From the NCBI RefSeq assembly GCF_023822005.2, contig NZ_CP098806.1, positions 3,534,001 through 3,598,000 of the forward strand: DNA of 64,000 nucleotides. The letters run 5' to 3'. The DNA is from Dyadobacter fanqingshengii (GTDB lineage: Bacteria > Bacteroidota > Bacteroidia > Cytophagales > Spirosomataceae). Both the position numbers and the translations under genes were made by a program. Below are positions 1 to 64,000 of the stretch, piece by piece (the stretch's first letter is position 1; each line of letters starts with the position of its first letter). A model generated the notes under the pieces. It worked only from the letters and a program-made list of their open reading frames with translations, was not told where the DNA came from and searched no databases.

Positions 1-4
1 AAAA

Positions 5-37
5 GAAACTATGCCTTCATAACGAAGACATAGTTTC
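5..37 (-). terminator. Hairpin downstream of first susD
   Basis: A stem of GAAACTATG with CATAGTTTC, extended by CTTC/GAAG across one mismatch, lies 29 bases beyond the stop codon of the SusD gene. Read on the minus strand it is followed by TTTT at the window edge. This fits a rho-independent terminator ending the susC-susD transcript; the rest of the T tract is outside the window. Confidence 0.65.
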
Positions 38-65
38 ACAAATTTACTAATAAAGCGAGGACTAA

Positions 66-1946
66 CTATTTATCATAACCCGGATTCTGGGCCAGTTTAG
101 AATTTCTGTTGATCTCATCGCGGCTGAACGGACGGAAATACATTTTGTCAGCCCAGGTGCGGTTTTCGTGTGATTTCTCCACGATCGGCGTGTAGGTGTA
201 AGTATAAATGTCCGTATCGTAATGATATGGCTCTTTCATTGACTTACCAGCCTTGAACTTGCCTAACACGTTAATGTATTCCAATGGGCGACCCAGTGTT
301 TCCTTAGCGATCATCCAGCGGCGAGCATCATGGTAGCGCTGCTCTTCGTAAGCCATTTCGATCCTTCTTTCGTGGCGATAGGCTTCTTTAAGCGCTGCTC
401 CGGTCACTTTCAATGCTGGCATACCGGCACGGAAACGGATCCTGTTCAGCCATAACAATGCTTCCGCATCCTGGCCTAACTCGATGCTTGCTTCAATGTA
501 GTTGAAAACAACCTCAGTGGTGCGGAGGAATGGCCATGGTATGTTCTGACGGTCGGTGTTGTCATACAATGCAGGGTTTGGATCAATAAACTTGCGCATG
601 TAGTAACCTGTCCGGCTTCCGTTCCAGTCTTCGATCGAGCTGCTGCGTGTATCCAATCCTTTGCGGTTGATCAATGCTCCTTTGTCATCCAGAAGGTCAT
701 ATGCTCCGGTTTGAATCTGGTTAGCAGGATCTTTCGCATCCGATGGACGTGGTTTCCAGTCTGCGCCGTCATACATGACTGTCGCATACAAACGAGGATC
801 ACGGTTTTTGTAAGGAGCGGCTGCATTGGCAGGGTTTGTCCATTTAAACGGCGTTCCATCCATCAATTCGTAATCGTCCACCAATGTCCCGATCGGCGTG
901 TTTCCGGCCCAGTTGTGGTAACCGTTCGGACCGTTGTTCAAACCTGTCTGCCGCGCACCTTCGGCCAAACTCGGCGTGAAGTAACGTCCAAAAAGGATTT
1001 CACTAGCCGCAGAAGGATCCAGCGTTTTGTCGGCACTTGCACCCGCCATAGCAATGGAAATGTAGTTCAACCGTCCTTCGTTTGCCGTAGCCGGTGCCGT
1101 CAGGTTCAATTTGTAAGCACCATTACCACCATCGATCACCACTTTGGCGGCAGCTTGCGCGGCTGTCCAGCGTGCTTTGCGGTCCCCGGAAACATATCCC
1201 AAAAACTCGGGATTCGGGTAAGCTGCCAAAACCGTAGATTTTGCTTTCATGGTTGGCACATCATGCAGATCACTCGCAGCATAAAGCAACACTCTGGATT
1301 TAAGCGCCTGTGCAGCCACTTTTGACGCGCGGCCTTTTACCAATGTCTTGCCGTCGAGCAGCATAGCAGCGCTATCCAGGTCACTCACGATCAACTGGAC
1401 ACATTCGTCCCAGGTGTTGCGGGGAACGGTGTAATCTTCGTTCAGCGCATACACTTTCTTGATAATGGGCACAGCACCGTAATAGCGAACCAATTGCTGA
1501 TAGTAATACGCTCTCAGGAAGTAAGCTTCTCCTTTCAGACGCGCTTTAAGCGTTTCGTCTGTGAAAGTTGCTGTCGCGAGTTGCTGAATCGCCAGGTTGG
1601 AAGCGCGGATGTAGGTGTACATTTGTCCCCAGCCGTAGGTTGCGTCCACCCAACCCAGGTTAGAAGGACTTAAACTTCCTTCGTTCACCGTGTTAATGTT
1701 ACGTCCCGTGTGGGTAAACACAGCTTCATCGGTGAGTGAAGCAAGCATTTGCTCACTAAATCCTCCCTGTTGCAGCCCTGCATATATCCCTGTAACAAAG
1801 CCTTCTGCCAATGGTCCCTCTTTCCAGGCTTCTTCACTTGGAATTTCGGTCGGTGGCGTAACATCCAGGAAATCAGTGTCGCAGGACGATAATCCAGCCG
1901 CGGTCAGCAGCGCAATTAAGATTATACTTTTATATTTCAATTTCAT
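66..1946 (-). CDS. SusD/RagB-family nutrient-binding lipoprotein
   Basis: Surface lipoprotein of 626 residues that would cap the SusC channel encoded just upstream and hand it a glycan or other nutrient. The signal peptide ends in a lipobox with Cys22 (GLSSC), and Asp-rich residues follow. The family helix around residues 135-160 (EAYFLRAYYYQQLVRYYG) and the C-terminal RHERRIEMAYEEQRYHDARRW stretch region (near residue 525) are typical of RagB/SusD proteins. At 626 residues it is longer than many members. Ten bases separate it from susC, so the two are surely co-transcribed. No enzyme or regulator follows in the window, so the substrate cannot be named. Confidence 0.95.
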   Translation of the reverse strand: MKLKYKSIILIALLTAAGLSSCDTDFLDVTPPTEIPSEEAWKEGPLAEGFVTGIYAGLQQGGFSEQMLASLTDEAVFTHTGRNINTVNEGSLSPSNLGWVDATYGWGQMYTYIRASNLAIQQLATATFTDETLKARLKGEAYFLRAYYYQQLVRYYGAVPIIKKVYALNEDYTVPRNTWDECVQLIVSDLDSAAMLLDGKTLVKGRASKVAAQALKSRVLLYAASDLHDVPTMKAKSTVLAAYPNPEFLGYVSGDRKARWTAAQAAAKVVIDGGNGAYKLNLTAPATANEGRLNYISIAMAGASADKTLDPSAASEILFGRYFTPSLAEGARQTGLNNGPNGYHNWAGNTPIGTLVDDYELMDGTPFKWTNPANAAAPYKNRDPRLYATVMYDGADWKPRPSDAKDPANQIQTGAYDLLDDKGALINRKGLDTRSSSIEDWNGSRTGYYMRKFIDPNPALYDNTDRQNIPWPFLRTTEVVFNYIEASIELGQDAEALLWLNRIRFRAGMPALKVTGAALKEAYRHERRIEMAYEEQRYHDARRWMIAKETLGRPLEYINVLGKFKAGKSMKEPYHYDTDIYTYTYTPIVEKSHENRTWADKMYFRPFSRDEINRNSKLAQNPGYDK

Positions 1947-1956
1947 ATTTGTTTCT

Positions 1957-4900
1957 TTAAAATGCTACACGTATACCGGCGTTGATAATTCTTGCCTGTG
2001 GATAGTATTGACCACTGGTGTTAGTAGATTCCGGATCCCAAACCTTGATTTTATCGAAAGTGAAAAGGTTCAGTCCATTCACGTAGACACGGAATTTGCT
2101 CAAACCGATTTTCGAACCCAGCTCAGATGGCAGGTTATAACCCAGCTCAATGTTCTTCACACGCAGGTAATTATTGCTTTTCAGGAAGTAGTCGTTGATA
2201 CCGGCTTGTCCTGTGTTGGTATAATACCTGTTGTTACGGTTAGTCAAACGAGGATATTCGCTGGTTGGGTTATCAATGGTCCAACGGTGATCGAAGTCAT
2301 ATTTCAAATAGTTACCAATGTCACCCGATTCGGTAAGACCTACGATTTGAAGCCCGCCTAATGTTCCCTGGAACAATACAGAAAGGTCAAATGCTTTGTA
2401 TCCGAGGTTGATAGAAGCACCACCTGTGAAATATGGACGCTGCACTTTTTCAGTACGCATACGGTCATCCGCGCTGATCTTTCCATCGCCATTGATGTCT
2501 TTGAACTTCATATCACCCGGTCTCAGGTTACCTGTAATGGGTGAGTAATCCAGTTTGTTGGCATCAATTTCGCCCTGGTCTTTAAATGCTCCGTCGAATT
2601 GGTAAACGAGGAATGAGTTGTAAGGCATTCCAGTTGAACGCTGATACGAAGGTGCGCCCGGCGTTTCATCCCAGTATTTGATCTGGTTTTTGGCATAACC
2701 TCCATTCACACTCACGGAGTAATTGAAATCGCTCGCATTGCCATCATAGCTCAATTTAAACTCCCATCCTTTGTTTTGAAGTTTACCCAGGTTTTGAGGA
2801 GGAAGTTTTCCATCGATACCGGCAGAAGAAGGCGTTGAACCTGCTTTTGGGATCAGGATATTGGAACGGTTGTTGACAAAATAATCAAACTCAAATGCAA
2901 GTTTGTCATTCAGCAATGTTCCTTCTATACCGAAGTTGGAGTTGTTAGCGACCTCCCAGGTGAAGTTTTTGTTGGCAACGCGTGCTTCAAGCAAAGTTTT
3001 GGCAACCTGATCGTTAATAATGTAGCTGCCAAAGCCCATTGTTGACAGATACTGATATTCCGCAAGGGTTTCAGTTCCCAGGAAATAAGGCTCAGCACCC
3101 ATTTGACCCCATGAACCGCGAAGCTTCACATTGTCCACAAATCGCGAAACACTGTTTTTCCAAAAAGCTTCTTCGGAGATACGCCATCCGGCCGAAACCC
3201 CCGGGAAGAAACCAAAACGGCCTTCTTTTGGAAACACATACGATCCATCTACGCGCCACAGGAATTCAGCAAGATACTTTTCTTTAAAGTTGTAACCAGC
3301 CCGACCAAAATAACTCAAACGAGCTCTGCTAAACAGATCCGTATTGTTGTTAGTTACACCGTTCACAGTAACAGAACCCGAGTTTCCAATGTTCTGCTCA
3401 GGCGTTCCACCTGCAAATAACTGATCCACAACCGGCGAAATGTAGTAACGACGGAATGCAAAGAAACCATCACCATCCACTTTTTCACGTTGTACACCCG
3501 CCATTACATTGAAGTTATGCGAACCAATTGATTTTTCGTAGGAAATCTGACCAGTTAACTGGATAGACAATTCCTGATAAGAAGCCTCAGTCAGACGTGG
3601 GTCTTTGAATGTCGAACGAACTGTTCCCGTCAAAACCGGCGTTGTGCCATCCGGTTCGTAGGTTTTCTTATCCCAGAAATACAATGTCCAGGGTGTTTCG
3701 AAGTTTTTCTGACGGCGGATTTGCTTATCCAATGCTGCCATGGTATTGATCTTCAGTCCCGGAACGCCAGGAATCAGGATTTCAAGACCTCCGTTCGTTT
3801 GGATGTAATCTCTTCTGTCACGCTCGTAACCTGTTGTGTTGGTTGTGATAACCGCAGGATTTTGACCATTTTCAATGTCAGGACCTGCTTTTCCGTTTGG
3901 CCAGATTGCGATTTCAGTTGGCTTACCGCGCATCAGCATCCGGAAGATCGGACCTGCATCGTTTCCACCACTTGGGTAGTTACGATCTTCTTCACGCAAG
4001 GTAAGGCCCAGGTTTGCAGAAATGTATTTGTTGATTTTCGTATCTAAATTGATACGCATATCATATTGCTTGTAAGCAGTCGCCGTGTTCTTGTAGTAAC
4101 CTTCCTGGTTGATATAACCCAAAGAAGCCAGATATCTGATGTTATCGCTTCCACCTGTTAATTGCAGATTGTGACGTTGCTGCGGTGCCCATTTGCGGAT
4201 TACCGAACCATACCAGTCTGTATTTGGGTGCAAAAGCGGATCACTGCCATCAGCGAATTTCTTCATGTCATCCTGCGTAAAAACAGCATTGATCACGTTT
4301 CCGTTATCTTGTCTTTTATAAGAACCTGCTGTATTAAAGGCCGTTAATGCATTGCCCCACTCTCCAACCGGAAGGTTATCATAAATTTGCAATTCATTCC
4401 GGATCGTTGCATACTCCTGTGCGTTGGACATTTCAGGAGTTCTCGTTGGTTGAGACGCACCGAAATTCATGTCGTAGGATAACTGTGGCTTGCCTGTTTT
4501 TCCACGCTTGGTTGTAATCAAAATTACACCGTTACCCGCACGTGAACCATAAATTGCTGCTGCAGCATCTTTCAAAACAGAAATACTTTCGATATCGGCC
4601 GGGTTGATACGGTCCAAACCACCACTACGGTTGGGGACACCGTCCACAACGATCAGAGCATTGCTGTTTCCGAGTGAGTTCGTTCCGCGGATACGGATGG
4701 CAGAACCATCATTTCCTGGTTCACCACTCGCCTGAACTGCTGAAATACCAGGCAGACGACCGCCCAGCGTGTTGGATAAGTTAGCAGCAGGCGCTTTTTC
4801 AAGTTCCGCTCCTTTTACGGCTGTAACAGAACCGGTTAATGTTGCTTTTTTGGCAGTTCCATAACCCACTACGACCACCTCGGTCAGTGCCTTGGTGTCG

Positions 4901-5214
4901 GAAATAAGTTTGATGTCGATGTTCGCCTTATTGCCCACAGGGATTTCCTGGGTGAGGTAACCGATAAATGAAAAGACCAGTGTGCCTTGCTTGTCGGCAG
5001 CGACGGAGTAAACACCCTCATTGTCGGTTACAGTGCCGGCGGTGGTTCCTTTCACCACGACACTTACACCTGGTAAGGCCACTCCTTGATCATCTTTAAC
5101 TGTTCCTTTAACCACATTCTGAGCAAATGCTCCCATGATTGTGATCAGAACCAGGAAAAGAGAAGAAACACAACGTGATGTAGCACGAAATGTCCATCCA
5201 GTAGAAATTCTCAT
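1957..5214 (-). CDS. SusC/RagA-family TonB-dependent outer-membrane transporter (no STN domain)
   Basis: Outer-membrane channel of 1085 residues driven by TonB. From the N terminus there is a signal peptide ending near residue 31 (AFAQ), a carboxypeptidase-regulatory-like beta domain (about 33-110), a TonB-box-like VVVVGYG stretch, a plug domain with the SusC-family phrase SISVLKDAAAAIYGSRAGNG, and a long beta barrel ending in Phe. I chose the ATG at 5214 because it begins directly before a good signal peptide; an open frame continues to 5316 but those residues look nothing like an export signal. Unlike the other three SusC proteins here it has no STN domain, and no sigma/FecR pair lies beside it. 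Substrate unknown. Confidence 0.95.
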   Translation of the reverse strand: MRISTGWTFRATSRCVSSLFLVLITIMGAFAQNVVKGTVKDDQGVALPGVSVVVKGTTAGTVTDNEGVYSVAADKQGTLVFSFIGYLTQEIPVGNKANIDIKLISDTKALTEVVVVGYGTAKKATLTGSVTAVKGAELEKAPAANLSNTLGGRLPGISAVQASGEPGNDGSAIRIRGTNSLGNSNALIVVDGVPNRSGGLDRINPADIESISVLKDAAAAIYGSRAGNGVILITTKRGKTGKPQLSYDMNFGASQPTRTPEMSNAQEYATIRNELQIYDNLPVGEWGNALTAFNTAGSYKRQDNGNVINAVFTQDDMKKFADGSDPLLHPNTDWYGSVIRKWAPQQRHNLQLTGGSDNIRYLASLGYINQEGYYKNTATAYKQYDMRINLDTKINKYISANLGLTLREEDRNYPSGGNDAGPIFRMLMRGKPTEIAIWPNGKAGPDIENGQNPAVITTNTTGYERDRRDYIQTNGGLEILIPGVPGLKINTMAALDKQIRRQKNFETPWTLYFWDKKTYEPDGTTPVLTGTVRSTFKDPRLTEASYQELSIQLTGQISYEKSIGSHNFNVMAGVQREKVDGDGFFAFRRYYISPVVDQLFAGGTPEQNIGNSGSVTVNGVTNNNTDLFSRARLSYFGRAGYNFKEKYLAEFLWRVDGSYVFPKEGRFGFFPGVSAGWRISEEAFWKNSVSRFVDNVKLRGSWGQMGAEPYFLGTETLAEYQYLSTMGFGSYIINDQVAKTLLEARVANKNFTWEVANNSNFGIEGTLLNDKLAFEFDYFVNNRSNILIPKAGSTPSSAGIDGKLPPQNLGKLQNKGWEFKLSYDGNASDFNYSVSVNGGYAKNQIKYWDETPGAPSYQRSTGMPYNSFLVYQFDGAFKDQGEIDANKLDYSPITGNLRPGDMKFKDINGDGKISADDRMRTEKVQRPYFTGGASINLGYKAFDLSVLFQGTLGGLQIVGLTESGDIGNYLKYDFDHRWTIDNPTSEYPRLTNRNNRYYTNTGQAGINDYFLKSNNYLRVKNIELGYNLPSELGSKIGLSKFRVYVNGLNLFTFDKIKVWDPESTNTSGQYYPQARIINAGIRVAF

Positions 5215-5698
5215 AGATTGAAATTTGGATTTAATGGTACGATAAAAAAAGTTGCTTAACCGTATAAGCACGGAACGTAGAGTCAACCATCGGTTTCCGT
5301 CGGGAAAACCAGTCAATAGAGAAGTAAAATTCAGATCGGAAAGTATTTACATAGGTTCGCTTTAAATTTTTGGTGAGTTAGGGTGATCATTTGTTAAGCT
5401 TTTGCTCCGTGTAAATTGTACACAATTCGACGCATCATCCCGGGAAAACTCATTGGATAAGCTTCAAATTTTTTGATTTACTCGTTCGATTGTACAAAAA
5501 GATATTAAATATTTTACAAAAGAAAGGATTCTAAATTTTAGTATATGTATTCTATGAAAATAACAATTTTGAGTACTCTAAATTTGAATAATTATAAAAT
5601 TGTATACTAAAAGTTACATATTTCTCATCCAAAATATGACGTATGTTTACTAACTTCGCGACATAGTAATGTTCTAATTGTTACCCACCGTCTACATA
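5215..5698. promoter_or_regulatory. Divergent, AT-rich control region between susC and the haloperoxidase-like gene
   Basis: This 484-base stretch separates two divergent genes and must contain both promoters. Its right half (about 5480-5640) is strongly AT-rich. A TAACTTCG at 5651-5658 on the plus strand is one base from the Bacteroidota -7 consensus TAnnTTTG and sits about 40 bases before the haloperoxidase start. The palindrome AATTGT-AC-ACAATT (5414-5427) and a second ATTGTACA (5489-5496) could be binding sites for a regulator. I see no RNA gene or convincing small coding sequence. Confidence 0.4.
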
Positions 5699-7048
5699 AT
5701 GAAATTCCGTTTACTCTCTCTGATATGCATTTCATTTGCCTTCGGCTGCACTAAAAATGTGTCACCGGATGAATACAATGCCAAAGCTGCTGATCCCACC
5801 ATATTTCATGAAACGGCCACGCATCTTACCGATGTGATCATTCATGATATTTTTAAACCACCTGTTGCGAGCCGGATTTACAGTTACTCATTTCTTGCGG
5901 CTTATGAGGCGCTTGTGCCGGGATATCCTGAATATCAATCACTTGGAGGCCAACTTGTGAAGTTTATGCCACCACCGAAACCGGACTCATCCCTCGCTTA
6001 CTGTTATCCGCTGGCTAGTGTAAAAGCGTTTGCCACGGTTGGCAGGACGCTTACTTTCTCTGGAAATATGTGGGACGACTACGAAAAGGACCTTTTCGAA
6101 AAATATCATAAAATGGGCATTCCGGATGATGTTTTTGAACGCTCAACTGCATACGGTGACTCAGTGGCCAAGCATGTGCTCGCATATTCTGCAAAAGATC
6201 ATTACAAAGAAATTCGCGGTTATCGTTATACGGTTACAAATGCACCCGGAACCTGGGTGCCTACGCCACCTGCATACGCGGATGCGTGCGAGCCGATGTG
6301 GAATACAGTCAGGACATTTGCGCTTGATTCGGTAACGCAGTTCCGCTGCCCGCCGCCTGCCAAATACGACTTGGACAAAAAGAGCAAGTTCATGGAGCTG
6401 GCTATGGAAGTTTACAACACCGGTAAGACCTTGACAGACGAACAGAAAGCGACAGCCTATTTCTGGGACGATAATGCTTTTGTAACCAACGTGGTGGGCC
6501 ATGCCATGTTTGCCAATAAAAAAATGACCCCGGCCGGACATTGGCTGGCGATTATCAGAACAGTGACTACGGATAAAAAACTGGATCTGATGCGCTCTAC
6601 CGAAGCATATACATTGGGTGCCCTCTCATTATTTGATGCGTTTTCGGCTTGCTGGGATGAAAAATATAGGACGGTGCGTATCCGGCCTGAAACTGTGATC
6701 AATAATAATTGGGACCCCAACTGGCGCCCGTTTCTAGAAACACCGGCTTTCCCGGAATATGTGAGCGGGCACAGCAGCATTTCAGCCGCGTGCGGAACGG
6801 TGCTAACCCACCTGATCGGTGACAATGTTGCCTTTACCGATACAACCGAAAAGAAATACGGCCACGGCATTAAGTCCTTTAAATCATTCAAAGAGGCTTA
6901 CTGGGATGCTTCCATAAGCCGTGTTTATGGCGGCATACATTATCGCGACGGCGTAGAGCAAGGCACCTACCTCGGCGAAAAAGTTGGTGAGAATGTATGG
7001 AGACGCGCCGTTACCAAAAAAGGCCGGCACGAAATCGCAGCAAACTAA
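5699..7048 (+). CDS. Vanadium-dependent haloperoxidase / PAP2-superfamily lipoprotein
   Basis: Predicted lipoprotein of 449 residues (lipobox FAFGC, Cys17) with the vanadate/phosphate-binding layout of the haloperoxidase-PAP2 superfamily. Residues visible are KYRTVRIRP (about 322-330), SGHSS (356-360) and SRVYGGIHYRDG (407-418), which supply the Lys, Arg, Ser-Gly-His and Arg...His that hold vanadate or phosphate in the family. Whether it is a haloperoxidase or a phosphatase cannot be told from sequence; many Bacteroidota members are uncharacterised. I start at the ATG at 5699 because it gives a clean lipoprotein signal; an ATG at 5678 would add seven non-signal residues. It diverges from susC and converges with nadB, with only seven bases between the ends. 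Confidence 0.9.
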   Translation: MKFRLLSLICISFAFGCTKNVSPDEYNAKAADPTIFHETATHLTDVIIHDIFKPPVASRIYSYSFLAAYEALVPGYPEYQSLGGQLVKFMPPPKPDSSLAYCYPLASVKAFATVGRTLTFSGNMWDDYEKDLFEKYHKMGIPDDVFERSTAYGDSVAKHVLAYSAKDHYKEIRGYRYTVTNAPGTWVPTPPAYADACEPMWNTVRTFALDSVTQFRCPPPAKYDLDKKSKFMELAMEVYNTGKTLTDEQKATAYFWDDNAFVTNVVGHAMFANKKMTPAGHWLAIIRTVTTDKKLDLMRSTEAYTLGALSLFDAFSACWDEKYRTVRIRPETVINNNWDPNWRPFLETPAFPEYVSGHSSISAACGTVLTHLIGDNVAFTDTTEKKYGHGIKSFKSFKEAYWDASISRVYGGIHYRDGVEQGTYLGEKVGENVWRRAVTKKGRHEIAAN

Positions 7049-7055
7049 ACCGGTC

Positions 7056-8648
7056 TTACTGGACTTGATTTGAATGGACCCGGTCCGAATTGTAATGCAG
7101 CCCGATGTTCTCGCGTCGGGCCATTGCCATTTTAATGATCAGATAGGAAACCGAGATCATATTCCGGAGTTCGCATATCGCAACAGATACTTTGGATTCC
7201 CGGTAAAGTTGTTCATGCTCTTTATGCAGCAATTCCAAACGGTCGTATGCACGCTTCATACGCCGGTCTGTGCGCACAATGCCTACGTAATTGGACATAA
7301 TGCTGTTTAACTCCCGCGTCATTTCGGTTACCAGAACCTGCTCTTCGGGGTGCGTTGTCCCGGAATCATCCCACTCGGGAATGTTATCCGGTGTGACTGC
7401 CTTTGTAAAACTCTCGACCGTGCTTTCGTAAGCTCTGTGTCCAAACACAACCGCTTCGAGCAAAGAGTTGGAAGCGAGGCGATTGGATCCATGCAAACCG
7501 GTGCAGGAACACTCTCCTACCGCGTACAGGAAGTTAATGTTGGTTTTACCCCATTCATTTACCTTGATTCCCCCGCACATATAATGTTGAGCGGGCACAA
7601 CCGGTATCATATCTTTTCTCACATCGATGCCCGATTTGAGGCAATATTCGGTGATGTTAGGGAAATGTTCTAGAAATTTATCATAATCCAGATGACGCAC
7701 GTCCAGGTAAACATGGTCAACACCATTCTTCTTCATTTCCGAGTCAATGGCCCGGGCCACAATGTCACGGGGAGCCAGGGAAAGGCGGTCATCGTAAAGC
7801 TCCATAAATGTGCTGCCGTCCGCTCTTTTTAAGATCCCGCCAAATCCTCTTACTGCTTCGGAAATAAGAAAAGAAGGTTTTTGGCCTGGTTGGTAAAAGC
7901 TCGTGGGATGGAACTGGATAAATTCCATATTATCGCAAACGCCTTTTGCACGATATGCCATTGCAATTCCGTCACCGGTGGCAATGGTAGGATTGGTTGT
8001 GCTTTGGTAAATGTTCCCGATTCCACCCGTTGCCAGCATGGTTGTTTTAGCCAGAAACTTCTCTACTTCACCCGTTTGGCGGTTCAGCACATAAGCACCA
8101 TAACATTGAATGTCCTCCCGATAACGGTAAACCGTTTCGCCCAAATGATGCTGCGTAATGAGCTCCACGGCATAGTAATGCGTAAAAACCTGAATGCTTT
8201 TGTGCCGATTCACTTCTTCGAGCAACGCGCGCTCTATCTCGGCACCGGTAATGTCTTTAAAATGAAGGATACGGTGATCCGAATGCCCGCCTTCCTTGGC
8301 CAGATCATATTCACCGCCTTTTTCTTTATCAAATCGCGTTCCGTAATCGATCAGTTCCTGAATGCGTTGCGGCGCTTCCCGCACTACGATCTCGACAATG
8401 TTCCGTTTATTAACCTCGTCCCCCGCATCCATTGTATCCTGAATGTGCTTTTCGAATGAGTCCGATTCGGCCCAAACCACTGCAATGCCGCCTTGTGCAT
8501 ATTTGGTGTTGGTTTCATCCGCCTGCACTTTTGTAATGACAGCAATGGAAATTTCCTGCTTCAATTCATCAAAATGTCTAGCCAGTTTGGCTGCATAACT
8601 TAATCCGGCAATTCCGGAACCGATAATCAGGAAATCGAATTGGGGCAT
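7056..8648 (-). CDS. nadB: L-aspartate oxidase
   Basis: Cytoplasmic FAD enzyme of 530 residues that oxidises L-aspartate to iminoaspartate, the first step of de novo NAD synthesis. The dinucleotide-binding GSGIAGLSYAAKL is at residues 10-22. It is followed by the family phrases KYAQGGIAVVW (about 49-59), EGGHSDHRILHFKD and IQFHPTSFYQPG, and by SNRLASNSLLEAVVFG near residue 395. The length matches the family. It lies 29 bases downstream of nadA on the same strand, so nadA-nadB form an operon in which the product of NadB is used directly by NadA. No nadC is seen in the window. Confidence 0.97.
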   Translation of the reverse strand: MPQFDFLIIGSGIAGLSYAAKLARHFDELKQEISIAVITKVQADETNTKYAQGGIAVVWAESDSFEKHIQDTMDAGDEVNKRNIVEIVVREAPQRIQELIDYGTRFDKEKGGEYDLAKEGGHSDHRILHFKDITGAEIERALLEEVNRHKSIQVFTHYYAVELITQHHLGETVYRYREDIQCYGAYVLNRQTGEVEKFLAKTTMLATGGIGNIYQSTTNPTIATGDGIAMAYRAKGVCDNMEFIQFHPTSFYQPGQKPSFLISEAVRGFGGILKRADGSTFMELYDDRLSLAPRDIVARAIDSEMKKNGVDHVYLDVRHLDYDKFLEHFPNITEYCLKSGIDVRKDMIPVVPAQHYMCGGIKVNEWGKTNINFLYAVGECSCTGLHGSNRLASNSLLEAVVFGHRAYESTVESFTKAVTPDNIPEWDDSGTTHPEEQVLVTEMTRELNSIMSNYVGIVRTDRRMKRAYDRLELLHKEHEQLYRESKVSVAICELRNMISVSYLIIKMAMARRENIGLHYNSDRVHSNQVQ

Positions 8649-8677
8649 TTTATAAAGATTAGTAATTGGCGTTATTG

Positions 8678-9673
8678 TTAAATTCCCTTACTCAATTCGA
8701 GCATGCGGGCAACGGATTTATATGCTTTGAGCCTGATGTCCTCGGGAACGATAATCTCCGGCTGTTCATACAAAAGCGCGTTATAAACCTTTTCCAATGT
8801 ATTCATTTTCATATAAGGACATTCGGAGCAAGCGCAGGTATTATTGTCGGAGCCAGGAGCCGGAATCAGCTTTTTGTCGGGCACCGATTGTTTCATTTTA
8901 TGCAAAATCCCTGCTTCGGTGGCAACGATAAACTTTTGATGAGGAGATTCTTTCACAAACTTCAACAAGCCTGTTGTCGAGCTCACATAATCCGATTGCA
9001 TTAGAATATCTTCTTTACATTCAGGATGCGCGATGAGCAATGCGTCCGGATTTTCCTCCCGGAGCTGTTTTAATTTTTCTCGTGAAATATCAATGTGCAC
9101 AATGCAGGCTCCGTCCCATAACACCATTTCGCGGCCTGTCTTATGGGCAACATATCTGCCAAGGTTTGCATCAGGCGCAAAAATGATTTTCTGATCTAAT
9201 GGCAGGCTGTTCACGATCTGCAATGCATTGGAAGATGTGCAAACAATGTCCGTCAATGCCTTAATTTCAGCCGAACAGTTGATGTAACTAATCACAATGT
9301 GATCGGGATATTGCGCTTTGAATGCTGCAAACTTATCCGCGGGAGCAGAATCAGCCAGGGAGCACCCTGCATTCAGATCGGGAATGATGACCTTTTTATT
9401 CGGGCTTAAAACCTTTGCAGTTTCACCCATAAAATGCACGCCGCAGAACACGATCATATCCGCTTCTGTGGCAGCTGCTTGCTGCGACAGTCCCAGACTA
9501 TCACCAATATAATCCGCCAGGTCCTGTATTTCGGCATCCACGTAGTAATGCGCCAGGATCACGGCATTCTTCTCTTTTTTTAATCGATTGATCTCGGCAA
9601 TTAAATCAATATCATCAGCAACAGCTTCGGTAACATAACCGTAACGGTTGACCTGCTCTTCAATAGTTGTCAT
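8678..9673 (-). CDS. nadA: Quinolinate synthase
   Basis: Iron-sulfur enzyme of 331 residues that condenses iminoaspartate with dihydroxyacetone phosphate to quinolinate. The three cysteines expected to hold the [4Fe-4S] cluster are visible: Cys104 (NAGCSLAD), Cys190 (DGACIVH) and Cys285 in the C-terminal CACSECPYM cluster. Other family phrases are [19 protein letters not shown] (41-59) and [16 protein letters not shown] (76-91). It is the first gene of the nadA-nadB operon. A possible promoter lies 57-89 bases upstream, beyond the terminator of the phosphate carrier. Confidence 0.97.
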
Positions 9674-9729
9674 TATGGCGAATAATTGGCTTTTAGTTGA
9701 TCATAAAAATTCCGGCCACCGCGTGGACC

Positions 9730-9762
9730 CGAATTTACAATATTAAACCAATGAAAAGCAAA
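9730..9762 (-). promoter_or_regulatory. Possible nadA promoter
   Basis: Reading the minus strand, TTTG (9759-9762) is followed after 21 bases by TAAATTCG (9730-9737), one base off the Bacteroidota -7 consensus TAnnTTTG. It sits about 57 bases before the nadA start. The match is suggestive only. Confidence 0.35.
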
Positions 9763-9777
9763 GAAAGTGCGTTGGCC

Positions 9778-9817
9778 AAAAAATGAAAGGCCGCAGGGAA
9801 TGTCCCAGCGGCCTTTT
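9778..9817 (-). terminator. Terminator of the phosphate carrier gene
   Basis: Stem AAAGGCCGC / GCGGCCTTT with an inner GGA/TCC pair, followed on the minus strand by a T-rich run (ATTTTTT). It begins 24 bases past the stop codon of the PiT gene and separates it from nadA. Confidence 0.8.
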
Positions 9818-9841
9818 AATGCGATTAACCAAGTCAGATTA

Positions 9842-11263
9842 TTATAATATCCAGCGGAAGAAAACGTAAAGTGTTCCTGACAAAAGCATGGTAACCGGCA
9901 ATGTTAGTATCCACGCAATCACAATGTTCCGGATTGTTCCGCCTTGTAAGTTCTTCACCCCTTTGCTCGCAACCATCGAACCCGCGATCCCTGATGAAAG
10001 CACGTGTGTAGTGCTTACAGGAAGTCCTAAATATGAGGAAACGCCGATTGTACTGGCTGCAACAAGTTCAGCAGAAGCGCCTTGTGCATAGGTCAAATGT
10101 TGCTTACCAATTTTTTCGCCAATTGTGACCACAATTCTCTTCCAGCCGACCATTGTGCCTAGTCCAAGCGAAAGAGAGATCATCAAAATAACCCAATCCG
10201 GTGCATAATCCGTGTATCGTCTGATCCCCAACTCACTGCCCGACTGCATTTTCAAAAATGTTTTGTCTTCAACATTCAGATTTGCGTGTCCGTTATCCAA
10301 AATTGTTTTCAAATTCCGGCTGATCAGCAAAAGGGAACGGCGGGCATCCATCCGGTCTTCCAAAGGCAGCTTTTTATCCACAAGTGGCTTACTAACCTGC
10401 TGATTCAGCGTATCAATTTCTGATTTGATCGTATAAAGATGCTGGCGGTCGGAAACCGATAATCTGGAAGAATCAATCGTATTTACTGCGCGCTCAATGC
10501 CTGCCAGATCTGTTTTCATTGCCGCAGGATCCACGCTGTTGTCCAGTGCAAAATGAGCAGGAACAATGCCGATCAGGATCAGCATAACAAGCCCCACGCC
10601 TTTTTGGCCGTCATTGGAACCGTGAAAAAAGCTTACTAATGTACACGTTGTGATCAAAATAGCCCTGATCCAAAGCGGAGGCGGCTGGTTTTTCTTGGGT
10701 TCACTAAATACAACTTCACGAAGCGGCTTGGAAAGCATTCTCCGTAAAATGAACATAATGATAATGGCCAGTGCAAAACCGAAGATCGGAGACGTCAGCA
10801 ATGAAGTGAACAATTCCTGCGCTTTGGTCCAGTTAACCCCGGCACCTTGCGAGTTTTCAGGCATGAATGTAAATGCAAGACCAACACCCAGAATGGAGCC
10901 GATCAATGTATGCGAACTGGAACTGGGAAGTCCGAAATACCATGTTCCGAGGTTCCAGATGATGGCGCTGAAAAGCAATGAAAAAACCATAGCGGCGCTA
11001 TGGTAGACATTCTGATCAATTAATAATTCAACAGGAAGCAAGTTGACAATCCCCATCGCTACGGCTATTCCACCCAGAAACACACCGCAAAAATTCATAA
11101 AACCAGACCAGATTACGGCTACATTGGGTTTCAGTGAATTGGTGTAAATAACAGTGGCGACTGCGTTGGCTGTATCGTGAAAACCATTTACAAACTCGAA
11201 TGCACAGGCCGCTAAGATACTGAAAGCGAGGAGGATAAAAATGTCGGTTTCAAGACCAAACAT
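9842..11263 (-). CDS. PiT-family inorganic phosphate transporter
   Basis: Inner-membrane phosphate carrier of 473 residues (PiT/PHO4 family, coupled to cations). The family signature appears twice as inverted halves: FVNGFHDTANAVATVIYT near residue 25 and GLPVSTTHVLSSGIAG near residue 425. GLPSSSSHTLIGSILG (about 112-127) is another conserved loop. Between the two membrane halves lies a soluble helical insert of roughly 100 residues (about 245-345, around LDNSVDPAAMKTDLAGIERA). No phoU-like gene is next to it. A promoter candidate with a perfect TAnnTTTG box lies upstream. Confidence 0.93.
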   Translation of the reverse strand: MFGLETDIFILLAFSILAACAFEFVNGFHDTANAVATVIYTNSLKPNVAVIWSGFMNFCGVFLGGIAVAMGIVNLLPVELLIDQNVYHSAAMVFSLLFSAIIWNLGTWYFGLPSSSSHTLIGSILGVGLAFTFMPENSQGAGVNWTKAQELFTSLLTSPIFGFALAIIIMFILRRMLSKPLREVVFSEPKKNQPPPLWIRAILITTCTLVSFFHGSNDGQKGVGLVMLILIGIVPAHFALDNSVDPAAMKTDLAGIERAVNTIDSSRLSVSDRQHLYTIKSEIDTLNQQVSKPLVDKKLPLEDRMDARRSLLLISRNLKTILDNGHANLNVEDKTFLKMQSGSELGIRRYTDYAPDWVILMISLSLGLGTMVGWKRIVVTIGEKIGKQHLTYAQGASAELVAASTIGVSSYLGLPVSTTHVLSSGIAGSMVASKGVKNLQGGTIRNIVIAWILTLPVTMLLSGTLYVFFRWIL

Positions 11264-11295
11264 AAAAGAAGAATATAGGTTTATTTAATAGGAGA

Positions 11296-11324
11296 CAAAA
11301 CTACTTATTCCTTGCCGTTGCAAT
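11296..11324 (-). promoter_or_regulatory. Possible promoter of the phosphate carrier gene
   Basis: Minus-strand TAGTTTTG (11296-11303) matches TAnnTTTG exactly and lies 33 bases before the start codon. ATTG occurs 17 bases further upstream, a weak match to the -33 TTTG. Confidence 0.4.
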
Positions 11325-11367
11325 ATTACCAAATTGTTAATTCAGGATTCGGAATAAGTATTGAGGA

Positions 11368-12420
11368 TTATGCTGCTTCTTTATTGGCCAGCTGGCCGCA
11401 AGCCGCATCAATGTCCTTGCCACGACTCCGGCGTACGTGCACGGAAACGCCCCTGTCTTCCAGATAAGCGGCAAATTTATCCAATCTATCCGCTTCTGTA
11501 TTTTTGAAATCAGCCTCGGCTATTGGATTGTATTCGATGATATTAACCCGGGCAGGAACGCGTTTTGTAAATTCCCACAACTCTTTGGCATCCTGCAAAG
11601 TGTCGTTGAAGTTGTTGAAAACAATGTATTCGAACGTGATCCGGTTGCCGGTTTTTTTATAAAAGTAATTTAATGCTTCCGCCAGGTTGTCCAGCGAATT
11701 GGACTCATTGATTGGCATGATCTGGTTACGCTTCGCATCATTGGCTGCATGTAGTGATAATGCAAGCCTGAATTTCACTTCATCATCACCCAGCTTTTTG
11801 ATCATTTTAGCAATGCCCGCTGTGGAAACCGTAATGCGTCTTGGCGACATATTCAGGCCCTCGGGCGATGTGATGTGCGCAATGGATTCGAGCACATTAG
11901 CATAGTTAAGCAAAGGTTCACCCATGCCCATGTACACAATGTTGGTCAATGGTGCCTTGAAACTTCCTTCGGCCTGTCTCGCAATGGCCACAACCTGGTC
12001 GTAAATCTCACCTGCTTCCAGGTTACGCTTCCGGTCCATATAGCCCGTTGCGCAAAATTTGCAGGTTAGCGAACAACCAACCTGGCTGCTTACACACGCC
12101 GTCATGCGGTCGGCAGCGGGGATTAAGACCCCTTCGACCAGATTTCCGTCAAAAAGTTTGAATGCGGATTTGATCGTTCCGTCATTGCTCTGCTGCTGTT
12201 TCGCAATGTCAAGCGAGTGGATCAGGAAGTTCTCGCTCAGCAACTGGCGCGTTGCGAGCGACAAATTGGTCATTTCATCAAAAGAATGGGCTGATTTTTT
12301 CCAGATCCATTCGAATATTTGTTTGGCACGAAAACCCTTTTCTCCATGCGTGGCAAGCCAGCTTTTGAGCTGTTCGACGTCCATTTTCCGAATATCCTGC
12401 CTATTATTAATTTCAATCAT
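11368..12420 (-). CDS. rlmN: Dual-specificity 23S rRNA/tRNA adenosine-C2 methyltransferase
   Basis: Radical-SAM enzyme of 350 residues that methylates C2 of A2503 in 23S rRNA and A37 in certain tRNAs. The cluster motif CxxxCxxC is GCSLTCKFC with Cys116, Cys120 and Cys123. The two cysteines of the methyl-transfer mechanism correspond to Cys109 (TACVSS) and Cys341 (DIDAACGQL). YMGMGEPLLNY and FEYIVFNNFND are further family phrases. The gene stands alone on the minus strand; a TAACTTTG box 52-59 bases upstream probably marks its promoter. Confidence 0.96.
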   Translation of the reverse strand: MIEINNRQDIRKMDVEQLKSWLATHGEKGFRAKQIFEWIWKKSAHSFDEMTNLSLATRQLLSENFLIHSLDIAKQQQSNDGTIKSAFKLFDGNLVEGVLIPAADRMTACVSSQVGCSLTCKFCATGYMDRKRNLEAGEIYDQVVAIARQAEGSFKAPLTNIVYMGMGEPLLNYANVLESIAHITSPEGLNMSPRRITVSTAGIAKMIKKLGDDEVKFRLALSLHAANDAKRNQIMPINESNSLDNLAEALNYFYKKTGNRITFEYIVFNNFNDTLQDAKELWEFTKRVPARVNIIEYNPIAEADFKNTEADRLDKFAAYLEDRGVSVHVRRSRGKDIDAACGQLANKEAA

Positions 12421-12471
12421 TATCTTCTATCCTGTTAGTCCAACGCGCATAGCATTCGGACAATTTTTCTG

Positions 12472-12479
12472 CAAAGTTA
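12472..12479 (-). promoter_or_regulatory. -7 box upstream of rlmN
   Basis: TAACTTTG on the minus strand is an exact TAnnTTTG and is followed by GCAG, a context that recurs upstream of yqeY. No matching TTTG is seen at the -33 spacing. Confidence 0.4.
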
Positions 12480-12550
12480 CTGAAACTCAACTACCGAACG
12501 TAACCTTAATGGAATTTCGAAAGTTCAAATACACGGATTTGATGCTGAGA

Positions 12551-13129
12551 TTACGATTCCTTCGTGGTAACTTCCTCTTTATCATCGTCGGGTTTATCAT
12601 CATCCAGATACTCCCGCTTCCATTCCTTAATTAACTCCGTCCCGGAGGGCATTAATGTGAGCGCTTTGGTAATCAGGTTTGGGGCAACCGGTACGACGAG
12701 CGGATAAAGATAAGTGTCGTCCGTCCTATGCGACGGGATTTTCACACCAATCGCATTCACAAGCCAAAAGAACACGCTTATCCCGAAAACCCAGGTCAGC
12801 ACACCCACCATTCCGCCCGCAACGCTGTCGAATGTTCCTAAAATAGAAAAGCGGAGCGACCTTCTGATGGAATAGCCGAATTGGTTTAAAAGAAAAATGG
12901 TAGGAAAGAAAATGGCCGAAAACCCAACATAAGGCAGGATTTTCTTGGCCACACTATCACTAAAATAGGGTGTGAGAATTTCCATTCCCAAACCCAAGAA
13001 TTTGAAACCCAAAATCATGGCAATCACAAGTCCGGCAATGCCGATTATTTCAATTAAAAGGCCTTTGCGATAACCATGCAATGCTCCCCAAAGGAGGGGA
13101 AGAAGGATGAGAACATCCAATAATTTCAT
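12551..13129 (-). CDS. CvpA-family membrane protein
   Basis: Integral membrane protein of 192 residues with about four hydrophobic segments. It opens with the family-typical DVLILLPLLWGALHGYRKGL, then IIGIAGLVIAMILGFKFLG, ILPYVGFSAIFFPTIFLL and VAGGMVGVLTWVFGISVFFWLV. The tail from about residue 165 is soluble and highly charged (KPDDDKEEVTTKES). The family is named for E. coli CvpA, linked to colicin V production and envelope stress, but its biochemical role is unknown. Its start overlaps the yqeY stop codon in ATGA, so translation is probably coupled. Confidence 0.85.
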   Translation of the reverse strand: MKLLDVLILLPLLWGALHGYRKGLLIEIIGIAGLVIAMILGFKFLGLGMEILTPYFSDSVAKKILPYVGFSAIFFPTIFLLNQFGYSIRRSLRFSILGTFDSVAGGMVGVLTWVFGISVFFWLVNAIGVKIPSHRTDDTYLYPLVVPVAPNLITKALTLMPSGTELIKEWKREYLDDDKPDDDKEEVTTKES

Positions 13130-13575
13130 GCTAACAAGCTCTTTACCAAAGTAGAAACCACACGTCCGTCTGCTTGTCCTGCCAGTTCTTTGGTCGCTAC
13201 GCCCATTACTTTGCCCATATCCGCAGGCGAGGATGCACCAATTCTTGTGATAATGTCCTGCAATTTAGCCCTAACCTCTTCTTCTGTGAGTTGTTTTGGA
13301 AGGAATTGCTCGATAATAGCCAGTTCTGCTTCTTCTTTTTCCAGAAGATCGGGGCGATTCTGAGTTTTATAAATATCAGCCGATTCCCTGCGTTGCTTGG
13401 CTGCCTTTGTAAGCAGTTTAAGTTCGTCATCCGAAGTTAGTTCGCCGGTTGCACCGCCTTTTGTTTCTTCCAAAAGAATGAGAGACTTAATCGCGCGCAA
13501 AGCCCGCAATGTATCCTGGTCTTTGGCCCTCATAGCATCTTTGATGCCTGATTCAACGTCCGTTTTTAGTGACAT
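13126..13575 (-). CDS. YqeY/GatB-like domain protein
   Basis: Small cytoplasmic protein of 149 residues matching the YqeY family, which shares its fold with the tRNA-binding C-terminal region of amidotransferase subunit GatB. Visible family features are GIKDAMRAKDQDTLRALRAIKSLI region near residues 10-33, the acidic middle (LEKEEAELAIIEQFLPKQLTEEE region, 78-100) and the end VMGVATKELAGQADGRVVS. A role in aminoacyl-tRNA metabolism is suspected but not shown. It is followed by cvpA with a four-base overlap. Its leader carries the CATTCA-type repeat described at 13590-13619. Confidence 0.9.
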   Translation of the reverse strand: MSLKTDVESGIKDAMRAKDQDTLRALRAIKSLILLEETKGGATGELTSDDELKLLTKAAKQRRESADIYKTQNRPDLLEKEEAELAIIEQFLPKQLTEEEVRAKLQDIITRIGASSPADMGKVMGVATKELAGQADGRVVSTLVKSLLA

Positions 13576-13589
13576 ATGTTTTTAATTTT

Positions 13590-13619
13590 GAATGACTGAA
13601 TGAGTGAATGAGTGAATGG
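13590..13619. repeat. Short tandem TGAATGAG repeat in the yqeY leader
   Basis: About four near-copies of a seven- to eight-base unit (GAATGAC, TGAATGAG, TGAATGAG, TGAATGG) lie 15 bases from the yqeY start, next to TAATTTTG. In the yqeY transcript this reads as repeated CATTCACT followed by CATTCAAAATT. The same arrangement precedes pdxJ on the opposite strand. Confidence 0.75.
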
Positions 13620-13658
13620 TTTTAATTTTGGCCGAATTTAAATTCGCCAATTGGGCTG

Positions 13659-13666
13659 CAAAGTTA
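13659..13666 (-). promoter_or_regulatory. -7 box upstream of yqeY
   Basis: Minus-strand TAACTTTG followed by GCAGCCC, an exact TAnnTTTG match about 84 bases before the yqeY start. The transcript would include the tandem repeat. No clear -33 TTTG is seen. Confidence 0.4.
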
Positions 13667-13700
13667 ATCGAAACCTTATAAATTGTCCTATCCAGCGCAA

Positions 13701-13780
13701 CGGTGCACGCACATTCAGCGCAGCGGCGCCCACACATTCAGTGCAGCGGCGCCCGCTCATTCACTCATTCACCCATTCAA
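13701..13780. repeat. Tandem repeat block in the pdxJ leader
   Basis: Two good copies of a unit of about 23 bases (ACATTCAGCGCAGCGGCGCC and ACATTCAGTGCAGCGGCGCC) and a decayed third copy to the left (CAGCGCAACGGTGCAC, from 13692) run into TCATTCACTCATTCACCC and CATTCAAAATT. The block ends 10 bases before the pdxJ ATG. The last part is the inverse of the repeat in the yqeY leader at 13590-13619. Confidence 0.75.
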
Positions 13781-13790
13781 AATTACTCTC

Positions 13791-14510
13791 ATGACCCGAT
13801 TAAGCGTTAACATTAATAAAATCGCAACTCTCCGTAATTCCCGCGGTGGTGATAATCCTAATGTGCTGAAAGTGGCGCTGGATTGTGAGCGGTTTGGTGC
13901 CCAGGGCATAACGGTGCATCCGAGGCCGGATGAGCGGCATATCCGTTATCAGGATGTTTACGATTTGAAAGAGGTCGTGACTACGGAATTCAACATTGAG
14001 GGAAATCCGTCAGAAAAAAAATTCGTTGAACTGGTTCTGGCGAACAGACCGGATCAGGTGACGCTTGTGCCAGACGCGCTGGGCGCGATCACTTCCAATG
14101 CAGGCTGGGATACAATCACCAACAGGAGCGAGCTCACGGATTTGATCCAAATATTTAAATCTGCCAATATCCGGGTTTCGGTATTTGTGGACCCGGACGA
14201 GCGAATGGTGGAAGGTGCAAAAATTTGCGGCGCCGATCGTGTGGAACTTTATACGGAGCCTTATGCCGCATATTATTTCGAAAACCGCCAAAAAGCCGTG
14301 CTGCCATTTGTACTGGCGGCCGAAAAAGCGCGGGAAGTGGGCCTGGGCCTAAATGCAGGGCACGATCTTAGCCTGGATAATCTGCATTTTCTGAAACAAA
14401 GCATTCCCTGGATGGATGAAGTTTCCATTGGTCATGCCTTGATTTCTGATGCGCTTTATTTGGGATTGGAAAATACGATCCAGATGTATTTGCGGGAACT
14501 GGAGTTGTAG
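13791..14510 (+). CDS. pdxJ: Pyridoxine 5'-phosphate synthase
   Basis: Cytoplasmic TIM-barrel enzyme of 239 residues that joins 1-deoxy-D-xylulose 5-phosphate with 3-amino-2-oxopropyl phosphate to make pyridoxine 5'-phosphate, the core step of the DXP-dependent vitamin B6 route. Visible family motifs are [19 protein letters not shown] (4-22), [17 protein letters not shown] (34-50), TLVPD near residue 97, the catalytic-region FVDPD and [13 protein letters not shown]. The ATG at 13791 gives the standard N terminus; the open frame extends to 13683 but that part is repeat DNA. SerC, encoded at 60921-61994, is usually also needed for this pathway. Confidence 0.96.
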
Positions 14511-14556
14511 TGACGTACCGGGCCGCCGGGCGGTCGAAGTGCTAGCACTATGTCAT

Positions 14557-16008
14557 TTACCAACCCGTCCGATACTCCCGTTTTACGAACTGATTGGCAA
14601 CATCAAAGTTGGTAATCTTCATATTCGCGCCGTCCCAGATTAGCTTTTGTCTTCCGGGAAAGTCAAATCCTTTGCCATCGGCTTTGGCTTCCCGGTGCAG
14701 GTAGGATCTTACGGCGAGATTTCCCATGAGCACTATTTCCGTCAAAGGACCCGATTCTTCAAAAGCCGAACTCGTGTAAGTGCCGTGACCCTTTTTGCAT
14801 GCCTGCACAAATTGCTGCTGATGCCCTTCCGAGCCGCCGGGAACTAATGCCCGCGGTTTTATATTGGGTCTGATTGTTTCAAATTTCTTTTCCGGCCATA
14901 AGCGCGGGTTGTTACCAAACATCTCGGCACTCAAAATTCCTTTTGTTCCTGTGAAAAGCATTCCGCCGTCGACGCTTCCAAAAACGGTTTTGTAATCACA
15001 ACCTTCCGGCAATTGCGGGCGCATGCCGCCGTCGTACCACGAAAAACTAATGTCCTTTCCCGGTGTTTTGGAAGCGAATTTTAAATGTATGGTTGCCGAT
15101 GGCGGCGCAACATCATCAAAAAATGCCTGCTCGAAAAAGTCTGCATAAACCGAACCTACGCTGCATTCTACCGAGGTGGGGTAGCCGAGTTTCAATGCGC
15201 GGAATGGCACGTCGATGAAATGGCAGCCCATATCACCCAATGCACCTGTGCCAAAATCCCAGTAACCACGCCATCTGAACGGCATATAGGCTTCATGGTA
15301 ATCGCGCTTGGGAGCTGTTCCGAGCCAGAGATCCCAGTCCACGCCTTGCGGAATGGGTTGCGATTCTCCCCTGTCCTTTGGCGATTTTACGCCTTGCGGC
15401 CAAACCGGACGGTCCGTCCAGACCTCAATCTTGTGCACGTCACCGATGATTCCAGACTGTACCAATGCTTCCGTTTGCCTGGTCCCGTCGCTGCTGCTCC
15501 CCTGGTTGCCCATTTGGGTTACCACTTTATATTTTTTGGCGGCGTTGGTAAGGTTACGCGCTTCCCAGATGTCTTTTGTCAAAGGTTTTTCCACATAAAC
15601 ATGCTTACCCAGCTCCATGCAAGCCATCGCAATCGGAAAATGCATATGGTCGGGCGTGGTTACCAGAACGGCGTCGATGTTTTTGGCTTCCTTTTCAAGC
15701 ATTTTCCGGTAATCCTTATAATAAGGTGCATTCGGGAACTGCTTGCGGTATTTTACGGCCTGCCGGTCATCCACATCACATAACGCGACAATGTTGTCTG
15801 CGCCTTCATTATAAGCAAGCCTTATATTCACATCCGCTTTTCCACCACAACCCACGGCCGCAATGTTCAGCTTGTCGCTTGGCGGGATAAATCCTTTCCC
15901 CAAAACATGACGCGGCACGATCATAAAGGTCGATGCAGCAAGCGCACCGGTTTTCAGGAAATCCCTGCGCTTGATGTCATTTTTATTATGTTCTTTTTGC
16001 TCTTCCAT
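14557..16008 (-). CDS. Exported Gfo/Idh/MocA-family oxidoreductase with Tat signal
   Basis: NAD(P)-dependent oxidoreductase of 483 residues, predicted to be exported folded by the Tat system: RRDFLKTGALAAS at residues 14-26 is a twin-arginine signal. The Rossmann part starts at LNIAAVGCGGKADVN (about 47-61), followed by VLVTTPDHMHFPIA and the family motif KHVYVEKPLTKD (EKP near residue 141). The C-terminal domain has the extended form common in Bacteroidota (WDLWLGTAPKRDYH, WDFGTGALGDMGCHFID). Substrate is probably a sugar or sugar derivative, but nothing beside it narrows this. It converges with pdxJ, 46 bases apart; the perfect palindrome AGTGCTAGCACT lies in that gap. Confidence 0.9.
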   Translation of the reverse strand: MEEQKEHNKNDIKRRDFLKTGALAASTFMIVPRHVLGKGFIPPSDKLNIAAVGCGGKADVNIRLAYNEGADNIVALCDVDDRQAVKYRKQFPNAPYYKDYRKMLEKEAKNIDAVLVTTPDHMHFPIAMACMELGKHVYVEKPLTKDIWEARNLTNAAKKYKVVTQMGNQGSSSDGTRQTEALVQSGIIGDVHKIEVWTDRPVWPQGVKSPKDRGESQPIPQGVDWDLWLGTAPKRDYHEAYMPFRWRGYWDFGTGALGDMGCHFIDVPFRALKLGYPTSVECSVGSVYADFFEQAFFDDVAPPSATIHLKFASKTPGKDISFSWYDGGMRPQLPEGCDYKTVFGSVDGGMLFTGTKGILSAEMFGNNPRLWPEKKFETIRPNIKPRALVPGGSEGHQQQFVQACKKGHGTYTSSAFEESGPLTEIVLMGNLAVRSYLHREAKADGKGFDFPGRQKLIWDGANMKITNFDVANQFVKREYRTGW

Positions 16009-16073
16009 AACACGTCATGAATTTGGTAAAAATGCTTGATACAAAAGCAAAAGATTGCGCGCGGCAAAGCCTA

Positions 16074-16376
16074 CTATTTACCTCCGAAAGTTTCGGCAAT
16101 GCGCATGGCGACGCTCATGTCTCCGTCGATTTTAAGTTTGCCGGTCATGTAAGCCATCATTGCATTCAGATCACCGTCAATGAGTTTAAGCGCATTTTTT
16201 GTGGAGACTTCAAAAGTGCAGTCTGCTTCGAGATCGTCATTTGTCACTGCATTCGGGACCGATTTACTGTCGATAAATACATTTCCTTCTTCTGTTTTGA
16301 ATTTAACCGTAGCATTCAGGCCACTGTCGGTTCCCAGGATATTTTTAACACGATCGGTCAGAATTTGTAAGCTCAT
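16074..16376 (-). CDS. SCP2 sterol-binding-domain protein
   Basis: Single-domain protein of 100 residues with the SCP2 fold. Visible are an N-terminal helix, LNATVKFKTEEGNVFIDSK, the central DCTFEVSTKNALKLIDGDL and the closing MAYMTGKLKIDGDMSVAMRI that characterise the family. SCP2 proteins bind lipids or other hydrophobic ligands in a tunnel; the bacterial ligand is unknown. It sits 65 bases from the exported oxidoreductase on the same strand, possibly co-transcribed, with no clear functional tie. Confidence 0.88.
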   Translation of the reverse strand: MSLQILTDRVKNILGTDSGLNATVKFKTEEGNVFIDSKSVPNAVTNDDLEADCTFEVSTKNALKLIDGDLNAMMAYMTGKLKIDGDMSVAMRIAETFGGK

Positions 16377-16532
16377 AACAGTTGGTCTTTGGGTTGTTGT
16401 AATATTTTCGGACTAAAAATGACAAATGTATGTTCCCTGATAAGAATATTCAAATGGCTTTGGTGTTTTCAGCTAAAACCACAAATTTTACATCCTTCAT
16501 CAGAAAATCCTGCTGATATTATTTACTACCCA

Positions 16533-17015
16533 ATGAGTGAAACAGTAAATCGTCCTACGTTCCTTACCATATTGTGCATCCTGACTTTTATGAGCTCCGT
16601 TTCCGGTCTCTGGACCCAATCGGAAAGATTATGGAACCCCGAGATCATGGCTGACAAAACCCGTGAAACGTTTGAAGGCGTGCGTGAAAACCTTGAAAAT
16701 CAGGCCACCACTGCGGATACGAAGACCATGGACAAAATGTTTGAGGCTGTAATTGACCAAACAACTGCAGGGTCTATTAAAACCGGGGCGATCATTATGC
16801 TGATCTTCGAATCGCTTTCCTTATTCGCTGCATATCTAATGTGGAATCTGGACAAAAGAGGTTTCTACTTATATATGGGGGGAATTGCCGTTGCATTCCT
16901 TTTACCGCTGTTTCTGATCGGTGGGTGGTTAGGGGTTATTACATCCATGGCTGGGGTCTTCTTCAGTATTTTTATGCTAATTATGTATGCTTTCAATTTG
17001 AAACACATGCATTAA
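16533..17015 (+). CDS. Small membrane protein of unknown function
   Basis: Protein of 160 residues with an N-terminal membrane segment (TFLTILCILTFMSSVSGLW), a soluble charged stretch of about 60 residues (around KTRETFEGVRENLENQ) and three further hydrophobic segments from about residue 90 to 155. I recognise no named family with confidence; short four-segment proteins like this are common upstream of other genes in Cytophagales. The ATG at 16533 is preferred because upstream residues in the open frame do not resemble protein. It is followed after 63 bases by the foldase gene. Confidence 0.75.
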   Translation: MSETVNRPTFLTILCILTFMSSVSGLWTQSERLWNPEIMADKTRETFEGVRENLENQATTADTKTMDKMFEAVIDQTTAGSIKTGAIIMLIFESLSLFAAYLMWNLDKRGFYLYMGGIAVAFLLPLFLIGGWLGVITSMAGVFFSIFMLIMYAFNLKHMH

Positions 17016-17024
17016 GCATAACCT

Positions 17025-17056
17025 CTTGCATTCCACGAAGAAAAGATTTTATTTTG
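17025..17056 (+). promoter_or_regulatory. Possible promoter of the PpiD-like gene
   Basis: CTTG (17025-17028), 20 bases, then TTATTTTG (17049-17056), each one base from the Bacteroidota -33 TTTG and -7 TAnnTTTG. It ends 22 bases before the ATG. Confidence 0.35.
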
Positions 17057-17078
17057 CGGACTAATTTGAATCGAGAAA

Positions 17079-19196
17079 ATGGCTTTAATTACAAAAATCA
17101 GAGAAAAATCCGGGATCGCTGTGACGGTTATCGCGATCAGTTTAATTCTTTTTATGGTGGGGGGCGACTTAATGGGCCCAAATTCCATGCTTGGTGGGGG
17201 AAATGACCAGACTGTTGGTGAAATCGCCGGCAAAGAAATCAACATTAAAGACTTTCAGTCACGCGTTGACGGCTTCCGCCAGAACTATGAAGCACAGTCG
17301 GGACGCAGTCTTAATGAAAATGAATTGGCTTCGCTGAGAGATCAGGCCTGGAACCAGTTTGTTGTTGACATCGCTTACAAAAAAGAATTTGAAGATCTTG
17401 GACTGACTGTTACGGACCAGGAGCTGGTTGATATGGTTCAGGGAAATCACATAAGCCCATCGATTCTACAAGCTTTTTCTGATCCTACTACTGGTAAATT
17501 TGATAAAAACGCCGTTGTTAACTATCTGAAAAATCTCAAAACGCTTCCTGTTGAGCAACAAAAATCATGGGAGAATTTTGAGAAAAGCCTTCGTGAAGAG
17601 CGCACACGTGCCAAATATGAAAACATGCTGAAACTTTCGACTTACATCCCGAAAGCACAAGCTGAAAAAGAATATGTGGCTCAGAACAGCAAAGCAACAT
17701 TGCGTTACCTGTATGTGCCTTATTTCTCTGTTGTTGACACGACGATCAAAGTTACAGACAAGCAACTTGAAGATTATCTGGGCGCGCACCGCTCTGAATA
17801 CAAAGGAACCGATACGCGTTCAATCGAATACGTTACATTCCCGATCCAGCCTGCCAAAGACGACAGCGCTGCATTGTATTCTGAAATTAAAGAACTTGCC
17901 CGCGGCCTTGCCACTGCAACAAACGATTCCGCTTTTGCAAGCATGAACTCGGACATTCCCCTTCCGATTAATATGTCACTGGGAACCATGTCTGACCAGT
18001 TGAAAGAAGCTGTGAAAACATTCGTTCCGGGTGGTGTTTACGGTCCTTACCGCGAAGGCAATACTTATTACATTTACAAATACGGTGGAACGCGCGTAGA
18101 TACAGTTGCTTCTGCAAGAGCAAGTCACATTCTGATCCGTGCTGAAAACCAATCTGATTCTGCGAAAGCTGCGGCTCGTACCAAGGCGGAAGGCATTCTT
18201 GCTCAGATTCGCGCCGGTGCTAATTTTGAAGCGCTTGCTGCAACAACCAGCGCCGATCCACAGTCTGCACAGCGTGGAGGCGACCTGAGCTATTTCCAGA
18301 ACAATGGTCAGATGGTTAAGCCTTTCGAAGAAGCTGTTTTCTCTGCAACTGCTCCTGGCCTGATCCCAAGATTGATAGAAAGCCAATTTGGTTTCCACAT
18401 TATCAAGGTAACCGATCCAAAATCGAACACATTGTACCGAATTGCAGCCATCGGAAAGACGATTGCCCCAAGCCAGGCAACACGTGACGAGGCTTATCGG
18501 AAGGCTGACGAATTTGCTAACACTGTAAAAACGAAAACGGCATTTGACGAAGCGGTTAAGAAAAATAAGGCATTGGTTGTCGCCAACGCAAACCGTATTC
18601 CTGAGTCTGCAACGAACATTAATGCAATCCAGAATGGCCGTGATATTGTTAGATGGGCATTTAAGGATGATTCAGACATTAACGAAGTATCTCCGGTTTT
18701 CGAAACTGAGGAACAATATATCGTAGCGGTCTTGGTTGGCAAGTCTGACGCGAAGGATGTAAAAGTTGCTGACTTCCACGACGAACTGACAACGAAAGTG
18801 CGTAACCAGATCAAAGCTGAGCAGATCACTGCCAAGCTGAAAGGCGCAACGGGCGACCTTCCTGCCATTGCTGCAAAATACGGCGCGGGTGCATTGGTTG
18901 AGAACGCAACGGACATTTCCCTTGCAACCGGTTTCCTTACCAGCGCAGGATTTGATCCTATCGCATTGGGTAAAGCATTCGGCTTGAAACCGGGTCAGAA
19001 ATCAGGTGTTTTCACTGGCGAGAATGGGGTGTTCATTATGGAACTGGTTAGCAAAACAGAAGCGCCTAAAGTCGCTGATTATACGCAGTACAAGACGCAG
19101 CTGACGCAATCACTGGAAAGCCGCATGTCATATCTCGTGAACGAAGCCATCCGCGAGAATGCGAAAATTGAAGATCGCCGCGCGAAGTTCTTTTGA
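17079..19196 (+). CDS. PpiD/SurA-like peptidyl-prolyl isomerase (periplasmic foldase)
   Basis: Membrane-anchored periplasmic chaperone of 705 residues. One N-terminal membrane segment (residues 10-30, GIAVTVIAISLILFMVGG) is followed by a SurA_N-type helical domain (about 45-190) with RVDGFRQNYEAQSG. A parvulin PPIC domain starts near residue 345 with ASHILIRAENQ and ends with FGFHIIKVTD. The rest is a large helical C-terminal region. The layout is that of PpiD, which helps newly exported outer-membrane proteins fold; with four SusC barrels in this window such a role is plausible. A strong terminator follows 19 bases downstream. Confidence 0.92.
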   Translation: MALITKIREKSGIAVTVIAISLILFMVGGDLMGPNSMLGGGNDQTVGEIAGKEINIKDFQSRVDGFRQNYEAQSGRSLNENELASLRDQAWNQFVVDIAYKKEFEDLGLTVTDQELVDMVQGNHISPSILQAFSDPTTGKFDKNAVVNYLKNLKTLPVEQQKSWENFEKSLREERTRAKYENMLKLSTYIPKAQAEKEYVAQNSKATLRYLYVPYFSVVDTTIKVTDKQLEDYLGAHRSEYKGTDTRSIEYVTFPIQPAKDDSAALYSEIKELARGLATATNDSAFASMNSDIPLPINMSLGTMSDQLKEAVKTFVPGGVYGPYREGNTYYIYKYGGTRVDTVASARASHILIRAENQSDSAKAAARTKAEGILAQIRAGANFEALAATTSADPQSAQRGGDLSYFQNNGQMVKPFEEAVFSATAPGLIPRLIESQFGFHIIKVTDPKSNTLYRIAAIGKTIAPSQATRDEAYRKADEFANTVKTKTAFDEAVKKNKALVVANANRIPESATNINAIQNGRDIVRWAFKDDSDINEVSPVFETEEQYIVAVLVGKSDAKDVKVADFHDELTTKVRNQIKAEQITAKLKGATGDLPAIAAKYGAGALVENATDISLATGFLTSAGFDPIALGKAFGLKPGQKSGVFTGENGVFIMELVSKTEAPKVADYTQYKTQLTQSLESRMSYLVNEAIRENAKIEDRRAKFF

Positions 19197-19215
19197 GCAA
19201 TTCAAAATTTTTATC

Positions 19216-19257
19216 AAAAAAGAGGAGCAGAAATGATTTCTGCTCCTCTTTTTATTT
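19216..19257 (+). terminator. Strong terminator after the foldase gene
   Basis: Stem AGAGGAGCAGAAA / TTTCTGCTCCTCT with a loop of a few bases, followed by TTTTTATTTT. AAAAA on the other side makes it able to work on both strands. Confidence 0.92.
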
Positions 19258-19340
19258 TCACTGCAAATAATTCAGAAAAAAGTCATAGTATTGCAGCATG
19301 AAATGTCAATCTTACACTTATTAATAAAGAACAAATCACA

Positions 19341-20669
19341 ATGAGCATCTTACTCGGAGAACAGGAGTATTTCAAAGGAATCGGCAAAATCGCATTTGAA
19401 GGTCCTGAAACAGATAATCCATTAGCGTATCGCTTTTACGATGAAAATCGCATCATAGCAGGCAAAAGCATGAAAGAACATCTTCGCTTTGCTGTTGCCT
19501 ACTGGCATACATTCTGCGGCTCGGGACTTGATCCATTTGGCGGCCCTACACTTTTTTACCCTTGGGACAAAAAGCCAGATGCTGTTGACCGTGCGAAAGA
19601 TAAGGCGGATGCCGCATTTGAATTTATCACCAAATTGGGCGTTCCTTATTACTGCTTTCACGATCTGGACGTTGTAGATTACGACGACGATGTGAAGACA
19701 AACGAAAAGCGTCTGCAAGCACTGACGGCTTATTTGGGTGAAAAACAAAAAGAATCAGGCGTAAAATTGCTTTGGGGAACTGCTAACCTGTTCAGCCATC
19801 ATCGCTACATGAACGGTGCTTCCACCAATCCGGATTTTGATGTGCTTACGCATGCAGGCGCACAGGTAAAGATGGCTTTGGATGCTACCATCGCATTGGG
19901 CGGAGAAAATTATGTGTTCTGGGGAGGCCGTGAAGGTTATATGACATTGCTGAACACGGATATGAAGCGTGAGCAGGAGCACTTTGCACAAATGCTTAAA
20001 CTTTCTGTTGCCTATGCCCGTGCAAATGGTTTCAAAGGCAAGTTCTTCATTGAGCCAAAACCGTGCGAGCCTACAAAACACCAGTACGACTATGATGCAG
20101 CAACAGTGGTGGGTTTCCTTCGCCAGCACGACTTGCTCGGAGACTTCTCATTGAACCTGGAAGTGAACCACGCTACATTGGCTGGACATACATTTGAGCA
20201 CGAACTGCAAGTGGCTGCGGATGCCGGAATCCTGGGTTCTATCGATGCTAACCGTGGAGATTACCAAAACGGATGGGATACAGACCAGTTCCCTAACGAC
20301 ATCGCAGAATGGACAAAAGCATTGCTGGTGATCCTGAAAGCCGGAGGATTGCAAGGCGGTGGGATCAACTTTGATGCTAAACGCCGTCGTAATTCAACGG
20401 ACGTTGCAGATGTATTCCACGCGCACATTGGTGGTATCGATACAGTGGCAAGAGCATTGATCGTTGCCGACAAGATCATGCAGAACGGCGAATACGATAA
20501 AATCCGCACCGACCGCTACGCAAGCTTTGACGGCGGAAAAGGCGCTGAATTTGAAAAAGGACAATTGAAACTGGAAGACTTGTTTGACCTGGCTGCAAGC
20601 AAAGGCGAGCCTGCAACTATTTCTGGAAAGCAGGAATATTTGGAGAATCTGATCAATAGGTTTATCTAA
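19341..20669 (+). CDS. xylA: Xylose isomerase
   Basis: Cytoplasmic metal-dependent isomerase of 442 residues, interconverting D-xylose and D-xylulose (and glucose/fructose more weakly). The catalytic His107 and Asp110 are in [28 protein letters not shown] (about 194-213), [17 protein letters not shown] and VNHATLAGH carry the two-metal site residues. Length and N terminus match the E. coli-type (class II) enzyme. It stands alone between a terminator and a palindromic repeat; no xylulokinase, xylose transporter or xylose regulator is beside it. Confidence 0.97.
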
Positions 20670-20720
20670 TCTACCTGGTGAGCCCGAGCTCACTCACTTT
20701 GCCAGCGTAAATGCTATTAT

Positions 20721-20796
20721 ACTTGTCAGCCTGAGCGGAGTCGAAGGCGCGCTACTTCTGGGTAACGCGCCTTCGTCTCCGCTCAGGCTGACAAGT
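20721..20796. repeat. Palindromic intergenic repeat (CTGAGCGGAGTCGAAGG type)
   Basis: Inverted repeat with 31-base arms and one mismatch, separated by 14 bases. The arms contain CTGAGCGGAGTCGAAGG, which I recognise as the core of a dispersed palindrome abundant in Bacteroidota and some other genomes. It lies between xylA and the convergent lipoprotein gene and could end transcription from both sides, although no T run follows. Confidence 0.85.
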
Positions 20797-20825
20797 GTTT
20801 GGGCGCTCAGCTGACAAGCAACGTC

Positions 20826-21326
20826 TTACTCCTCACTCAACTCCTTATTAATAGCAACAATGCGTTGCTGGACTTCTTTCTGCACAGTTTCGAGGCGTTT
20901 ATCTTCCATAGGCTTAGCCATTTCGAGAATGTTGGCTTGCAGCAGGTCACGCTCTTTGGTCACCTTATCTTTTTTTACTGTCAACCGCTTTTTAGCGTCA
21001 CCGTCTGCTGATTTGATCTTTTCGTCCAGCTCCACAACCCGCTCCTGTAATTCGGATTCCTCCTTTTTCAATGAGGCTAGATATTCCTGCTGTTTTTCAT
21101 TGAGCTTCTGATTCGCTTCCAGCAAGTCTTCTTTCGCGTCTTCCATCTCGGATGTGTCAGATGTGTTTGCAATTTCCTCACTGGCTTCGTCAGCGGTTTC
21201 AAGCGCCTGCTCTTCGGCATTGGCCAGTTCCTTTCTGTCTTTATCGGATCCTGAGTTACAGCCAACGAACAATGCGCCGGCAGCAATGGCGAAATTTGCA
21301 AAAAAGATTCTTGTTAACTTTTTCAT
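20826..21326 (-). CDS. Small coiled-coil lipoprotein of unknown function
   Basis: Lipoprotein of 166 residues: signal peptide, lipobox ALFVGC, then an almost purely helical, highly charged body with heptad-like spacing (ANQKLNEKQQEYLASLKKEE, KDKVTKERDLLQANILEMA). Such proteins are common in Bacteroidota envelopes; I do not recognise a named family. The ATG at 21326 is chosen because it gives a compact signal starting MKKLTRIFF; the open frame begins four residues earlier. Confidence 0.78.
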   Translation of the reverse strand: MKKLTRIFFANFAIAAGALFVGCNSGSDKDRKELANAEEQALETADEASEEIANTSDTSEMEDAKEDLLEANQKLNEKQQEYLASLKKEESELQERVVELDEKIKSADGDAKKRLTVKKDKVTKERDLLQANILEMAKPMEDKRLETVQKEVQQRIVAINKELSEE

Positions 21327-21384
21327 TATTAGTATCAAGTTAGGTGATATTAATCCCGACCTTCAAATACAATGCCAGCAACAA

Positions 21385-21413
21385 ATAAGCCGCTGGAAAT
21401 TCCAGCGGCTTAT
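21385..21413 (-). terminator. Hairpin after second susD
   Basis: Perfect stem ATAAGCCGCTGGA / TCCAGCGGCTTAT with a three-base loop, 43 bases past the SusD stop codon. On the minus strand it is followed by only a weak T-rich run (TTTGTTGC), so termination is likely but not certain. Confidence 0.65.
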
Positions 21414-21455
21414 GCTTTTACAAATCATACGATTAGCCTAAAATACATCCATAAC

Positions 21456-22961
21456 TTAATATCCGTTATTCTGACGCAAGCTTGTGTTGTTGCGAATTTC
21501 AGAAGTAGGGATCGGGAACAGCAATTCTCTTTCTGTCACAGTCGGCCCGTAAGAGAATTTATGACCCACGTAATTTTCAAAAGTTTTTGTTTTTACGTTG
21601 AATGCTTTCCGTAACCTCACCATATCAAACCAGGTAATGTTCTCGAAACACAGCTCGTGCCAGCGCTCTTTCCAGATCGCTTCACGCAATTTGTCCTTCG
21701 CTAAACCCGCAAGTGCAGGCAACTGTGCGCGCGTTCTGATCGCGTTGACCGATTCTAAAACTTTGGCAGACGGCCCGGTTGCTTCATTGGCAGCTTCGGC
21801 ATATGTCAGCAAAACATCTGCATAACGGATGACAGGCCAGTTCAGATCACTGTTAGCAGTGCTGGTTTGCGCTACGTTATCAAAATGTTTGTAAATAAAA
21901 TATCCACCCAAATCCACTTCTTTGTTGCGATCTGTCTCATTGGTGAATTTGGTATAGAAAAATTGTTTCTCCTGAATCCGCAGATCGGCCGCATCATACG
22001 ATTTCACAAAATCACCCGTCGAATAAATCCCGCCCGTTTCGTCCGAATATTGTGAGATATTCTTGTTATAAGGAATGATGGACACCTGCCAGTTGGAAGG
22101 AAGGAGCTGCGTACGAAACTGGATCATAAAGATGTTCTCTTCCACATTTTTTTTAGCCGGATTGTGCAGGTCTGCATAAGTAGTGAATAGTTTAAATTGC
22201 TTTGAATCTATCACCTCTGCTGCCTTTGCTGCTGCCAGTGCGTAATGTGTAGCACCCTTTTGCAATGGATAACCCGCCATAGTGAGGTAAACCTGCGACA
22301 GCAACGATTTTACAGCTCCCAGACTTACTTTTCCCGTTGCATCTGTCCAGGGCAAACCGGATTCCTCGGCCAGCTTCAAATCCGCAACAATCAGATTATA
22401 AACATCTTCGGGACTGGACGCGGACGGTTTCAATTGTTCCGAATCCAAATTCACGGGCTCAGTGACCAGCGGAATGTTGCCAAACAAGCGAACGAGATTG
22501 AAGTAATAAAACGCTCTGAGAAAATACGCTTCCCCAAGGAGTTTCTTCACTTCCGCTGCATCCATGGCCGGAATGGTCGGCACTTTGGCGATGGATAAAT
22601 TCGCATTCGCAATTCCCCGGTAATAGGAGCCCCAGTAAGTTTGGCCGTAACCATTATCAGACGTGTTCCGGAGGTCTTTGACAAAATAGCTGTTCACAGC
22701 CTGCCCCAGATCCGTGCCCGCAAGACCGGTTGCAAATTCAGTCATCATCCAGGGGCCGCCACCAAATCCACTGCCCAGCGGATCACGCATAGGTGCGTAT
22801 ATGGCACTTACTGAACTTCTGCCGTGTGCAGGCTGCGTAAAGTAGTTCTCTACCGTAAAGTTGCTGGGATCGGATTCGTCCAGGAAATCACTGCATCCCG
22901 TTGCCCAGAATACGCTCAAAAGTGTTGTGAGCAGGCCGATTCTTTTAGATAATTTATTCAT
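21456..22961 (-). CDS. SusD/RagB-family nutrient-binding lipoprotein
   Basis: Surface lipoprotein of 501 residues, last gene of the compact operon sigma-FecR-SusC-SusD. Lipobox WATGC gives Cys23. The SusD helix LLGEAYFLRAFYYFNLVRLFGNIPLV region starts near residue 141, and the C terminus has the usual WKERWHELCFENITWFDMVRLRK block and ends ...LRQNNGY. No catabolic gene lies downstream, so the imported compound must be handled by enzymes elsewhere, or in the adjacent region-4 operon. Confidence 0.95.
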   Translation of the reverse strand: MNKLSKRIGLLTTLLSVFWATGCSDFLDESDPSNFTVENYFTQPAHGRSSVSAIYAPMRDPLGSGFGGGPWMMTEFATGLAGTDLGQAVNSYFVKDLRNTSDNGYGQTYWGSYYRGIANANLSIAKVPTIPAMDAAEVKKLLGEAYFLRAFYYFNLVRLFGNIPLVTEPVNLDSEQLKPSASSPEDVYNLIVADLKLAEESGLPWTDATGKVSLGAVKSLLSQVYLTMAGYPLQKGATHYALAAAKAAEVIDSKQFKLFTTYADLHNPAKKNVEENIFMIQFRTQLLPSNWQVSIIPYNKNISQYSDETGGIYSTGDFVKSYDAADLRIQEKQFFYTKFTNETDRNKEVDLGGYFIYKHFDNVAQTSTANSDLNWPVIRYADVLLTYAEAANEATGPSAKVLESVNAIRTRAQLPALAGLAKDKLREAIWKERWHELCFENITWFDMVRLRKAFNVKTKTFENYVGHKFSYGPTVTERELLFPIPTSEIRNNTSLRQNNGY

Positions 22962-22990
22962 TTTACTTCAAGTAAGAGTCTGTAATGATG

Positions 22991-25900
22991 TTATAAACCA
23001 ATGTTCAAACCGAGCATGAAAACTCTTGGCTTCGGATAATCGTACAAGCCGAATCCCTGGTCGAAAGGTGAACCTGAGTTAGAAACTTCGGGGTCATAAC
23101 CCTTGTATTTGGTTGTCACGAAGAAGTTCTGAACCGAACCGTAAACCCTCAAACGGTCCAGTTTAAGCCTCGAAACCACAGTAGCAGGGAAAGTGTAAGC
23201 AAGCAGCAGGTTGCGTCCGCGGATAAATGAAGCATCGGTCACCTTGTGGCTGTCATTATTAGTCGTGTAATAGGCGTTGATCGGACGCACCTGCGCGATC
23301 GGCGTGTTCTGATTGGTTTCTGTCCAGGCATTCAGCACCGTTTTGTAGCTGTTTGCAATGCCTTGCCTGTCCTCCGCAGAGTGGATACTTCTGTCAAGGA
23401 CATCATTGCCGTACATATATTGCAAGTCAACCGTCAAGGACAATGCTTTGTACTGGAATGTGTTAAGGAATGTTCCAAAACCGTCGGGAATTCCTTTTCC
23501 AATGATCGCACGGTCATTATCATTTATGGCACCATCATTATTAAGGTCCTTGTACTTGACATCACCAGGCAGCATGTTGTATTTTTTGGCCACCTCGGCT
23601 TCTGCCGTAGACCAGGTTCCTTCATGAACCCGCCCGAAGAACGATCCAACCGGCTCTCCTACCCGCACAATCGTGTTTCCCGAAAAAATGTCACTGCCTC
23701 CCGAAAGCGCCAGCACTTTATTTTTGTTCACGGAAATATTGAATGTCGTGCTCCATGAAAAATCACCACTCTTGATGTTCGTAGAATTCACTGCAAATTC
23801 AACACCCTTGTTCTCCATGCTGCCGACATTGGTAAAAATGCTTCCATAACCGCTGCTCAACGGAAGCGGCGCATCCAGCAACATTTTGTTTACTTTTCTT
23901 CTGTACAGATCCAATTCGAAGCTGAGTCTGTTGGAAAGTAATCCCAGTTCTATACCAAAATCCACCTGCTGTGTTTTTTCCCACTGAAGATTCGAATTTG
24001 ACATACGGTTGACCCCAGTTCCAATGTTCCGGACACCTCCAAAAATAACGTCATAGCTCTGTAAACCTGCCAAAGCGCGATAAGCCGGAATTTCAGAGTT
24101 TCCTGTCGCTCCATAGCTCGCACGGATTTTCAGGTTGGAAATGGCAGCCACATTTTTAAGGAATTCTTCTTCACTCACCCGCCAGGCCAGTGCCGCAGAC
24201 GGGAAGAATGCATAACGGTTGGCATCCCCGAACTTGGACGAACCATCCAGACGACCGGTGAATGTTACCAGATATTTATCCATCAGGCTATAATTAAGCC
24301 TTGCGAAGTAAGAGTTAAGTCCGTAGGCAGAAGCGCTGGAAGTTGGCGCCAGTGCCGTTGCTCCTGCACCGAGGTTATTGAACTGAAAATAAGTGTCCGT
24401 AAAATTCTGGCTTCTCGCAGCATTGTCGAAACGGTCCACGTGCTGCCACGATAATCCAAGCACCGCGTTTACAGAATGTATTTTACCAAATTCCTTTGCA
24501 TAGGTCAGGTAATTTTCAAACTGCCACGAGTTGAACCTTCTGCTGGTTATGGAAGCGTCACCATTATTAGAAATGTATTGAAGGCCAGCCGCCGCAAAGT
24601 AATCTTCGCGCTGATTGATCACATTGGTTCCAACTGTTGATCTCAGTTCGAGTCCATCGGCCAGTCTGATGCTAGCATACATATTTCCAAGCATTGTTTG
24701 CGTCCGCAGGTAGAAAAGGCGTTCTGCAACAACCCTGAGCGGACTATCGCCTCCTTCCATGCCCGGGTAATCCCTATTACTGGCCCATTTGCCGTCAGGG
24801 TATTTTACAGGGATAATAGGCAATGCTTCCAAAACCTGGCGCATAGCTGTGATCCCGCCGCCACCCAGCTGGTCAATTTGCTTTTCATTCTGATCTGTAT
24901 AACCCAGCGTTCCGCCCACTTTCAGCCAACTCTTGATCTGGCTATCGAATACAAAGCGGCCAGCGAAACGTTTCTGCCATGATTCGCGTGCAATCCCGTT
25001 TTCATTGCGGTAATTTAAAAAAGCGCCATAGCTGCCTTTTTCGCTCCCGCCCGTCAACCCAAGCTGGTGATTTTGGGTAAAAGCTTTTTGGAATGTTTCA
25101 TCCTGCCAGTCGGTGTCATAAAGCGGATTGCCACTCGAATCGAAAAGCAATGGATTGGTCCGCTTCAACTTTGGGTCGGTATATTTTGTGCCGGTAGCCC
25201 AACCCACGGGATCATATTTTGCAGCATTGGCATAAAGGGTTTCTTCTACTTGCAGAAACTCTCTCGAATTCAAAACAGGCAATTTTTTTGGCACAACACC
25301 AATGCTGAAATCGCTGTCATAAGTCACTTTACCACCGCCCGATGTTCCGCGCTTGGTCGTAACCAGGATAACGCCATTGGCACCGCGCGCACCGTAAATC
25401 GCTGTGGACGAGGCATCTTTCAAAACTTCAATAGAAGCAATGTCATTGGGGTTAATGTAATCAATGGGCGTACTTCCGTTTCCAAGCTCAACTGCATTCA
25501 GGATCACTCCATCGATGACATATAGCGGGTTATTGGACACTGAAATGGAGCTCGCTCCACGGATGCGGATGTTCGCACGACCACCCGGACGACCCGAGTT
25601 GGATGAAACATTCACCCCGGCAATGCGGCCCGAAAGTCCCTGATTCAATGATGAGGCTGGTCTTTCCTGCAAAACTTCACCTTTGATGGTTCCTACGGCC
25701 CCGGTAAGGTCGGATTTTTTTACCGAGCCATAACCCACAACAACGATCTCGTCCAGCGCATTTTCGTCAGGCAGCATAGCCACATCAATGCTCGACTGGC
25801 TCCCAACCGTAACTTCCTGCGATTTATAACCTACAAAGCTCATTACGAGCACATTCTGTCCACTTCCATCCGGAATGTCCAGTGTAAATTCTCCTCCCGA

Positions 25901-26461
25901 ACCTGTTGAAGTCCCGCGTTGCGTTCCTTTTAAAACCACGCTCACACCTGGCAAGCCGCTTCCCGCTTCGTCTGAAACCTTACCTTTAATGGTCCTGTCA
26001 ACGGCTGCCTGTTGCACAGTGGTCGGGAAAGTTACCGTTTCAGGGCTGAGGATCTGCTCGGGTAAAGCGCCGGATTCCTTCGCTTCTTCTTTTCCTGGAA
26101 CAACCTCTTTCGCTTTAAACTCAGTGATTACAAAAGTATTTTTCCTCGTCTTTTTGAAAGTCAAACCATTCTGTTGCAATAGTAACCCGAGATTTTTTTC
26201 AAGTGACTGATTGAAATCCAACATACCGGGGGCAACATTGACCGATCGTACGAGCCGGTCTTCGAAAATGATCTCCACTCCATAATGTTTCTGCAAGTCC
26301 AGTAATACGTTTTTGAGCTTCATTTCCTGACCAAAAGCGTGGTGCTGTTTGGTGGGAATGGAAGCGTAAGCGATAATCTGGGAGTGGGCAACCAGCGAGG
26401 ATTGCGTCATCAGCACAATCCCGATCGCTGCCCATTGTTTAGCTGATAGCGTTATATTCAT
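22991..26461 (-). CDS. SusC/RagA-family TonB-dependent transporter with STN signalling domain
   Basis: Outer-membrane transporter of 1156 residues. After the signal peptide comes an STN domain (about residues 48-115, LKNVLLDLQKHYGVEIIFED), the piece that touches FecR. A linker follows, then a carboxypeptidase-like beta domain (from about 157, RTIKGKVSDEAGSGLPGVSV), a TonB-box-like EIVVVGYG, a plug with EVLKDASSTAIYGARGANG, and the barrel. The ATG at 26461 is used; a TTG two codons earlier is the only alternative. fecR ends 22 bases upstream, so unlike the other two regulated systems there is no leader space for a separate RNA element. Confidence 0.95.
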   Translation of the reverse strand: MNITLSAKQWAAIGIVLMTQSSLVAHSQIIAYASIPTKQHHAFGQEMKLKNVLLDLQKHYGVEIIFEDRLVRSVNVAPGMLDFNQSLEKNLGLLLQQNGLTFKKTRKNTFVITEFKAKEVVPGKEEAKESGALPEQILSPETVTFPTTVQQAAVDRTIKGKVSDEAGSGLPGVSVVLKGTQRGTSTGSGGEFTLDIPDGSGQNVLVMSFVGYKSQEVTVGSQSSIDVAMLPDENALDEIVVVGYGSVKKSDLTGAVGTIKGEVLQERPASSLNQGLSGRIAGVNVSSNSGRPGGRANIRIRGASSISVSNNPLYVIDGVILNAVELGNGSTPIDYINPNDIASIEVLKDASSTAIYGARGANGVILVTTKRGTSGGGKVTYDSDFSIGVVPKKLPVLNSREFLQVEETLYANAAKYDPVGWATGTKYTDPKLKRTNPLLFDSSGNPLYDTDWQDETFQKAFTQNHQLGLTGGSEKGSYGAFLNYRNENGIARESWQKRFAGRFVFDSQIKSWLKVGGTLGYTDQNEKQIDQLGGGGITAMRQVLEALPIIPVKYPDGKWASNRDYPGMEGGDSPLRVVAERLFYLRTQTMLGNMYASIRLADGLELRSTVGTNVINQREDYFAAAGLQYISNNGDASITSRRFNSWQFENYLTYAKEFGKIHSVNAVLGLSWQHVDRFDNAARSQNFTDTYFQFNNLGAGATALAPTSSASAYGLNSYFARLNYSLMDKYLVTFTGRLDGSSKFGDANRYAFFPSAALAWRVSEEEFLKNVAAISNLKIRASYGATGNSEIPAYRALAGLQSYDVIFGGVRNIGTGVNRMSNSNLQWEKTQQVDFGIELGLLSNRLSFELDLYRRKVNKMLLDAPLPLSSGYGSIFTNVGSMENKGVEFAVNSTNIKSGDFSWSTTFNISVNKNKVLALSGGSDIFSGNTIVRVGEPVGSFFGRVHEGTWSTAEAEVAKKYNMLPGDVKYKDLNNDGAINDNDRAIIGKGIPDGFGTFLNTFQYKALSLTVDLQYMYGNDVLDRSIHSAEDRQGIANSYKTVLNAWTETNQNTPIAQVRPINAYYTTNNDSHKVTDASFIRGRNLLLAYTFPATVVSRLKLDRLRVYGSVQNFFVTTKYKGYDPEVSNSGSPFDQGFGLYDYPKPRVFMLGLNIGL

Positions 26462-26483
26462 AGTCAATTGATTTAGGTATTTA

Positions 26484-27491
26484 TTAATTCTTTAAAAGGA
26501 TCGTATCACCGTTTTGCTCGATTTTCATGTCTAGAACTGCTGAAACCGTCTTCAAAAGTTCATCGGCATTCTTCGTTTTGAAATTTCCCGTAATGGTGCG
26601 CTGCGCCATTTCTGCATTGGAAAGCTTCACTTTCTGACCAAAATTCTCGTCAATCATTGCCACGATCTCTTTCATGGAAGTTGAATTAAAAACATAGCGC
26701 TGCTCTTTCCAGGTGGCAAATGTGTTGGTATCCTGCTTTTTTGCCAGTTTTACAGCTCCTGCATGGTCCACAACCGCCAGGTCACCCGGTTCCATCATCA
26801 CTTCCTTGCGCTCATTGTTTTGGGAATAATCAATGCGCACGCTGCCGCTTTTCAAAGCCACCTTGGTCCCTCTCGGCCGGGCGAAAACAGAGAATGTTGT
26901 CCCCAGCACTTCCACCTGAAACTGATCCGATGTTTTTACTACAAACCGCTTATTATCAATGGTATGACTCACCGAAAATTCTGCCTCACCTTCCAGAACC
27001 ACATTTCTGACTTTGTCATCGAAGCCGAATCTTGGAATTCTCAGCTTTGAGTTGGAGTTAAGCGCAACCCGGCTGCCGTCTTCCAGATACACATCCGTCG
27101 TTTGCCCGTAGGCTGTCTGATAGGTTTTGTATTGAAGCGGTTCGCGAAACCACCAGCCAAATCCGACAAAGAATGTCACCGACGCGGCCATCAGCCAAAA
27201 ACTATTGGAGCGGGCTGAGAAAAAGTTGGGTTTTGGATTTTGTAATGGGGATTTTGCAAATTCTACCGTTGGTGCAATGTCCGTTTCCAGACGATGCAGC
27301 AAAAATTTGATCGCGGCATCCTGGTCCGGGACAAACTGAGGGCTTCTCATCTCGTATTCCATCAGCCATTGGTTGAAGGTTTCCGCGTTCTCCGTTTCGC
27401 GGATCCAGTCTTCGACCAACTGTCGTTCCAGCGGATTGGCTCGTCCCGCCAGATACTCGAACAGCGTATATTTCGATATAATTGTTTTCAT
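26484..27491 (-). CDS. FecR-family anti-sigma factor
   Basis: Inner-membrane regulator of 335 residues that holds the ECF sigma factor from 27562-28227 and receives the signal from SusC. Order: cytoplasmic N-terminal region with LERQLVEDWIRETENAETFNQW (about 18-39), one membrane segment (FWLMAASVTFFVGFGWWF, near residue 95), the periplasmic FecR domain (GQTTDVYLEDGSRVALNSNS, GEAEFSVSHT, FVVKTSDQFQVEVLGTTFSV) and a C-terminal STN-like domain (IVAMIDENFGQKV). The ATG at 27491 begins the family-typical N terminus; an in-frame start at 27539 would add 16 poorly fitting residues. Confidence 0.93.
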   Translation of the reverse strand: MKTIISKYTLFEYLAGRANPLERQLVEDWIRETENAETFNQWLMEYEMRSPQFVPDQDAAIKFLLHRLETDIAPTVEFAKSPLQNPKPNFFSARSNSFWLMAASVTFFVGFGWWFREPLQYKTYQTAYGQTTDVYLEDGSRVALNSNSKLRIPRFGFDDKVRNVVLEGEAEFSVSHTIDNKRFVVKTSDQFQVEVLGTTFSVFARPRGTKVALKSGSVRIDYSQNNERKEVMMEPGDLAVVDHAGAVKLAKKQDTNTFATWKEQRYVFNSTSMKEIVAMIDENFGQKVKLSNAEMAQRTITGNFKTKNADELLKTVSAVLDMKIEQNGDTILLKN

Positions 27492-27561
27492 AATATTTTC
27501 AGTTCGACGTGTGACTATGGCCCTGTCAGGTTTGGTCATCAGAGTTAGATGAGGGTCAAAT

Positions 27562-28227
27562 TTAAATGAAGCTTACCAGTGTGAGCCCCGCGGAAATCAT
27601 CCATTCACCGTGCAGCGCCAGTCTCAGGTGTTTCAAGGCTTTGGAAATATGGACCTCCACGGTTTTCGGTGAAATATGAAGCTCGTCAGCGATCTCGTGG
27701 TATTTTTTGTTCTCAAAACGGCTGAGCAAAAATACTTTCTGGCATTGCATCGGCAGGCGAGCAATCACTTCATTTACTTTCAGAAAAAGGTTATTGTAAT
27801 GGATCTCAGCATCCGGTTGCTGATGATATGTTGAAATGGTATTTTCTTCGTTCGCTTCCAGGGAAGCCATTTTCCCGAACTCTCTACGCATATACGTATA
27901 GCATTCATTCCGCACCGACCTGAAAAGATAGCTCGTATAGGATGACGTAATGTTCTCGTAAGCTTTGGTCCGGTAAAACTGGAAAAACACCTCGCTAACC
28001 AGGTCCTCGGCAATTTGTTTGGAGTAAACAAATCGCACTGCGTGACTGCATAGTGGGTTATAATAACGTCGGAACAATAATTCGAGGCCCTTTCCCGGAT
28101 TTTGTTCAAATGTTGCCTTTAAAAAAACAGCAGAATCGATTTCACCAACACTACTCTTCCCTTCGTGTAACGGAGACACAAATGTACTTGTGCGCTTTGA
28201 TTCCTGGTTAAGCAAAGGATCGTGCAT
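27562..28227 (-). CDS. ECF-type RNA polymerase sigma factor
   Basis: Sigma factor of 221 residues of the Bacteroidota FecI/RpoE-like group. Sigma region 2 covers about residues 45-115 (LFRRYYNPLCSHAVRFVYSK, YTSYLFRSVRNECYTYMRRE), and region 4 about 155-205 with the helix-turn-helix KKYHEIADELHISPKTVEVHISKA. It begins the operon and should direct RNA polymerase to susC once FecR releases it. The terminator of the upstream GMC gene and an A/T-rich stretch separate it from region 4. Confidence 0.94.
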   Translation of the reverse strand: MHDPLLNQESKRTSTFVSPLHEGKSSVGEIDSAVFLKATFEQNPGKGLELLFRRYYNPLCSHAVRFVYSKQIAEDLVSEVFFQFYRTKAYENITSSYTSYLFRSVRNECYTYMRREFGKMASLEANEENTISTYHQQPDAEIHYNNLFLKVNEVIARLPMQCQKVFLLSRFENKKYHEIADELHISPKTVEVHISKALKHLRLALHGEWMISAGLTLVSFI

Positions 28228-28341
28228 TGAGTCTTTATTTAATGTAATAATTAAAAGACTTTTTTGTACTCAAATCCCCTTAGTCTGAATTAAAAAAAAC
28301 TAAAACTTTTTTTAATTATATCGTTTGCAGCATACGGGCAA

Positions 28342-28373
28342 CAAAAAAACCGTCACTCGGACAAGTGACGGTT
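28342..28373 (-). terminator. Terminator of the GMC dehydrogenase operon
   Basis: Perfect ten-base stem AACCGTCACT / AGTGACGGTT with loop CGGACA; on the minus strand it runs into TTTTTTTG. It lies 19 bases past the GMC stop codon. Confidence 0.9.
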
Positions 28374-28392
28374 TGGCAATGTATCTGGGAGA

Positions 28393-30105
28393 CTACAAAT
28401 TCTTCGCTTTCATTTCCTTAACAGCATGATCCGCCGCCCGGGCCGTCAATGCCATATAGGTTAGTGACGGGTTTTGCGTAGACGTCGAAGTCATGCAGGC
28501 GCCGTCGGTAACAAACACATTCTTGCAGGCGTGAAGCTGGTTAAATTTGTTTAGCATCGACGTTTTAGGGTCCTTACCCATCCTTACACCGCCCATTTCA
28601 TGAATGTCGTTTCCGGGATTACGGTGATTGTCATTCGCTCTGATATTTTTGAAACCAGCTTTGGTAAACATTTCACTCACCTGTTCAATGTAATCCTTGA
28701 TCATCTTTTCATCATTGTCGTCGTAATCCACGTTGATTTTCAACATCGGCATGCCGAAAGGATCTTTTTGCGTTTTATCGAGCGCCACGTAATTGCTTTC
28801 TTTTGGAATAGTTTCACCCATCATGTGCGACCCTACGCTCCAATTGCCGTATTGTGTCTTCAAAAGGCCAGCTTTCAGCGATTCACCCAGTCCGCTGCGG
28901 TCGTTATATGTTTCGCGATCAGACCCGAAACCGGCTGCATAACCCCTTAAAAAGTCTGTTTCCTGCTTATATACATTGCGGAACCGTGGAATGTAACCGC
29001 CATTCGGGCGACGTCCTTCCTCGGTGGAATCCAGGAAGCCTTCGTACTCGGCAGAAACCGTTGCGCGGTAATTGTGGAACGCTATATATTTTCCCAGCAC
29101 ACCGCTATCATTGCCCAGGCCATTCGGGAAGCGGGATGAAGTGGAGTTTAGCAGGACAAGATTGCTGTTTATTGCAGCTGCATTGAGGAAAATAATGTCG
29201 GCATAAAATTCCATCATTTCCTTTGTGTTGGAATCAATAACCCGCACGCCGCTTGCTTTTTGTTTTTTGTCGTCATAAATGATCGAATGCACCACAGAAT
29301 GCGGACGCAATGTCATATTACCGGTTTTCATCGCCCAGGGAATGGTGGACGAATTACTGCTGAAATATCCGCCGAAGGGGCAACCCCGCTCACACATGGT
29401 ACGATGCTGACATTTCGCACGGCCCTGGTCCAAATGAATTTGTTGCGGGTCGGTGATATGCGCAGCGCGGCCGATGATAATGTGCCGGTCTTTGTATTGC
29501 TTGGAAACAGATTCTTTAAAATATTTCTCCACGCAGTTCAGCTCGTGCGGCGTCAGGAATTCGCCATCCGGCAATGTATCCAGGCCGTCTTTATTTCCGG
29601 TTATGCCTGCAAATTTCTCCACATGGCTGTACCAGGGCGCAATGTCATCGTAACCGATCGGCCATTCTACGGCAAATTTATCGCGTGACGGGCCTTCAAA
29701 GTCGTACTTGCTCCAACGCTGCGTCTGGCGTGCCCATAGCAGCGATTTTCCACCCACCTGATAGCCACGGATCCAGTCAAACGGTTTTTCCTGAATGTAA
29801 GGATGCTCATTGTCCTTGGCAAAAAAGTGCGCAGAAGATTCTTTGAAATTATAACATCTGCTGGCGATCGGATTCGCGTCGGTAATTTCTTTTGGAAGAC
29901 GTTCGCGGTGCTCGAATTCCCACGGCATCATGTTCGTGGTGGGGTAATCCTTAATGTGCTGCACATCACGGCCGCGTTCCAGCACCAGTGTTTTCAACCC
30001 TTTTTCAGTCAGCTCCTTCGCCGACCAGCCGCCACTGATTCCTGAGCCAATAACAATGGCGTCATAGGTGCGGGCTTTTTTACTGTCAATATTAAAATTC
30101 GCCAT
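28393..30105 (-). CDS. GMC-family FAD sugar/alcohol dehydrogenase, large subunit
   Basis: Flavoprotein of 570 residues of the glucose-methanol-choline family. It has the FAD-binding YDAIVIGSGISGGWSAKELT (about 14-33), VLERGRDVQHIKDYP, a Cys-containing CQHRTMCERGCPFGG segment near residue 260, and the C-terminal HEMGGVRMGKDPKTS and VTDGACMTSTSTQNPSLTYMA blocks. Members beside a subunit-3-like gene oxidise sugars, sugar acids or polyols, often at C-2 or C-3, feeding electrons to the respiratory chain. The ATG at 30105 starts the conserved part; the open frame reaches 30159. The protein has no export signal of its own and probably leaves the cytoplasm with its Tat-like partner. Confidence 0.93.
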   Translation of the reverse strand: MANFNIDSKKARTYDAIVIGSGISGGWSAKELTEKGLKTLVLERGRDVQHIKDYPTTNMMPWEFEHRERLPKEITDANPIASRCYNFKESSAHFFAKDNEHPYIQEKPFDWIRGYQVGGKSLLWARQTQRWSKYDFEGPSRDKFAVEWPIGYDDIAPWYSHVEKFAGITGNKDGLDTLPDGEFLTPHELNCVEKYFKESVSKQYKDRHIIIGRAAHITDPQQIHLDQGRAKCQHRTMCERGCPFGGYFSSNSSTIPWAMKTGNMTLRPHSVVHSIIYDDKKQKASGVRVIDSNTKEMMEFYADIIFLNAAAINSNLVLLNSTSSRFPNGLGNDSGVLGKYIAFHNYRATVSAEYEGFLDSTEEGRRPNGGYIPRFRNVYKQETDFLRGYAAGFGSDRETYNDRSGLGESLKAGLLKTQYGNWSVGSHMMGETIPKESNYVALDKTQKDPFGMPMLKINVDYDDNDEKMIKDYIEQVSEMFTKAGFKNIRANDNHRNPGNDIHEMGGVRMGKDPKTSMLNKFNQLHACKNVFVTDGACMTSTSTQNPSLTYMALTARAADHAVKEMKAKNL

Positions 30106-30134
30106 AGTTTTTTGGGGAGACAGGAAGGGAAATC

Positions 30135-30656
30135 CTAGCCTTTTGTAACCGGAACACAACCGTGGTAACGTGCCGGGATCATTTCATAATGGGTCAGGTT
30201 GGTCATCACATATTCGGACGACATATAACCTTGAATAGTCAGATTTTTCACCATTCCCAGAAACGCTTTCTGGCTTGCATCGCTGCTTTTGTCAATGTCT
30301 TGCAAAAGCTGCATCCGCTGATCTTTACCAGCATCCGCGAATGACTTTCCAAAACGCTGAATGCTTTGCTCGTCCAGATTGGAAATGCCGCTTTTCAGGC
30401 TTGCCTGCGCTTTGCTGTCGTAACAATCGGTCACCATTTTTTGGACAAAACCACCTACGCCCAGTTCACCTGCGCCCGGTGTGTCCGTTTTTGGAATAAT
30501 GGTTTCCACCATTCCCGTTAATATTTTAGATTGGTCGGCTGAAAGCAATGTGCCTTTTTCCAAAGTGCTTTTGCTCCATCCGGACGCCCATGCAGGCAGT
30601 CCCGCCATTGCGCCCACGGCCATTGCCATGCTCTTAAGCGCTACCCGTCTTTCCAT
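30135..30656 (-). CDS. Gluconate 2-dehydrogenase subunit 3-like protein
   Basis: Protein of 173 residues with an N-terminal twin-arginine-like export signal (MERRVALKSMAMAVGAMAGL). The body matches the family: LTGMVETIIPKTDTPGAGELG (about 45-65), FVQKMVTDCYD and FLGMVKNLTIQGYMSSE. In known systems this small subunit accompanies the GMC flavoprotein, here 29 bases downstream, and probably carries it through the Tat pathway. The pair is part of the region-4 operon for a small oxidisable substrate. Confidence 0.9.
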   Translation of the reverse strand: MERRVALKSMAMAVGAMAGLPAWASGWSKSTLEKGTLLSADQSKILTGMVETIIPKTDTPGAGELGVGGFVQKMVTDCYDSKAQASLKSGISNLDEQSIQRFGKSFADAGKDQRMQLLQDIDKSSDASQKAFLGMVKNLTIQGYMSSEYVMTNLTHYEMIPARYHGCVPVTKG

Positions 30657-30698
30657 TTCTTACTTTATTTAAATGTTGTTGTTAGGAATATCAAACCC

Positions 30699-31940
30699 TC
30701 ATTCTTCCAGAAAATCAAGATCCCTGCCGTGTGTTTCAGGAATGGTCAGAATGCAGAAAAGGCCTATTGCAAAGCAAATTACTCCAACCATCGCCCCTGA
30801 ATTAATGACTGAAAACGAGTCTTTAAAAGTAGCAAATAAAGTTGTCATCAGCACTACTGTTCCACGCACCATGTTGGGCACTGTAGTGGCTGCCGTGGCC
30901 CTTAAATTTGTCCCAAACTGCTCAGCGCCAATCGTCACGAACATCGCCCAGTAACCAATCCCAAATCCCAGCAATGCTGCCACGCCGTAAAATGTTGACA
31001 CAGATTTAATTCCAGCGTACAAATAAACTACGCTCCATATCAACGTAAATATCATGAGATAAAATACAGCCTTCTTCCTCGATTCTAACCAATGACTGAG
31101 AAATCCGCTGCAAAGGTCACCCATAGATAACCCAACGTAACACCACATGATGGATAATCCGGGTTTGACAACTTCGGATAGTCCCAGCGCTTTGCCGAAC
31201 TCATTGCTGAATGTGGCCAGGATCCCGATCACAAACCAGGTAGGAAGCCCGATCCCGATGCATTTGAGATAACGGACCAGCCTGTCTCGATTTGTGAAAA
31301 GCGCGAAAAAGTTACCCTTTTCAACGTGTTTTTGGTTTTTAATGTCTTTAAATATCCCGGATTCAAAAACGCCGACCCTCAGCAAAAGCAAAGAGATTCC
31401 CAGTACGCCGCCGATGAAATAGGCATATCGCCAATCAAAATATTCAACTGTAAAATAGGCTACTACTGCACCTAAAAGGCCAATTCCGGCGACTAACGAT
31501 GTGCCTATGGCGCGTAAATGTTTTGGCAAAATCTCAGAAACCAATGTGATTCCTGCACCCAGTTCTCCCGCGAGGCCGATGCCTGCTATAAACCTCAAAA
31601 GCTTGTAAGTGGTTGGATCCTGCACAAAACCGCAGGCAATGTTGGCGAGCGAATAAGTGATAATGGAGCCAAAAAGCACGGATAAGCGGCCCTTTTTATC
31701 TCCCAATACACCCCACAAAATCCCCCCCAGCAGCAATCCGGTCATTTGCCAGTTCAGGATGCTGGCGCCTGTTAGAGAAATTTCGGTTTCTGAAAGTCCA
31801 AGTGAGGCGAGGCTGGGCAAGCGCACAATCCCGAAAAGCAGCAGATCATATATATCGACAAAATATCCGAGGGCAGCGACAATGACGGGGGCACTAAAAA
31901 GGTGGGAAACATCTGATCGCTCAGCAGTAATGGTTGCCAT
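30699..31940 (-). CDS. MFS transporter
   Basis: Inner-membrane carrier of 413 residues with about twelve hydrophobic segments. It shows the MFS loop motif GVLGDKKGRLSVLFG between segments 2 and 3 and a charged loop in the middle (FKDIKNQKHVEKGNFFALF). ELGAGITLVSEILPKHLRA resembles the sugar/organic-acid:proton symporter branch. It sits between the FAD oxidoreductase and the dehydrogenase pair in the region-4 operon and probably moves the substrate or an oxidised product across the inner membrane. The exact solute cannot be read from sequence. Confidence 0.92.
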   Translation of the reverse strand: MATITAERSDVSHLFSAPVIVAALGYFVDIYDLLLFGIVRLPSLASLGLSETEISLTGASILNWQMTGLLLGGILWGVLGDKKGRLSVLFGSIITYSLANIACGFVQDPTTYKLLRFIAGIGLAGELGAGITLVSEILPKHLRAIGTSLVAGIGLLGAVVAYFTVEYFDWRYAYFIGGVLGISLLLLRVGVFESGIFKDIKNQKHVEKGNFFALFTNRDRLVRYLKCIGIGLPTWFVIGILATFSNEFGKALGLSEVVKPGLSIMWCYVGLSMGDLCSGFLSHWLESRKKAVFYLMIFTLIWSVVYLYAGIKSVSTFYGVAALLGFGIGYWAMFVTIGAEQFGTNLRATAATTVPNMVRGTVVLMTTLFATFKDSFSVINSGAMVGVICFAIGLFCILTIPETHGRDLDFLEE

Positions 31941-31983
31941 TCTGAATGTTATCGGGTTAAGGAGTTGTAATCAATTTATATAA

Positions 31984-32007
31984 ATAGCCGGATTTTCACC
32001 CGGCTAT
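31984..32007 (-). terminator. Hairpin between the FAD oxidoreductase and MFS genes
   Basis: Stem ATAGCCGG / CCGGCTAT with an eight-base loop, followed on the minus strand by TTATATAAATT. A minus-strand TACATTTG (exact TAnnTTTG) lies just upstream at 32037-32044. The hairpin may partly end the susC-susD transcript or lie in the leader of a transcript starting at that box; which holds is not clear. Confidence 0.5.
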
Positions 32008-32061
32008 CGACCTTTTTTACATCAAAAATTAGGCTGCAAATGTAATTGACAAAATAATATA

Positions 32062-33723
32062 TTACAATTCTAATTTTTGCTTGTCTTTTAAAAGCTGCTC
32101 TTTCAATTTCGCGTAGTCCACGTCCTGAACCGCAACGTTGGCATCGATCGCCTGCACCGCTGCGGATGCTGCACTTTGGCCCAAAATCATGAAAACCGGC
32201 TCCATTCGGATCGATCCGTAGGCAATGTGTGAGCTGGACAAACAAACCGGAACGAACAGATTCTGGCATTCTTCTTTCTTGGGAACAATGGAAGCATAGG
32301 AAATGCTGTAAGGCGTTTTGGGATGCACGCCAATGTCCCCCTCATTTTGTACAAAACCATCCGCTTTCACGTAGCGCTGTGCATTATGCGCATCCAGTGC
32401 ATAAGAGCCCATTCCGATCGGCTGCTCAACCTTCGTCAGGCCAAGCGTATGGTTCTCGTTCATCACCGTCGGCCCGATCATTCTGCGCGCTTCACGCACG
32501 TAAATTTGATGTGGCCAGCCGCCATTGTCTTTAAATTCATCTTTTGGTAATCCCCACTGGCTCATTTCCTTACGCACGTCTGCTGGAACACTTGGATCAT
32601 TGGTTAGGAAATACATCAGGCCTCTTTGATATAGCTCATGCTCCTTAATAATCTCTTTTCTACGCTCGTAGGTTGCGTCCGGGTAATCGTAATTTTGACC
32701 AATAAAATCGGTGCTGAATGGGCCGTGGTTGTTTGTATCCGTCTTTTTGTTTGGAATGGGATCATATTTATCAAATGTCTCCGTCCAGCCTGCTTTGTAA
32801 ACCCTCGACAGCAACTCATATTTAGCGGGATCATATCCTGCCGGTTTTTCGAAAGGAATGCGGTTATCAGGGTTTGCAGAAAGGCACATGCGGAAGCAGT
32901 AGGCCTGGATTTTGTTGTCGCCGGAGCCGTTTTCTGCAATTTTTTCATCGCTTATATAAGGAAGCAAGCCACTTTTTGGGTCGCCTTCTACTTTGTACGG
33001 GCTGATGTTCTTCTTAAAATAATGTCCGTGCTGGAAAACGCCTGCCTGCACACCATTCCATTTCTCATTATAAACGCTGTTAGCCTCGCGTCCTACATGA
33101 TATTTTACACCCGCAGCAGCCATTAAATCACCTTCATATGTGGCGTCGATGAACATTTTCCCGGTGAAAGTTTTTCCTGAAAGTGTTTTAATGGAAACGA
33201 TCTTGCCATCTTTTTTCTCAACACCGCCTTTGCGGTCCAACCATTCGTCGCGGTAGATTTTAATGTTGTTTTCTTTCACAAAATCTTCGAAAACCTGTTC
33301 GGCAGCGTGCGGCTCGAAAATCCACATCGTGCGGTCGGCTCCGTCCATCGCGGGAGTTCCCTGGCCTTTGTTGCCATATTCCTCCTTTTTCTGCCATTTC
33401 CAGGCTTCGGGCTTATCATAATGTTGATATAACCTGTGATAAAATTCCCTCGCAAGACCACCGATCACCGATTTGTTACCCGTATCTGTAAACCCCAGAC
33501 CGCCAGAGGAAAGTCCACCCAAATGCTTGTCCGGCGAAACTACGAGCACTGTTTTACCCGACTTAATCACCTGAACAGCAGCCGTAACGGCCGCGGAAGT
33601 TCCTCCGTAAATAATCACATCGGCGCTTAGGCTGTCTTTTGCTTCTTCATCCTTCTTTTCGGAACAGGAAGGGCTGCCGGCGATTAAAAAGAATGCTATT
33701 AGATAAACCAAATACTTTTTCAT
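32062..33723 (-). CDS. FAD-dependent oxidoreductase lipoprotein (PF12831-like)
   Basis: Predicted lipoprotein of 553 residues (Cys20 in GSPSC) with an N-terminal FAD-binding fold: DVIIYGGTSAAVTAAVQVIK (about 35-54), VVSPDKHLGGLSSGGLGFTD and, later, KMFIDATYEGDLMAAAG. The family is often labelled FAD-dependent oxidoreductase or xanthan lyase-like, but its chemistry is mostly unknown. It follows susD by 33 bases. With the GMC dehydrogenase and MFS carrier it makes an oxidation-centred set without any glycoside hydrolase. Confidence 0.9.
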   Translation of the reverse strand: MKKYLVYLIAFFLIAGSPSCSEKKDEEAKDSLSADVIIYGGTSAAVTAAVQVIKSGKTVLVVSPDKHLGGLSSGGLGFTDTGNKSVIGGLAREFYHRLYQHYDKPEAWKWQKKEEYGNKGQGTPAMDGADRTMWIFEPHAAEQVFEDFVKENNIKIYRDEWLDRKGGVEKKDGKIVSIKTLSGKTFTGKMFIDATYEGDLMAAAGVKYHVGREANSVYNEKWNGVQAGVFQHGHYFKKNISPYKVEGDPKSGLLPYISDEKIAENGSGDNKIQAYCFRMCLSANPDNRIPFEKPAGYDPAKYELLSRVYKAGWTETFDKYDPIPNKKTDTNNHGPFSTDFIGQNYDYPDATYERRKEIIKEHELYQRGLMYFLTNDPSVPADVRKEMSQWGLPKDEFKDNGGWPHQIYVREARRMIGPTVMNENHTLGLTKVEQPIGMGSYALDAHNAQRYVKADGFVQNEGDIGVHPKTPYSISYASIVPKKEECQNLFVPVCLSSSHIAYGSIRMEPVFMILGQSAASAAVQAIDANVAVQDVDYAKLKEQLLKDKQKLEL

Positions 33724-33756
33724 TGCAATTAATTATAGGTTGGGAATAGGAAAAAA

Positions 33757-35196
33757 TTAATAGCCTGGATTTTGGTCCTTTGCAGGATCCAGCGCCTTGT
33801 TATAAAGCAATTCAGAATTCGGGATCGGCCACATCATGTGCTTTTCGGCAACGTCGATGTTCTTCACTTCTTTGATCCGTTGTTTGGCAATGCCCAGGCG
33901 TTTCAGATCAAGCCAGCGCTTGCCTTCGTACATGGTTTCATAACCTCTTTCACGCACAACGAGGTCAATGAATGTGGTTGCCGTTTGACCCGCGAGTTTG
34001 AAATCCACCGCAGAGGCGGTTTCCGCATTAAGGCCATAAGCCCTGCGGCGCACTTTATTCAGACTTTCCAATGCTTCTGCGGTTGGAGCGCCATTGGCTC
34101 TTGTTGCGGCCTCCGCATGAAAAAGCAAAAGATCGGCATAGCGATACCACGGATAATCATTTCCGCCGCCATTGGTCGCAGCCGGGTCGCGAAATTTTCT
34201 GTATAAACAGGTGTTCGGGCCAAGTCCAACGTCCACATTATACAGGATATGGGTTTTACGCAAGTCCTTCATATCCCAGGTTTTGATGAAAGAATTGGAC
34301 GTAGAATCGGTGTATTGCGCATACACGCCGCCCGGACCATAATAACGATATTGACCGATGGCGCGGTGGGCATATGCAACCAGCCCAAAACCTTGCTGCC
34401 GTGAATATTTGAAGTAAAAGATCTCCTCCGGCGTTGATACTACTTCCGGCCCGTAAATTTTTTGAAAATCCTCTGAAACACTCACTGGTACAAGCGAATA
34501 TTTTGCCGAAGCAATCACTTCCTTTGCTTTTTCAGCAGACTCTTTCCATTGCTCCCTGTTCAGGTAAATTTCCGAAAGCAGCGTTTTGGCAGCCCATTTG
34601 GTCGGACGGCCCACTTCGGAAGGTGAATCGGGCAGGAATTGTTCAGCATTGAGGGCGTCGCTCAGGATCAGTTCATAAATTTCGTCCACACTCGCGCGTT
34701 TCACGTCGGATTCGGTCATGTTTTTTTCAGTGCGCAATGGCACGCCACCCCAGTTTCTTACCATGGCGAAATAGATTAGTGAACGCAGATATTTGGCTTC
34801 TGCAACGAATTTGGCAGCGTCTTCCGGCGTGATCTCGGTTCCTTTTGGAATGTTTTGAATCACAATGTTGGCATTCCGGATTGACTGGTAAAAGTTATCC
34901 CAGATCGTCCCAACGCGGTTAATGTTGGTGTTGTCCAATCCCTGATACAAGCTTACCGGCGTTTGGCTGCCTCGCGAATTTCCATAATCTGCCAAACCTT
35001 CCAGCTGCGACGGGTAATTGATACCCAATGCATTATCCACTCTCATAGGACCGTAAATCGCATTTACGGCTGCCCGCGCTTCGTCCGCAGTGTTGTAAAA
35101 ATTTTCCGCCGCAAGGGATTTTGGTTCTTCTTTTAAAACATCATCGCACGCGGAAAGGCCAAGCACGAGGAGTAAACAAATAGCTATATTTTTCAT
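33757..35196 (-). CDS. SusD/RagB-family nutrient-binding lipoprotein
   Basis: Surface lipoprotein of 479 residues; lipobox LSAC gives Cys17. The SusD helix is FVAEAKYLRSLIYFAMVRNWGG (about 130-151), and the C-terminal part has RERGYETMYEGKRWLDLKRLG and the closing DQNPGY. It works with the STN-type SusC 26 bases upstream. The downstream neighbours suggest a small oxidisable substrate such as a sugar, sugar acid or polyol. Confidence 0.95.
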   Translation of the reverse strand: MKNIAICLLLVLGLSACDDVLKEEPKSLAAENFYNTADEARAAVNAIYGPMRVDNALGINYPSQLEGLADYGNSRGSQTPVSLYQGLDNTNINRVGTIWDNFYQSIRNANIVIQNIPKGTEITPEDAAKFVAEAKYLRSLIYFAMVRNWGGVPLRTEKNMTESDVKRASVDEIYELILSDALNAEQFLPDSPSEVGRPTKWAAKTLLSEIYLNREQWKESAEKAKEVIASAKYSLVPVSVSEDFQKIYGPEVVSTPEEIFYFKYSRQQGFGLVAYAHRAIGQYRYYGPGGVYAQYTDSTSNSFIKTWDMKDLRKTHILYNVDVGLGPNTCLYRKFRDPAATNGGGNDYPWYRYADLLLFHAEAATRANGAPTAEALESLNKVRRRAYGLNAETASAVDFKLAGQTATTFIDLVVRERGYETMYEGKRWLDLKRLGIAKQRIKEVKNIDVAEKHMMWPIPNSELLYNKALDPAKDQNPGY

Positions 35197-35222
35197 TATA
35201 GTGAAGATTTTAAATTGATTGA

Positions 35223-38200
35223 TCAGAATCCTATGCGAAGGCCGATGGTGGTTGTTTTTGCAGTAGGATAACTATAATGGTCAATGCCCATGCGAATGGA
35301 GTTGGAGCCGCCATAGGAACTGATTTCAGGATCAAACCAGGAATATTTGGTAAAAGTGATCAGGTTTTGACCGCTTACGTAGATCTGCGCATTGGTAAGC
35401 CACTTAATATCTTTGATCGGCAGATTGTAGCTCAACTGAATGTTCTTCACACGCAAATAAGAGCCGTCTTCCACAAACCGGTTGGAAACCTGGGCTTGTG
35501 AAACCTTACCTGTGATCAGCGGATATTTGGCATTGGTATTGGTTGGTGTCCAGTGATTTTCAAAAACTTCACGCGGCATGTTCAGGGCTTGACCGTAATC
35601 CATGGTCTGGTTTACCGAGCTCAGATTGAAAATATCATTTCCTTTCGATCCCTGAACAAATACATTCAGCTCGAAATTTTTGAAAGACATATTGGAGTTG
35701 AAACCGTAAATCAGCTTGGGATTTGGATTGCCAATGATGCGTTTGTCGCCGATATCGCGGGTTCCGTTGTTGTTGTAATCTTCGTAAACAATCTTCCCGG
35801 TTTCATCGTAACCTTTTTCCACATAGCCATAAAACGCTCCGATCGATTCACCTTCTCTCAAAACATTAATGTTGTCATTGATCACCGAAATATTGATCGC
35901 CTCACCGAGCACATCATTGCCGCCATATAATTTCAGCACTTTGTTTTTATTGATCGAAGCATTGGCCGAAACATCCCATTTGAATTTACCGCTCAGAATG
36001 TTCGCATTGGCAGCGATCTCAAAACCTTTGTTCTGCACTTTGCCCACATTATTGATCGTATAACCATAGCCCAAAGAAGAAGGCAAAGGCACATTATTAA
36101 GCAGATCCCGTGTGTTTTTGATATAATAATCCAATGTCAGCGAGAAGCGGTTTTGCAGGAAACCAATGTCCAATCCAATGTCGGACTGCGATGTGGTTTC
36201 CCATTTCAATGGTCCCGCCAGACGTAAACCCGGCGCATAGTACGTTGTTAATGCATCGCCAAAAACCACTTTTCCCGACGCAAGCTGGTTCAAAGTGAAG
36301 TAAGGATTGATGGCAGTGCTTCCCGTTTCGCCATAACCAACACGGATTTTCAGGTCGGAAATGAAAGAAATATTTTTGATAAAATCCTCTTCCGACAAAC
36401 GATAGGCAATCGATCCCGAAGGAAAATAACCCCATTTCTGGCCTTCTGTGTAACGGGAGGAACCATCGGCCCGAAAACTGACCGTAGCCAGCAATCTATC
36501 ATTAAATGAGTAGTTAAATCTGGCCAAATAAGACAGCAATGACCATTTGGAGTAAGTTGAGAACGGAACGCCCTGCGTCGCTGCTGCGCCAATGTCAAAC
36601 GATTCCTGAATGTCACTCACAAATCCGCTTCCCGTGGTGTTCAGCTGCGTTGTCGTAAGGTCCTGATAAGTAAAACCGGCCACGGCAGAAATATTGTGCT
36701 TGCCAATTTCCTTCACGTAGCTCACAGTATTTTCGTTCAACAAGCTGGTTGTCTGGGTGGTATAAATCCCGGCAGATCCCAGAGAGTTGACAAACTTCTT
36801 GGTTGTATAAGTGTCCGTGCGGTCGTCCGTATTTTCTATCCCTCCGGAAATTTTAATAGAAAGACCTTCAAAAGGCATATAAGTCAGCGCGCCATTGGCC
36901 AATACTTTGTTGGAGCGAATGTGGTCCGATTGCTGCTCGATGAAGTTCAACGGGTTGGTGATCACATTGGAACCCCAGGAATAAATTGTAGCCAAATTGG
37001 AATAATTCCCTTCCGGCGTTAGCGGGGCAACAGTTGGATATCCCGACAGCATTGCCGAAACAAGCGACGAACCACGGTTTCCCCCTTCTGTGTTTTTACG
37101 GTCGGAATCAATTCGGCTTAAAATTGTATTAATGTCGAATTTAAACTTTTTGCTGAAATCAGTGCTCAGGTTAGCGCGAACCGAATTGCGGACATAATCG
37201 CTTCCGATAATGATCCCTCCCTGATTGAAATTGCTTCCTGAAACCGAGAAACGCGTTTTTTCATTTCCACCATTTACCGAAACAGAATGATTTTGGATGG
37301 CTGCCGTCTGCAACGCGAGATCTTGCCAGTCTGTTCCTTCGCCCAAACTATTGATTTCGTCCTGCGTAAAATGAGGCGCTAGTCCGTCATTTGAAGCCTG
37401 TTCATTATAGAATTGCGCATATTCCTTCGCATTCATCATTTCGATCTTTTTCCTTGGCTTTTGGAAACCCACATATGTATCGAGATCCACGCTCACCCTG
37501 CCGGATTTTCCTTTTTTGGTTGTGATCAAAACAACACCATTCGCACCTCTGGAACCATAAATGGCCGTTGCAGAAGCGTCTTTCAGGATTTCGATGGATT
37601 CTACGTCCGCATTGTTCAGCAATGTTGGGTTACCGGAATAAGGAAAACCGTCCACCACGTAAAGTGGCTCATTACCACCCTGGACCGAGTTTGTTCCTCT
37701 AATCCGAACGCTGATCGGACTTCCCGGTGCGCCTGTGTTTTGGGAGATCTGCACGCCGGTTGCACGTCCGGCCAATGATTGCATGAGGTTGGTTGCCGGG
37801 TAAGCATTCAATTCTGTTGATTTGATAGACGCAACCGAACCTGTGAGATCTGATTTTTTCACAACACCATAACCAACCACCACCAGCTCATTCAATGCTC
37901 TTACGTCCGCTTCCAGCGTTACATTGATAACGCTTTGATTTTCAACGGGAATTTCTTTGGTTACATAGCCTACAAAGCTCAATACAAGCACGGCATTGTC
38001 AGGCACGTCGAGTTCAAACCCGCCGTCGCCGTTGGTCGTCGTGCCCGTCTGCGTTCCTTTCACCACAATGCTGACGCCCGGCAGCGGCGTATTTGTTTCA
38101 TCCACCACCTTTCCGGTGAGATTGCGTTTGGGCGAAATCCCTTTCGCAGGAAGTTCGGTTGGAAGCGCGTCCTGCCTTTTGAGGATAATAATTTTGCCCG

Positions 38201-38531
38201 AAACCTCATATTGTAACCCCAATGGCGTCAATATCTGGTCCAGGACTTCGTATAATGGCTTTTCAGTGGCGCTAACCGTCACCTTTCTGGCCGACTTGAT
38301 CAATTTGGAGCTGAATACGAACCTTACATCCACTTGCTTCTCAACCTGGTTCAGGACTTTCCTTACTTCACTGCCCGTGGCAACCACCGTAATCTTCTGA
38401 GAAAGAAGCGACTGTGCGTGACTGTCGTGGGCAAAGCCGGTTCCAATGAACCATACGGCAAATATCAATTGTGTGGCTGTTATTCGCATCGTCCAAAGTA
38501 ATACCTGGCGGTATTTAAAGGGTTTTTTCAT
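35223..38531 (-). CDS. SusC/RagA-family TonB-dependent transporter with STN signalling domain
   Basis: Outer-membrane transporter of 1102 residues. A signal peptide ends near residue 40 (HDSHAQS), then comes an STN domain (about 43-110: VRKVLNQVEKQVDVRFVFSS). The carboxypeptidase-like domain starts at LTGKVVDETNTPLPGVSIVV, followed by ELVVVGYGVVKK, the plug with EILKDASATAIYGSRGANG, and the barrel ending IGLRIGF. ATG 38531 gives the expected N terminus; the open frame continues to a TTG at 38612 that would add unlikely residues. The leader between it and fecR holds the antisense terminator described separately. Confidence 0.95.
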   Translation of the reverse strand: MKKPFKYRQVLLWTMRITATQLIFAVWFIGTGFAHDSHAQSLLSQKITVVATGSEVRKVLNQVEKQVDVRFVFSSKLIKSARKVTVSATEKPLYEVLDQILTPLGLQYEVSGKIIILKRQDALPTELPAKGISPKRNLTGKVVDETNTPLPGVSIVVKGTQTGTTTNGDGGFELDVPDNAVLVLSFVGYVTKEIPVENQSVINVTLEADVRALNELVVVGYGVVKKSDLTGSVASIKSTELNAYPATNLMQSLAGRATGVQISQNTGAPGSPISVRIRGTNSVQGGNEPLYVVDGFPYSGNPTLLNNADVESIEILKDASATAIYGSRGANGVVLITTKKGKSGRVSVDLDTYVGFQKPRKKIEMMNAKEYAQFYNEQASNDGLAPHFTQDEINSLGEGTDWQDLALQTAAIQNHSVSVNGGNEKTRFSVSGSNFNQGGIIIGSDYVRNSVRANLSTDFSKKFKFDINTILSRIDSDRKNTEGGNRGSSLVSAMLSGYPTVAPLTPEGNYSNLATIYSWGSNVITNPLNFIEQQSDHIRSNKVLANGALTYMPFEGLSIKISGGIENTDDRTDTYTTKKFVNSLGSAGIYTTQTTSLLNENTVSYVKEIGKHNISAVAGFTYQDLTTTQLNTTGSGFVSDIQESFDIGAAATQGVPFSTYSKWSLLSYLARFNYSFNDRLLATVSFRADGSSRYTEGQKWGYFPSGSIAYRLSEEDFIKNISFISDLKIRVGYGETGSTAINPYFTLNQLASGKVVFGDALTTYYAPGLRLAGPLKWETTSQSDIGLDIGFLQNRFSLTLDYYIKNTRDLLNNVPLPSSLGYGYTINNVGKVQNKGFEIAANANILSGKFKWDVSANASINKNKVLKLYGGNDVLGEAINISVINDNINVLREGESIGAFYGYVEKGYDETGKIVYEDYNNNGTRDIGDKRIIGNPNPKLIYGFNSNMSFKNFELNVFVQGSKGNDIFNLSSVNQTMDYGQALNMPREVFENHWTPTNTNAKYPLITGKVSQAQVSNRFVEDGSYLRVKNIQLSYNLPIKDIKWLTNAQIYVSGQNLITFTKYSWFDPEISSYGGSNSIRMGIDHYSYPTAKTTTIGLRIGF

Positions 38532-38543
38532 AGATTTGATTGT

Positions 38544-38661
38544 TTTGTTAAGATTTGAAAAACTGGCAAAACGATCCCTGCCTCCCCTAAGGAGGAAAAT
38601 GGCGACAACCAAAGGGATTTATTTGAGCCGGTGATGCGGGAACATTGCCGGCTCTTTTTTT
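38544..38661 (+). ncRNA. Candidate antisense RNA opposite the third susC leader
   Basis: A plus-strand RNA of about 118 bases is inferred. The box TAGATTTG (38531-38538, exact TAnnTTTG) overlaps the complement of the susC start codon, and a canonical terminator with seven T ends at 38661. No plus-strand coding gene leads into that terminator. The RNA would cover the whole susC leader and ribosome-loading site. The 5' end is a guess because no -33 element is visible. Antisense RNAs at this place (DonS type) are known in Bacteroides SusC systems run by ECF sigma factors. Confidence 0.4.
38625..38661 (+). terminator. Plus-strand hairpin with T7 in the susC leader (first copy)
   Basis: Twelve-base stem GAGCCGGTGATG / CATTGCCGGCTC, including two G-U type pairs, loop CGGGAA, then seven T. 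It is oriented for the plus strand, opposite to every gene nearby. On the minus strand the order is A7, stem, loop TTCCCG, stem, with no T run after it. A second copy with a different stem but the same loop form lies at 58722-58756. Confidence 0.75.
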
Positions 38662-38741
38662 AGGTTAATCTTTCTGTTTCTTATTCGAATATTTAGCTAG
38701 CGGGTTTAAATTATATTACTGATTTACAATGTCTTGTATGG

Positions 38742-39866
38742 TTAATTTTTGCATCCTGTGCTGTGGATCACGATCTGCCCGTCGAGGATCTCATAACTAG
38801 CCTCAACTGCCTGACAAATGATGAAAAGCTTCTCGTGAAGTGTCTGATTATCAAGCGTTGCCGTTAGTGGGCAATCTTTTAATATTTCGGCGTCATACAG
38901 AATTTCAATGCCATAGGCTTTTCCTATCGTCGCAAAAACCTCACTTGCCGGTGTATCTTCAAATTCGAATTGCGGGATTTCGGCCTTAGGCACAACCATT
39001 TCCGGTTTTTCAACCAGCGTTTTCACCATTCTGATCTCTTCACGGGAGTAAATAATCTTTTGATTCGGATGCAGCACAATGCCTTGCAGCTCGCGACCGG
39101 ATGTTTTTTGTTCCAATTCAGGATCGGATTCAGCAAAAACGGACACGCGTCCGGTCTTCACTTCCACCGTAACTTCATTGGAATTCCCATAGGCTTTGAT
39201 GGTGAAACTTGTCCCTAAAACCTTGGTAACCAAGCCATTGGAATACACGAAAAACGGACGCTCAGAATCTTTGGCAACATCAAAAAATGCCTCGCCTTCC
39301 AGAAAAACCTCGCGCCTGGCGGCAACGAATTTATTAGCGTAACGGATGCGGCCATTCGCAGACAGCGTAACCTTGCTGCCATCCTCCAAAACAACCGTCA
39401 TAGGCTTCATGGAAGGATTCCATTTTTCGGTTACGCTATCCTTGTGCTCCTGAATGGCCTTTGCAAAAGTGATTTTTTGCGACTCCTTTTTAGTTGTAAG
39501 TGAATAAATGATCCAGCCGGAAATGAGCAGGAATGCAATGGACGCAGCAATGCGAAGCCATGGGAAACTGTAAGCTTTCGGCTGTTTTGCCGGTTCTTCA
39601 AACGATGGATATTGCTCCGAAGCATTGATCCGGCCTACGGTTTGCTTGACAATGTGCGTGATCTCAGGATCGCTGATTTCCGGCTCGTGCAAACGTAATG
39701 ACAGCACAATGCTTTTTGCCTGCTGGACTTTTTCGTGTGCATCGGCATTGTTTTCGATCCATTCTTCCCAAAGATCCTCGGTCTCGCGGGTGGGAGAAAG
39801 GACCCACTGGCGAAAAAAAGTGTCCCAGACAAAATCTTCAACGGTAAAATCTTTGTAACGATCCAT
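38742..39866 (-). CDS. FecR-family anti-sigma factor
   Basis: Inner-membrane regulator of 374 residues. N-terminal cytoplasmic part with FVWDTFFRQWVLSPTRETEDLW (about 12-33), membrane segment IAASIAFLLISGWIIYSLT (near 107-125), periplasmic FecR domain (MTVVLEDGSKVTLSANGRI, GEAFFDVAKDSERPF, GLVTKVLGTSFTIKA) and a C-terminal domain with FEDTPASEVFATIGKAYGIEI of the kind seen at SusC STN contacts. It follows the sigma gene by 117 bases and precedes susC by 210 bases, the longest such gap but one in the window. Confidence 0.94.
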   Translation of the reverse strand: MDRYKDFTVEDFVWDTFFRQWVLSPTRETEDLWEEWIENNADAHEKVQQAKSIVLSLRLHEPEISDPEITHIVKQTVGRINASEQYPSFEEPAKQPKAYSFPWLRIAASIAFLLISGWIIYSLTTKKESQKITFAKAIQEHKDSVTEKWNPSMKPMTVVLEDGSKVTLSANGRIRYANKFVAARREVFLEGEAFFDVAKDSERPFFVYSNGLVTKVLGTSFTIKAYGNSNEVTVEVKTGRVSVFAESDPELEQKTSGRELQGIVLHPNQKIIYSREEIRMVKTLVEKPEMVVPKAEIPQFEFEDTPASEVFATIGKAYGIEILYDAEILKDCPLTATLDNQTLHEKLFIICQAVEASYEILDGQIVIHSTGCKN

Positions 39867-39983
39867 AGGTGAGCTTGCTTCTAAGATACGATAGACACAA
39901 ACCGGATCGGGATACCAATAAATTTTAAATTATTTCTAAAAAAATCACCAAAACCGCTTTCTTGGTGGCATTATGACCCTTTT

Positions 39984-40640
39984 TTATATAAATAAATGAA
40001 TTAGGAAGAAAGTCAGGAATTCGGCTTTCCAGTGCTTTTTCAGCTGTTTGATCGCGATTTGCAGTAAATTGGAAACGGTTTGAGGGGAAACAGCCATGAT
40101 TTCGGAGATCTGCTCGCGGCTCAGTTCCTGGAAAAATTTGAGATAAATAACTTCCTTTTGCCGCTTTGGAAGTTCCATGAGCAATTTTTCGAGCTGGCGC
40201 GTGCGTACAAGCGTCGATTCGTTATTAATGTATTGCTGTTCAACTGAAAATTCAAGGTCAAATGCCTCGTCCACCTGCTCCACGTTTCCCTCTCCTACCC
40301 AGGATTTTGAGGAGACGCTTCTGTGCATGAGTCGGCGAAGAGAAGCCATCAAGTAAGGCTTCACGGCCACATCAGCGCTCAAACTCCCGCGCTTTTCCCA
40401 CAAATGCAAAAACAAATCCTGGACTGAGTCCTTTACAAACTCCTGATCTTTGGAAAATTTGCATCCGTAACGGAAAAGCACGCGAAAATGCGAAGACATC
40501 AGTTGCTCGAACGCAGCCACATCTCCCAACAGAAACTGTTGCCAAAGCGCATTGTCATCAGAAGATTGAGGAGGCTGAGAATGTGGTTTCATAACGCATT
40601 GTAAAAGTTGCACAAGGTCACACAGGCAAGCTTGCTTCAT
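39984..40640 (-). CDS. ECF-type RNA polymerase sigma factor
   Basis: Sigma factor of about 218 residues of the FecI-like group. Region 2 is around residues 45-115 (LFRYGCKFSKDQEFVKDSVQD, DLFLHLWEKRGSLSADVAVK) and region 4 around 150-205, with the helix-turn-helix LSREQISEIMAVSPQTVSNLLQ. Two ATG codons are possible; the second (40592, MKPHSQPP) would give 202 residues and is close to the usual family start. It begins the region-4 regulatory cascade with the FecR gene downstream. Confidence 0.93.
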   Translation of the reverse strand: MKQACLCDLVQLLQCVMKPHSQPPQSSDDNALWQQFLLGDVAAFEQLMSSHFRVLFRYGCKFSKDQEFVKDSVQDLFLHLWEKRGSLSADVAVKPYLMASLRRLMHRSVSSKSWVGEGNVEQVDEAFDLEFSVEQQYINNESTLVRTRQLEKLLMELPKRQKEVIYLKFFQELSREQISEIMAVSPQTVSNLLQIAIKQLKKHWKAEFLTFFLIHLFI

Positions 40641-40705
40641 TACAACGATTAATCAAACTTAATCCAATTTTCATCCTATACCAAAAATTTTTTTGTGCCT
40701 TCACT

Positions 40706-41740
40706 TCACTCGATCATCACCCTGACAGCTCTTTTTTGATGATGCTTATTTTCAAAATGTACTATGTACATGCCCGACGCCAGCTCCTCTGCAGGACGAA
40801 TTTCAATTTTATCCGTTGACATGATCTCTGACGAAATGTGAATGTCTCTTCCCCACATATTAAAAAGCCTAAGCGTAGACTTTTTAATATGCTCAGCTCT
40901 TAATGTGATCAATTTTCGCGTGGCCGGATTGGGCGTGACGAGCACTTCTCCTGCTTTCAACTCGGACACGCCGTTTCGTATCAATATCTCATGAATGCGG
41001 ATTTTACCCTGCCCATTCCGGAACCGCATTTCGAAATTGGAAAGTTTGGTATCAGAAAAAAGCGAGTTACCGGGATAGGCTTTGCTATTGAGGCTTACGG
41101 GCTCATTATCAACCCATAAATCGTAAGTTCCGGGCAATGCATTGTGTGTGACTGCATTGGCAGGAAATAGCTTGTAAGCCAGCAACTTTTTGGAATTGTT
41201 CAGAACCCAGGTTACTGTAACCTGCTTCTTTTTGCCGATAAGCTTGCTGGTATTTTGCGTGGCAAAGTCCTTAATATTGAACCCTCCTTCCAGAAAATTG
41301 AGCGAAAACTTGCCAAACATCAACGCATTCCCCGGAAAGGAATGGTTATCCGGATTGAAGTTTTCACCCACATAAAAATACATCGCATTCAACGCGGCCA
41401 ACTGCACTGACTCGGCGCTAAGGGTGATTTGAATGAACAATGTTTCAGGATTAGGCGTAAAAGGCGTGGCCCGCAGGACACGAATGATCCCACCGGTCGC
41501 TGAATCCTCCTGCGTCCGCACCAGATCCATGTAACCTTTGGAGAATTTGGAAAAAGAGAGCGAAGGGACCGTCTGAACAATGTGGCTAAATTGGCCGGAA
41601 TCAGGTTTTGGATTCAAAAATGGCCCTGGTTTCAAAAAATCCTGATGAAAATAAACCGTCTGCGCGAATGCACATTGAAACACCGCAGACAATAAAACAA
41701 CCGCAAAAACTCTGGATAAATGATAGAAATGTGACGTCAT
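40706..41740 (-). CDS. Secreted protein with T9SS type A sorting domain
   Basis: Exported protein of 344 residues. Signal peptide ends near residue 26 (AFAQ); the middle (about 27-250) looks beta-rich, possibly a concanavalin-like fold, with no motif I can name. The last 75 residues carry the T9SS C-terminal signal: VLVTPNPATRKLITL, LRLFNMWGRDIH and LASGMYIVHFENKHHQKRAVRV. It would cross the outer membrane by the type IX system and be released or anchored at the surface. It follows no operon partner. Its start codon lies inside an inverted repeat (see 41731-41771). Confidence 0.88.
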   Translation of the reverse strand: MTSHFYHLSRVFAVVLLSAVFQCAFAQTVYFHQDFLKPGPFLNPKPDSGQFSHIVQTVPSLSFSKFSKGYMDLVRTQEDSATGGIIRVLRATPFTPNPETLFIQITLSAESVQLAALNAMYFYVGENFNPDNHSFPGNALMFGKFSLNFLEGGFNIKDFATQNTSKLIGKKKQVTVTWVLNNSKKLLAYKLFPANAVTHNALPGTYDLWVDNEPVSLNSKAYPGNSLFSDTKLSNFEMRFRNGQGKIRIHEILIRNGVSELKAGEVLVTPNPATRKLITLRAEHIKKSTLRLFNMWGRDIHISSEIMSTDKIEIRPAEELASGMYIVHFENKHHQKRAVRVMIE

Positions 41741-41771
41741 AAAACATGGGTTTTATGCATTTAGACGTCAC
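41731..41771. promoter_or_regulatory. Nested inverted repeat over the start codon of the T9SS protein
   Basis: Outer arms GTGACGTC (41731-41738) and GACGTCAC (41764-41771) enclose inner arms ATAAAA and TTTTAT. The start codon of the minus-strand gene (41738-41740) lies within the left arm. In its transcript the hairpin would bury the ATG, and in DNA the arms could be a regulator site. Confidence 0.5.
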
Positions 41772-41876
41772 GTTTTTGTATTGGTCACAAAGTATTTTAA
41801 GAATTTTTTTGGCTTCTATATGGCTTATCGGAATCGACTATTACCGCTTGTGATTTCACTTTTCCTGAGTAATATT

Positions 41877-41891
41877 GTATGTTACACATAC
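41877..41891. promoter_or_regulatory. Palindrome directly upstream of the DUF6934-like gene
   Basis: Perfect six-base arms GTATGT-TAC-ACATAC ending ten bases before the ATG at 41902. The position is that expected for an operator at which the gene products could repress their own expression. Confidence 0.4.
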
Positions 41892-41901
41892 TATAACCTC
41901 A

Positions 41902-42351
41902 ATGAATGATCCATTTTACGAGTTCACCTCGCTGAATAACACAACTCGTTTTGATTTTCTAAGCATTGGCAAAAGGGAAATTCATAAAGCCGTAATTTAT
42001 AGTCAAAGCGCCGATCCCCAAATTTTCTTTTTAAGTCTGGCGAATGTCTCACAAGAAGATTTATTGGATTTTGTGACAACCAGCAATAACGGTGACTTGA
42101 AAGTTGTTTTGGCAACCGTCGTTCAAACATTAATAACATTTCTCGACATTCATCCAACGGTAATGGTCGCTTTTACGGGTAATACGCCGTCCAGGTCACG
42201 TTTATATAATATTCTTATAAGTCAAGAGCTCGATCAAGTGTCCGCAAATTTCATAATATTCGGTATTAAAGGAGACCGTATTGAACTATTCACGCGAAAT
42301 AGCTGCTACGACAGCTTTCTTATTTCTCGTAAAAATGTTAATATTGATTAA
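41902..42351 (+). CDS. DUF6934-like protein
   Basis: Cytoplasmic protein of 149 residues with no signal or membrane segment. From memory it resembles DUF6934, a family found mainly in Cytophagales. The recognisable middle is FVTTSNNGDLKVVLATVVQT (about 54-73), followed by VAFTGNTPSRSRLYNILISQ, and a C-terminal FIIFGIKGDRIELF. Its function is unknown. I use the ATG at 41902 (MNDPFYEF); an upstream ATG at 41875 lies within the palindrome. A 53-residue gene starts ten bases after its stop codon, so the two are probably one unit. Confidence 0.78.
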   Translation: MNDPFYEFTSLNNTTRFDFLSIGKREIHKAVIYSQSADPQIFFLSLANVSQEDLLDFVTTSNNGDLKVVLATVVQTLITFLDIHPTVMVAFTGNTPSRSRLYNILISQELDQVSANFIIFGIKGDRIELFTRNSCYDSFLISRKNVNID

Positions 42352-42361
42352 AAAAAGAATT

Positions 42362-42523
42362 ATGGCAACTACACACAAAGACAAGACTGTAACCGCTACT
42401 CCTGTCAAAAAAAAGAATCTTGGACCTTTTGCAACGGAAAAAGAAGCTTCGGAGGCGAAGAATGGAGAGCTTTGGGAGAGGCTTTCCAAAATGAATGTCA
42501 AAGAATTCGTCAATAATCATTGA
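42362..42523 (+). CDS. Small 53-residue protein paired with the DUF6934-like gene
   Basis: Small, highly charged protein: a Lys-rich N-terminal half (KKKNLGPFATEKEASEAKNG, residues 17-36) and an amphipathic C-terminal helix (LWERLSKMNVKEFVNNH). The ATG follows the preceding stop codon by ten bases and an A-rich stretch typical of Bacteroidota start sites. I recognise no family. Small size, charge and tight spacing recall the antitoxin-like partner of two-gene modules, but no direct evidence supports that role. A strong two-way terminator follows. Confidence 0.68.
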   Translation: MATTHKDKTVTATPVKKKNLGPFATEKEASEAKNGELWERLSKMNVKEFVNNH

Positions 42524-42590
42524 CCGAAACCGAAAAAAAAATCTTCAAAACTCAACGATCATACGAAAGGTCATTTCGAGATTTGTTTTA

Positions 42591-42636
42591 AGCAAAAGGC
42601 CCTGTCAATGTCATCACATTAACAGGGCCTTTTGCT
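42591..42636. terminator. Two-way terminator between convergent units
   Basis: Nearly perfect inverted repeat: AGCAAAAGGCCCTGT / ACAGGGCCTTTTGCT with inner AATGT/ACATT. The A-rich left and T-rich right flanks let it serve both the small-protein gene on the plus strand and the glycosidase gene on the minus strand. Confidence 0.88.
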
Positions 42637-42644
42637 ACTACTCC

Positions 42645-43787
42645 CTACTTCGCAGAAGTCAGCTTCTTAATCAACTCAACTTCATCCTTCTTATACGGTG
42701 TTCCGTCTTTGCGGAAGATGTCGTGGAACCAGAGTTCTGGTTCGGCTGTGTAGGTTTTTTTCCAGCTGTCCCAGGGATAGATCGTTTGGGATTTGCCGTC
42801 TACGAGGCCCCAGTTGATGGCTCCTACATTGTATTTCTTGGCGATAGGCAATGAGCCTTTGAAGAAGCTTCCGTTTCCGCGCGACATATATTCCGTGCAG
42901 ATCATCGGGCGACCGTATTGCTGTAATTGTTTAATGCGCTTTTCGAAATCTGCGGCGTCTTCGTAGTTGTGGAATGTAATGATGTCTGATTGGTCAATCA
43001 TTACTTTTTCGATGGGTGTCAAAGTTTCATGTGTCTCCCAGTTTCCGTTCCAAACTCCTGCGGTTAATGGTTGCGAAGGATTTACAGAACGTGCCCAGAC
43101 GAATGCCTTTGAAAGCAATGGAATCACATAATCCACTTTGTTTGGCAGTTCAACTTTACCATAAGAGCTTGTATTCGGATTGTCCGGCTCGTTCCAGATG
43201 TCCCAGGCCAAAACACGGCTGTCATTGGCAAATGCGGCAACCGTTCCTTTCACATATCTTTCCAAACGCGCATATTGCGTGCTGTCTTTCAGTGCTTCCA
43301 ATCCCGGACTTTGTACCCAACCTGAGTTATGAACGCCTGGTTTCGGAGCACGTTGTTTTCCCAGTTTCGGAAACGGGTCCCAACAGGAATCGAATAGCAC
43401 GAATAATGGCTTGATCTTATGCTTCTGGGCAATGTTTAGAAATGTGTCCAAACGCTTCACAAAACCAGCTGAATCCTCCTGAAACAAAAGATCGTGCAAA
43501 TAAACGCGCATGGTGTTCATGCCGATTTTAGACGCCCATCCCAATTCCCTGTTAATGGTTACCGTATCAAAATCAGCTGCCTGGAACATTTCGAGCTGGT
43601 TAATGGCTGTGCTGGGCAAAAAATCTGCTCCAACCAGCCAACCTTGCTGACTATACCATTGATTGGCTTGTTCTTTTGTCCAGATCTCGCGCGGATTAGC
43701 CTGCTTTTTATCCTCCGCATTTATCGCAAAACTTTGAAAGGAAAGGCAAATAAGGAGCGCCCAGACTGTTGTTTTTAAAAATTTCAT
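42645..43787 (-). CDS. Exported clan-A (GH5-like) glycoside hydrolase
   Basis: Secreted or periplasmic TIM-barrel enzyme of 380 residues with a signal peptide (FLKTTVWALLICLSFQSFA). The acid/base Glu200 is in WDIWNEPDNPN and the probable nucleophile Glu299 in MICTEYMSRGNG, the pattern of retaining clan-A hydrolases such as GH5. NTMRVYLHDLLFQ (91-103) is also typical. It would cleave beta-linked glycans; the exact family and substrate are not certain. It is the last gene of the region-6 operon, the only clear glycosidase in the window, and runs into a two-way terminator. Confidence 0.85.
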   Translation of the reverse strand: MKFLKTTVWALLICLSFQSFAINAEDKKQANPREIWTKEQANQWYSQQGWLVGADFLPSTAINQLEMFQAADFDTVTINRELGWASKIGMNTMRVYLHDLLFQEDSAGFVKRLDTFLNIAQKHKIKPLFVLFDSCWDPFPKLGKQRAPKPGVHNSGWVQSPGLEALKDSTQYARLERYVKGTVAAFANDSRVLAWDIWNEPDNPNTSSYGKVELPNKVDYVIPLLSKAFVWARSVNPSQPLTAGVWNGNWETHETLTPIEKVMIDQSDIITFHNYEDAADFEKRIKQLQQYGRPMICTEYMSRGNGSFFKGSLPIAKKYNVGAINWGLVDGKSQTIYPWDSWKKTYTAEPELWFHDIFRKDGTPYKKDEVELIKKLTSAK

Positions 43788-43900
43788 TCCGTCAAGGATT
43801 TTAAATTATAACTATTTTAAAAGAGGTGCAGCCGTCTATTCTATACTTGGCTGCGCATTGAGAATTTCCGGCCAGTTCCTTCCAGGTCTGACAACTGCTT

Positions 43901-45976
43901 CTATTCGAGCCAGACAATTTGTGTAAATGCACCATTCGCGGCAACATCCCAAACTTCAACCCGCACCCACTTCCTGTTTTTCAGGTTTTTGGTAAAGGTA
44001 AACGACTTTTCCCCGAATGCTTCCGTATCGTTCAGATTAACCACATCATGAAAAACCTCTTTTCCATCGCCCGAAATGACTTCCGCACGGTTCAGCGGGA
44101 ACGTCCATTTTGCATTCAGCTTGATCTCAACATTTCCTTTCGCATCCACTTTCGTGGTCTCGCCGGATGTCACATTGTTCACCGTAAACGAAGGCAGCAA
44201 AATTTCACCCGTTGAAACAAAAAACTTACCCTTTTCCATGGCGTCCAGCAGGGGCTGCCAGCCGTCTTCGAACTTCGGCATTTGGTCCAGCTGCATGTAA
44301 TTTACATTCAAATGTCCGTAAAGCTCATAATTTGGCTCGATCCGGAACAAATCTGCCTCAGCAATCACGTATTTTTTCTGTCCCCAATTTGCCATGTCAT
44401 CCATTAAATCCAGCACGCGTTTCCCTAATTTGGGCTGGGACAGATCCGCCGGCATCGCTTTCCAGGCTGCACCCAAAAAACGGTCGGATTTGTAAAATGC
44501 TTCGTCTTTATATTTGTCCGGGAAGCCGGTTGAGCCTTTTGTTCTGGCGTGAGCGGTCCAGGCGAGGCCCTTTTCCAGTTCCAGCAGCTTCAACATTTCA
44601 TCCTTGTTACCAATGCGGTAAAGCTTCCCGTATACTGGATTTTCTTCAACGAAAGGCTGGTCTTTTTCACGGGACATCAACCAATAAACGGGTTTTGGAA
44701 AAATATTCATCCAATGTCCTCCGAAAAAATTGTTTGGTTCCTCACCCGGCAAAAGCAGGAAATTCCCATCCGAAAGTCGCTTACATTCATCAAACATCAT
44801 TTTCAGCTCCGGCCAGCGTTTCGCATCGGGGCCTCGGGGACTTCCGGGACCATGAAATTCTCCCAGATGGACAATGTTAACACCGGTGTTACGGAATGCT
44901 TTCACAAAACCCGGCATGGCAGGAATGGGTCTGCGCGTAAGCACCTCATCCACATGCTCCTGGTGAAAATGACTGGACATGGTGTAATAGCCCGGCAGCG
45001 GCTCGTAAGTGTCATTATGTGTGAAGGCTTTCACTTTTTCCAGCACTTTTCCATCCTTTTCTGCGCTTAATAAGCAGAAGAAATTGTATCGCTGCGGCGT
45101 TTTCGGCGGCGCATTGAACCACGGAACCCATCGTCTGTCGCCGAGCAAGTCGTGCCGGAGGCCAATGCCAAAACCCGGGAACTGGTTCCGGTAATTGTTG
45201 CCATACCAGATGTGTTCGAGGTTATAAGCATTGTCAAGCGGGTAAAAAAACTGGTGCGGCGCCGGAAAAACGGCCAAACTGCCCTCCTTTCCTTCCCCAA
45301 TGATCGTCCTGTATTTCACGGCCATCATATGCGCAGTGTCCATTTTGGTGACCTTCGTATTTCTTACATTATTCTCAGTATCAGACCAAAACAGATTTTC
45401 CCAGGGCGACTCCCGACTAACCAGCCCGGCATCATAAACCACTGCCAGCGAATCCACATCCGTGGCCATTACAGCGGCAACATTCATAAGCGGGCTGCCA
45501 TTGTAAACGGTAAAATTATACGACCCTGAAAACGGCCCAGCGGCTGCTCCTGACACAATGATTTCTGTCTGTGAACCGGAGGTTACGACCTTAACACCAG
45601 TTTTATCCAATGTTACCGGATAGGTTTTGTAAGGTAAATAGGCCGTTTTATCGAAGAAAATATTCCAACCATTCTGCGAAACGAGATCGCGCTTACCGAC
45701 TGTCAGGATGATAGCTGGATCCAAGTTCTTGACAATGGTCTTCTGGCTATCATTTTTTCCAATCAAAAGACTGTTTATCACCGGCTGGCCTTTGCTCAGG
45801 TCAATGATGATTTTGCCAGATTCTGCATTTCCCGCGGGCCATTCTACGTGCAGCAGATTTCCTTCGTTTGTTACCTTAACCCCTTTCTTTTTATCAAAAC
45901 CAGTCAAATCAACGGGGATTTGACCATAAGCAAGCACATTCGAAAAGACAAAAAGGAACAACAGGACTTTACGCAT
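43901..45976 (-). CDS. Large exported protein with CehA/McbA-like (PHP-type) domain
   Basis: Exported protein of 691 residues; the signal peptide ends near residue 19 (LAYGQ). The first 330 residues look beta-rich and unassigned. The second half resembles CehA/McbA-family metal-dependent hydrolases: NIVHLGEFHGPGSPRG (about 371-386), LLLPGEEPNNFFGGHWMNIF, TAHARTKGSTGFPD and a closing GKFFVSTGEILLPSF, supplying His and Glu/Asp residues for a metal site. The substrate is unknown; phosphoester or carbamate-type chemistry is known for relatives. It lies 11 bases downstream of the epimerase gene, so it is part of the region-6 operon. Confidence 0.72.
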   Translation of the reverse strand: MRKVLLFLFVFSNVLAYGQIPVDLTGFDKKKGVKVTNEGNLLHVEWPAGNAESGKIIIDLSKGQPVINSLLIGKNDSQKTIVKNLDPAIILTVGKRDLVSQNGWNIFFDKTAYLPYKTYPVTLDKTGVKVVTSGSQTEIIVSGAAAGPFSGSYNFTVYNGSPLMNVAAVMATDVDSLAVVYDAGLVSRESPWENLFWSDTENNVRNTKVTKMDTAHMMAVKYRTIIGEGKEGSLAVFPAPHQFFYPLDNAYNLEHIWYGNNYRNQFPGFGIGLRHDLLGDRRWVPWFNAPPKTPQRYNFFCLLSAEKDGKVLEKVKAFTHNDTYEPLPGYYTMSSHFHQEHVDEVLTRRPIPAMPGFVKAFRNTGVNIVHLGEFHGPGSPRGPDAKRWPELKMMFDECKRLSDGNFLLLPGEEPNNFFGGHWMNIFPKPVYWLMSREKDQPFVEENPVYGKLYRIGNKDEMLKLLELEKGLAWTAHARTKGSTGFPDKYKDEAFYKSDRFLGAAWKAMPADLSQPKLGKRVLDLMDDMANWGQKKYVIAEADLFRIEPNYELYGHLNVNYMQLDQMPKFEDGWQPLLDAMEKGKFFVSTGEILLPSFTVNNVTSGETTKVDAKGNVEIKLNAKWTFPLNRAEVISGDGKEVFHDVVNLNDTEAFGEKSFTFTKNLKNRKWVRVEVWDVAANGAFTQIVWLE

Positions 45977-45987
45977 ACTTTAAAGGT

Positions 45988-46836
45988 TTAGGAAAACATA
46001 TTTTTATAAAAAGCCAACCCTTCTTCGGCCAGCTCATCGGCACTGCTGGCAAGCGGGCGCCATATGCAAGCGGCACGCGCAAGCTCTTTTGAAGGCTGCC
46101 CAAAAGTTTCAATCACAACAGCGCCATCATAACCAATTTCGACCAGCGCATCGCGGATTCCCTCCCATTCCAAATGTCCCGTTCCAGGTGTTCCGCGGTC
46201 ACTTTCATTGCCCTGAACATGGCATAGTAAGTCTTTTCCGATCTTTCGAACAGAAGCCGGAATGTCTTTTTCCTCAATATTGGAATGGAATGTGTCAAGG
46301 ACAATTTTCAGGTTAGGGCTGGACACTTCATGCACAATGGAAAGCGCTTGATCAACGGTGTTAACCATATCAGTTTCAAAGCGATTAAGCGGTTCTAAAC
46401 CAACGACAACACCGTGGTCGGCCGCTATTTTTCCAATTTCAACCAATGTGTCGATGCACCAGGCGCGTTCCTGTTTTTTTTGTTCGTCCGAAACGATCCT
46501 GGTCTTGCCTACTGCGGAATAAACAGGCCCGCCGAAAATGGGGCTCCCTACGTTTTGTGCAATTTTAATACAGTCGATAATGTATTGTTTTCCAAGCTGC
46601 CGATGCAGGGATTCGGTGCTGGAAATGTCGCGCTCGGGACCGAAAGCGCCGCTGATCGTAATCTTTAAATCAAGATCGCGGGCAACGATTTTTATTGCAT
46701 CCCAATCGATGATGCTTGTGTCTTCAACGGCTATTTCAATGATGTCATAGCCCATGTTTTTTACCTTGGTCAGCAGGTCAATGTTCTGCGTTGAGAATGG
46801 GGATACCCATATGAAAGTGCTTGCTCCGAATAGCAT
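45988..46836 (-). CDS. Sugar epimerase of the D-tagatose 3-epimerase-like TIM-barrel family
   Basis: Cytoplasmic enzyme of 282 residues. The four metal ligands of the family can be placed: Glu148 (VGLEPLNRFETD), Asp181 (VLDTFHSN), His206 (CHVQGNESDRGTPG) and Glu243 (VIETFG), with Arg213 in the usual substrate-binding place. This set is that of D-tagatose/D-psicose 3-epimerases, which act at C-3 of ketoses. It probably converts a sugar, perhaps a keto-sugar, made by the oxidoreductase encoded 20 bases upstream. Confidence 0.92.
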   Translation of the reverse strand: MLFGASTFIWVSPFSTQNIDLLTKVKNMGYDIIEIAVEDTSIIDWDAIKIVARDLDLKITISGAFGPERDISSTESLHRQLGKQYIIDCIKIAQNVGSPIFGGPVYSAVGKTRIVSDEQKKQERAWCIDTLVEIGKIAADHGVVVGLEPLNRFETDMVNTVDQALSIVHEVSSPNLKIVLDTFHSNIEEKDIPASVRKIGKDLLCHVQGNESDRGTPGTGHLEWEGIRDALVEIGYDGAVVIETFGQPSKELARAACIWRPLASSADELAEEGLAFYKNMFS

Positions 46837-46856
46837 CTGGTGAAGTTTATAAGGTT

Positions 46857-47972
46857 TTACTCAAAACTAGGCACATTCACCCGCACGCCGCCTTTCATGG
46901 CCGACTCGTGTGCGCATATGCCGGCGCATGTGTAATTGGCTGCCAAGGCTGCATCAACCGCGGAATCGCGGCCTTCAACGATGGCGGCAACGAATTCCTG
47001 CACCAAATGCGGGTGAGATCCTCCGTGTCCTGCTCCTTGCAAGAACGAAACGTGGTTTGGATCGTCGATTTTTTCACGTTTTGTAAAATGCTTGATCGGT
47101 TCGATTAAAAGTTCGTCTGTATCAGGGACATCGATGCGTTTTGCATTTTCACCGCCATCAAAAACAATGTGGCTTTCATCCTGCAATTGCTCCCATTCAA
47201 ACGACATTTTGGTGCCATAAACATCATAACTCTCGCGATATTGCCGCACCACATCAAACAATGAACGTGTTGCCTCTGCAACCACATCAGAATTTCTTAA
47301 CGTAAATGTGGCCGTTTCAACCGCAAACGGAGAGCCATAGCGACTAGCCAGATCTTCGCTCAATCTGCCTGATCCGTGGCATACAACCGTTTCGGCGATG
47401 GTGTTATTGATCTTCAAGAGCGGAGAAATCGCGTGCGTGCCGTTCAGCATCGGCGGGTAACCCTTCCAATATTCACCCCAGCCTTCCATGCTCATATCCT
47501 GAATATGCGATCCGCGAACAAACTGAATGCGGCCCAGTTCGCCAGTTTCAGCCAATTTCAAGCCATATAAAAATTCACGCGTGTAAAGCGCAGTTTCCAT
47601 CATCATGTACACCTTGCCGGAACGGCGTTTTGCTTCCACGATCGCTGTGCAATCTTCCACGGTCATCGCCATCGGAATGGTGCAGGCGGTGTGTTTTCCG
47701 GCATTAAGGGAGGCCAATGTCATTTTTGCGTGCTCAGGAACCGGCGTTACCACGTGGATGGCATCTACATCGTCTCTTTTGGGAACATCTTCGAAATGTT
47801 CAAAAACCAGGTTCGGGTCCAGATTGAATTTAGCAGTCAGTTCGTCACGGGTTTCTTTGCTGCGCGTACAAATTCCTACGGCTTTAATGTTCGGGTGACT
47901 TTGGTAAATGGGGATAAATTCTTTTCCAAAACCCATTCCAACGATAACGACTGTGATTTGCTTCTGACTCAT
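46857..47972 (-). CDS. Cytoplasmic Gfo/Idh/MocA-family oxidoreductase
   Basis: NAD(P)-dependent sugar oxidoreductase of 371 residues without an export signal. Rossmann motif VVIVGMGFGKEFIPIY (about 8-23), DAIHVVTPVPEHAKMTLASL (69-88) and, in place of the common EKP, KHTACTIPMAMTVED with Ile-Pro at the EKP position. The C-terminal domain has GAGHGGSHPHLVQEFVAAI, in which His residues are typical. It is tightly grouped with the epimerase and ThuA genes, suggesting oxidation and epimerisation of one imported sugar. The change at the EKP lysine is unusual for the family. Confidence 0.9.
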   Translation of the reverse strand: MSQKQITVVIVGMGFGKEFIPIYQSHPNIKAVGICTRSKETRDELTAKFNLDPNLVFEHFEDVPKRDDVDAIHVVTPVPEHAKMTLASLNAGKHTACTIPMAMTVEDCTAIVEAKRRSGKVYMMMETALYTREFLYGLKLAETGELGRIQFVRGSHIQDMSMEGWGEYWKGYPPMLNGTHAISPLLKINNTIAETVVCHGSGRLSEDLASRYGSPFAVETATFTLRNSDVVAEATRSLFDVVRQYRESYDVYGTKMSFEWEQLQDESHIVFDGGENAKRIDVPDTDELLIEPIKHFTKREKIDDPNHVSFLQGAGHGGSHPHLVQEFVAAIVEGRDSAVDAALAANYTCAGICAHESAMKGGVRVNVPSFE

Positions 47973-47999
47973 TTTTTTGTTTTTGTTTAGTTGTTTGTT

Positions 48000-48082
48000 C
48001 TCCCCGGATTAAAATCCGGGGCCATAGACAGAAAGTCCCTATGGGACAGTTTCATATTGCTGCTCCGGGTTTCAACCCGGAG
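48000..48082. repeat. Cluster of three hairpins between two operon genes
   Basis: Three inverted repeats in 83 bases: CCCCGGATT/AATCCGGGG (48002-48021), GTCCC/GGGAC (48035-48047) and CTCCGGGTT/AACCCGGAG (48063-48082). The unit resembles a dispersed palindromic repeat of Cytophagales genomes. It fills the 114-base gap between the ThuA and oxidoreductase genes. No T run follows the hairpins, so they would slow or protect rather than end transcription. Confidence 0.8.
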
Positions 48083-48086
48083 AAAA

Positions 48087-48818
48087 CTAGTTAGCAGCCC
48101 ACTGAACGGCGTTTCGCAAAATAGTCTGGTAAGGCGCAATGGTGTGCGAGGCGGCATCGTGGCCCAGCGCAATGGCCACAATCTTTCCCTTCGGATATTT
48201 TACAATGAATATGCTTGGGAAAACTTTATCCGAAGTGGCGGCTTTTGCCGTTGCCAAAACTTCGATCGGCGATCCGGATTCGTCAGGAATCTGATAATAC
48301 AGCTCGTCATCCAGGTGAAATGTTTCCGGCACATTCTTGGTTACAGGGTGCTTCTTGGTGATCGTGACGTCAAACGGGCCATATTTGTCATGCCCTTTTG
48401 AGCCTCCGCCAACGAGTTTTTGGTTGTATTCGGGCCAGTCTTTCCAGTTGTACCAAAGTGCAGGATGGGCGAGAACCAGCCCTTTTCCTGCATCAACGAA
48501 TGCAAATATGGCTTTGCGGGTTGCATCGTCGGCGATGGGCTGGTTGTTTGCCAAAAGAAGCACATCAATGTCTTTCAATTTGCCCAAAATGGCAGTCGGG
48601 TCGCTGGTGTACTCCACTGTGGCAAACCCATCTTTTTGCAGCGTTTCCACGTCTGTGCCTTTATACCATTTATCAAAATCGTGAGAAGAACCGCCGCCGA
48701 CCAGCAAAACGCGAATTGCCTTTTTAATGGGCTTATCAATGTCATTGCCTGCATTTACCGCCACAAAAACGAGCAGCAAAATCAAGGTGAAGGCAGTTTT
48801 TAAAAATGAATTTATCAT
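48087..48818 (-). CDS. Exported ThuA-domain protein
   Basis: Protein of 243 residues with a signal peptide (FLKTAFTLILLLVFVAVNAG) and a ThuA fold related to glutamine-amidotransferase-like proteins. Recognisable are IRVLLVGGGSSHDFDKWYKG (about 34-53), DVLLLANNQPI, GKGLVLAHPALWYNWKDWPEYN and the end VAIALGHDAASH with WAAN. ThuA proteins accompany oxidation-based disaccharide use (trehalose in rhizobia), but their reaction is unclear. Its domain partly repeats the N-terminal part of the giant protein encoded 49 bases upstream. Confidence 0.9.
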   Translation of the reverse strand: MINSFLKTAFTLILLLVFVAVNAGNDIDKPIKKAIRVLLVGGGSSHDFDKWYKGTDVETLQKDGFATVEYTSDPTAILGKLKDIDVLLLANNQPIADDATRKAIFAFVDAGKGLVLAHPALWYNWKDWPEYNQKLVGGGSKGHDKYGPFDVTITKKHPVTKNVPETFHLDDELYYQIPDESGSPIEVLATAKAATSDKVFPSIFIVKYPKGKIVAIALGHDAASHTIAPYQTILRNAVQWAAN

Positions 48819-48867
48819 TTGTGAGAAATTAAAAGTTTTAGCTTCTGGGTTTAAAAGGTCTTTTTGG

Positions 48868-51800
48868 TTATTTAACTACCCGTAAAATCCCGTTCATTCC
48901 GCGCCAGTGGCCGGGGAATGTGCACACATAAGAATAATCGCCGGGCTCGTTAGGGACTGTAAATTCAAGTGTGACTGTTTCTCCTGAATTAACCAGTTTG
49001 GTTGAATACAAAACCTCAGCAATTTTCGGAACATACTGCTTCTCAGCAGCTTTGGGGTCACGCAGCATTTCATCCGCCGCCTGACCCACTTTCTGCAATG
49101 TTCCAGGCTTAATAATGAGCAAATTGTGCTGCATCCCATCCGGATTTTCCAGATTGATCACCACTTTTTGCCCAGCCTTGACCGTGAGTAGTTTCTTATC
49201 AAATTGCATAATCTCTTTTTCCACTTTCAGCTCAATGACCGTCGAATTGGATGACTTTGCAATGTTTGTCCGGGCAGTTTTTTCAGTTTCCATAGCCGCG
49301 TAATTCCCCTCGGATGGCCGGTTAAGCTCTAATGATGCCTTTTGAAAATTACCAACAAACCCAAATTTGCCTTCATAAGAACCTATTTTGTCCTCACCTT
49401 CCATATCCTCGCCACTGCGGACCGTGTTGCTGAGTGGCGCTGCAAAGAGCATATGCGCCTTCCCTTTCGCAGCCTCTTTTCCATCAATCGAAATGGTAAT
49501 GTCTCCGGCTTTGGTCAGACCGGCCACCACATCAAACTTGTCCGGAAGCGGTTCGCTGGTTGCTGCCTGGCTCACCATACCGTGCTGTTTTACAGCCATT
49601 ATGAGCTTTCCATCCTGAATGTACAAGGCATAACCGCCCTCTTTTCCGCCTTGCCCGGCGATGAAACCTTGCAGCGGTTTGTCTTTTGCCTTTGTAATGC
49701 TGGCCTTAATAGTGATTTCTTTGCCAGATACATCAGGCGGGAATTGCAGGGTATTTCTGCGGCCCAATGGATACACTTCTCTATAAAGTGCTTTGGCAAC
49801 CTGCTCTGTAAATGCAGATTTGACCGATTGTTTTTCCGCAGCGGCCAAAAATCCATTTTCATGGCTAATAGCGGCCGCCAATAGTGCTTTGGACAGCCAG
49901 GGATCTTTTGCATTTTGTTCTTCCAATGCTGCCTGGTAAACAGCTTCGCCCACTTTTTCGGAAGCTGGTAATTCAACAAGGGCTACAAAAACGCTTAGCC
50001 GCGTGTTCAGATTGGCGTCTTTCATACGCTTTTGCAGCATTTCAAAACTCTGTTCATTCTTCGGTAGCACACTCGCCGCTGCTTTGCGAACACCAGCCGC
50101 CGGGTGAGTCAATGCTTTGTTGACCACTTGTAATGCTTCAACATTGGAGCCATCCAGAGCACCCAGCCCGTGCAATGTCCATAATGCGTGCACGGCGGGA
50201 CTGTTCAGCCCGATTTCGTCCACTTTTGGATTGTTTATGATTTTAAATAAATCCGGAACAACAGACAGTTTTTTAGACTCAACCAAAAGGCGCTGCGCGG
50301 TCATACGCCAGAACATGTTGTCGTTTTCCAATGCTGCGATGAGTCCTGGCAGATCATCTTTTGACAGCTTCATGGGTGGCATGTTCTTGCCATTTTTATA
50401 AACAACCCGATAAATCCTGCCGTGATTCAGGTCGCGCATGGGGCTGCTGAATGCATTTCCAGGACCGTGAGGCTGTTCTTTGAATGGCATAATAAACTCC
50501 GCAGGCGATTGCGCCGGCACAAACACATTGTGCTGAATAATGAAGTTATACCAATCGGCGATCCATACAGCGCCATCCGGGCCGGTTTCTGCTTGCACGG
50601 GACCGAACCATTCGTCGGAACTCGCCATAAAATTCCAGCCATCTTTTTCCTTAAAACCCGCCCCATCCGGTTCCAGAATGGCTTTGTGAACCAGGCGGAT
50701 TGTGGGTTCTGAAACAAATGCAATGCGGTTCCAATATTCTTTGGGAAAATTTCTTGCGGTGTAAAAATGGTGACCGGCAGCGGAAGTGAACCCTCCTACC
50801 ACATCTACCTGGCGCAAATTGGGCGTCAGCGAATGTGCGTCGTAATGTCCGTCAATTTTTTGAACTGATAAAACAGCGGGCGCATCGTCATCGCCAATGG
50901 TCCGTTGCATATATTGGCCAGGCATGGAGTAAAAGGCACTGTGCGTGTTGTTGGCCGTCGAGAGGAAAACATTGTTATCCTCGGTCATGCCCAATCCCCA
51001 GGTGTTGTTGCTGCTGCTTCCGAGGTAAGCAAACTCTTTTCCATCCGGTTTGAAATGATAAACCCCTTGCGAGAAATTCATTTTCTTACCATTGATAGAC
51101 CCCTTAAAACCCGAATAACCCAACACGCCCCAAATCTTGTTATCAAATCCATATTGCAGATTCGAGGGCCCGGCGTGCGTATCGTTCTTGCCCCAACCCG
51201 TCATAATCACTTCCCGGACATCGGCCACATCATCGCCGTTGGTGTCTTTCATGAAAATGAAATCCGGCGCCATTGAAACAATGATCCCGCCGTTGGAGAA
51301 AACCATACTGGTCGGAATATTCAGCTTGTCCGCGAAAACAGTGAACTTATCGGCTTTTCCATCACCATTGGTGTCTTCGCAAATTTTGATGCGATCATTG
51401 GCCGCTCCGTCTGTTTCTTTGAAAGTATTGGGATAATCCACCGATTCTACGACCCATAACCTGCCTTTTTCGTCCCAGGCCATAGCAATGGGGTTGGTAA
51501 TGTCCGGTTCCGCTGCGAAGAGTTGTATTTCAAAATCGGCCGGAATCTGGGTTAGCTTGTTGGATTCCGCAGGCGAGAGCGACTCCTGCATTTTCGGCAC
51601 AATATGCCTTTTAGTATAATGTGCGATTGAATCGGACTGGTAAATGTCAACGTCGGGCAACTTCAATGCTGCGATTTCTGCCTTTACATGATCACCTACT
51701 GCCCATAAAACGCCATTTCTTACCAAATCCAGAAATCCTCTGTTCGTCCAGGTGCTGTCTTCGTGACCATATGCGGTGTAAAAAACGCGGCCTTTTCCCT

Positions 51801-52407
51801 CATTGCGCACCCATGTATATGGCTCGTGCACATCGCCTTCGACGCGCTCGCCCAGAACCGTTTTGTCGGGATTCAGGTTTTTGTGCACATATGTTTCGTC
51901 CCAAGTCTCAAAATCCGTAATGCCCTGCATCACAGGATGATCCGGTTTCAGGACCGTGTTTTTAAAACTCCCTACTTTGTGCGAAGCAAACTGGCCGCCG
52001 ATGGTTTTGATATACCAACTCGAATTCCTGAAACAACCCGAAGCGGAATGCAGCGGAATGAGGCCTTTGCCGCCCTCGACAAAGGCTTTCATAGCGCTTT
52101 CCTGAGCAGGTGAGAGGGAATCATGGTTGGCATAAATGATCAGGCCGTCATATTTTTTCAGGTTTTCAAGATTGATATCATTGAGATCGACGGTGTACGT
52201 CATGTTGATCCCACTTTTGAACAATTTGACTGAAAGCCAGGGAGCATATTTTCCGGAATCGTGGTGCTTGCTGGTATGTCCGAGAAACAGCACTTCTGCT
52301 CGCCGGCCCTGCGAGATGCCGGTTTTTGACCCCGCCGAATTCATTTTACTTTTTACACACCCCAATATGACTAACCCGATAAGCAACACCAAACTGTAAT
52401 TCCTCAT
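48868..52407 (-). CDS. Giant lipoprotein: ThuA + membrane-bound dehydrogenase + HEAT + LamG-like + cupredoxin
   Basis: Envelope lipoprotein of 1179 residues (lipobox VILGC, Cys17). Order: a ThuA domain (about 35-240: GKGLIPLHSASGCFRNSSWY, RVFYTAYGHEDSTW); a beta-propeller of the PVC/PQQ-like membrane-bound dehydrogenase type (about 285-680: FEIQLFAAEPDITNPIAMAW, EDTNGDGKADKF, WIADWYNF); HEAT-like helices (about 690-850); a LamG-like jelly roll (about 890-1060); and a C-terminal cupredoxin with copper ligands in MQHN and YVCTFPGHWRGMNG (His, Cys, His, Met). No CXXCH heme motif is present, though related proteins often have one. It could pass electrons from substrate oxidation to copper. It is central to the region-6 operon. 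Confidence 0.87.
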   Translation of the reverse strand: MRNYSLVLLIGLVILGCVKSKMNSAGSKTGISQGRRAEVLFLGHTSKHHDSGKYAPWLSVKLFKSGINMTYTVDLNDINLENLKKYDGLIIYANHDSLSPAQESAMKAFVEGGKGLIPLHSASGCFRNSSWYIKTIGGQFASHKVGSFKNTVLKPDHPVMQGITDFETWDETYVHKNLNPDKTVLGERVEGDVHEPYTWVRNEGKGRVFYTAYGHEDSTWTNRGFLDLVRNGVLWAVGDHVKAEIAALKLPDVDIYQSDSIAHYTKRHIVPKMQESLSPAESNKLTQIPADFEIQLFAAEPDITNPIAMAWDEKGRLWVVESVDYPNTFKETDGAANDRIKICEDTNGDGKADKFTVFADKLNIPTSMVFSNGGIIVSMAPDFIFMKDTNGDDVADVREVIMTGWGKNDTHAGPSNLQYGFDNKIWGVLGYSGFKGSINGKKMNFSQGVYHFKPDGKEFAYLGSSSNNTWGLGMTEDNNVFLSTANNTHSAFYSMPGQYMQRTIGDDDAPAVLSVQKIDGHYDAHSLTPNLRQVDVVGGFTSAAGHHFYTARNFPKEYWNRIAFVSEPTIRLVHKAILEPDGAGFKEKDGWNFMASSDEWFGPVQAETGPDGAVWIADWYNFIIQHNVFVPAQSPAEFIMPFKEQPHGPGNAFSSPMRDLNHGRIYRVVYKNGKNMPPMKLSKDDLPGLIAALENDNMFWRMTAQRLLVESKKLSVVPDLFKIINNPKVDEIGLNSPAVHALWTLHGLGALDGSNVEALQVVNKALTHPAAGVRKAAASVLPKNEQSFEMLQKRMKDANLNTRLSVFVALVELPASEKVGEAVYQAALEEQNAKDPWLSKALLAAAISHENGFLAAAEKQSVKSAFTEQVAKALYREVYPLGRRNTLQFPPDVSGKEITIKASITKAKDKPLQGFIAGQGGKEGGYALYIQDGKLIMAVKQHGMVSQAATSEPLPDKFDVVAGLTKAGDITISIDGKEAAKGKAHMLFAAPLSNTVRSGEDMEGEDKIGSYEGKFGFVGNFQKASLELNRPSEGNYAAMETEKTARTNIAKSSNSTVIELKVEKEIMQFDKKLLTVKAGQKVVINLENPDGMQHNLLIIKPGTLQKVGQAADEMLRDPKAAEKQYVPKIAEVLYSTKLVNSGETVTLEFTVPNEPGDYSYVCTFPGHWRGMNGILRVVK

Positions 52408-52442
52408 TAACTAAGCTGTTTTAAATTCACTTGAAGCCTTCA

Positions 52443-53144
52443 TCAGAACTCCACTTTTTGAACTGGTGAAAAAATCATATCCTCAACATCTTTAATCTTC
52501 ACGCCCACTCTCGCAAACACATATTTCTGAGTTGGGACCAAGGCAGGGATTTCGGTTTCAATGGCAACTGCATTCAGGTTTTTTATGTCTGCGCCTGCAA
52601 TGTCGGTTACGCCCACGTTGGTTGCCCGAGACACGAATTCCGTCTTATTAATAAAAAGGGAGACCCGTTCAATGGCCTTTGCGTCGGTGCCGGTGATGAT
52701 TTTTTCGAGCTTCAATGTGGCTGTTACCTTGTTCTCGGCTCCGGCAAACTGTGGTGTGCGGATCATGTAGTAAGGCATCACTTCGAAGTCGAGCTCCTGG
52801 TTGCCTTCCAGCGTCACGAATAGTGTATCCTTGGCTGCCGCGTCTTTTTCCAGTGTTTTAAATGGTCCTCTTCCTTTTGGTACAACCATTTTGTATTTAC
52901 CATTAAAAAGCAATGCAGAGTAGGAACCGTCTTGGTCAACCTGCGCATCAATGGCGGCGAGTTTACCGAAACCGGGCTGCCAAAGTTGCAGCCTTACCTG
53001 GTTGTATTCCACACCAATGGGCTCACCCTGGTAGACGATCTGGCCTGATAATGTTGATTTTGGCTCCGTAAAGTTGTCTTTTCCGCACGAAGCGAGCAGG
53101 ACAAGCATGGCCAGGAATGGTATAAAATGAAATCTGATTTTCAT
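52443..53144 (-). CDS. DUF3823-type lipoprotein
   Basis: Surface lipoprotein of 233 residues; lipobox LLASC gives Cys20. The N-terminal half matches DUF3823, a beta-sandwich often coded next to SusD: LSGQIVYQGEPIGVEYNQVR (about 32-51), LWQPGFGKLAAIDAQVDQDG and YSALLFNGKYKMVVP. Its likely role is extra glycan binding at the surface, with a second beta domain from about residue 130. It lies 27 bases downstream of susD. Confidence 0.88.
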   Translation of the reverse strand: MKIRFHFIPFLAMLVLLASCGKDNFTEPKSTLSGQIVYQGEPIGVEYNQVRLQLWQPGFGKLAAIDAQVDQDGSYSALLFNGKYKMVVPKGRGPFKTLEKDAAAKDTLFVTLEGNQELDFEVMPYYMIRTPQFAGAENKVTATLKLEKIITGTDAKAIERVSLFINKTEFVSRATNVGVTDIAGADIKNLNAVAIETEIPALVPTQKYVFARVGVKIKDVEDMIFSPVQKVEF

Positions 53145-53171
53145 AATATCTGATCTTTTAAATGTGATTGC

Positions 53172-55094
53172 CTAATGATTTGGGTTCCGGATGATTTTCG
53201 GATTGTTGTTGATCACCTCGTCTGTGATCAGAGAATAATAATTCCCTAACTGAAAACGATCTGCTCCGGTTACTCGGCTCAATTTCACAGGCTTATAAAT
53301 CCATTTGCCATTGTTGGGAGATCCCGGCTCATACACTTTGTACGACCATAAGGCCCAGGGTTGCGTGTTTCTTTTTGTCGCTTTTCCAAGATCTTTTGAA
53401 AGGTCTGCTGCGCTGATTGCATTGCCGTCCATAATGATGTGGGCGATTCTCCAGCGTTGAATATCGAAATGATAATGTCCTTCAAAAGCGAGCTCTACGC
53501 GACGCTCGTGCGCAATGCGGTCGAAAGTGATTTCTCCGGCAATGAGTGGTTTTGCAAGTCCGGCCCGTGCGCGAACCTGGTTCATATATCCGGCCGCAAC
53601 GGCAGTTTGCCCCAATTCGAAAGCCGCCTCAGCTGCGTTCAGAAGCACTTCTGCGTAGCGGTAACGGATAAACCACACTTCACTATTCACCCCGCGCTGC
53701 CCCGATCCTACAACCGGATCAAGATATTTGCGCAGATAAAAACCGGTTTGCGCTGTGAATTCAAAGCCGTCGATGGGGCCGTCAAAGCCTACAACTTGTT
53801 CGGGAACCGTTTTGCCAGGCAATGTTTTTTGCGCGCCGCGGTCGTCACCACTTACTATGGAGCCATTTGCGAGCTGAAAACCGGCCCAAATGTCCACTGT
53901 TCTTCCTTTGAATGTCGTTCCGGGCAACATGACCGTCCCGCCAAGTCGCGCGTCGCGGCCTTCGAAAATATCCGTTTGGCTGGCATAATATAATGGCGCG
54001 CCGGCTGCATTGGTTGTTGGAATTCTGGCAAATGTGTTATCCAGTTTTTCAAATGCTTCCACGAAGTTCAAAGATGGATTTATTCTTCCGCCTTCCTCTT
54101 CCTCAGCACCGTAACGAGGCTGGTTCGAGCCCGTGAAATAGTGCACTTTGCCGCTTTGAAGCTTATAATCGTCCGCGAAGATCACTTCCGGGTTATTCGC
54201 CTTGTCATAGAAAATGCTGGCAAAATTTTCAGATAAATCGGGTTTTTTGTTGTAAAGCGAATAGGCCCCAACGCTTCCGCTGATGATTTCTTTGGCTGCA
54301 TTTAATGCTTTGGTATAATAACCCGTGGCCAGCGTAGCAGGAATCCCTACTTCACCGCCTGGCAGTGAAACGGAAGGCGTATTTGCACCATATTTAGCCA
54401 GTGAACCCGCATATAGCGCAGCCCGCGCCTGCATAGCCAGCACTGCTGCCTGTGTTACCCTCGATTTTTCAGCTGCATTGGCAGGAAGCTTTGCTTTGAT
54501 CTCATCCGCCTCTTTGATCACAAAATCATAGATTTCCGACTCCTTGGCCCTTGCATGTTGCAGGTAAGTAGGATCGCCGCTGAAATCGTAGGTCATGGGT
54601 TCGAGGATCAGGGGAACGCCGCCCATGCGTTTTACCAACTCAAAATAATAGGAAGCGCGCAGAAATCTGGCTTCGGCGAGATAACGTTCCTTTACAGCAG
54701 GTGAAAGTTTTTCGGCGGCTTCGCATTTTTGAATGAACAAATTCATCTCCCGAATGTAACCGTAATCCCAGATCGACCAGGTGTTGAAATCCCAGCCACT
54801 ATTTTGGAATTCTTTATAACGACCTGATTCCGACCAGAATGCTTCGTTGAAATCCGCTACCCGCGTCCAGCCGGTAAGGTTATCCAGACCAGGTCGCTCA
54901 AAATCACGGAAATTGCCCAGATCGACGTAACGGTTGTACAAATTTCCAAGCAGGGAAAGCACCTGTCCTTCGTCGCCCCAAACCTGTTCTTCGGTCAAAA
55001 TATTGGTTGGCGGCCGGTTCAGAAATTCGTCATCATTACAGCCCCAGCTAAGCAAAAGCATTATAAAAACGGGTATATAAAATATCTTTTTCAT
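53172..55094 (-). CDS. SusD/RagB-family nutrient-binding lipoprotein
   Basis: Surface lipoprotein of 640 residues; lipobox LSWGC gives Cys19. SusD-type helix LAEARFLRASYYFELVKRMGG (about 139-159), C-terminal AHERRVELAFEGHYHFDIQRW and end IIRNPNH. It is the longest SusD of the window and works with the SusC 16 bases upstream and the DUF3823 lipoprotein downstream. The following genes suggest a beta-linked glycan whose sugars are then oxidised or epimerised. Confidence 0.95.
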   Translation of the reverse strand: MKKIFYIPVFIMLLLSWGCNDDEFLNRPPTNILTEEQVWGDEGQVLSLLGNLYNRYVDLGNFRDFERPGLDNLTGWTRVADFNEAFWSESGRYKEFQNSGWDFNTWSIWDYGYIREMNLFIQKCEAAEKLSPAVKERYLAEARFLRASYYFELVKRMGGVPLILEPMTYDFSGDPTYLQHARAKESEIYDFVIKEADEIKAKLPANAAEKSRVTQAAVLAMQARAALYAGSLAKYGANTPSVSLPGGEVGIPATLATGYYTKALNAAKEIISGSVGAYSLYNKKPDLSENFASIFYDKANNPEVIFADDYKLQSGKVHYFTGSNQPRYGAEEEEGGRINPSLNFVEAFEKLDNTFARIPTTNAAGAPLYYASQTDIFEGRDARLGGTVMLPGTTFKGRTVDIWAGFQLANGSIVSGDDRGAQKTLPGKTVPEQVVGFDGPIDGFEFTAQTGFYLRKYLDPVVGSGQRGVNSEVWFIRYRYAEVLLNAAEAAFELGQTAVAAGYMNQVRARAGLAKPLIAGEITFDRIAHERRVELAFEGHYHFDIQRWRIAHIIMDGNAISAADLSKDLGKATKRNTQPWALWSYKVYEPGSPNNGKWIYKPVKLSRVTGADRFQLGNYYSLITDEVINNNPKIIRNPNH

Positions 55095-55110
55095 CTTGAT
55101 TTACAGGTTA

Positions 55111-58100
55111 TTAGATTGAAAGATTGATCCCAACGTTGACAAACTTGTTCTGCGGATATTGCAGCCCGTTATCATCCAATACTTCGGGATCAATGCCAAA
55201 TTCTTTCACATTGTCAATTGAGAATAAATTGTAGCCATTGATGTAGACCCTGGCGCGTTGCAGTTTTACTTTTTCCAACAGCGTTTTTGGCAAAGAATAA
55301 CCCAGTTCAATGGTTCTGGCGCGGATATACTTCACATTATGCAGCCAGAAAGTTGAATTTCTCTTGTAATTGCTGTGTCCGCCATCGTTGTAGCGAAGCG
55401 CGGGATATTTTCCGGGAACCCACTCACTGTTGAGGTCAAAAGGATCCTGACGATGCCATCTGTCGAGGAATATTTTGTTCAAAGCACCATCATTCTGATA
55501 AGCCCATCTTTGCTCCCAGTTCTGGTTCCAGGAATACATGGCACCACCGGAAAAGTCTGCATTAAAGCTTATTCCTTTCCAGTTGACTGCAAAATTCAAC
55601 CCGAAATTAATGTTTGGCTGGCCGTTTGTTGTGTAACCGATCGGGCGCTCGTCCAGGCCGTTGATGACATTATCGTTGTTGATATCTTTATAAATCAAAT
55701 CACCCGGCAGCAATGTGCGGTTGCCTTGTTCATCGATGTTAACCGGATACTCATTGATCTCCTGCTGCGACTGAAACTGCCCGATTGCCTCATAACCCCA
55801 GAAAATGTTGCTGTAACGGCCCTCATTGGAGTTTCTGTATTGATCCCAGGAGTTGTTGAAAACGGGTTTATAGGAAGAAACGAACTTAGTGCGGGAGAAC
55901 GACACATTGCCACCCATTGAATAGCCGATATCGCCCGATTTTCCATTGTAGGTCAATGCCAGTTCCCATCCCGATTGCGAATCACTGTTCACGTTTTCGT
56001 CTGGTAAAGCATAACCCAACTCACTGGGAACGAGTAAGTCATATTTCCGGCCCAGTAATCCTGTTCTTAACCGGTAAAAATAATCCACTGAACCCGTCAG
56101 CTTTGTTCCGAGCAAGGAAAAGTCTGCGCCTACGTCGGTAATTTTACTTTTAAACCAGGAAATGTTGTTAATAATCTGACCTTTATCACGAGACGTAACC
56201 ACTGCCGTTCCGCTCAAAATCGCATTTCCCTGATTGTAATTATAACCCGGCAAATAAGCATACGGATCCAGCGGGCGGTTTACATCATTGTTAAAAAGAA
56301 TGTTGTCATCCCCCAAAATCCCATAGGAAGCACGCAGTTTAAGATCATCCAGCAGGCTGTGCGAACCCAGCAGATTTTTCACAAATGACTCCTCTGTCAA
56401 TCTCCAACCCACAGACGCGGATGGAAAATAACCGACCCGGCGATCCGGCGCAAACTTCCAGGATGCGTCGCGGCGGGCGGACAACTCCACGTAATATTTG
56501 CCGGCATAATCGTAATTTACCCTACCGATATAGCCTATACGCGCGAGCTGATTATCCTTGTCGTCATATGTGTCCATCGTCGCGAAATACATCAAGGGAA
56601 GCACATTGGTTTTGGGAACCGAGTGCGCCCATTGCTCCTGATCGCGCTCTTCCTGGCGCTCTGCTACGAAAGTGGCGCCAATGGTGCTTTTGCCAAAAGT
56701 GTTGTTATAGCTCAATTGCCCCTGGTAAACATTGCGCATGATTTTCTGCGTGCGCCTTTCCCGCCAAGGGTTCGTGCTTCCGCCGGTTACTTTGTAAGTG
56801 TCGTCCGTCGGATTATAGGTGTAAGCTTCGTAAGTATATTCGTGTCCATTCAAAACACGGTCCCCGATGTAATAGGAGTACATTCCTTTGGCAACCAAAC
56901 CTTTAACGCCAGGGATCTTATATTCAGCGGTCATGTTGGTTTGCAATACGCGCCAGATGTCAGTCTGGTAACCACCCAATTTTTTGTTGTTATACGCCCA
57001 GTTGGTCTCATTATGCTTGATATCGTTGAGATACAGTGGGTTATCATTGGCATAAGGACGCTCGAACGGCCGGTTTCTCAGAATGGCGAAACGCGGCAGC
57101 CAATAATCGTCGCTGCCGGGTATGCCGGGCTGGTCCCTGGTTTCAATGCGCCCGTTGATCTGGACTCCGACTTTCAAACCATCCGTAATCTTTGCGTCAA
57201 CATTACTTTGCAGGTTGTTTCTGTTAAATGTAAACTCACGGCCCAAAACCGAATTCTGGCTCAGGCGCGTTGCCGAAATGTAATAGGATATCTTGTCCGA
57301 GCCACCCGTCATGTTCAGATTTACGGATGTGAGCGGCGAATTTTTCTTCACAATATAGTCCTTCCAATTGAAGCTCTTATAACCCATTTCTGTTCCGGCT
57401 TTGTACTTATCGAGTTCGGTTTGGGTGATGGAGGTTTTACCATACTGATTCATTTCCGCCTCTGCTTTCCCGAGCATCCATTGGTAAGAGTCGTTCACCA
57501 CATTCGGAAATCTCGACCAGTTTTGCCAGCCCGTGTACGCGTCCAGATTAATCGTATTCTTCGTTCCCGTCTTCCCTCTTTTCGTTGTAACCACCACAAC
57601 GCCATTTGCTGCACGAACCCCATAAATGGCCGCAGAAGCGTCTTTCAGAACGGTTATGCTTTCAATATCATTAGGTGAAATGTTGTTAAACTGCTTATCG
57701 TCCTGCTGAATTCCATCAATGACAAAGAGCGGATTTCCCATGTTCCTGATCTGCACCGTAGCGCTCGCTCCCGGGCGACCGTCAGGCATCCTGAATGTTA
57801 CGCCTGGTATTTTTCCGGCCAGTCCCGAGCTCACCGTTGAGCCACCATGCACACGATCCAGGTCCTTGCTCGTTACTGTTGCAATTGCTCCGGTTAACGA
57901 TTCCTTTTTTTGCGTTCCATAACCCACTACAACAACTTCTTCCAGCGATTTGTCGTCCACTTTCAATGTTACATCGAACGTGCTTTGCGCACCCGTAACC
58001 AACACTTCTTGCGACAAAAAACCAACAAAAGAGAATATCAGCGTGGTTTCACCGTCAGGAACCGTGATCGAGTATTTTCCTTTTTCGTCCGTTAATGTTC

Positions 58101-58614
58101 CGGTTTGCGTGCCTTTGAGCACCACACTTACACCCGGCAAGCCTGCGCCGGATTCTTCCTTAGCCGTTCCGGTTATCGTTTTATCGATGGTCAAATCTGT
58201 TGATTGAGAAACTGCCGGCTCCGTCTCCATCCCGACAATTTTCTCAGTCTGACTATCGGGCCGGATGACGATAAGGTTATTTTTTGCCTTGTAATGCAGC
58301 TCCATAGGCTTCAAAAGTGCATCCAACACATCCGCTAATGCACCGTTTTGGGCCCTTATGGACGCTCTTCTGTCGGACTGGATCAGTTTGGAACTGAAAA
58401 CGAATTTTACATTGGTTTGCTTTTCCAACTGCCCGAGGATCTTCTTAATGTCCTCGTTCTGAATGTCAACCGTAACTTTCTGGCTCAATGCAGATTGAGC
58501 TCTTCCATCATGTGCCCACGATATGCCTACAAAGAGACCTGCCAGGATGCATTGAATAAATGTTATTCGCATGAGTGTGATGAGAAAGTCTTCAAGTCGT
58601 CGAACTTTTTTCAT
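55111..58614 (-). CDS. SusC/RagA-family TonB-dependent transporter with STN signalling domain
   Basis: Outer-membrane transporter of 1167 residues. After the signal peptide (cleaved near GRAQS) comes an STN domain (about 45-115: IKKILGQLEKQTNVKFVFSS). It is followed by a carboxypeptidase-like domain (ITGTAKEESGAGLPGVSVV), EEVVVVGYGTQKK, the plug with TVLKDASAAIYGVRAANG, and the barrel ending NVGINLSI. The ATG at 58614 fits; an internal MRITFIQ start is possible. Its 253-base leader contains the second antisense-type terminator and a small inverted repeat AAGTAA/TTACTT (58691-58708). Confidence 0.95.
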   Translation of the reverse strand: MKKVRRLEDFLITLMRITFIQCILAGLFVGISWAHDGRAQSALSQKVTVDIQNEDIKKILGQLEKQTNVKFVFSSKLIQSDRRASIRAQNGALADVLDALLKPMELHYKAKNNLIVIRPDSQTEKIVGMETEPAVSQSTDLTIDKTITGTAKEESGAGLPGVSVVLKGTQTGTLTDEKGKYSITVPDGETTLIFSFVGFLSQEVLVTGAQSTFDVTLKVDDKSLEEVVVVGYGTQKKESLTGAIATVTSKDLDRVHGGSTVSSGLAGKIPGVTFRMPDGRPGASATVQIRNMGNPLFVIDGIQQDDKQFNNISPNDIESITVLKDASAAIYGVRAANGVVVVTTKRGKTGTKNTINLDAYTGWQNWSRFPNVVNDSYQWMLGKAEAEMNQYGKTSITQTELDKYKAGTEMGYKSFNWKDYIVKKNSPLTSVNLNMTGGSDKISYYISATRLSQNSVLGREFTFNRNNLQSNVDAKITDGLKVGVQINGRIETRDQPGIPGSDDYWLPRFAILRNRPFERPYANDNPLYLNDIKHNETNWAYNNKKLGGYQTDIWRVLQTNMTAEYKIPGVKGLVAKGMYSYYIGDRVLNGHEYTYEAYTYNPTDDTYKVTGGSTNPWRERRTQKIMRNVYQGQLSYNNTFGKSTIGATFVAERQEERDQEQWAHSVPKTNVLPLMYFATMDTYDDKDNQLARIGYIGRVNYDYAGKYYVELSARRDASWKFAPDRRVGYFPSASVGWRLTEESFVKNLLGSHSLLDDLKLRASYGILGDDNILFNNDVNRPLDPYAYLPGYNYNQGNAILSGTAVVTSRDKGQIINNISWFKSKITDVGADFSLLGTKLTGSVDYFYRLRTGLLGRKYDLLVPSELGYALPDENVNSDSQSGWELALTYNGKSGDIGYSMGGNVSFSRTKFVSSYKPVFNNSWDQYRNSNEGRYSNIFWGYEAIGQFQSQQEINEYPVNIDEQGNRTLLPGDLIYKDINNDNVINGLDERPIGYTTNGQPNINFGLNFAVNWKGISFNADFSGGAMYSWNQNWEQRWAYQNDGALNKIFLDRWHRQDPFDLNSEWVPGKYPALRYNDGGHSNYKRNSTFWLHNVKYIRARTIELGYSLPKTLLEKVKLQRARVYINGYNLFSIDNVKEFGIDPEVLDDNGLQYPQNKFVNVGINLSI

Positions 58615-58626
58615 ATTTTTGAATGA

Positions 58627-58756
58627 ATTTGTTGGTTAAGGAGATTATTCAACGAAATCTTCCCTTGCATTCACCGCAAAAGTGGATGTAAAGTAATGTC
58701 AGTTACTTGGGGGAATCCTGAGATCAGCCATGCTGGAACATGGCTGGTCTTTTTTT
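58627..58756 (+). ncRNA. Candidate antisense RNA opposite the fourth susC leader
   Basis: A plus-strand RNA of about 130 bases is inferred. TATTTTTG (58614-58621, exact TAnnTTTG) touches the complement of the susC start codon, and a terminator with seven T ends at 58756. No plus-strand gene leads into it. The layout repeats that at 38544-38661: same distance class (about 95-110 bases) from start codon to hairpin and the same relation to fecR. The 5' end is not fixed by any -33 element. Confidence 0.4.
58722..58756 (+). terminator. Plus-strand hairpin with T7 in the susC leader (second copy)
   Basis: Eleven-base stem GATCAGCCATG / CATGGCTGGTC with one wobble pair, loop CTGGAA, then seven T. 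Compared with 38625-38661, most stem bases differ yet pair, while the ATG/CAT closing pairs, the loop CnGGAA and the T7A end are kept. Confidence 0.75.
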
Positions 58757-58867
58757 ATGTCAAATCGGGTAGGTTTATGTCATAAGCAGCGGCATTTAAA
58801 TTTGAAAATGTTGATTATACGTCCGGCAATTGTTTAACAAATACTTCTCTAAGACTACTTCGGTCAT

Positions 58868-60043
58868 TTACTTACAACCTTTTCCTATAATCGAAACCTG
58901 ATTTTCATTAACCTCGTATTGTGCATCCAAAGCATTACAGATCGCTTCCAGCTTTTCTTTGAACGGCTGACCAATCAGCGTTGCATTCAACGTGCAATTG
59001 GCCATTTTTACCTTATCATAACTGATTTGCACATTGTAGACGTGCTCCAAGGTCCGGAACACTTCATGAATGGGTGTTTCATCAAAGACAAAACCTTGTT
59101 TCAGAATATCCATATCCACGGCCAGTTCCTTGATGTGGTCATCCAGTTTAATGATTTTCCCGCTTTCTTTTGAAAATGCTATTTTCTGATCCTGACTAAG
59201 TGTAATTCCAGTCAGCGCCGGTTTATCTGATTCCTCGTCGATTTCCTTTTTATCCAGATTATTGATTGAAAAAACGGATACGGTTCCTGTTTTCACCTCC
59301 ACGCGTATGTCCTTATTTGCTTCCGATGCGTCAATCATAAAACTGGTCCCCAACACTTTGGTAGCCAAACCGTAAGTATAAACCAGAAATGGTTTTTCGC
59401 GATTTTTTACAATTTCAAAAAACGCCTTACCAGTCAGTGTAACTTCCCTCCGCTTCGCATTGGCAACTTCCGAATAACTCAAATGTCCACCCGGCTGCAA
59501 AACCACTGAGCTGCCATCTGCCAGCAGGATCGTCATCGGCTTTTTGGTATCATTATTCCTCTGAACCATGCCCGTGTAGGCGTTTTGTTCAACAGCTGCA
59601 ACTTCACCGGCACGCCCTAATCCCTGTTTATAGTAAAACCAATAGCTCACCGATCCGATGCCCAATATCAACGCCGCAGAAGCCGCAACCCTGATCCAGC
59701 GCCAACCTGAAACCACTCTGGCCTGAGTGGCCGGCTCATCGATTTCTGAAAATTCGCTGGACTGACTGTGCATTTGGCTCTCAACAGCATTCCACATGCG
59801 CTCACTCTGTTTTTTCGTTGGCTGATCTCTGCCGGTGTCCCTGGCGAGCAGGATTACATATTCACGGGCGGCTTCAACTGTCTGTTTTTTATCAGGATTA
59901 TTTTCCAAAAAAATTTGCCACTTTCTATCGCTTAAAGCGTCGGGATGCATCACCCATGCGATAAATTCATCGCTTCGGATCAATTCCGTCAGAGAGTAAG
60001 GGTCATGCGTCATATCAAAGGGATGCAAAATTTCGTCTTTCAT
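58868..60043 (-). CDS. FecR-family anti-sigma factor
   Basis: Inner-membrane regulator of 391 residues. N-terminal cytoplasmic domain with FIAWVMHPDALSDRKWQIFL (about 28-47), membrane segment VAASAALILGIGSVSYWFYY (near 119-138), periplasmic FecR domain (MTILLADGSSVVLQPGGHL, GKAFFEIVKNREKPF, GLATKVLGTSFMID) and a C-terminal domain with FDETPIHEVFRTLEHVYNV. A second ATG ten codons in (60013) is possible. It is 63 bases downstream of the sigma gene and 253 bases upstream of susC. Confidence 0.94.
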   Translation of the reverse strand: MKDEILHPFDMTHDPYSLTELIRSDEFIAWVMHPDALSDRKWQIFLENNPDKKQTVEAAREYVILLARDTGRDQPTKKQSERMWNAVESQMHSQSSEFSEIDEPATQARVVSGWRWIRVAASAALILGIGSVSYWFYYKQGLGRAGEVAAVEQNAYTGMVQRNNDTKKPMTILLADGSSVVLQPGGHLSYSEVANAKRREVTLTGKAFFEIVKNREKPFLVYTYGLATKVLGTSFMIDASEANKDIRVEVKTGTVSVFSINNLDKKEIDEESDKPALTGITLSQDQKIAFSKESGKIIKLDDHIKELAVDMDILKQGFVFDETPIHEVFRTLEHVYNVQISYDKVKMANCTLNATLIGQPFKEKLEAICNALDAQYEVNENQVSIIGKGCK

Positions 60044-60106
60044 AAGGAAAGAGCGAGCAATTGGCGAAATGACCCCTCGAAAATTTAATTTTTTTACAAA
60101 AAAATT

Positions 60107-60748
60107 CTAAAAAATGCCTAACAAGCAGAAAATGAGACTTGAAATAAGGAGAATTTGCCGGTTAAGGCGAAGGGAAGTAAGTGCTTTATAAATGAAATTG
60201 CGGACTGACTTCTCGCTTACACCCATGATGCCGGCGATTTCTTCAATGCTGAAATCATCAAAATATCGCAGTGTCAGCGCTTCAACTTGCCGCTCGGGAA
60301 GCTGTGCAAGTAAATTTTGGATTTGTCTAACCCTTAATGATGCAGACTCGACGTCAATAAGTAATGTTTCCGAGTTTCCTCCATTGGCCGGAGTTTCCTG
60401 GTCTGCCAACAGGGTAATTTCTTCCGTAACCGGAAATTTATCCCGGGCCAGATGAATTCTCCTGCGCAGCGCACGATAGAGGTAAAATTTGACGGAGGTT
60501 ATTTTATCGGTGAGGTTATTGCGCAATCGCCAGACATCAATAAAAACATCCTGGACTGCATCTTCGACGATGGCCGAGTTTGGGGAGAGTTTGCTTCCGT
60601 AGTTGTAAAGCGTGCGGTGGTATTTTTCGAAAATAATGGTAAATGCCTGCTCATCTCCTTCACGGATTCGCTGCCATAACTGCTGGTCCGTTTTTTCCCC
60701 GATGAAGGCCTCAAAATTAATCACCGCTTTGTCCGTTTTTACTAACAA
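60107..60748 (-). CDS. ECF-type RNA polymerase sigma factor with non-ATG start
   Basis: FecI-like sigma factor of up to 213 residues. Region 2 is at about 30-100 (DEQAFTIIFEKYHRTLYNYG, VEDAVQDVFIDVWRLRNN), region 4 at about 135-190 (LPERQVEALTLRYFDDFS, IEEIAGIMGVSEKSVRNFIY), and the end is hydrophobic (LLISSLIFCLLGIF). No ATG is available before region 2: the frame opens with TTG at 60748, with a GTG at 60724 as alternative, and is closed by TAG upstream. An out-of-frame ATGCCTTGTTAG overlaps the TTG. Weak starts suggest low expression. It heads the region-6 cascade. Confidence 0.9.
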   Translation of the reverse strand: MLVKTDKAVINFEAFIGEKTDQQLWQRIREGDEQAFTIIFEKYHRTLYNYGSKLSPNSAIVEDAVQDVFIDVWRLRNNLTDKITSVKFYLYRALRRRIHLARDKFPVTEEITLLADQETPANGGNSETLLIDVESASLRVRQIQNLLAQLPERQVEALTLRYFDDFSIEEIAGIMGVSEKSVRNFIYKALTSLRLNRQILLISSLIFCLLGIF

Positions 60749-60851
60749 GGCATAAAGCTAAATAATTATTCTTAAAATACTATTTGAAATGGTTTGGTTT
60801 TGGCAAAAGTGTAACCGGGGGAGAATGAAAAATTATGTGATTTCTTTTCAC

Positions 60852-60895
60852 AAAAAATAGGGATGATAGGACATTGATACGTCCTGTCATCCCTA
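60852..60895 (-). terminator. Terminator after serC
   Basis: Fifteen-base stem TAGGGATGATAGGAC / GTCCTGTCATCCCTA with one mismatch and an eight-base loop; on the minus strand it runs into TTTTTTG. It lies 26 bases past the serC stop codon. Confidence 0.9.
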
Positions 60896-60920
60896 TGGTC
60901 ACTCCATGCTGTGTTTTTAT

Positions 60921-61994
60921 TTATGCATTGCCCAATTCATACACCAGTCTCTCAACTGCATCATATGACGTTGCCGGGAAGTTGGCGATGCGGAGCTGGG
61001 AGCTTTTAAATTCTCCATAGCCGCTGCCGATCACCATGCCTTTTTCCTTGATTTTCTTAATAATATCTCCTGCCGGTGCCTCGACATTTGCCACCACCAC
61101 GGTTTGCGAGCGATTCTCGATTTCTTTTACGAATGAAGAAAATCCATTGGTTTTCTCAATGAAATCGTAGATCAGAGCGGCCTTTTGCTCAGTCGCCTTC
61201 CTGATTTCTACAACGCCGATTTTATTAAAATCCTCTGCAATTTTACCTAACAGGTAGATTCCCATTACATTAGGCGTTGCAGGCGTTTCATTATTCAGCG
61301 CATTTTTCCAAAGCGTTGGCAAGTCATTGTGTGCACCAATTGAATACTGACTCTTGATCTGCTTCGCTTTTTCCAAACATTTTTCACTCACGATCCAAAC
61401 TCCCAATCCTGCCGGCAGCCCAAATGCTTTTTGCACAGAAAAGAATGCTGTATCGATCAGATTGTAATCCAGATCAGGATATGGGGCGGATGACACCATA
61501 TCAACGGCGATGAATTTGTCCGGGTTTTTCTGTTTCAGCTTATGGATTTCACTCACAGGCATTTGCACGCCTGAACTGGTTTCGTTATGCGTGACGCAGA
61601 TCAATTCGGCATATTCAGGAACTTCGATCTCGTCTGCGGTAAAGCCTTCGCCCATGGGCTTCTCATACTTATGCGCATATTTATTCAACGCCGTTGAATA
61701 CTCACAGAATTTCTTTGAGAATGATCCATTAACGAGGTGAAAGCTTTCCAGCTCTACACAGCTGAATAAAATCCGCTCCCACGCCTCAGAAGCGGAGCCC
61801 AGGAACATTATGGCATGTGTATCAGGAACATTCAAAAGAATGCGCAGCTGATCGACGGTAAACTTATGCAAGTCGCGATACTGCTGGCTGCGATGCGAAA
61901 TCGACCCTAGCTGACCGCTGACGAAGCTTTGTAAATGCTGCTCAAATGTGGGGTAGAGCTGAGCGGGGCCTGGCGTGAAGTATGTAAGAGACAT
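60921..61994 (-). CDS. serC: Phosphoserine aminotransferase
   Basis: PLP-dependent class-V aminotransferase of 357 residues. It turns 3-phosphohydroxypyruvate into phosphoserine and, in the DXP-dependent vitamin B6 route, handles the 4-phosphoerythronate-derived ketoacid. It starts with the family-typical LTYFTPGPAQLYPTF; the PLP lysine is in FFSVQKAFGLPAGLGVW (about 181-197). VTHNETSSGVQMPVSEI (134-150) is also conserved. It lies 124 bases downstream of the serA fusion, on the same strand. The gap holds a CATTCA-type repeat like those before yqeY and pdxJ. Confidence 0.93.
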   Translation of the reverse strand: MSLTYFTPGPAQLYPTFEQHLQSFVSGQLGSISHRSQQYRDLHKFTVDQLRILLNVPDTHAIMFLGSASEAWERILFSCVELESFHLVNGSFSKKFCEYSTALNKYAHKYEKPMGEGFTADEIEVPEYAELICVTHNETSSGVQMPVSEIHKLKQKNPDKFIAVDMVSSAPYPDLDYNLIDTAFFSVQKAFGLPAGLGVWIVSEKCLEKAKQIKSQYSIGAHNDLPTLWKNALNNETPATPNVMGIYLLGKIAEDFNKIGVVEIRKATEQKAALIYDFIEKTNGFSSFVKEIENRSQTVVVANVEAPAGDIIKKIKEKGMVIGSGYGEFKSSQLRIANFPATSYDAVERLVYELGNA

Positions 61995-62060
61995 TTATGA
62001 ATGACTGAATTTTGAATGAGCGAATGACTGACCGGGTCGACGGTGCGATGAGTGAATAAA
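61995..62060. repeat. CATTCA-type leader repeat upstream of serC
   Basis: Short repeats GAATGACTGAA, GAATGAGCGAATGACTG and GATGAGTGAAT begin just upstream of the serC start. Read along the serC transcript they give CATTCGCTCATTCAAAATT and CAGTCATTCATAA before the ATG. This is the same pattern as in the leaders of yqeY (13590-13619) and pdxJ (13757-13782). Confidence 0.65.
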
Positions 62061-62118
62061 ATGCAGGCGGCCGTGCGATAATTAGCCTATTGGCATGTTA
62101 AATCTTCGTTTATCGACC

Positions 62119-64000
62119 TTAATACAGCATTCTGAATCTGATTGTGCCTTCTATGTCTTTCACTTCCTGAATGAATTCTTCGGTATAATCTTTGGCAATG
62201 TCTACGATTACGTAACCAATATGCTCATTGGTTTTCAAATACTGACCTGTAATGTTGATATTGTTTTTACCAAAAATATGGTTCAGCTTCGCCAGAATTC
62301 CCGGAACGTTTGCGTGAATGTGCAATAGTCGGTGGGAATCTTTCAGTTTCGGCAACTGCACTTCGGGGAAATTTACGCTTCCGTAAGAGCTGCCGTTGTT
62401 CATGAATTCCAATAATTTGGATGGCACGAAATGACCAATGTTCTCCTGCGCTTCCTCGGTGCTTCCGCCAATGTGTGGTGTAAGGATCACGTTAGGCAAG
62501 CCTCTTAATTCACTTTCAAAAATCTCGTCGTTCGTCTTTGGCTCTTTTGGAAACACGTCTACACCCGCTCCCGCCACTTTTCCACTCTTCACAGCATTTG
62601 CCAGCGCCTGAATGTCCACAACGTGACCGCGTGACAGATTCAGGAAGATAACGCCGTCTTTCATCAGGTCAAATTCACGCTTGCCGATCAGGTTTGTATT
62701 TTCCTTACGACCATCCACATGCATGCTAATCACGTCAGAAATAGCCAAAAGCTCTTCCAATGTGCTCACTTTTCTTGCATTACCCAGGGATAATTTCTCA
62801 ACTGAATCGTAGAAATAAACTTCCATCCCAAGCGCTTCGGCCACAACCGAAAGTTGGGTCCCAATGCTTCCGTAACCTACCATTCCCAATTTCTTACCGC
62901 GAACTTCAAAACTTCCGTTTGCCGATTTGTCCCAAATGCCCTTATGCAGCTGATTGCTCTTGCCAACAATGTTACGGATCAGCATAATCATTTCACCCAC
63001 GGCCAGTTCTACAACCGAACGGGTGTTGCTATATGGTGCATTAAAAACGGCAATTCCTTTTTTCGCAGCTTCTTCCAGATCAATTTGATTGGTTCCGATG
63101 CAGAATGCGCCAATCGCCATCAAACGGTTCGCATTATCCAGAACGCGCTTGGTAATGTTGGTTTTGGAACGAATCCCGATGATGGAAACATCCTTGATAC
63201 GCTCGCAAAGCTCATCTTCATCCAACGCACCTTTGACAAATTCTACATTAAAACCTTGCTCCTCGAACGCGCGCAGCGCCGCCGGATGCACGTTTTCAAG
63301 CAAAAGCACCTTGATCCGGCTCTTCGGATAAGACTGGCTTCTGCTCATTTTATTATCGTATAAAAAGTCATCAAATGACGTCGCAATGTGGTCTGCAACA
63401 GCCATCACCCGCGGACGCTCCACATTTTCTGTAAATGCGTAAAAGCGACTTGCCAGGCCTGATGCCTTTAATTCATAGTCTGTATAACCATCCCCAATGG
63501 CATAAACGTCGCCAGTCAGGTTCAGGGAAGAAAGCAGTTTGATCTTTCCGCCATCCGTTGAAAGCACATTTTCTTCATCTACCCCGGTAATGTTCCCGTC
63601 TTCATCGAATAGAAATTCATTGGCATAGACATGGTCCGCACGAATGCCCAATTCCGTTGCAACCGGCACAATAAACTCCTTGAAACCGCTTGATACAATA
63701 AATATCTGATCTGCATTTTCAGTCAAAAACTGCCTGTTACGCTGAAAAGAATCCGAAATTTTAGTTCTCAAAAAAGAAACCAGCTCCTGAATGTGGGAAC
63801 GGTTCGCCTTCAACAGCTCTATTCGCTGGCGAAGCCCGTCAGCAAACGACATTTCGCCATTCATGCCCTTATTTGTCAGATCAGCTATTTTCTGAACAAC
63901 CTGATCACGTTCTGGATGGCCATTTAAGGCGATCGCTGCTAATTCGTCGAGCCCTTCCACTTTCGTAAAAGTGCTGTCAAAATCAATGATAATGTACGGT
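62119..64000 (-). CDS. serA: HAD phosphatase-phosphoglycerate dehydrogenase fusion (partial at the right edge)
   Basis: Fused enzyme; 627 codons are visible and the start lies beyond the window. The N-terminal 200 residues form a SerB-like HAD phosphatase domain: DFDSTFTKVEGLDELA (motif I), FIVSSGFKEF (motif II) and GDGYTDYEL (metal-binding motif). A D-3-phosphoglycerate dehydrogenase follows, with VSIIGIRSKTNITKRV, VGYGSIGTQLSVVAEALG and the catalytic-His TPHIGGSTEEAQENIG. An ACT-type domain ends it (LHIHANVPGILAKLNHIFG). With SerC downstream, the first, second and possibly the last step of serine synthesis are covered. Phosphatase activity on phosphoserine is inferred, not shown. Confidence 0.92.
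   Translation of the reverse strand, partial: PYIIIDFDSTFTKVEGLDELAAIALNGHPERDQVVQKIADLTNKGMNGEMSFADGLRQRIELLKANRSHIQELVSFLRTKISDSFQRNRQFLTENADQIFIVSSGFKEFIVPVATELGIRADHVYANEFLFDEDGNITGVDEENVLSTDGGKIKLLSSLNLTGDVYAIGDGYTDYELKASGLASRFYAFTENVERPRVMAVADHIATSFDDFLYDNKMSRSQSYPKSRIKVLLLENVHPAALRAFEEQGFNVEFVKGALDEDELCERIKDVSIIGIRSKTNITKRVLDNANRLMAIGAFCIGTNQIDLEEAAKKGIAVFNAPYSNTRSVVELAVGEMIMLIRNIVGKSNQLHKGIWDKSANGSFEVRGKKLGMVGYGSIGTQLSVVAEALGMEVYFYDSVEKLSLGNARKVSTLEELLAISDVISMHVDGRKENTNLIGKREFDLMKDGVIFLNLSRGHVVDIQALANAVKSGKVAGAGVDVFPKEPKTNDEIFESELRGLPNVILTPHIGGSTEEAQENIGHFVPSKLLEFMNNGSSYGSVNFPEVQLPKLKDSHRLLHIHANVPGILAKLNHIFGKNNINITGQYLKTNEHIGYVIVDIAKDYTEEFIQEVKDIEGTIRFRMLY

Follow-up and report, generated by a model that had tools for sequence, protein, structure and literature searches.

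A putative DonS-like antisense RNA gene with its promoter box on the susC start codon at fecR-susC junctions of Dyadobacter

The element at 58614-58756 of the window (by which we mean the whole stretch of 64,000 nucleotides analysed here) is most probably the gene for a DonS-like, cis-encoded antisense sRNA and, by analogy, a putative repressor of the adjoining susC gene. Both the transcription of this RNA and the repression of susC are what we infer from the observations below. The original prediction had recognized in this place an antisense terminator hairpin under selection for RNA structure. The terminator is correct, but it represents only the 3' end of an element that as a whole appears to be an antisense RNA gene (Table 1). 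The start that had been given for the finding, position 58614, coincides with the first base of a promoter-like box, which had gone unmentioned.

The window lies in a genome of 6.27 Mb. We found 21 related fecR loci, 19 in Dyadobacter and two in Spirosoma, the best of which is 90% identical and comes from Dyadobacter psychrophilus; sequence relatedness places the source genome near this species. In both copies of the element that the window holds, the element is located between fecR and an STN-domain susC-type receptor gene, with a sigma-factor gene beyond, and matches to Pfam FecR and FecR_C confirmed that a fecR gene precedes both hairpins. The hairpins themselves were found where they had been proposed, at 58722-58756 and 38625-38661, with the loops CTGGAA and CGGGAA and, in both copies, the ATG/CAT closing pairs and the T7A. 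Each begins approximately 95-110 nt upstream of a susC start, provided that in the second copy the distance is counted from the ATG at 38531, the position of the box, and not from the TTG at 38612 of the mechanical ORF list. The idea of a "same loop" holds for these two copies but only partly beyond them, since the loops differ in other family members. The window also holds a third fecR/susC pair (fecR 26484-27539, susC 22991-26467, locus L015), which has a gap of at most 22 nt and is without the antisense element.

Table 1. Positions of the two elements, their predicted parts and the genes next to the first copy
Feature	Position	Strand	Basis
susC-type TonB-dependent receptor gene, presumed target	55111..58614	-	STN, CarbopepD_reg_2 and Plug domains
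fecR-type anti-sigma gene	58868..60043	-	Pfam FecR and FecR_C
sigma-70 family (ECF-type) factor gene	60107..60748	-	ORF and domain match
TATTTTTG, putative antisense promoter -7 box (TAnnTTTG)	58614..58621	+	sequence; kept in 21 orthologous loci
Predicted antisense RNA, ~131 nt, covering the complement of the susC 5' leader	58626..58756	+	predicted from the box (5' end) and the T run (3' end)
5' hairpin P1	58628..58656	+	fold and covariation
Junction closed by P2 (58660-58665 with 58710-58715)	58660..58715	+	fold and covariation; P2 less certain
P3 hairpin, enclosed by P2	58666-58690	+	fold and covariation
P4 hairpin, enclosed by P2	58691-58708	+	fold and covariation; less certain
Terminator hairpin and T7 (the hairpin of the original prediction)	58720..58756	+	sequence, terminator scan, G.U/A.C counts in the orthologue stem
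Conserved block TTATGACATAA, candidate part of the susC promoter	58775..58785	-	conservation peak
TAGATTTG, putative -7 box in the second copy, overlapping the susC start-codon complement	38531..38538	+	sequence
Predicted antisense RNA, second copy, ~119 nt; terminator 38625-38661	38543..38661	+	R1 match, fold

We assessed the fold in two alignments. In a sequence-only alignment of 22 orthologues, 91.1% of the cells pair as compared with 88.2% in column shuffles, a value reached by 0 of 500 shuffles. Controls in which the partners were slid gave 32-51%, a comparison in which the proposed structure is favoured because it was derived from one of the 22 orthologues. Both sides change in 11 of 46 pairs versus 7.7 in shuffles (14 of 500 reach this number), and the count of further pair types, one of five measures, was 32 and lies below the 36.5 of the shuffles. 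The second alignment, of 68 family members (67 of them distinct), was fitted to the covariance model and hence to the fold; it has 38 pairs out of 40 with changes on both sides, and 89.8% of its cells pair versus 72.0% in shuffles. As orthologues and paralogues are related, our counts are not independent. The paired changes on which the original prediction relied are thus also present when more copies are aligned. The orthologues conserve both ends of the RNA well and the region of the P3 loop less (0.58-0.62), and conservation drops past the T run from 0.95 to 0.60 and 0.57. The element has no match among the 4227 Rfam families, either at the gathering score or at E values up to 1. For the whole window there were no Rfam matches at the gathering cut-off, and none of the four sub-threshold matches falls on the element. 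A separate near-symmetric hairpin at 19215-19255, which follows a gene ending at 19196, weakly matched an unrelated Rfam family from plastids on either strand and is probably a bidirectional terminator.

The box at the upstream end of the element corresponds to TAnnTTTG, which passages of two papers describe as the -7 box used by the housekeeping sigma factor of Bacteroidota, placed at -12 to -5 (PMC7366714, PMC9723704). In both copies the box starts on the last base of CAT, the complement of the susC start codon. The predicted 5' end at 58626 was derived from the box using the -12 to -5 spacing given in a passage of the latter source (PMC9723704), and the housekeeping-type promoter is a candidate recognized by the -7 box alone.

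To place the two copies within their own genome, we collected 18 fecR genes (FecR_C, E value cut-off 1e-9), each of which adjoins a CarbopepD_reg_2 match of a receptor gene. From a total of 132 CarbopepD_reg_2 matches, 30 were taken as loci, consisting of seven linked to fecR and 23 controls, the latter drawn from 114 receptor matches without fecR. Antisense terminators were found in 12 of the 18 junctions, 67-145 nt upstream of the susC start, where shuffles led us to expect 0.7, and sense-strand terminators in none of the 18, which bears out the contention that the hairpins do not lie there by chance. The upstream regions of the 23 receptors without fecR contained no terminator (Fisher p 2.4e-6); this control scan used a stricter energy cut of -12 kcal/mol, which all 12 own-genome hairpins also pass. 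Five of the six junctions without a terminator have gaps of 48 nt or less, and the sixth (L013) one of 101 nt. The box overlaps or touches the start codon in nine of the 18 junctions, in eight at the exact place and in one shifted by a single base, and is missing from the other nine. Two junctions of this genome, L002 and L005, possess a strong antisense terminator without the exact start-codon TAnnTTTG box and without a model match; perhaps they use a different promoter or are diverged copies.

The original prediction had suggested a search with a covariance model for clustering between fecR and susC. We built such a model (R1) from the orthologues of the 58626-58756 copy alone. In 39 sources from the own genome it found six paralogues, all full length and antisense at fecR-susC junctions (E 2.4e-7 to 3.3e-4), among them the second copy (38542-38662, E 2.4e-7). 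Five weaker matches (E 0.03 to 7) lie on the opposite strand of the same places, and the 23 control regions yielded no R1 match. Across the genus, 40 of 41 genomes match, that is 39 of the 40 other genomes, with 96 matches in total, two of them in the window and 94 outside, of which 89 were read. Like the two copies in the window, all 89 are antisense to and divergent from a susC-type gene, just upstream of its start, and 87 have fecR upstream, so that the hits do cluster at these junctions. The exact box, which lies outside the model, is found at both window copies and in 75 of the 89 matches, and 13 of the remaining 14 carry TAnnTTTA. When run on the own genome, a second model (R2), built from the 68 family members, placed its top ten matches at ten fecR-susC junctions, of which the three lowest-ranking were weak (E 0.03 to 0.57) and lay outside the training rows. 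Within the Spirosomataceae, R2 has matches in 112 of 150 genomes and in 27 of the 36 genera sampled; all 32 family loci that were read are antisense before a susC-type gene, 30 with fecR and 28 with the exact box.

Which of the two strands is the RNA decides between an antisense transcript and the main alternative named at the outset, a - strand structure in the susC mRNA leader that would act as an attenuator, a stability hairpin or a protein-binding site. What pairs as G.U on one strand becomes an A.C mismatch on its complement. For the 22 orthologues, the sequence-only alignment shows 61 G.U and no A.C cells in the terminator stem, with G.U occurring in eight of 13 pairs, and 29 G.U and no A.C cells, originating from two pairs, in P1; in the fitted alignment the corresponding counts are 112 to 3 and 72 to 11. 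The changes in the terminator stem therefore pass via G.U on the antisense strand and not via A.C, which argues that the antisense strand is the selected RNA. Only on the + strand is the hairpin followed by a T run, and this is also the direction in which the promoter box, at its fixed place, is oriented. The + strand of the first copy also folds better (-47.6 kcal/mol, z -5.1) than its - strand (-31.5 kcal/mol, z -3.1), with a smaller difference between the strands in the second copy (-39.1 kcal/mol, z -3.3, versus -33.6, z -2.7). These same values show that the - strand, which also forms the terminator stem, beats its shuffles, as a leader structure would. The middle helices, with G.U to A.C counts of 12 to 8 in P2 and 19 to 5 in each of P3 and P4 in the sequence-only alignment, change their balance in the fitted one, where P3 has 22 to 14 and where P2 (11 versus 34) and P4 (23 versus 31) show no G.U excess and would rather favour the leader. 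The two end helices thus favour the + strand, which is antisense to susC, and the middle helices are indecisive, perhaps through misalignment between subfamilies. With the asymmetry in the terminator and the 5' helix, the fold energies, the T run and the box all against it, we consider a leader structure quite unlikely. A further strand count of 24 G.U to 0 A.C over 12 paralogues was discarded as evidence because the hairpin finder admits G.T but excludes A.C.

Two other explanations were considered. The promoter and terminator could form an insulator that blocks stray antisense transcription from susC before it reaches fecR and the sigma gene, or could merely interfere with the susC promoter, leaving the RNA inert. 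A terminator ahead of fecR would serve such a role and the promoters apparently converge, but an insulator has no need of the covariation seen in the 5' hairpin and P3, and a promoter kept at one place would be a source of antisense transcription and not a block to it; we regard this explanation as unlikely. It is also conceivable that the box is a by-product of the translation start (CAAAnnTATG), as Bacteroidota starts are A-rich upstream and this raises the chance of a box, and that the hairpins end chance antisense transcripts. Against this, the box is found at the ATG in only two of 39 window genes, which are the two susC genes concerned (57 ORFs were listed, and those not used overlap others on the opposite strand or in another frame or run off the end), and it is absent from the start region of all 23 susC-type genes without fecR (Fisher p 1.4e-4). 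Its exact placement in eight of the 18 own-genome junctions compares with 0.03 expected from shuffles, and its two free bases vary among the orthologues while the other bases are kept. We regard an origin as a by-product as very improbable.

Outside the Spirosomataceae, the arrangement extends further than the fold. R2 matched eight of 296 genomes in a scan of the phylum, three of them inside the family; the matches outside were mostly chance, with one of five (L209) at a fecR-susC junction. From 69 junction loci of the phylum, five were left out because susC or a start could not be located or because the gap measured 959 nt. Among the remaining 64, those of other families with a gap of at least 90 nt showed an antisense terminator in 24 of 36 cases (0.7 expected) and a sense terminator in one, the exact box in 13 (0.07 expected), and box and terminator together in 10, versus a terminator in one of 28 and a box in none of 28 junctions with shorter gaps. 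The families differ, f4, f5, f6 and f7 having both box and terminator and f23 neither (0 of 11). When applied to 36 loci, R2 gave weak antisense matches inside the junction in 10 (E 5.5e-4 to 0.91) and one elsewhere, from which it follows that the fold may be older than the Spirosomataceae.

From 34 plasmid records of named species, 26 were taken and 25 analysed (L286 has no susC adjoining fecR). The exact box lies on the ATG in six of the 25 junctions, from Bacteroides finegoldii (L287), Phocaeicola massiliensis (L292) and Parabacteroides distasonis (L294, L296, L298 and L311); antisense terminators are present in 10 and sense terminators in two. Box and terminator coincide in four (L287, L296, L298 and L311), where the layout of L287 and L311 requires a start upstream of the annotated one. 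In the 26 records, R2 clearly matched two junctions, both of Spirosoma oryzicola (L308, E 1.7e-6; L309, E 2.5e-7), and one Parabacteroides junction at E 0.015. The records of Hymenobacter (two), Haliscomenobacter, Fibrella, Persicobacter and Spirosoma rhododendri have neither box nor terminator. Three further Parabacteroides distasonis fecR-susC junctions (L295, L297 and L299) contain an antisense terminator and a TAnnTTTG box that lies off the ATG, and for this reason were not counted as the same layout; possibly they encode the same kind of RNA with the promoter elsewhere in the leader.

If the element is an antisense RNA gene, a housekeeping-sigma promoter with its -7 box within the complement of the susC start codon would fire away from susC, and the transcript of ~131 nt would cross the complement of the susC 5' leader and end before fecR, folding into the 5' hairpin, closed junction and terminator for which covariation was seen. 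A susC transcript that starts at a sigma-controlled promoter opposite would carry in its leader the complement of this RNA. We place that promoter tentatively at the TTATGACATAA block on the susC strand, ~20 nt past the antisense RNA, because its conservation of 0.88 stands between values of 0.57 and 0.47. CTATGA blocks occur 20-36 nt beyond the antisense RNA at 23 of 89 loci versus 1.6 expected, which is no more than suggestive of a motif of the susC sigma-factor promoter. The susC leader would then begin just outside the antisense RNA and be covered by it to ~12 nt from the start codon, with two convergent promoters bracketing ~130 bp. By analogy with DonS, either pairing of the RNAs or head-on interference and polymerase collision between the convergent promoters may lower susC expression, the likely purpose being to keep the transporter silent until its own sigma factor is switched on.

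One may speculate further that much of the phylum follows a rule by which FecR/sigma-run transporters carry an antisense RNA gene whose promoter physically lies in the start codon of its target. The Spirosomataceae RNAs, as one paralogous structured family with several members per genome, could then also target one another's susC leaders in trans, or rely on a common RNA-binding protein, and in this way rank the transporters that compete, although we judge this broader proposal to be rather doubtful. In any case, what began as a hairpin becomes a defined RNA gene with a predicted promoter, fold and target, and with a covariance model that finds further copies. If our reading holds, FecR/sigma operons across much of the phylum have long included antisense control of their SusC-type transporters, a form of control that would then not be peculiar to gut Bacteroides, and the place of the promoter on the start codon, being predictable from sequence, makes the role of PUL antisense RNAs testable in many free-living species.

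DonS and the DonS-like PUL-associated RNAs of Bacteroides were reportedly described by Cao et al. in 2016. As summarized in part of a later source, DonS of B. fragilis is representative of cis-antisense RNAs of 78-128 nt that are divergent to susC homologues and lower their expression (PMC7366714). Like this family, the Dyadobacter RNAs would be short, antisense and divergent to a susC homologue at the susC leader, and transcribed from a housekeeping-type (sigma ABfr) promoter; their predicted lengths of 131 and 119 nt, with ends taken from the box and the T run, compare with the 78-128 nt stated there. The lineages differ, DonS belonging to the Bacteroidales (gut Bacteroides) and the Dyadobacter RNAs to the Cytophagales, a soil relative, yet the combination of a box on the start codon and an antisense terminator also occurs in the DonS lineage, at fecR-susC junctions of Bacteroides finegoldii and several of Parabacteroides distasonis. 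The Dyadobacter RNA has a covarying fold which R2 recognizes in the Spirosomataceae and weakly elsewhere, and DonS was compared by its description. In B. thetaiotaomicron, 32 PUL-associated antisense RNAs are mentioned in a passage of PMC10994844, some of which anticorrelate and some correlate positively with their susC; by analogy, the positive correlations would count against a repressor. GibS and FopS of Bacteroides thetaiotaomicron are described, in part of PMC11697453, as sRNAs that repress susC-type transporters near the translation start, but they are encoded at other loci and regulate several targets in trans through a common 5' seed, whereas the Dyadobacter RNA is encoded opposite its own presumed target. 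In the open-licence literature we found no published report of such RNAs in Dyadobacter or other Cytophagales. A DonS-like RNA is thus known as a kind and, as far as we have searched, what is new is a structured, covarying family in the Spirosomataceae with its candidate promoter fused to the start codon of the susC gene that it would control.
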